Source: Promethearchaeota archaeon (GTDB lineage Archaea > Asgardarchaeota > Lokiarchaeia > Sigynarchaeales > SOKP01). Taken from it: a stretch of 14,064 nt of DNA. Both the position numbers and the translations under genes were made by a program. Below, piece after piece: positions 1 to 14,064 of this stretch. Location: positions 1 to 14,064 of the forward strand of contig JAEOTL010000448.1 in assembly GCA_016839845.1 (NCBI GenBank), read 5' to 3'. A model generated the notes under the pieces. The model was not told the origin of the DNA. It ran no database searches and worked only from the letters and a program-made list of their open reading frames with translations. How positions within the stretch are numbered: the stretch's first letter is position 1; each line of letters starts with the position of its first letter.

Positions 1-470
1 AAAAATATAGGTATCGCAACCCCAAAACTAGTAAATAGTTTAATTACTTTATCCTTCCATGTATTCCTATTTCGTGAAGCTATTCTTCCCAAGATGACTC
101 CTACTGCCAATCCAATTAATAATGGTATTAGGCTAAATTCAATCATTCGAGGAACTCGGGTACTTAGTAGATCAGCAACAGGCATTCCAGACGCAATAGT
201 AAAAGAATACCCAAAATCACCCAACCGAATGTTCAGTAAATATTTCAGGAATTGAATAATCAACGGTAGATCAAATCCTAAAGCATGATATCCCATTTGA
301 TATTCTGCGGGAGTAGGAGAATGAATCCCCATCCCTGCAAGATAAGCTAATACGGGATCCCCCGGCAAGAATTTCATGACAAAAAAGCTAATGAATAGAC
401 CAAAATAAATTATCAAAACACCTATACTAACCGTCAATATTAGGTTTAGCAGAACTTTACTTATCTTCAA
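1..470 (-). CDS. DppB/OppB-type ABC transporter permease, N-terminal part (runs off left edge)
   Basis: This is the first ~156 residues of an inner-membrane permease of the dipeptide/oligopeptide (DppB) family, which pairs with a DppC permease, ATPases and a binding protein to import peptides or related solutes. The N-terminus has a long hydrophobic helix (about residues 5-30) followed by the family's F-L-P-G-D-P motif. The periplasmic loop reads PLIIQFLKYLLNI-RLGDFGYSF, another family hallmark, and the second membrane segment starts near IEFSLIPLLIGLAVGVILG. I chose the TTG at 468-470 because no ATG or GTG exists between the upstream in-frame stop and the first helix, and a GGGTGA ribosome site (478-483) lies 7 nt upstream. 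A TATA box lies at 556-563. The family assignment is secure; the substrate is unknown, and the rest of the operon lies outside the window. Confidence 0.88.
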   Translation of the reverse strand, partial: MKISKVLLNLILTVSIGVLIIYFGLFISFFVMKFLPGDPVLAYLAGMGIHSPTPAEYQMGYHALGFDLPLIIQFLKYLLNIRLGDFGYSFTIASGMPVADLLSTRVPRMIEFSLIPLLIGLAVGVILGRIASRNRNTWKDKVIKLFTSFGVAIPIF

Positions 471-555
471 ATCACATTCACCCTTAGGTAGTCTTTAATA
501 TTAAAATAAAGAATATCTTGTGCATTTCTGGTAATAATGCATAATGATAAGGAAA

Positions 556-563
556 TATATAAA
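556..563 (-). promoter_or_regulatory. Putative TATA box for the dppB-like gene
   Basis: On the minus strand this reads TTTATATA in the 119-bp gap between the nadE stop and the permease start. An archaeal start about 25 nt downstream would fall near 533, giving a leader of roughly 60 nt that contains the GGGTGA ribosome site. It suggests the permease operon is transcribed separately from nadE. This is a motif match only. Confidence 0.45.
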
Positions 564-589
564 TATTATTAATGAAAGTAGAGAACCAC

Positions 590-2236
590 TCATCTGAGTG
601 TTATTTTTTTCAATACGGGATATCTTCTTCCTATACCGAAAGCACTTTCACTTACTTTAATCGTTTGCACTAATTGTCTTCTCTTATATTCAGAATTCAG
701 ATAAAGATTTACAACTTTATTAACAATTTCTTTATCAAATCCTTTTTTTTTCAAATTTTCAAATTCTAAACTAATCCCATTTTCAAAAATTTCTTCTAAT
801 ATTAGATCTAATTCATCGTATGGTGGTAGCGAATCACTATCTTTCTGATTTTGACGTAATTCTGCTGTAGGGGGACGTTCTATTATGCCTTTAGGAATAA
901 TCTCATTATCTCGGTTTATCCAATTACAAATCTCATAAATTTGAATTTTTAAAAGATCTCCTGGTATATTTTTTCCTCCACAAGTGTCTCCGTACAATGT
1001 ACAATATCCTACTGCAATTTCGGATTTATTTCCTGTCGACACTAACAACCAATTAAACTTATTTGAATAATACATCAATACATTTGCTCTAATTCGAGCT
1101 TGAAGATTTTCATCTGCAATGTCAAAGGATTGTTTTTCAAGAATTTCTTCTAAATTTTCCTTATATGTTCTAAATAAAGTATCAATAGGGTGAATTATAT
1201 ATTTAATATTTAAATTATCACAAAACTTACGGGCGAGGATTATACTTTCTTCCGAGGTGAAACGAGTGGGCATCATTATTGCATTCACTTTGTCTGAACC
1301 AAGAGCCTGTGCACAAATATAGGCTGTAAAAGCAGAATCTACCCCCCCACTTAACCCTAATACCACGCTCTTAAAAATTCCACTTTTGAAATAATAATCA
1401 CATAGATTCAGTTTTAAAGCGTTAACAACATCTTCTCTCCAATCTACTTTATAATCCGCTTCATTAATTTTCTTAAAATCTCTTACATTTAAAACAACAC
1501 GGCAAATGTCTTCATTAAAAGCTTTTGCTCTAAAAACTATTTGACCAAAGTTATTTGTAATAAAACTTTGTCCATCATATACGATTTCATCAAGTCCTCC
1601 AACCATATTCACATATATAATCGGCACAAAAAGAATTTTTGATTTCTTTTTAACTAAATCCTTTCTTAACTGAAACTTATTTATATGAAACGGGGAAGCA
1701 TTTATAACAATTAAGATTTCAGCTCCATTTGATACTAGATTCCTAGCTACTTTTACATCATAATTCTCATCCCAGATATCCTCGCAAATTAAAATTCCCA
1801 CTTTGCATCCTTTAATTTCTATGGGATTATACTCATTGTCAAATGAAAAATATCTTCTCTCATCAAATACATCATAATTAGGTAATAGGCGCTTATTCAC
1901 ACAAGCTTTAATTTTCTTATTTTCAATTATTAGAGCGGAATTATAAAACCGTTCTATTTTTCCTTCTAATGCTTCTGGTTCTGTATACGTTCCTAAGACT
2001 ACTGTTGCTTCGGTTTCAATATTTTTAATCTTTTTAATAGCTTCAAGATTTCTTTTTTTAATTAACGAGTCGTGCATGTGATCCATTAATGGATATCCCA
2101 CCAGAGCCATTTCTGGAAACACAATAAGATCTGCATCCTTATTAGTTTTTATAATAGAAATAATTTTATCTGTATTATATTCAATATCCCCCACTATGGG
2201 ATTAATTTGCCCAAGTACCACTTTGAGATTTTTCAT
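590..2236 (-). CDS. nadE: Glutamine-dependent NAD+ synthetase
   Basis: Cytosolic enzyme that amidates deamido-NAD+ to NAD+ with ATP, taking ammonia from glutamine. The N-terminal ~260 residues form a nitrilase-fold glutaminase with its Glu-Lys-Cys triad visible: E42 in FPEMALVGYP, K115 in NKRLLPNYDVFDERRYF and C151 in ILICEDIWDE. The C-terminal synthetase domain has the ATP PP-loop SGGVDS (296-301), the LQARIRANVLMY helix, STGNKSE (400-406), the GDTCGG loop, and the RPPTAELR and SLPPYDELD motifs. At 548 residues it is the usual length for the bacterial-style two-domain form; many archaea have only the short ammonia-dependent form. The ATG start is the first in frame and fits the nitrilase N-terminus. 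It lies 55 nt downstream of glnA in the same orientation. The link to glutamine supply is functional, but a T-rich stretch between them could end glnA transcription. Confidence 0.96.
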   Translation of the reverse strand: MKNLKVVLGQINPIVGDIEYNTDKIISIIKTNKDADLIVFPEMALVGYPLMDHMHDSLIKKRNLEAIKKIKNIETEATVVLGTYTEPEALEGKIERFYNSALIIENKKIKACVNKRLLPNYDVFDERRYFSFDNEYNPIEIKGCKVGILICEDIWDENYDVKVARNLVSNGAEILIVINASPFHINKFQLRKDLVKKKSKILFVPIIYVNMVGGLDEIVYDGQSFITNNFGQIVFRAKAFNEDICRVVLNVRDFKKINEADYKVDWREDVVNALKLNLCDYYFKSGIFKSVVLGLSGGVDSAFTAYICAQALGSDKVNAIMMPTRFTSEESIILARKFCDNLNIKYIIHPIDTLFRTYKENLEEILEKQSFDIADENLQARIRANVLMYYSNKFNWLLVSTGNKSEIAVGYCTLYGDTCGGKNIPGDLLKIQIYEICNWINRDNEIIPKGIIERPPTAELRQNQKDSDSLPPYDELDLILEEIFENGISLEFENLKKKGFDKEIVNKVVNLYLNSEYKRRQLVQTIKVSESAFGIGRRYPVLKKITLR

Positions 2237-2267
2237 TAGATGGTTGAAATTTAAAAACTTTTACCTT

Positions 2268-2281
2268 AAAAAATAAAAAAA
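2268..2281 (-). terminator. T-rich tract downstream of glnA
   Basis: On the minus strand, starting 11 nt beyond the glnA stop, there is a run of seven T, one A and six T. Such T-tracts end transcription in archaea without needing a hairpin. If it is fully active, nadE needs its own promoter, and I see no convincing TATA box in the remaining ~30 nt, so partial read-through is likely. Confidence 0.4.
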
Positions 2282-2291
2282 TATTTGAAGT

Positions 2292-3641
2292 TTATAATCT
2301 GATATAACGATTTCTCTCCCATTCTGAGACAACTATCCTGTATGCGTCATATTCTTCAAGTTTGGCATAATAATAATTTTTAAAAGCAGTCTCTCCGAAG
2401 ATTTCCTTCATCAGTTCTGAATCTTTAAATTCCCGTAATGCTTCATGTAGACTTCCGGGTAAAGAAATGATACCTTCTTTTTCCATTTCTTTTGAAGTGA
2501 GATGATATACATTTCTATCTGTAGCATCAGGGATTTCAATATCTTCTGATAAAATCCCTTCTAATCCCGTAGAAATTAATACACTGAATTGAAGGTAGGG
2601 ATTTCCAGAAGGATCTGGGCATCTAATTTCGCATCTTGCTGCATTAGGTCTTCCATGAAAATCAGGTACTCTTATAAGGGGTGATCTATTTCTAAATCCC
2701 CACGCTAAATAGACTGGAGCTTCATATCCTGGTACTAACCTCTTATAAGAATTTGGCCAACTACTCAAAACTGCACACATTGCTCTTGCGTGTTTTAATT
2801 GACCAGCAATCCATTTTTTCATTATAAGTGAAATGTTATCTTTATCGTTTTCATCATAGAATGCATTATTACTATTTTCCCATAAAGATTGATGCACATG
2901 CATCCCTGATCCATTAATCCCATCGAAGGGTTTTGGCATAAACGTGCCAATAAGATTATTTTGTGCTGAAACAGTCTTTACTATTGTTTTTATAGTGATT
3001 GTGTTATCAGCAGTCTCAACTGCCTTATCATACCGAAAATCTATTTCATGTTGACCATAGGCTACCTCGTGGTGAATGCACTCAACATCCACTCCCATAC
3101 CATCGCAATATTCCGCAATTGTGTATCTAATCATCTCATTAATATCATAAGGATCATAATCGAAATATCCTCTCAGATCTGATGGCTTAAATTCCTGTTT
3201 AGTGTCAGGTGCTAGTATGAAAAATTCCATCTCTGGGGCGCATTGAAATTTATAACCTAAATCTTCTGCTTTTTTAACAGCTCTTTGCAAAATACCGCGT
3301 GGATCCCCTTCATAACGTTCTCCATCAGGTTTATATATGTCACATATTACCCGTGCGACTTTTTTCTCTTTTCTCCATGGGAGGATATAAAAGGTGCTGG
3401 GATCAGGAAGGGCAACTTTATCGCTTTCTTCAATTGCACCATAACCAGTTATTGAACTTCCATCAAAATTTTCACCTACTTCAAAAATATCTTCAATTCG
3501 TTTTGAATTAATTTCAAACGATTTTATGATACCATGGATGTCTGTGAATTGGAGATATATGAATTTAATATCTTCTTCTTTTATTGTTTCAATTACTGAA
3601 CCACAAACCTGTTTCCTTTTTGGATTTTCTTTTTCAATCAT
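2292..3641 (-). CDS. glnA: Glutamine synthetase, type I (alpha-like)
   Basis: Makes glutamine from glutamate, ammonia and ATP; type I enzymes are cytosolic dodecamers. Family signatures appear in order: NFDGSSITGYGAIEESD (59-74), the metal-site APEMEFFIL (135-143), HHEVAYGQHEIDFRY (190-204), KPFDGINGSGMHVHQS (237-252), the substrate-site NSYKRLVPGYEAPVY (297-311), RNRSPLIRVP (317-326) and RCEIRCPDPSGNPYL (336-350). The 449-residue length and the C-terminal SLPGSLHEAL segment, with no adenylylation-site Tyr motif, fit the GSI-alpha group. The position matching B. subtilis R62, which mediates glutamine feedback, is Ala69. The N-terminus carries about 12 extra residues before the usual start of the beta-grasp domain. 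The ATG has no ribosome site, but a TATA-like element lies ~29 nt upstream, so the mRNA is probably near-leaderless. It follows the zinc-ribbon A gene by 31 nt. Confidence 0.97.
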   Translation of the reverse strand: MIEKENPKRKQVCGSVIETIKEEDIKFIYLQFTDIHGIIKSFEINSKRIEDIFEVGENFDGSSITGYGAIEESDKVALPDPSTFYILPWRKEKKVARVICDIYKPDGERYEGDPRGILQRAVKKAEDLGYKFQCAPEMEFFILAPDTKQEFKPSDLRGYFDYDPYDINEMIRYTIAEYCDGMGVDVECIHHEVAYGQHEIDFRYDKAVETADNTITIKTIVKTVSAQNNLIGTFMPKPFDGINGSGMHVHQSLWENSNNAFYDENDKDNISLIMKKWIAGQLKHARAMCAVLSSWPNSYKRLVPGYEAPVYLAWGFRNRSPLIRVPDFHGRPNAARCEIRCPDPSGNPYLQFSVLISTGLEGILSEDIEIPDATDRNVYHLTSKEMEKEGIISLPGSLHEALREFKDSELMKEIFGETAFKNYYYAKLEEYDAYRIVVSEWERNRYIRL

Positions 3642-3665
3642 AAATACTTTATCTCATTTTTTTCT

Positions 3666-3674
3666 GTATATTTT
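3666..3674 (-). promoter_or_regulatory. Putative TATA box for glnA
   Basis: The minus strand reads AAAATATAC, centred ~29 nt before the glnA ATG, which places transcription start within a few bases of the codon. It overlaps the last codon and stop region of zinc-ribbon A. It implies that glnA can be transcribed independently of that gene. Confidence 0.45.
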
Positions 3675-4044
3675 ACTCGTAAAGTAGAGAAGCATCACTT
3701 CTATCCCTCTTAATTATGGAAAAATTACCTAGAGTTAGTGATCCCGAAGAACTCTTCAATTCTCGTTCATATTTACTAGTAAATTCTGAATTCCAATTAT
3801 ATGCTTTTCCCTTATTTGTTATGAAATTATTTGGTTCAGGTGTTAAATCTTTGATCAACTCATAAATAGGAGTTGGTTTAAAGGCCAATGTCTCAATACC
3901 TATAAAGACTGAACAGTTCCACTTATGGTCAAGTTCATATCGACTCTTGGTAATACCACTATATATCGAGTAATCCTCACAAGCTTGGCAAATTTTACTA
4001 TCATAATGATATTTTTTTCCACATATAGGGCATTTAATTTCCAT
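3673..4044 (-). CDS. Small zinc-ribbon protein A, uncharacterised; paralogue of the protein at 5699-6091
   Basis: I do not recognise a named family. The 123-residue protein begins with a four-cysteine zinc ribbon, C5-x2-C8-x10-C19-x2-C22, followed by a KWNC segment (41-44), a mixed region without membrane segments, and a C-terminus ending LLYE. Cysteine spacing, the K-W-x-C motif, an N-W-N segment and the terminal L-x-Y-E are all shared with zinc-ribbon protein B, so the two are homologous across their length. I place the start at the ATG at 4042-4044 because it lines up exactly with the start of B; a GTG at 4056 would add four residues. An ATGGG-N7-CCCAT palindrome lies 28 nt upstream of the start. 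It sits just upstream of glnA. Zinc or iron binding and a regulatory or adaptor role are inferences. Confidence 0.75.
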   Translation of the reverse strand: MEIKCPICGKKYHYDSKICQACEDYSIYSGITKSRYELDHKWNCSVFIGIETLAFKPTPIYELIKDLTPEPNNFITNKGKAYNWNSEFTSKYERELKSSSGSLTLGNFSIIKRDRSDASLLYE

Positions 4045-4072
4045 ACTATTTTTCACTTCTCATGATTATTTT

Positions 4073-4089
4073 ATGGGAGATTAACCCAT
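4073..4089 (-). promoter_or_regulatory. Operator-like palindrome, site A (ATGGG-N7-CCCAT)
   Basis: Perfect 5-bp inverted arms with a 7-nt AT-rich spacer. On the minus strand it lies just downstream of a TATA-like TTATTTAAGG (4098-4107), roughly at positions -15 to -1 relative to the inferred start of zinc-ribbon A transcription. It matches sites B (5378-5399) and C (11418-11437) in sequence and placement, which suggests one shared DNA-binding protein. Confidence 0.6.
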
Positions 4090-4150
4090 TTTTTAATCCT
4101 TAAATAACAAATGTGATCGTATATATAAAAATATTACTATTGATCATAAC

Positions 4151-4164
4151 AAATGTTTACATTT
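4151..4164. promoter_or_regulatory. AAATGT-TT-ACATTT dyad in the divergent control region
   Basis: This is a perfect 6-bp dyad with a 2-nt centre between zinc-ribbon A and the Lrp-like gene. Further AAATGT half-sites occur at 4109-4114 and 4183-4188, and the inverted ACATTT at 4254-4259. Lrp/AsnC proteins often bind several AT-rich dyads next to their own gene, so this is a plausible site for the adjacent regulator. It is a motif observation only. Confidence 0.4.
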
Positions 4165-4181
4165 ATGGAGAGAAACACTTA

Positions 4182-4260
4182 TAAATGTTCACTTATAATA
4201 AATAATAATGACCAAACGATGAGATTGACAATTTTTGTCGTAACAAGAAATGAACATTTA
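4182..4260. repeat. 10-bp inverted repeat TAAATGTTCA ... TGAACATTTA upstream of the Lrp-like gene
   Basis: Exact 10-bp arms at 4182-4191 and 4251-4260, 59 nt apart and lying upstream of the Lrp-like promoter. The spacing is too wide for a simple hairpin but suits two sites bound by one oligomeric regulator with a DNA loop. The TGTTCA/TGAACA core recurs in the other large non-coding regions of the window. Confidence 0.4.
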
Positions 4261-4297
4261 GTCATATTTCAATAAATGAAATGGACAACCGTATAAT

Positions 4298-4305
4298 TTT
4301 ATATT
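4298..4305 (+). promoter_or_regulatory. Putative TATA box for the Lrp/AsnC-like gene
   Basis: TTTATATT centred ~38 nt before the ATG at 4340 puts transcription start near 4327-4330. This argues against translation from the TTG at 4304, which lies inside the box, and leaves the GTG at 4328 or the ATG at 4340 as possible starts. Confidence 0.5.
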
Positions 4306-4339
4306 GAAATTTAGGCTATCTACTCTTGTGATTTCAAAA

Positions 4340-4816
4340 ATGAATCTAAATGAATTAGATTTTAAGATCCTTGGAAAACTAAGTGAAGATGGTCGAATCT
4401 CACTTCGGCAACTTGCAAGAGATTTAGAGATTGGTTCTCCGGTAACCATTAAAAATCATGTAGAAAATTTAGATAAAAAAGGCATAATCAAAAATTATGG
4501 TGCTCAAATAGATTATGAGAAACTTGGATATGATATAATTGCTGTAATTGAGATGTCCATAGAAAAGGGAAAGATGATTGAGGTGGAAAACAATATTTCT
4601 AAAGACCCGCATATATTTGCCGTTTATGATATCACAGGAGAATATGATGCGTTAATTCTTGCACGATTCAAGAGCAGAAGCGACTTAAATGCATTAATAA
4701 AAAAGGTTCACACATTTCAGTATGTTCAACGAACAAATACTCATATTGTACTCAACATCATAAAGGAAGATAACTCATTTAACGCACTTATCAAAGATGA
4801 TAAATTAAAAGAATAA
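4340..4816 (+). CDS. Lrp/AsnC-family transcriptional regulator
   Basis: A 158-residue feast/famine regulator that would bind DNA as a dimer or octamer and respond to an amino acid. The N-terminal AsnC-type helix-turn-helix spans about residues 1-60 (LNELDFKILGKLSEDGRIS, then LRQLARDLEI and the recognition helix around TIKNHVENLDKKGIIKNY). The C-terminal RAM ligand domain shows VYDITGEYDALILARFKSRSDLNALI and ends in the typical RTNTHIVLNIIKED strand. Length is normal for the family. The ATG at 4340 is preferred because it gives the standard family N-terminus and lies about 10 nt after the predicted transcription start; the in-frame GTG at 4328 is the alternative. It is transcribed divergently from zinc-ribbon A and glnA, a position consistent with control of nitrogen genes on both sides. 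The target genes and ligand are inferred, not shown. Confidence 0.92.
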   Translation: MNLNELDFKILGKLSEDGRISLRQLARDLEIGSPVTIKNHVENLDKKGIIKNYGAQIDYEKLGYDIIAVIEMSIEKGKMIEVENNISKDPHIFAVYDITGEYDALILARFKSRSDLNALIKKVHTFQYVQRTNTHIVLNIIKEDNSFNALIKDDKLKE

Positions 4817-4847
4817 CTTTAAAAAATAATGGTTTTGATAAAGTTAG

Positions 4848-4973
4848 GCGTTTTGCAGGTGGTATCGAAGAACGGTAGCAAATGGGTTTGAAATTGGTGG
4901 GAGAAATGGCCCAATAAATTTTAAGCTTATTATAGGAATTGAACATGCTCGAAATTTGATTAAAAAATGCTAA
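4848..4973 (+). pseudogene. Possible decayed coding fragment (tentatively transposase-like C-terminus)
   Basis: Between an in-frame TAG and a TAA there are about 40 open codons without a start. They read FCRWYRRTVANGFE at the beginning and GIEHARNLIKK at the end. The NGF...GIE.....K pattern loosely recalls the C-terminus of IS6-type transposases, but there is no DDE core, no terminal repeat and no start. It could equally be chance or an RNA element. The base composition differs visibly from the AT-rich flanks. Confidence 0.15.
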
Positions 4974-5193
4974 AACTAATAATTCGAAATTTATATACCT
5001 TTTTTAAAAATAATTTCTAAAAGTTTTTCAATATTTTGCCTAGTTCGTCTTATTTTGTTCATAATTTGTATAAAACTTCTTGAAATAACTTGAATATATT
5101 TCAGAAAAATACATAAATGTCAACAAAAAGTTCATTTCATTTAAAAATGTACTGGAGATTTTGTGGAATAATAAATGATTTTTTAAAAATTGT

Positions 5194-5371
5194 TCAATTT
5201 ATAGGAGTAAATCTTAAATAGGAGATTAATAAAAATGAACAATGCTCGACATTATCCATCCTAACTATTAATTCGTTCAATATTACACGATTTTCTTGAT
5301 CCTTTTTTAGAATATCTGAATAATTTTCTACATTTTGTTCAAGTAACTTTAAATAACCATAATACTTTATT
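5194..5371 (-). pseudogene. Possible coding remnant on the minus strand, no start codon
   Basis: About 58 codons are open after a TAA and end at a TGA. The sequence is protein-like and rich in Glu, Asn, Leu and Ile (LLEQNVENYSDILKK, then NRVILNELIVRMDNVEH), as in a coiled coil. No ATG, GTG or TTG stands near the beginning, and it overlaps the promoter of the plus-strand winged-helix gene. It is either the tail of a decayed gene or a chance open frame. Confidence 0.18.
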
Positions 5372-5377
5372 TATATA
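5370..5377 (+). promoter_or_regulatory. TATA box for the winged-helix/zinc-ribbon B operon
   Basis: A clear TTTATATA lies immediately before palindrome B. Transcription would start near 5400, leaving a ~50-nt purine-rich leader before the ATG at 5451. Confidence 0.6.
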
Positions 5378-5399
5378 TTATGGGATAAAAATCCCATAA
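5378..5399 (+). promoter_or_regulatory. Operator-like palindrome, site B (TTATGGGAT-AAAA-ATCCCATAA)
   Basis: This is a perfect 9-bp inverted repeat around an AAAA centre, placed between the TATA box and the inferred transcription start. Bound protein there would block RNA polymerase. The core ATGGG-N8-CCCAT differs from site C at only three of 18 positions. Because it probably lies upstream of the start of transcription, it is more likely a DNA operator than an RNA hairpin. Confidence 0.7.
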
Positions 5400-5450
5400 A
5401 AAAACTAATAAAAAACAAGAGGTTAAAAAAAAGATTTAAAAAAGGAGGTT

Positions 5451-5672
5451 ATGAAAATAACAGTTCAAGAGTATTATCGAACATGGGAAGAAATTTGCCT
5501 TGAAAAACTAAGAGAAATAGGAAGATGTTCAGCAGCAGAATGGGCTGCGGCGATGGGATATGGAGAAAATCGTAATGGAGTAACAACAGTTATTAAACGA
5601 ATAAGAAAGAATATGCCGGAAAAATTAAAGGTATATTATGAAAAAAGACCTCGCTTATACGAGGCTTTATAA
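5451..5672 (+). CDS. Small winged-helix-like DNA-binding protein (73 aa), uncharacterised
   Basis: I recognise no named family. The 73-residue basic protein is predicted to fold as a compact winged helix: a first helix (about 5-22), a helix CSAAEWAAAMGY (25-36), a likely recognition helix NGVTTVIKRIRKN (42-54), and a short hairpin wing around LKVYYEKRPRLYEA. No membrane or metal motif is present. The ribosome site GGAGGT (5444-5449) is strong but ends only 1 nt before the ATG, which is unusually close. No later ATG, GTG or TTG would keep the first helix. It begins the unit controlled by palindrome B and is followed 26 nt later by zinc-ribbon B. A role as the autoregulating protein that binds the ATGGG palindromes is inferred from location and fold. 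Confidence 0.72.
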   Translation: MKITVQEYYRTWEEICLEKLREIGRCSAAEWAAAMGYGENRNGVTTVIKRIRKNMPEKLKVYYEKRPRLYEAL

Positions 5673-5698
5673 AAAAATTAAAAGGAGAATGAACTAAT

Positions 5699-6091
5699 AT
5701 GGCGTTAAGATGTCAATTATGTGGAGAAGAATTAAAGTACGATTGTAAGGTATGTCATAATTGTGAGAAAATTGTTGTTGACAATGGCTTAAGGAATGAT
5801 AAGAAGTGGCGTTGTGATAATTTTTTAGAATTACCAAGTTTACCGTTTGGAAGTAATCTAAAGTCAGACGTATTAGAGAAATTTAGTAAGGTATTTGAAA
5901 CGGAATTTCCAATACGTAATTGGAATTGCGATACATCTATTGCTTGCACCGAATTATTATCAACAGAATTGCCAACAGTTAATTCAGGTTTAATAGGTCA
6001 CCATGTAGAAATACTTGAGAACCCTGAAAATATAATAAATAAATTTGTAGGAATTCAAGATGAGAAGAAAAATCTTCTTATCTATGAATAA
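5699..6091 (+). CDS. Small zinc-ribbon protein B, uncharacterised; paralogue of the protein at 3673-4044
   Basis: A 130-residue protein of no family I can name. It starts with C5-x2-C8-x10-C19-x2-C22, exactly the spacing of zinc-ribbon A, then KKWRC (35-39), an RNWNC segment and a C-terminal LLIYE. Additional cysteines at 16 and in the middle are not conserved in A. The ATG is supported by GGAG (5683-5686) at good spacing and by alignment with A. It is the second gene of a two-gene unit with the winged-helix protein (26-nt gap) and probably shares its promoter and palindrome. No signal peptide or membrane helix is present. A metal-binding cytosolic adaptor or transcription-related protein is the most that can be inferred. 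Confidence 0.78.
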   Translation: MALRCQLCGEELKYDCKVCHNCEKIVVDNGLRNDKKWRCDNFLELPSLPFGSNLKSDVLEKFSKVFETEFPIRNWNCDTSIACTELLSTELPTVNSGLIGHHVEILENPENIINKFVGIQDEKKNLLIYE

Positions 6092-6143
6092 AGTCTTTTT
6101 AGAATTAGTTTTGAAATAAAATTAAGTAAAAAAGAGAAAAACG

Positions 6144-6212
6144 ATGATTATACCTCAAGAAACAGTCGAGTGTAAGGTAGTAGTAAAGAAGGTAGCTTAT
6201 TCAGGTTATTAA
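6144..6212 (+). CDS. Very short ORF (22 codons), doubtful
   Basis: ATG to TAA between zinc-ribbon B and the hdrBC gene. The peptide MIIPQETVECKVVVKKVAYSGY looks protein-like, with an alternating beta-strand pattern, but only a weak AAAGAG precedes it and nothing similar is nearby. It could be a leader peptide, the truncated start of a lost gene or chance. Confidence 0.15.
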   Translation: MIIPQETVECKVVVKKVAYSGY

Positions 6213-6275
6213 GATTAAGTTATTTCTTTAGCTTTTTTGCTTAATATTTTTAATTAATAACTTAATTTAATTAAC

Positions 6276-6280
6276 GAGGT
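6276..6280 (+). promoter_or_regulatory. Ribosome site GAGGT that points to a non-ATG start for the hdrBC gene
   Basis: GAGGT ends 5 nt before an in-frame ATA (6286) and 8 nt before an ATT (6289). The next standard start codon is a TTG at 6307, 26 nt away with no good ribosome site. The site therefore favours initiation at ATA or ATT. Confidence 0.4.
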
Positions 6281-6285
6281 TAAAT

Positions 6286-7629
6286 ATAATTCAGCAAGAG
6301 ATCGTTTTGTTCCCGGGATGTGTTATTACATATCGGCTTCCCTTTATTGAAGCTTCAATAAGAAAGCTTATGGATTATCTCGAGTTGCCCTTTACGGAAA
6401 ACCCTAAATTTTCGTGTTGTCCCGATCCAAGTGGAATAAAAAATACCGATAAGATGTTGTATACTATTACTGCTGCCCGTAATCTTGCTCTTGCTGAAAA
6501 AGAAAACAAAGCGATTATGACTCCCTGTAATGGATGTTATACTACATTAAAGAAAGTTAAAGGAGATGTGGGGACAGATCATCATTTAAGGAAAAAAATC
6601 AATGATAATCTCGTCAACATTGGAATTAAAGTACAGGGAAACTCTGAAATTTTTCACATGGTTGAATATTTTTCTAAATTTCGGAGAGAAGCAATTAAAG
6701 ATTATTTAATATATCCTCTCACGGGATTAAGGGTTGCATTGCATTATGGGTGCCATTTTCTAAGACCTAGCCATAGAGTTCAATTAGATGATCCAATAAA
6801 ACCAACTATATTCGATACATTAATTCAAGATCTTGGTGCGATTAGTGTTGCTTATGATTTAAAAATGGAATGTTGCGGGGGTAGTCTTGGAAGAGCAGGT
6901 AATGTTGAATTATCTTTAGAAATTGTTAGGTCTAAACTTGAAAGCATGAAAGAGAATAATGTTGACTGTATCGTAGTGAGTTGTCCTCAATGTTTCATTC
7001 AATTTGATCATTTGCAGAAGGAACTTAAAAAACTAGACTATAATTTTGATATCCCTGTTTTATATTACTCAGAGTTATTGTGTTTGGCATTAGGAATCGA
7101 AATCAATGACACCATGAAAAAACATCATCGGACACAAGTTGATTCATTATTTGAGAAGATTGACCTTATTCAAGCCAAAAATGAAGAGATAAGAAAATTT
7201 TTTGATCTGAATTTCATGCTGAAATGCTTCTCCTGTGGTGCTTGCGAAAATGATTGTATCATTGCTCGAATGACTGAATTTAGCCCAAATAAAATTGTTG
7301 GTAATCTATTAGAGGGGAAAATTGAAGAAGTATTAGCGGACCCATCAATTTGGATGTGTGTTGACTGTTATTTATGTTATGAACTTTGCCCAATGAAAGT
7401 TGGGCTAATAGACATATTCACTGTCTTAAGAAATTTAGCTACCAAGGAAGGATTTGTTCCCGAAGGAATTAGAAATGAATTTAATACTTTTCATGACAAA
7501 GGTACTGTCGGGATTTTATCAAAAGCGGCACGGAGCAGAGTGGGATTGAAAAGCGTCAAATCTGATGTCGAAGATCTAAAAAAATTATTTAGTATTATAG
7601 AAAAAGAAAATACGAGCACTGAATCATAA
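6286..7629 (+). CDS. HdrB-HdrC fusion, heterodisulfide reductase-like iron-sulfur protein
   Basis: Likely cytosolic electron-transfer or disulfide-reducing protein. Numbered from the TTG at 6307, the HdrB part holds two complete CCG domains: C5, C37-C38, C74-x2-C77, then C149, C189-C190, C226-x2-C229, the ligands of the non-cubane clusters in HdrB. The HdrC part has two [4Fe-4S] motifs: C307-x2-C310-x2-C313-x3-C317 and C351-x2-C354-x2-C357-x3-C361-P. The order is B then C, opposite to the C-B fusion HdrD. Starting at the TTG gives MFPGC and loses the first beta-strand; upstream in-frame codons read IIQQEIVLFPGC, as expected for HdrB, and a GAGGT site favours the ATA at 6286. The TTG remains possible. 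It leads the glutamate synthase operon, 22 nt before the amidotransferase gene. No hdrA is nearby. The role is inferred to be electron supply to the synthase. Confidence 0.88.
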   Translation: MIQQEIVLFPGCVITYRLPFIEASIRKLMDYLELPFTENPKFSCCPDPSGIKNTDKMLYTITAARNLALAEKENKAIMTPCNGCYTTLKKVKGDVGTDHHLRKKINDNLVNIGIKVQGNSEIFHMVEYFSKFRREAIKDYLIYPLTGLRVALHYGCHFLRPSHRVQLDDPIKPTIFDTLIQDLGAISVAYDLKMECCGGSLGRAGNVELSLEIVRSKLESMKENNVDCIVVSCPQCFIQFDHLQKELKKLDYNFDIPVLYYSELLCLALGIEINDTMKKHHRTQVDSLFEKIDLIQAKNEEIRKFFDLNFMLKCFSCGACENDCIIARMTEFSPNKIVGNLLEGKIEEVLADPSIWMCVDCYLCYELCPMKVGLIDIFTVLRNLATKEGFVPEGIRNEFNTFHDKGTVGILSKAARSRVGLKSVKSDVEDLKKLFSIIEKENTSTES

Positions 7630-7651
7630 CCATATCGAAGGTGAAGAGAAA

Positions 7652-8842
7652 ATGAAATGGAAAAATTACACTTCATTACCGGATCAGTATAAGAATCAGA
7701 GAATTTTTGATGGTTGTGGAATCTCAGGTTTGATTAACATTGATGGGACTAAAATCTCAGGTAAAAACATTGCTGATATGTTATGTATATTAAAAGAGCG
7801 AGAAAACGGACTAGGAGCAGGGTTTGCTGCCTATGGTATCTATCCTAAATACAAAGATTACTACGCTTTTCATTTTCTTTTTGATGATAAAATGGCAAAG
7901 GGAAAAACTTTAGAATATTTAGAAAACACCGGCACAATTATCCATTCTGAACCCGTTCCTACAAATTTTCCTAATAATATTGATAATCCCCCAATAATCT
8001 GGAGGGTGTTTTATGAACCTTCAAGAAGTAAAACACGAAATTATGATGAATCTGTCGTACAGTTAGTTATGGAAGTCAACGCCAATATTGAGAATGCCTT
8101 TGTTATGTCATCGGGAAAAAACATGGGCGTTTTTAAAGGCAATGGATGGTCATATGAAATAGCTGATTTTTATAAAATATCTGAATATAAAGGATATATG
8201 TGGTTAGCCCATTCTAGGTTCCCTACAAATACACCAGGCTGGTGGGGTGGTGCACATCCATTTAATTTATTAAATTGTTCAGTTGTTCATAATGGGGAAA
8301 TAACTTCATATGGTACTAATAAAAGATATTTAGAATCCTTTGGGTATAAATGTACATTATTTACTGATACGGAAGTAATAGCCTATTTATTTGACCTTCT
8401 ATGCCGTAAACAAAATATTCCAGTGTCTCTAGCAACAATTGCTTTAGCTCCTCCCTTATTTGAGGATATTAACAGAATGGATGAAAAAAGTAAACAATTG
8501 CTTAAATATATCAGAGCAACTTACAGGAGTGCCATGTTAAATGGACCTTTTTCAATTGTAGTTGGGTATTCCGATCCGATACCTACAATAATAGGGTTAT
8601 CTGATAGGAAAAAATTAAGACCCTTAGTCGCAGGGATTTCTGAAGATGAAAATACCGTGTATATGAGTAGTGAGGAAACCTCATTCAAGAGATTAATGTT
8701 AATTGATGAGAACTTCGATTTAAAAGAAGTGTGGCATCCTAAAAGTGGTACTGCCGTTATAGCAAAACTAGGGGAAGGTTTAATAAGAGACGGCTTAGGG
8801 ATGCCTCTCACAATAACTAAACAATCAAAATTGGAGGCTTAA
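7652..8842 (+). CDS. gltB1: Glutamate synthase, glutamine amidotransferase subunit (class II)
   Basis: Releases ammonia from glutamine for glutamate synthesis; corresponds to the N-terminal domain of bacterial GltB, here a separate archaeal-style subunit of 396 residues. The Ntn catalytic cysteine is C22 in DGCGISG, preceded by 21 residues that would have to be removed, as in GltB propeptides. Other family motifs are RFPTNTPGWWGGAHPF (189-204), VVHNGEI (211-217) with the oxyanion N-G pair, and TDTE (238-241). The ATG is supported by AAGGTGA (7638-7644) 7 nt upstream. It overlaps nothing and is 3 nt from the FMN subunit gene, so the two are surely cotranscribed. An alternative is MgsA of N-methylglutamate synthase, which has the same three-gene layout; glnA nearby favours glutamate synthase. 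Confidence 0.88.
   Translation: MKWKNYTSLPDQYKNQRIFDGCGISGLINIDGTKISGKNIADMLCILKERENGLGAGFAAYGIYPKYKDYYAFHFLFDDKMAKGKTLEYLENTGTIIHSEPVPTNFPNNIDNPPIIWRVFYEPSRSKTRNYDESVVQLVMEVNANIENAFVMSSGKNMGVFKGNGWSYEIADFYKISEYKGYMWLAHSRFPTNTPGWWGGAHPFNLLNCSVVHNGEITSYGTNKRYLESFGYKCTLFTDTEVIAYLFDLLCRKQNIPVSLATIALAPPLFEDINRMDEKSKQLLKYIRATYRSAMLNGPFSIVVGYSDPIPTIIGLSDRKKLRPLVAGISEDENTVYMSSEETSFKRLMLIDENFDLKEVWHPKSGTAVIAKLGEGLIRDGLGMPLTITKQSKLEA
8833..8837 (+). promoter_or_regulatory. Ribosome site GGAGG deciding the start of the FMN subunit
   Basis: GGAGG lies within the end of the amidotransferase gene, 8 nt before the ATG at 8846 and 5 nt before the TTG at 8843. Both are in frame; the spacing and codon favour the ATG. 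Confidence 0.5.
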
Positions 8843-8845
8843 TTG

Positions 8846-10366
8846 ATGGAAGTTACACATGAAATTTTGTCATACTACAAAGTCAAAGTAAATCAAGAAG
8901 ATTGTAAGAAATGTAAGAGATGCGTTAATCACTGTTCTTACGATGTTTTGTCATTTAATGGTGAGAAAATTGTAGCCGATGATAATAAATGCGTAGCTTG
9001 TCAAAGATGTGTGGTTATGTGTCCTGGGGCTGCTATACATATTGAGCAGAATAATTCCTACTTACCTCCTCATGGTAATTATACAAGAAAAATACGCAAT
9101 ATTATTTGGGCTCAGTCTGGTAACGGAGGTGTCTTATTGTCGGCAACTGGAAATGACAGACCAATTCGATCAATATTTGATGACCTCCTTCTTGATGCCT
9201 GCCAAGTTACAAACCCAAGTATTGATCCTTTGAGAGAGACAATTGAGACTCAAATCTTCTTTGGTCGAAAACCAAAATGTCTTGACTTCACTACTGAAAC
9301 AGAGGATATTTCTGAGGTTTCATTAAAAACAAAGATCTTCCCTAACTTTGAAATAGATATGCCAATTATGGTTGGACATATGTCTTTAGGCTCGATTAGC
9401 TATAATGCATGTCAAGCAATCTATCAAGCAGCTAAAGAGTTAAATATTGTTGCAGGCTCAGGAGAAGGGGGATTACATCCAGATTTTTATGAATATGCTC
9501 CACATATTATTACTGAGGTTGCCTCTGGGAGATTCGGAGTTGATATTAATTACCTTAATAATGCAGCAGGAATAGAGATCAAAATTGGACAGGGAGCAAA
9601 ACCAGGTCATGGGGGCCATTTACCTGGTGAAAAAGTAAGTAGTTTAATATCAGAAACTCGAATGATTCCTAAAGGCACTGATGCATTATCTCCTTATCCA
9701 CATCATGATATATATTCAATAGAAGATTTAGCTCAACTTATTGCGGCATTAAAAGAAGCTACCAGATATAAAGTTCCTATAGGTGTCAAGATCGCGGCAG
9801 TTCATAATTCAGCCCCAATTGCTGTTGGAATTGTAAGAGGTGGTGCTGATTTTCTAACACTTGATGGATTTAGAGGAGGGACAGGTGCAGCCCCAAGGAT
9901 TATACGAGATCATGCAGGTATTCCTATTGAATTAGCCATAGCTGCTGTTGATGAAAGATTGCGACAGGAAAGTTTACGAGAACAAATAACTTTAATTGCA
10001 GGCGGATCAATTCGTTATTCTGCTGATTTAATAAAAGCAATTGCACTAGGTGCAGATGTAGCAATGTGTTGCATGCCAGTATTAATTGCTATGGGATGCC
10101 GTGTTTGTCAACAATGCTTCAGAGGGCTTTGCTCTTGGGGTATCGCAACTCAACAAGAGCACCTTGTAAGAAGATTAGATATTGATATTGCAAAGAGAAG
10201 AATTAAAAATTTATTTCATTCTTGGAATGAAGAATTAAAAGAGGTGTTAGGAGCAATGGGTATTGATTCTGTCGAATCGCTCCGATCAAATCGAGATCGA
10301 TTGAGATATATCGGTCCGAATCCGCGAATCGCGGAAATTTTAGGTGTAAAACACGCGGGTGAGTAG
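8846..10366 (+). CDS. gltB2: Glutamate synthase, ferredoxin-FMN (synthase) subunit
   Basis: Carries out the reductive transfer of ammonia to 2-oxoglutarate. The 506-residue protein begins with a two-cluster ferredoxin domain: C20-x2-C23-x2-C26-x3-C30 and C49-x2-C52-x2-C55-x3-C59-P. The FMN-binding barrel follows, with PIMVGHMSLGSISYNA, SGEGGLHPDFY, KIGQGAKPGHGGHLPGEKV, PIGVKIAAVHNSAPIAVGI, TLDGFRGGTGAAPRII and IAGGSIRYSADLIKAIALGADVA. The [3Fe-4S] motif is complete, C418-x5-C424-x4-C429, followed by WGIATQ. The ferredoxin domain replaces the GltD partner as an electron entry point. Start at the ATG at 8846 (506 aa); the TTG at 8843 is one codon earlier. It lies 3 nt after gltB1 and 3 nt before gltB3. 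MgsC of N-methylglutamate synthase is the alternative reading. Confidence 0.92.
   Translation: MEVTHEILSYYKVKVNQEDCKKCKRCVNHCSYDVLSFNGEKIVADDNKCVACQRCVVMCPGAAIHIEQNNSYLPPHGNYTRKIRNIIWAQSGNGGVLLSATGNDRPIRSIFDDLLLDACQVTNPSIDPLRETIETQIFFGRKPKCLDFTTETEDISEVSLKTKIFPNFEIDMPIMVGHMSLGSISYNACQAIYQAAKELNIVAGSGEGGLHPDFYEYAPHIITEVASGRFGVDINYLNNAAGIEIKIGQGAKPGHGGHLPGEKVSSLISETRMIPKGTDALSPYPHHDIYSIEDLAQLIAALKEATRYKVPIGVKIAAVHNSAPIAVGIVRGGADFLTLDGFRGGTGAAPRIIRDHAGIPIELAIAAVDERLRQESLREQITLIAGGSIRYSADLIKAIALGADVAMCCMPVLIAMGCRVCQQCFRGLCSWGIATQQEHLVRRLDIDIAKRRIKNLFHSWNEELKEVLGAMGIDSVESLRSNRDRLRYIGPNPRIAEILGVKHAGE
10357..10363 (+). promoter_or_regulatory. Ribosome site GGGTGAG supporting the TTG start of the GXGXG subunit
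   Basis: It lies inside the last codons of the FMN subunit gene and ends 6 nt before the TTG at 10370. The nearest ATG (10424) lacks a comparable site. Confidence 0.5.
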
Positions 10367-10369
10367 AGT

Positions 10370-11203
10370 TTGATTTTAAATGAAAGTAAAGAAAATGTTT
10401 ATGAGAATAGAATAGAAGAAACTATGGAAATAGATACGGCCCCAAATGGGGAACCGTTGGATTATAGAAAATTAAATGATATGATCCATGAATTAGTAAG
10501 GGGTAATTGTAGAAAAATCATTCTTAACAATGTGTGTGGGCAGAGATTTATTGGGGCTGCTATACAGGAAGATGTTGAAATTATTATCAAGGGTGTTCCT
10601 GGGAACGATTTAGGTATTTTTATGGATGGTCCAAAAATCAGAGTTGAAGGCAATTGTGAAGATCAATCAGGTAATACAATGAATAATGGATCGATGATAA
10701 TTGATGGAGATGCTGGTGATGTTATCGGATTGTCAGCAAGAGGTGGAAAAATTTACATCAGGGGAGATGTCGGCTATCGAGTTGGGATTCATATGAAAGA
10801 ATATGAAAACAAATTTCCTATCCTTATTGCTGGAGGGACGGCTAAAGATTTTCTGGGGGAATATATGGCTGGAGGAAAAATCATTCTATTAGGATTAAAG
10901 GCTTTATCTGATGGAACGTATGTTGAAAGTAAGGATTCCGTCTGCGGTAAAGAATTAGGTACAGGTATTCACAAAGGTTCTATTTATTTGCGTACAGAAG
11001 AGGACTTAGAGTATAATCTAGGTGTTGGGGCAAGAGTTTCAGATCTTTCAGAAGAGGAGCATAAAGAAATTGCTCCTTTGATAGCTGATTTTTGTAAAGA
11101 ATTTGATATTCCCTTAGATGCGATCAACAATAAACACTTTAAGGTAGTAAAACCAATATCAAAAAGGCCGTTTAGGGGAACATATTGTAGTCAAATGGTT
11201 TAA
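10370..11203 (+). CDS. gltB3: Glutamate synthase, GXGXG (C-terminal) domain subunit
   Basis: Structural subunit matching the C-terminal beta-helix of bacterial GltB, which holds the ammonia channel between the glutaminase and synthase sites. After a ~45-residue acidic N-terminal arm, the repeat region (about 55-175) shows the regular glycine pattern: CGQRFIGAAIQEDVEI, GNCEDQSGNTMNNGSMIIDGDAGD, SARGGKIYIRGDVGYRVG, and LIAGGTAKDFLGEYMAGGKIILLGL. The 277-residue length is typical of archaeal GltB3. I keep the TTG start because a GGGTGAG site sits 6 nt upstream; the ATG at 10424 would remove 18 residues of arm only. It is the last gene of the hdrBC-gltB1-gltB2-gltB3 unit, 3 nt behind gltB2. MgsB of N-methylglutamate synthase is the alternative name for the same fold. 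Confidence 0.88.
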   Translation: MILNESKENVYENRIEETMEIDTAPNGEPLDYRKLNDMIHELVRGNCRKIILNNVCGQRFIGAAIQEDVEIIIKGVPGNDLGIFMDGPKIRVEGNCEDQSGNTMNNGSMIIDGDAGDVIGLSARGGKIYIRGDVGYRVGIHMKEYENKFPILIAGGTAKDFLGEYMAGGKIILLGLKALSDGTYVESKDSVCGKELGTGIHKGSIYLRTEEDLEYNLGVGARVSDLSEEEHKEIAPLIADFCKEFDIPLDAINNKHFKVVKPISKRPFRGTYCSQMV

Positions 11204-11206
11204 TCG

Positions 11207-11273
11207 TTGAACAATGTTTATAAATTTATGGTTGGATATTAAAACTTATTGGTATGAATTGAGCATTGTTCAA
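11207..11273. repeat. 10-bp inverted repeat TTGAACAATG ... CATTGTTCAA after gltB3
   Basis: Exact arms at 11207-11216 and 11264-11273, with a 47-nt interval, beginning 3 nt after the gltB3 stop. The right arm read on the minus strand continues as TTGAACAATGCTCAATT, close to the element at 5235-5249. They may be paired regulator sites for the downstream gene or a large stem-loop at the end of the operon. Confidence 0.4.
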
Positions 11274-11335
11274 TGATCTGTTAAAGAACTGAACAAAAAT
11301 AAAGGTTTTGATTCGTTTATATTAACTGTCATAAC

Positions 11336-11342
11336 TTTTTTT
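11336..11342 (+). terminator. T-tract after the glutamate synthase operon
   Basis: A run of seven T, followed by other T-rich stretches to about 11372, lies ~130 nt beyond the gltB3 stop and before the next promoter. It is a reasonable archaeal termination zone, but only weakly distinct in this AT-rich DNA. Confidence 0.3.
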
Positions 11343-11417
11343 CTTAATTTGTTATTAATTTGTTTAATTTTTTAGACGAAAATTTATTAAGAAGAAAATC
11401 TAATCATTATTAAAAAC

Positions 11418-11437
11418 AATGGGTAAAAATTCCCATT
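11418..11437 (+). promoter_or_regulatory. Operator-like palindrome, site C (AATGGG-N8-CCCATT)
   Basis: Six-bp perfect arms with an 8-nt spacer, directly after a TATA-like CATTATTAAAAAC (11405-11417) and 18 nt before the ATG at 11456. Its inferred position, about -18 to -1, matches that of sites A and B. Confidence 0.65.
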
Positions 11438-11455
11438 CAAAAAAGTGAAACATAT

Positions 11456-13105
11456 ATGACAAAATTTTCAATGGATACCCATCAGATGAGTATGATTGGT
11501 TCCAGAACGAGGGTTGAGGATTCTTGTGAGTCTGGATTATGCCCGATTTGTATTGCCGATTGTCCTGTTTTTTGTGAGGTTTCAAAATCCGCTCTTAGGG
11601 GCCGTGAAGTGTTGTATCCCAGAAGAGAATTTTTTGGGAATTCAACTGCGGGATCTCCTAAGGATTTTGGCTTGTCATACGGGGACTTTCAAATTCAATT
11701 TGAATGTCGGGGTGCCCTAGGGATCGAAGCCCACGAAGATAAGGTAATTTTTCCAAATGCCAATATTGAGACTAAATGGGGGAATATTAAACAGAAGTAC
11801 CCCATCGTAATCGCAGGACTTGGGAGCACCTACGTAGCCAAGCGTAACTGGGACGGACTTGCGATAGGTTCAGCCCTTGCAGGAGTAAGCATCACAGTTG
11901 GTGAAAATGTAGTAGGGATGGATCCTGAAGCGAGATTTGCTAACCACGCTGTTTATCCCCAAGTTATCGATACTCAGGATATGAAGAATCGTGTCGCGAC
12001 CTATCGAGAATTTTGGGACGGTGAACATGGAGATATTATAGTTCAGAAAAATGTGGAAGACACACGATTGGGGGTATTTGATTATGTAATGTCAAAATTA
12101 GAGGTTAATTCCCTTGAAATTAAATTTGGACAAGGAGCAAAAGCTATCGGTGGTGAAGTGCGATTAGAATCTCTCGAACGAGCACAATTACTCCAAGAAA
12201 GAGGTTATTTGGTTTTTCCTGATCCGTCAGATCCTGTCATTATTGAGCAATGGAAACAAGGATTAATCCCCGATTTTGAACGGCATAGTCGAGTTGGACT
12301 TTCTTCAACTGAAGATGTTTTGGAAGAAATTGATCAAGTTCGCTCAAGTGGGGCTAAAAATGTTTTCATAAAAACGGGGGCATATAGACCAGCAGCAACC
12401 GCATGGATCCTCAGATTAGGAATTGAGGGTAAAGTCGATGGAATGACATTCGACGGAGCTGGTGGTGGTACAGGAATGAGTCCCGTAAGTATGATGAATG
12501 AAGGCTCAATTCCAACTTCATATTTAGAAGCTCTTGTAGTTGGTTGTTTAGACATGATAAAGCAGAAATCTCCCCATGCGTCTCTTCCATCAATAGCAAT
12601 CGCAGGAGGTATTGCAACTGAGACGCAAATTTTTAAAGCTCTTGCTATGGGAGCACCATATATAAATTGTATTGCTATGGCGAGAGCTCCTATAACTGCG
12701 GCCATGAAAGCTAAATACATCGGAGAAGTTATCGACAAGCATGAAGCATCTCCAGCAATGCTGAAAAACTTAGGATTTCCCAAAGAAAAAGATCCAAAAA
12801 GTTTAACACTTAGTGAAGCTTTTGTTGAATACGATAATCTAAGTAGAGTTCACAACGGTCACATAATTCCACCATCTGCGATTGGAGTTTATACGTATTT
12901 TGCGGATAAACTTGGTGTTGGCTTAAAACAACTACTTGCGGGTGTTAGGAAATTTCGATTAGATCTGTTAGATCGTCAAGACATTGCGTACATTTCTCAA
13001 AGAGCAAAAGAAGTGTGCCATAAATGGAAATTAGGAATAAAATCTCAAGAATCAATTGATTATGAACTAGTGAAGAACGAGATTTATTCTGGTAATTATG
13101 AATAA
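11456..13105 (+). CDS. Stand-alone glutamate-synthase-type FMN protein with cysteine-rich N-terminus
   Basis: A 549-residue relative of the GltB FMN domain with no glutaminase or GXGXG part. Barrel motifs are present: YPIVIAGLGSTYVAKRNWDGL, EIKFGQGAKAIGGEVR (221-236), NVFIKTGAYRPAATAW, MTFDGAGGGTGMSPV (330-344) and SIAIAGGIATETQIFKALAMGA (379-400). Near the start are five cysteines (24, 29, 32, 36, 40), spaced x4-x2-x3-x3, probably an iron-sulfur site. The [3Fe-4S] motif of true synthases is missing; only C405 lies in that area. The ATG has a modest GTGA (11446-11449) upstream. It has its own promoter with palindrome C and is separated from the gltB operon by 252 bp. It may use free ammonia, partner with the amidotransferase subunit or catalyse another amino-acid reaction; the substrate cannot be read from sequence. 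Confidence 0.85.
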   Translation: MTKFSMDTHQMSMIGSRTRVEDSCESGLCPICIADCPVFCEVSKSALRGREVLYPRREFFGNSTAGSPKDFGLSYGDFQIQFECRGALGIEAHEDKVIFPNANIETKWGNIKQKYPIVIAGLGSTYVAKRNWDGLAIGSALAGVSITVGENVVGMDPEARFANHAVYPQVIDTQDMKNRVATYREFWDGEHGDIIVQKNVEDTRLGVFDYVMSKLEVNSLEIKFGQGAKAIGGEVRLESLERAQLLQERGYLVFPDPSDPVIIEQWKQGLIPDFERHSRVGLSSTEDVLEEIDQVRSSGAKNVFIKTGAYRPAATAWILRLGIEGKVDGMTFDGAGGGTGMSPVSMMNEGSIPTSYLEALVVGCLDMIKQKSPHASLPSIAIAGGIATETQIFKALAMGAPYINCIAMARAPITAAMKAKYIGEVIDKHEASPAMLKNLGFPKEKDPKSLTLSEAFVEYDNLSRVHNGHIIPPSAIGVYTYFADKLGVGLKQLLAGVRKFRLDLLDRQDIAYISQRAKEVCHKWKLGIKSQESIDYELVKNEIYSGNYE

Positions 13106-13112
13106 TTAAAAC

Positions 13113-13131
13113 TTTTCTTTCTTATTTCTTT
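13113..13131 (+). terminator. Pyrimidine-rich tract after the FMN protein gene
   Basis: A T-rich run with scattered C begins 8 nt after the stop. It is a typical archaeal T-tract terminator position in a convergent intergenic region. Confidence 0.4.
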
Positions 13132-13132
13132 C

Positions 13133-13179
13133 AAAAAAAAATTGATAACTAGTTGTAACCATTTCGGGTATAACAACTA
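13133..13179 (-). terminator. Hairpin and T-run ending the oligoendopeptidase gene
   Basis: On the minus strand, arms TAGTTGT (13173-13179) and ACAACTA (13150-13156) can pair, starting at the stop codon itself, and nine T follow at 13141-13133. The inner stem is imperfect. This resembles a factor-independent terminator and suits the convergent arrangement. Confidence 0.5.
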
Positions 13180-14064
13180 AATCATTAAAATCTCTAACTG
13201 GTTTACAAAATCTTCATATTGCTGCAATCCCAATTTCCAAAACTCCTTCTTAGTGATATCTAATCCCACGATCTTTCCTAAATCTTCAGGAGAAATACTT
13301 CCCCCAGCAGCAAGGAGTTTTTTAAATTTGGGTACGAATTCTTTACCTTCTTTTTTATATGTTTGATAAAGGGCATATACAAAAAGCTGGGCATAAACGT
13401 ACGGATAGTTATAGAATCTAAAATTTGGGATGAAATAATGAGGTTTCATAGTCCATTCCCAATCCATCTCCTCAAACCATTCGACAGAATCCCCGTAGAT
13501 TTTATCTCTACCAGCACACCAATATTTCGAAATTGTTTTACCATCTAAATTTTCTCCCTTTTCAAGTGCTGCATAGAGACTCTGCTCAAACCAAACCCGT
13601 GCACTTACTTGGAATGCTGCTTGCCCCGCATCGTCTAATATTTGGGCTAAAATAGCCATTTTTTCTTCTTTTGTCTCAGCAGTTTCGAGGAAAAGATCTG
13701 TCATTAGTAATTCACCGAATGTTGATGCGGTTTCTGCAACAGTATATCCTGGATGTATGTTAAAGTATGTCTGTTCAGCAATCGCTAAATAGTCATGTAT
13801 AGCATGGCCGAGTTCATGAACAAGCGTAAAAATTTCATTAATTTTTCCTGTATAAGTCATAAGGATGAAGGCAGATTTTCCCTTATACCATGAAGCACAA
13901 TTTGCTCCATTTCTTTTACCTTTTCTAGGACTTGCATCAATATGTTTTCGATCAAACATATCCTTTACATATTCTGCGAACTCTGGAGAGAATTTCTCAT
14001 AGGTTTGAATTGAGAATTCTCGAGCATCTTCCCATGTGTACTCTTTACTAGGTGCTATAGGGAG
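13177..14064 (-). CDS. M3-family oligoendopeptidase (PepF type), C-terminal part (runs off right edge)
   Basis: Cytosolic zinc metallopeptidase that cuts short peptides. The reading frame is open to the window edge, so the visible 295 residues are the C-terminal half, not a complete protein starting at the internal ATG at 13959. The zinc motif is HELGH (codons at 13804-13818) within FTLVHELGHAIHDY, and the third ligand is the Glu in VAETASTFGE. Other M3B signatures are DASPRKGKRNGANCASW, FILMTYTGKINEIF, the substrate-site YPYVYAQLFVYALY and the C-terminal GGSISPEDLGKIVGLDITKKEFW. It is convergent with the FMN protein gene. Together with the peptide-type permease at the other end it hints at peptide use, although the two are 13 kb apart. 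Confidence 0.95.
   Translation of the reverse strand, partial: LPIAPSKEYTWEDAREFSIQTYEKFSPEFAEYVKDMFDRKHIDASPRKGKRNGANCASWYKGKSAFILMTYTGKINEIFTLVHELGHAIHDYLAIAEQTYFNIHPGYTVAETASTFGELLMTDLFLETAETKEEKMAILAQILDDAGQAAFQVSARVWFEQSLYAALEKGENLDGKTISKYWCAGRDKIYGDSVEWFEEMDWEWTMKPHYFIPNFRFYNYPYVYAQLFVYALYQTYKKEGKEFVPKFKKLLAAGGSISPEDLGKIVGLDITKKEFWKLGLQQYEDFVNQLEILMI

Follow-up and report, generated by a model that had tools for sequence, protein, structure and literature searches.

A probable palindromic operator before genes of glutamine and glutamate metabolism in Lokiarchaeia, and a 73-amino-acid winged-helix protein as its candidate reader

We analysed a stretch of 14,064 nucleotides of Lokiarchaeal DNA (the window) together with the genomes of its relatives and identified a short palindrome, with the conserved core GGGA-N6-TCCC, which very probably represents a genuine operator defining a regulon. 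The same palindrome stands at unlinked promoters and is kept before orthologues of a small winged-helix protein (wh73), of a glutamate-synthase-like flavoprotein and of ATP-citrate lyase, and also before iorB, where the counts carry a selection bias. A common operator and regulon had been proposed from the letters of the window; the proposal is supported, and the regulon is wider than first thought, reaching wh73, flavoprotein and citrate-lyase promoters in relatives. We put wh73 forward as the candidate reader of the operator in those genomes that have it, an assignment that we hold tentatively, at close to an even chance.

The window comes from a Lokiarchaeon, as 22 Lokiarchaeal contigs encode glutamine synthetases with 76-92% identity to its own; the remaining four glutamine synthetase loci found belong to lactobacilli (44-46% identity to the window copy). 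Conservation counts were taken from the relatives' genomes, labelled G001 and so on, and 227 Promethearchaeota genomes were searched. The features of the window are collected in Table 1.

Table 1 Palindromes and genes of the window
Feature	Position	Strand	Remarks
Site A, ATGGG-N7-CCCAT	4073..4089	.	16 bp before the GTG and 28 bp before the first ATG of znrA; znrA-glnA unit on the - strand
Site B, TTATGGGAT-AAAA-ATCCCATAA	5378..5399	.	Core GGGA-N6-TCCC at 5382-5395; 53 bp before the wh73 gene, counted from 5397
Site C, ATGGGTAAAAATTCCCAT	11419..11436	.	19 bp before the flavoprotein gene
glnA, for type I glutamine synthetase; follows znrA after 31 nt	2292..3641	-	NCBIfam TIGR00653 above cut-off
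znrA, small CxxC/CxxC protein resembling znrB, ahead of glnA	3673..4056	-	Without Pfam match
Lrp/AsnC-type regulator, rival candidate reader	4304..4816	+	PF01037 and HTH
wh73, protein of 73 aa with a single winged helix; leading candidate for the reader	5451..5672	+	AlphaFold2 model; homologues in 38/227 Promethearchaeota genomes; nothing significant in Pfam
znrB, small CxxC/CxxC protein behind wh73	5699..6091	+	Without Pfam match
HdrB/HdrC-like FeS protein, first of the glutamate-synthase genes; may belong to the wh73 unit	6307..7629	+	Without own site within 220 bp
Glutamine amidotransferase domain of archaeal-type glutamate synthase	7652..8842	+	PF00310
Glutamate synthase FMN domain with ferredoxin domain	8843..10366	+	PF01645, 2.7e-126
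GXGXG domain of glutamate synthase	10370..11203	+	PF01493
FMN glutamate-synthase-like flavoprotein	11456..13105	+	PF01645 partial, 8.1e-16; NCBIfam: no match

Exact matches to the arms ATGGG and CCCAT were located at 4073-4089 (spacer of 7) and at 5380-5397 and 11419-11436 (spacer of 8), each preceding a gene as the sequence-only reading had reported, and direct reading confirmed three differences between sites B and C over 18 positions. With spacers of 5-10 allowed, these three matches compare with 0.09 expected in the window, and none of 200 dinucleotide shuffles of the window contained three. Relative to the core conserved in relatives, site C is a variant (GGGT-N6-TCCC) and site A differs in its spacing (GGG-N7-CCC). 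Sites B and C alone match GGGW-N6-WCCC in the window and a pair of such matches was reached in 9 of 200 shuffles, so that the window by itself is weaker evidence than the relatives. Among the genes possibly under their control, glnA and the glutamate-synthase genes had been left unnamed by the sequence-only reading. The latter come, together with the HdrBC-like gene, after wh73-znrB (6307-11203) and may be reached from site B via the wh73 unit. A znr-like gene lies behind wh73 in 13 of the 26 loci of one set, and also in L001, L003, L007 and L026.

Profile searches with wh73 recovered homologues in 38 of the 227 genomes, and a broader profile gave one extra, marginal match. Fifty-two of the 56 wh73 copies were assessable, with at least 120 bp of upstream DNA (four were dropped for having too little), and 33 of them have GGGA-N6-TCCC no more than 180 bp ahead of the domain that was matched, compared to 0.027 expected from a first-order Markov model. 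On the wh73 tree the site is present in 1/17 copies of a group of short paralogues and in 32/35 copies outside that group, where the copies devoid of it are those of G140, one of G020 and the distant G017. Absence of the motif upstream of orthologues, which the sequence-only reading had named as evidence against a regulon, is therefore not what the relatives display. The core bases are invariant across these 33 sites because the pattern demands them, and the loose variants GGGT and ACCC occur at other genes; most of the 33 have A-T ahead of the core and A-C or A-T behind it. The usual full form is ATGGGAA-N4-TTCCCAY. Five genomes retain wh73 with its site beside mere remnants of the flavoprotein gene, indicating that the site is not kept for the flavoprotein alone.

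The flavoprotein was assessed at 31 loci, comprising 30 returned loci and the window (full-length copies of G011, G158, G161 and G162, at 70-74% identity, are outside this count). Where it stands alone in genomes with wh73 it is preceded by a site in 6/6 cases at 21-43 bp (four strict, two with GGGT or ACCC), such own-promoter sites being found in G002, G021, G133, G150 and G155. None of the 15 flavoprotein genes lying within 1 kb behind wh73 has a site, as expected if these genes share that of wh73. In a second Lokiarchaeal clade, devoid of wh73 proper, eight of ten are without a site and two have one at 83 and 127 bp.

Citrate lyase and iorB (indolepyruvate oxidoreductase beta) were chosen as families because their promoters recurred in pattern scans. 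ATP-citrate lyase (PF16114, PF24948) carries a strict site in 14 of 20 promoters and a loose one in another, at 79-91 bp, with five lacking a site; the family was picked from pattern matches in G004, G132, G136 and G015, and the 16 genomes not used for picking it include 10 with strict sites. For iorB, loci found by protein gave strict sites in 6/11, all at 94 bp, with two more loose sites at 76 and 108 bp and three promoters without a site; tandem half-sites occur at three iorB promoters outside the strict ones, and two further strict sites (G138 and G140) were found through the pattern itself. Since all six strict sites were first met in pattern scans the iorB share is biased, and the four loci new to the scans gave no strict site and one loose one. 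The fixed distance of 94 bp combined with changing spacer bases is free of that selection bias. Three rows with too little upstream DNA were dropped, namely iorB in G014 and both iorB and hdr in G157.

The 220 bp before the hdr gene, which leads the glutamate-synthase set, are free of a site in 12/12 genomes, in two of which this gene lies behind wh73; the site in G133 ends 207 bp before this gene and was cut by the 220-bp limit. Control of the glnA unit is probable in our reading. GGG-N7-CCC occurs near its start before znr in the window, G002, G021 and G015 and before glnA in G145, and when 650 bp are considered GGG-N7/8-CCC is found in 6/26 units, the sixth being that of G004, far upstream, against 0.56 expected (a partial glnA match in G138 was left out). 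The same pattern was found in none of 11 glnA units from genomes without a main wh73 copy.

The AlphaFold2 model of wh73 (pLDDT 81.7, pTM 0.68) adopts an H1-S1-H2-H3-S2-S3 winged-helix fold supported by fold matches, bearing out the winged helix that had been read from its sequence. Searches of Pfam and PDB sequences gave no significant match, and a weak HTH_18 match occurs in 10 of 20 family members (best E 0.01). Compared with the winged helices of MarR, ArsR, BlaI and Z-alpha, wh73 is set apart by the lack of a significant Pfam match and by the absence, within its 73 residues, of a sensor domain and of extra dimerisation helices. Its earlier nomination as the binding factor gains from the site at its own promoter and from the flavoprotein pattern, but it is weakened by the occurrence of the same core in the clade where the only homologue is that of G017.

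This occurrence bears on an alternative that we consider quite possible, though somewhat short of an even chance, in which operator and regulon are the same but are read by a different transcription factor that Lokiarchaeia have in common, wh73 being just one of its targets and perhaps a second-level regulator. The G017 homologue (E up to 0.05) is distant and has no site, and the core seems to be read by something in this clade too. Its closest TFB orthologues (76-100% identical) have GGGA-N6-TCCC in 6/6 cases, 207-253 bp before the gene; three of these six had been met in context earlier and a fourth in a match list, and the orthologues outside those used to pick the family carry the core in 3/3. 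The TFB test covered 30 loci, with 0.11 matches expected, and the other 24 loci gave two loose ones. Upstream positions of the core were further found at the flavoprotein of G156 and G157 and at an N-acetylornithine carbamoyltransferase of G157, and in G124 and G125 it adjoins genes for an AMP-binding ligase and a symporter. Within the wh73 family itself, the short paralogues have a third helix like that of wh73, and yet 16 of their 17 assessable copies lack the site. No candidate factor was identified for the role, however, and the TFB sites may belong to a different protein given their distance from the gene and their form, GTGGGA..TCCC rather than ATGGGA..TCCCAY. Co-occurrence with wh73 is essentially one contrast, as its presence changes once on the flavoprotein tree, between the two sides of one branch (support 100/98), and twice on the glnA tree, where the long-branched G133 falls among the others. 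Eleven genomes of this clade gave no strong citrate-lyase match, and a close full-length iorB in G157 alone, with upstream DNA too short to assess.

A reader of a more familiar kind lies next to site A, in the form of the Lrp/AsnC protein divergent from znrA-glnA. Site A falls in the intergenic region common to znrA and lrp, 229 bp before lrp, and Sa-Lrp of Sulfolobus acidocaldarius, as described in PMC3584215, binds in a glutamine-responsive manner at the control regions of glnA, gltB and gdhA and at its own gene. We consider it very unlikely that Lrp reads the palindromes and rejected it, because GGGA-N6-TCCC occurs in 0/15 and 0/8 lrp upstream regions of 250 bp, giving no sign of self-regulation through that site; moreover, in genomes without a main wh73 copy lrp adjoins glnA without such a site. 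The two proteins also differ in kind, Sa-Lrp being an Lrp-family protein with minor-groove contacts (PMC3584215) and wh73 a lone winged helix that, with 73 residues and no significant Pfam match, does not show the Lrp/AsnC architecture of HTH and ligand-binding domain; wh73 compared with the head of the neighbouring Lrp gave an hhalign E of 0.0048 and a probability of 7%.

The operator of NrpR from Methanococcus maripaludis, GGAA-N6-TTCC, offers a further parallel, and its targets in methanogens, as listed in PMC2723118, include nif, glnK-amtB, glnA and a sodium-alanine symporter among others. It has in common with GGGA-N6-TCCC a 14-bp palindrome of 4-6-4 layout placed before glnA and nitrogen genes, each arm being one base apart (GGGA/TCCC here, GGAA/TTCC for NrpR), and a symporter gene is an NrpR target in methanogens as it is a neighbour of the site in G124 and G125 here. 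The putative Lokiarchaeal targets include carbon genes, unlike the NrpR regulon as it appears there. NrpR was rejected as the reader as the NRD domain (PF01995) was detected in 5 of 227 Promethearchaeota genomes and in none of the 38 with wh73 homologues. The comparison of wh73 with the NrpR winged-helix head, a profile against one sequence over a short domain, gave an hhalign E of 0.18 and a probability of 0.3%. The Lokiarchaeal system may work like NrpR or Lrp.

Returning to wh73 as the candidate reader, the placement of the sites suggests how it could act. In the 27 of 33 wh73 promoters with an assigned start, 20-81 nt separate the site from the start codon. Scored crudely by octamer and with no background control, the best TTTATATA match begins 38-47 nt ahead of the site in 20 of the 33. 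Judged by this TATA match, the site may coincide with the transcription start or closely follow it, the place of a repressor, rather than between the TATA element and the start as the sequence-only reading had it. At citrate lyase and iorB the site is upstream of the TATA-like stretch, which by sequence would be an activator's place. We infer that GGGA-N6-TCCC acts as a DNA operator bound, in response to a signal, by two copies of one small winged-helix protein joined as a homodimer, with wh73 the most likely such protein in genomes that possess it. Near wh73, glnA and the flavoprotein, where the site is close to the gene and at or shortly behind the inferred transcription start, binding would prevent transcription, so that wh73 would limit its own expression, while a site some 80-95 bp before the start codon would help the promoters of citrate lyase and iorB. 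The regulon would then join glutamine and glutamate with linked carbon metabolism, comprising wh73-znrB, the flavoprotein and probably znrA-glnA, and in relatives also ATP-citrate lyase and iorB.

A position 20-81 nt before the start codon, perhaps after the transcription start, could alternatively suit an RNA hairpin in the leader, and two-sided changes that keep pairing occur in three sequences at the outermost pair and in one at the next. Among the 33 wh73 sites, however, the outermost pair is broken in 18 and the next in five, three further pairs inside the spacer fail in 16, 23 and 16, the iorB and citrate-lyase sites lie upstream of the TATA-like stretch, and an Rfam search of the window matched no family. 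A DNA operator is the better fit to these sequences, and the RNA stem was rejected as highly improbable on account of the broken pairs and the Rfam result.

A bolder formulation, which we regard as unlikely though worth stating, would make a lone sensorless winged helix of ~70-90 residues the carbon-nitrogen master switch of one Lokiarchaeia clade in place of NrpR. It would act as a repressor of its own operon, of glutamine synthetase and of the glutamate-synthase-like enzyme where the sites are at the start of transcription, and as an activator of ATP-citrate lyase and of indolepyruvate oxidoreductase where they precede the promoter. The one 14-bp operator used for both would descend from a more ancient regulon spread across Loki genomes, with a TFB gene among its members. 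Among regulator, operator and nitrogen-enzyme literature on Lokiarchaeota, Asgard and Promethearchaeota in open-licence PubMed Central (titles and starts of abstracts), we found no report of an operator or regulon for Lokiarchaeia. An archaeal operator with a winged-helix regulator is of a known kind; this operator, protein family and gene set are new as far as that literature was searched. A 14-bp operator, a list of promoters and a 73-amino-acid candidate make Lokiarchaeal gene regulation testable in vitro, and would show how nitrogen assimilation is governed in the absence of NrpR in this group, which is akin to the ancestors of our own cells.

Counts of the pattern across genomes are a poor guide to the regulon. 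ATGGG-N8-CCCAT gave 49 matches in 22 genomes (23 for the reversed control), 31 of them in open frames of at least 80 codons; many matches inside genes, which had been named beforehand as a sign against a regulon, are thus a fact for the raw pattern. Ten of the 18 matches outside frames precede wh73 (five) or iorB (five). WRTGGGA-N6-TCCC was found 230 times in 37 genomes with wh73 or a paralogue (6.2 per genome; reversed-pattern control 62) and 76 times in 16 other genomes (4.75 per genome; control 29), the latter including G017, with its distant wh73 homologue, and the more distant G158, G161 and G162. As genomes without a main wh73 copy also reach 76 against 29, the reversed control overstates enrichment and we set the raw counts aside as evidence. 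The regulon is instead defined, at the sequence level, by placement before orthologues and not by the pattern alone.

That the palindromes arose by chance in AT-rich intergenic DNA is scarcely credible and was rejected for sites B and C, since, although most raw genome matches lie in genes or near the background rate and 9 of 200 shuffles equalled the two strict-core matches of the window, the recurrence before wh73, flavoprotein and citrate-lyase orthologues is more than 100-fold over expectation; site A keeps a small chance of such an origin. When 40 stretches from among the matches listed were viewed in context, 18 matches were in genes and 22 outside, a proportion biased by the choice of stretches partly for their palindromic look. 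Twelve of those 22 outside matches fall on four families, namely citrate lyase and iorB (four each) and proteins of 155 and 63 amino acids (two each).

In the promoters of iorB (indolepyruvate oxidoreductase beta) and citrate lyase, the spacing between the palindrome (core GGGA-N6-TCCC), very probably an operator, and the start is almost constant. These promoters also share a conserved stretch, approximately TCATGTAnAAGTnAA, located ~10 nt after the palindrome. Three iorB promoters (in G020, G018 and G013) carry instead tandem TCCCATTA half-sites ~11 bp apart in place of the palindrome. Within the Lokiarchaeal clade that lacks wh73, the 73-aa winged-helix candidate reader, save for a distant homologue in G017, we identified GTGGGA-N6-TCCC upstream of one TFB paralogue in all six of the closest orthologues. 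The core was also observed ~105 bp upstream of a gene for a 155-aa protein and ~154 bp upstream of one for a 63-aa protein.

Remnants of the FMN glutamate synthase-like flavoprotein gene, truncated or containing stops, were found behind wh73 in five genomes, suggesting its repeated loss. An NrpR-domain gene falls ~1 kb from a flavoprotein homologue in three other Asgard genomes, consistent with nitrogen control of the enzyme.

The palindrome was not found upstream of the short wh73 paralogues at seven loci; the upstream DNA of these genes, as read from sequence, has in common a different inverted repeat, approximately CCACTnCTCTTATnnTTAGGAGTAGTG, ~100 nt before the gene.

One zinc-ribbon gene of the window precedes glnA and the other lies behind wh73, and a role for their products in the handling of glutamine synthetase is conceivable. 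Both proteins have similar C-terminal tails, LLYE and LIYE. Repeated TGATCA-like words and a conserved ATTTTTGTCG occur between the Lrp/AsnC-type gene lrp and znrA-glnA in several relatives, and possibly represent an Lrp site distinct from the palindrome.

Location of the features in the window and in relatives (G, genomes; L, loci)
Feature	Location	Distance
iorB and citrate-lyase promoters	L269-L273, L299-L318	
iorB half-sites	L274 (G020), L276 (G018), L279 (G013)	
TFB sites	L414-L419 (G019, G017, G156, G010, G122, G157)	207-253 bp before TFB
155-aa protein	L203, L210 (G002, G005)	
63-aa protein	L057, L226, L229 (G014, G141, G145)	
Flavoprotein remnants	L078 (G005); G132:C25, G145:C192, G151:C47, G154:C86	
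NrpR-domain genes	G095:C54, G096:C52, G097:C3	
Short wh73 paralogues	L103, L105, L115, L117, L119, L124, L125	
Zinc-ribbon genes	window 3673-4056 (-), 5699-6091 (+)	
lrp/znrA-glnA words	window 4100-4300
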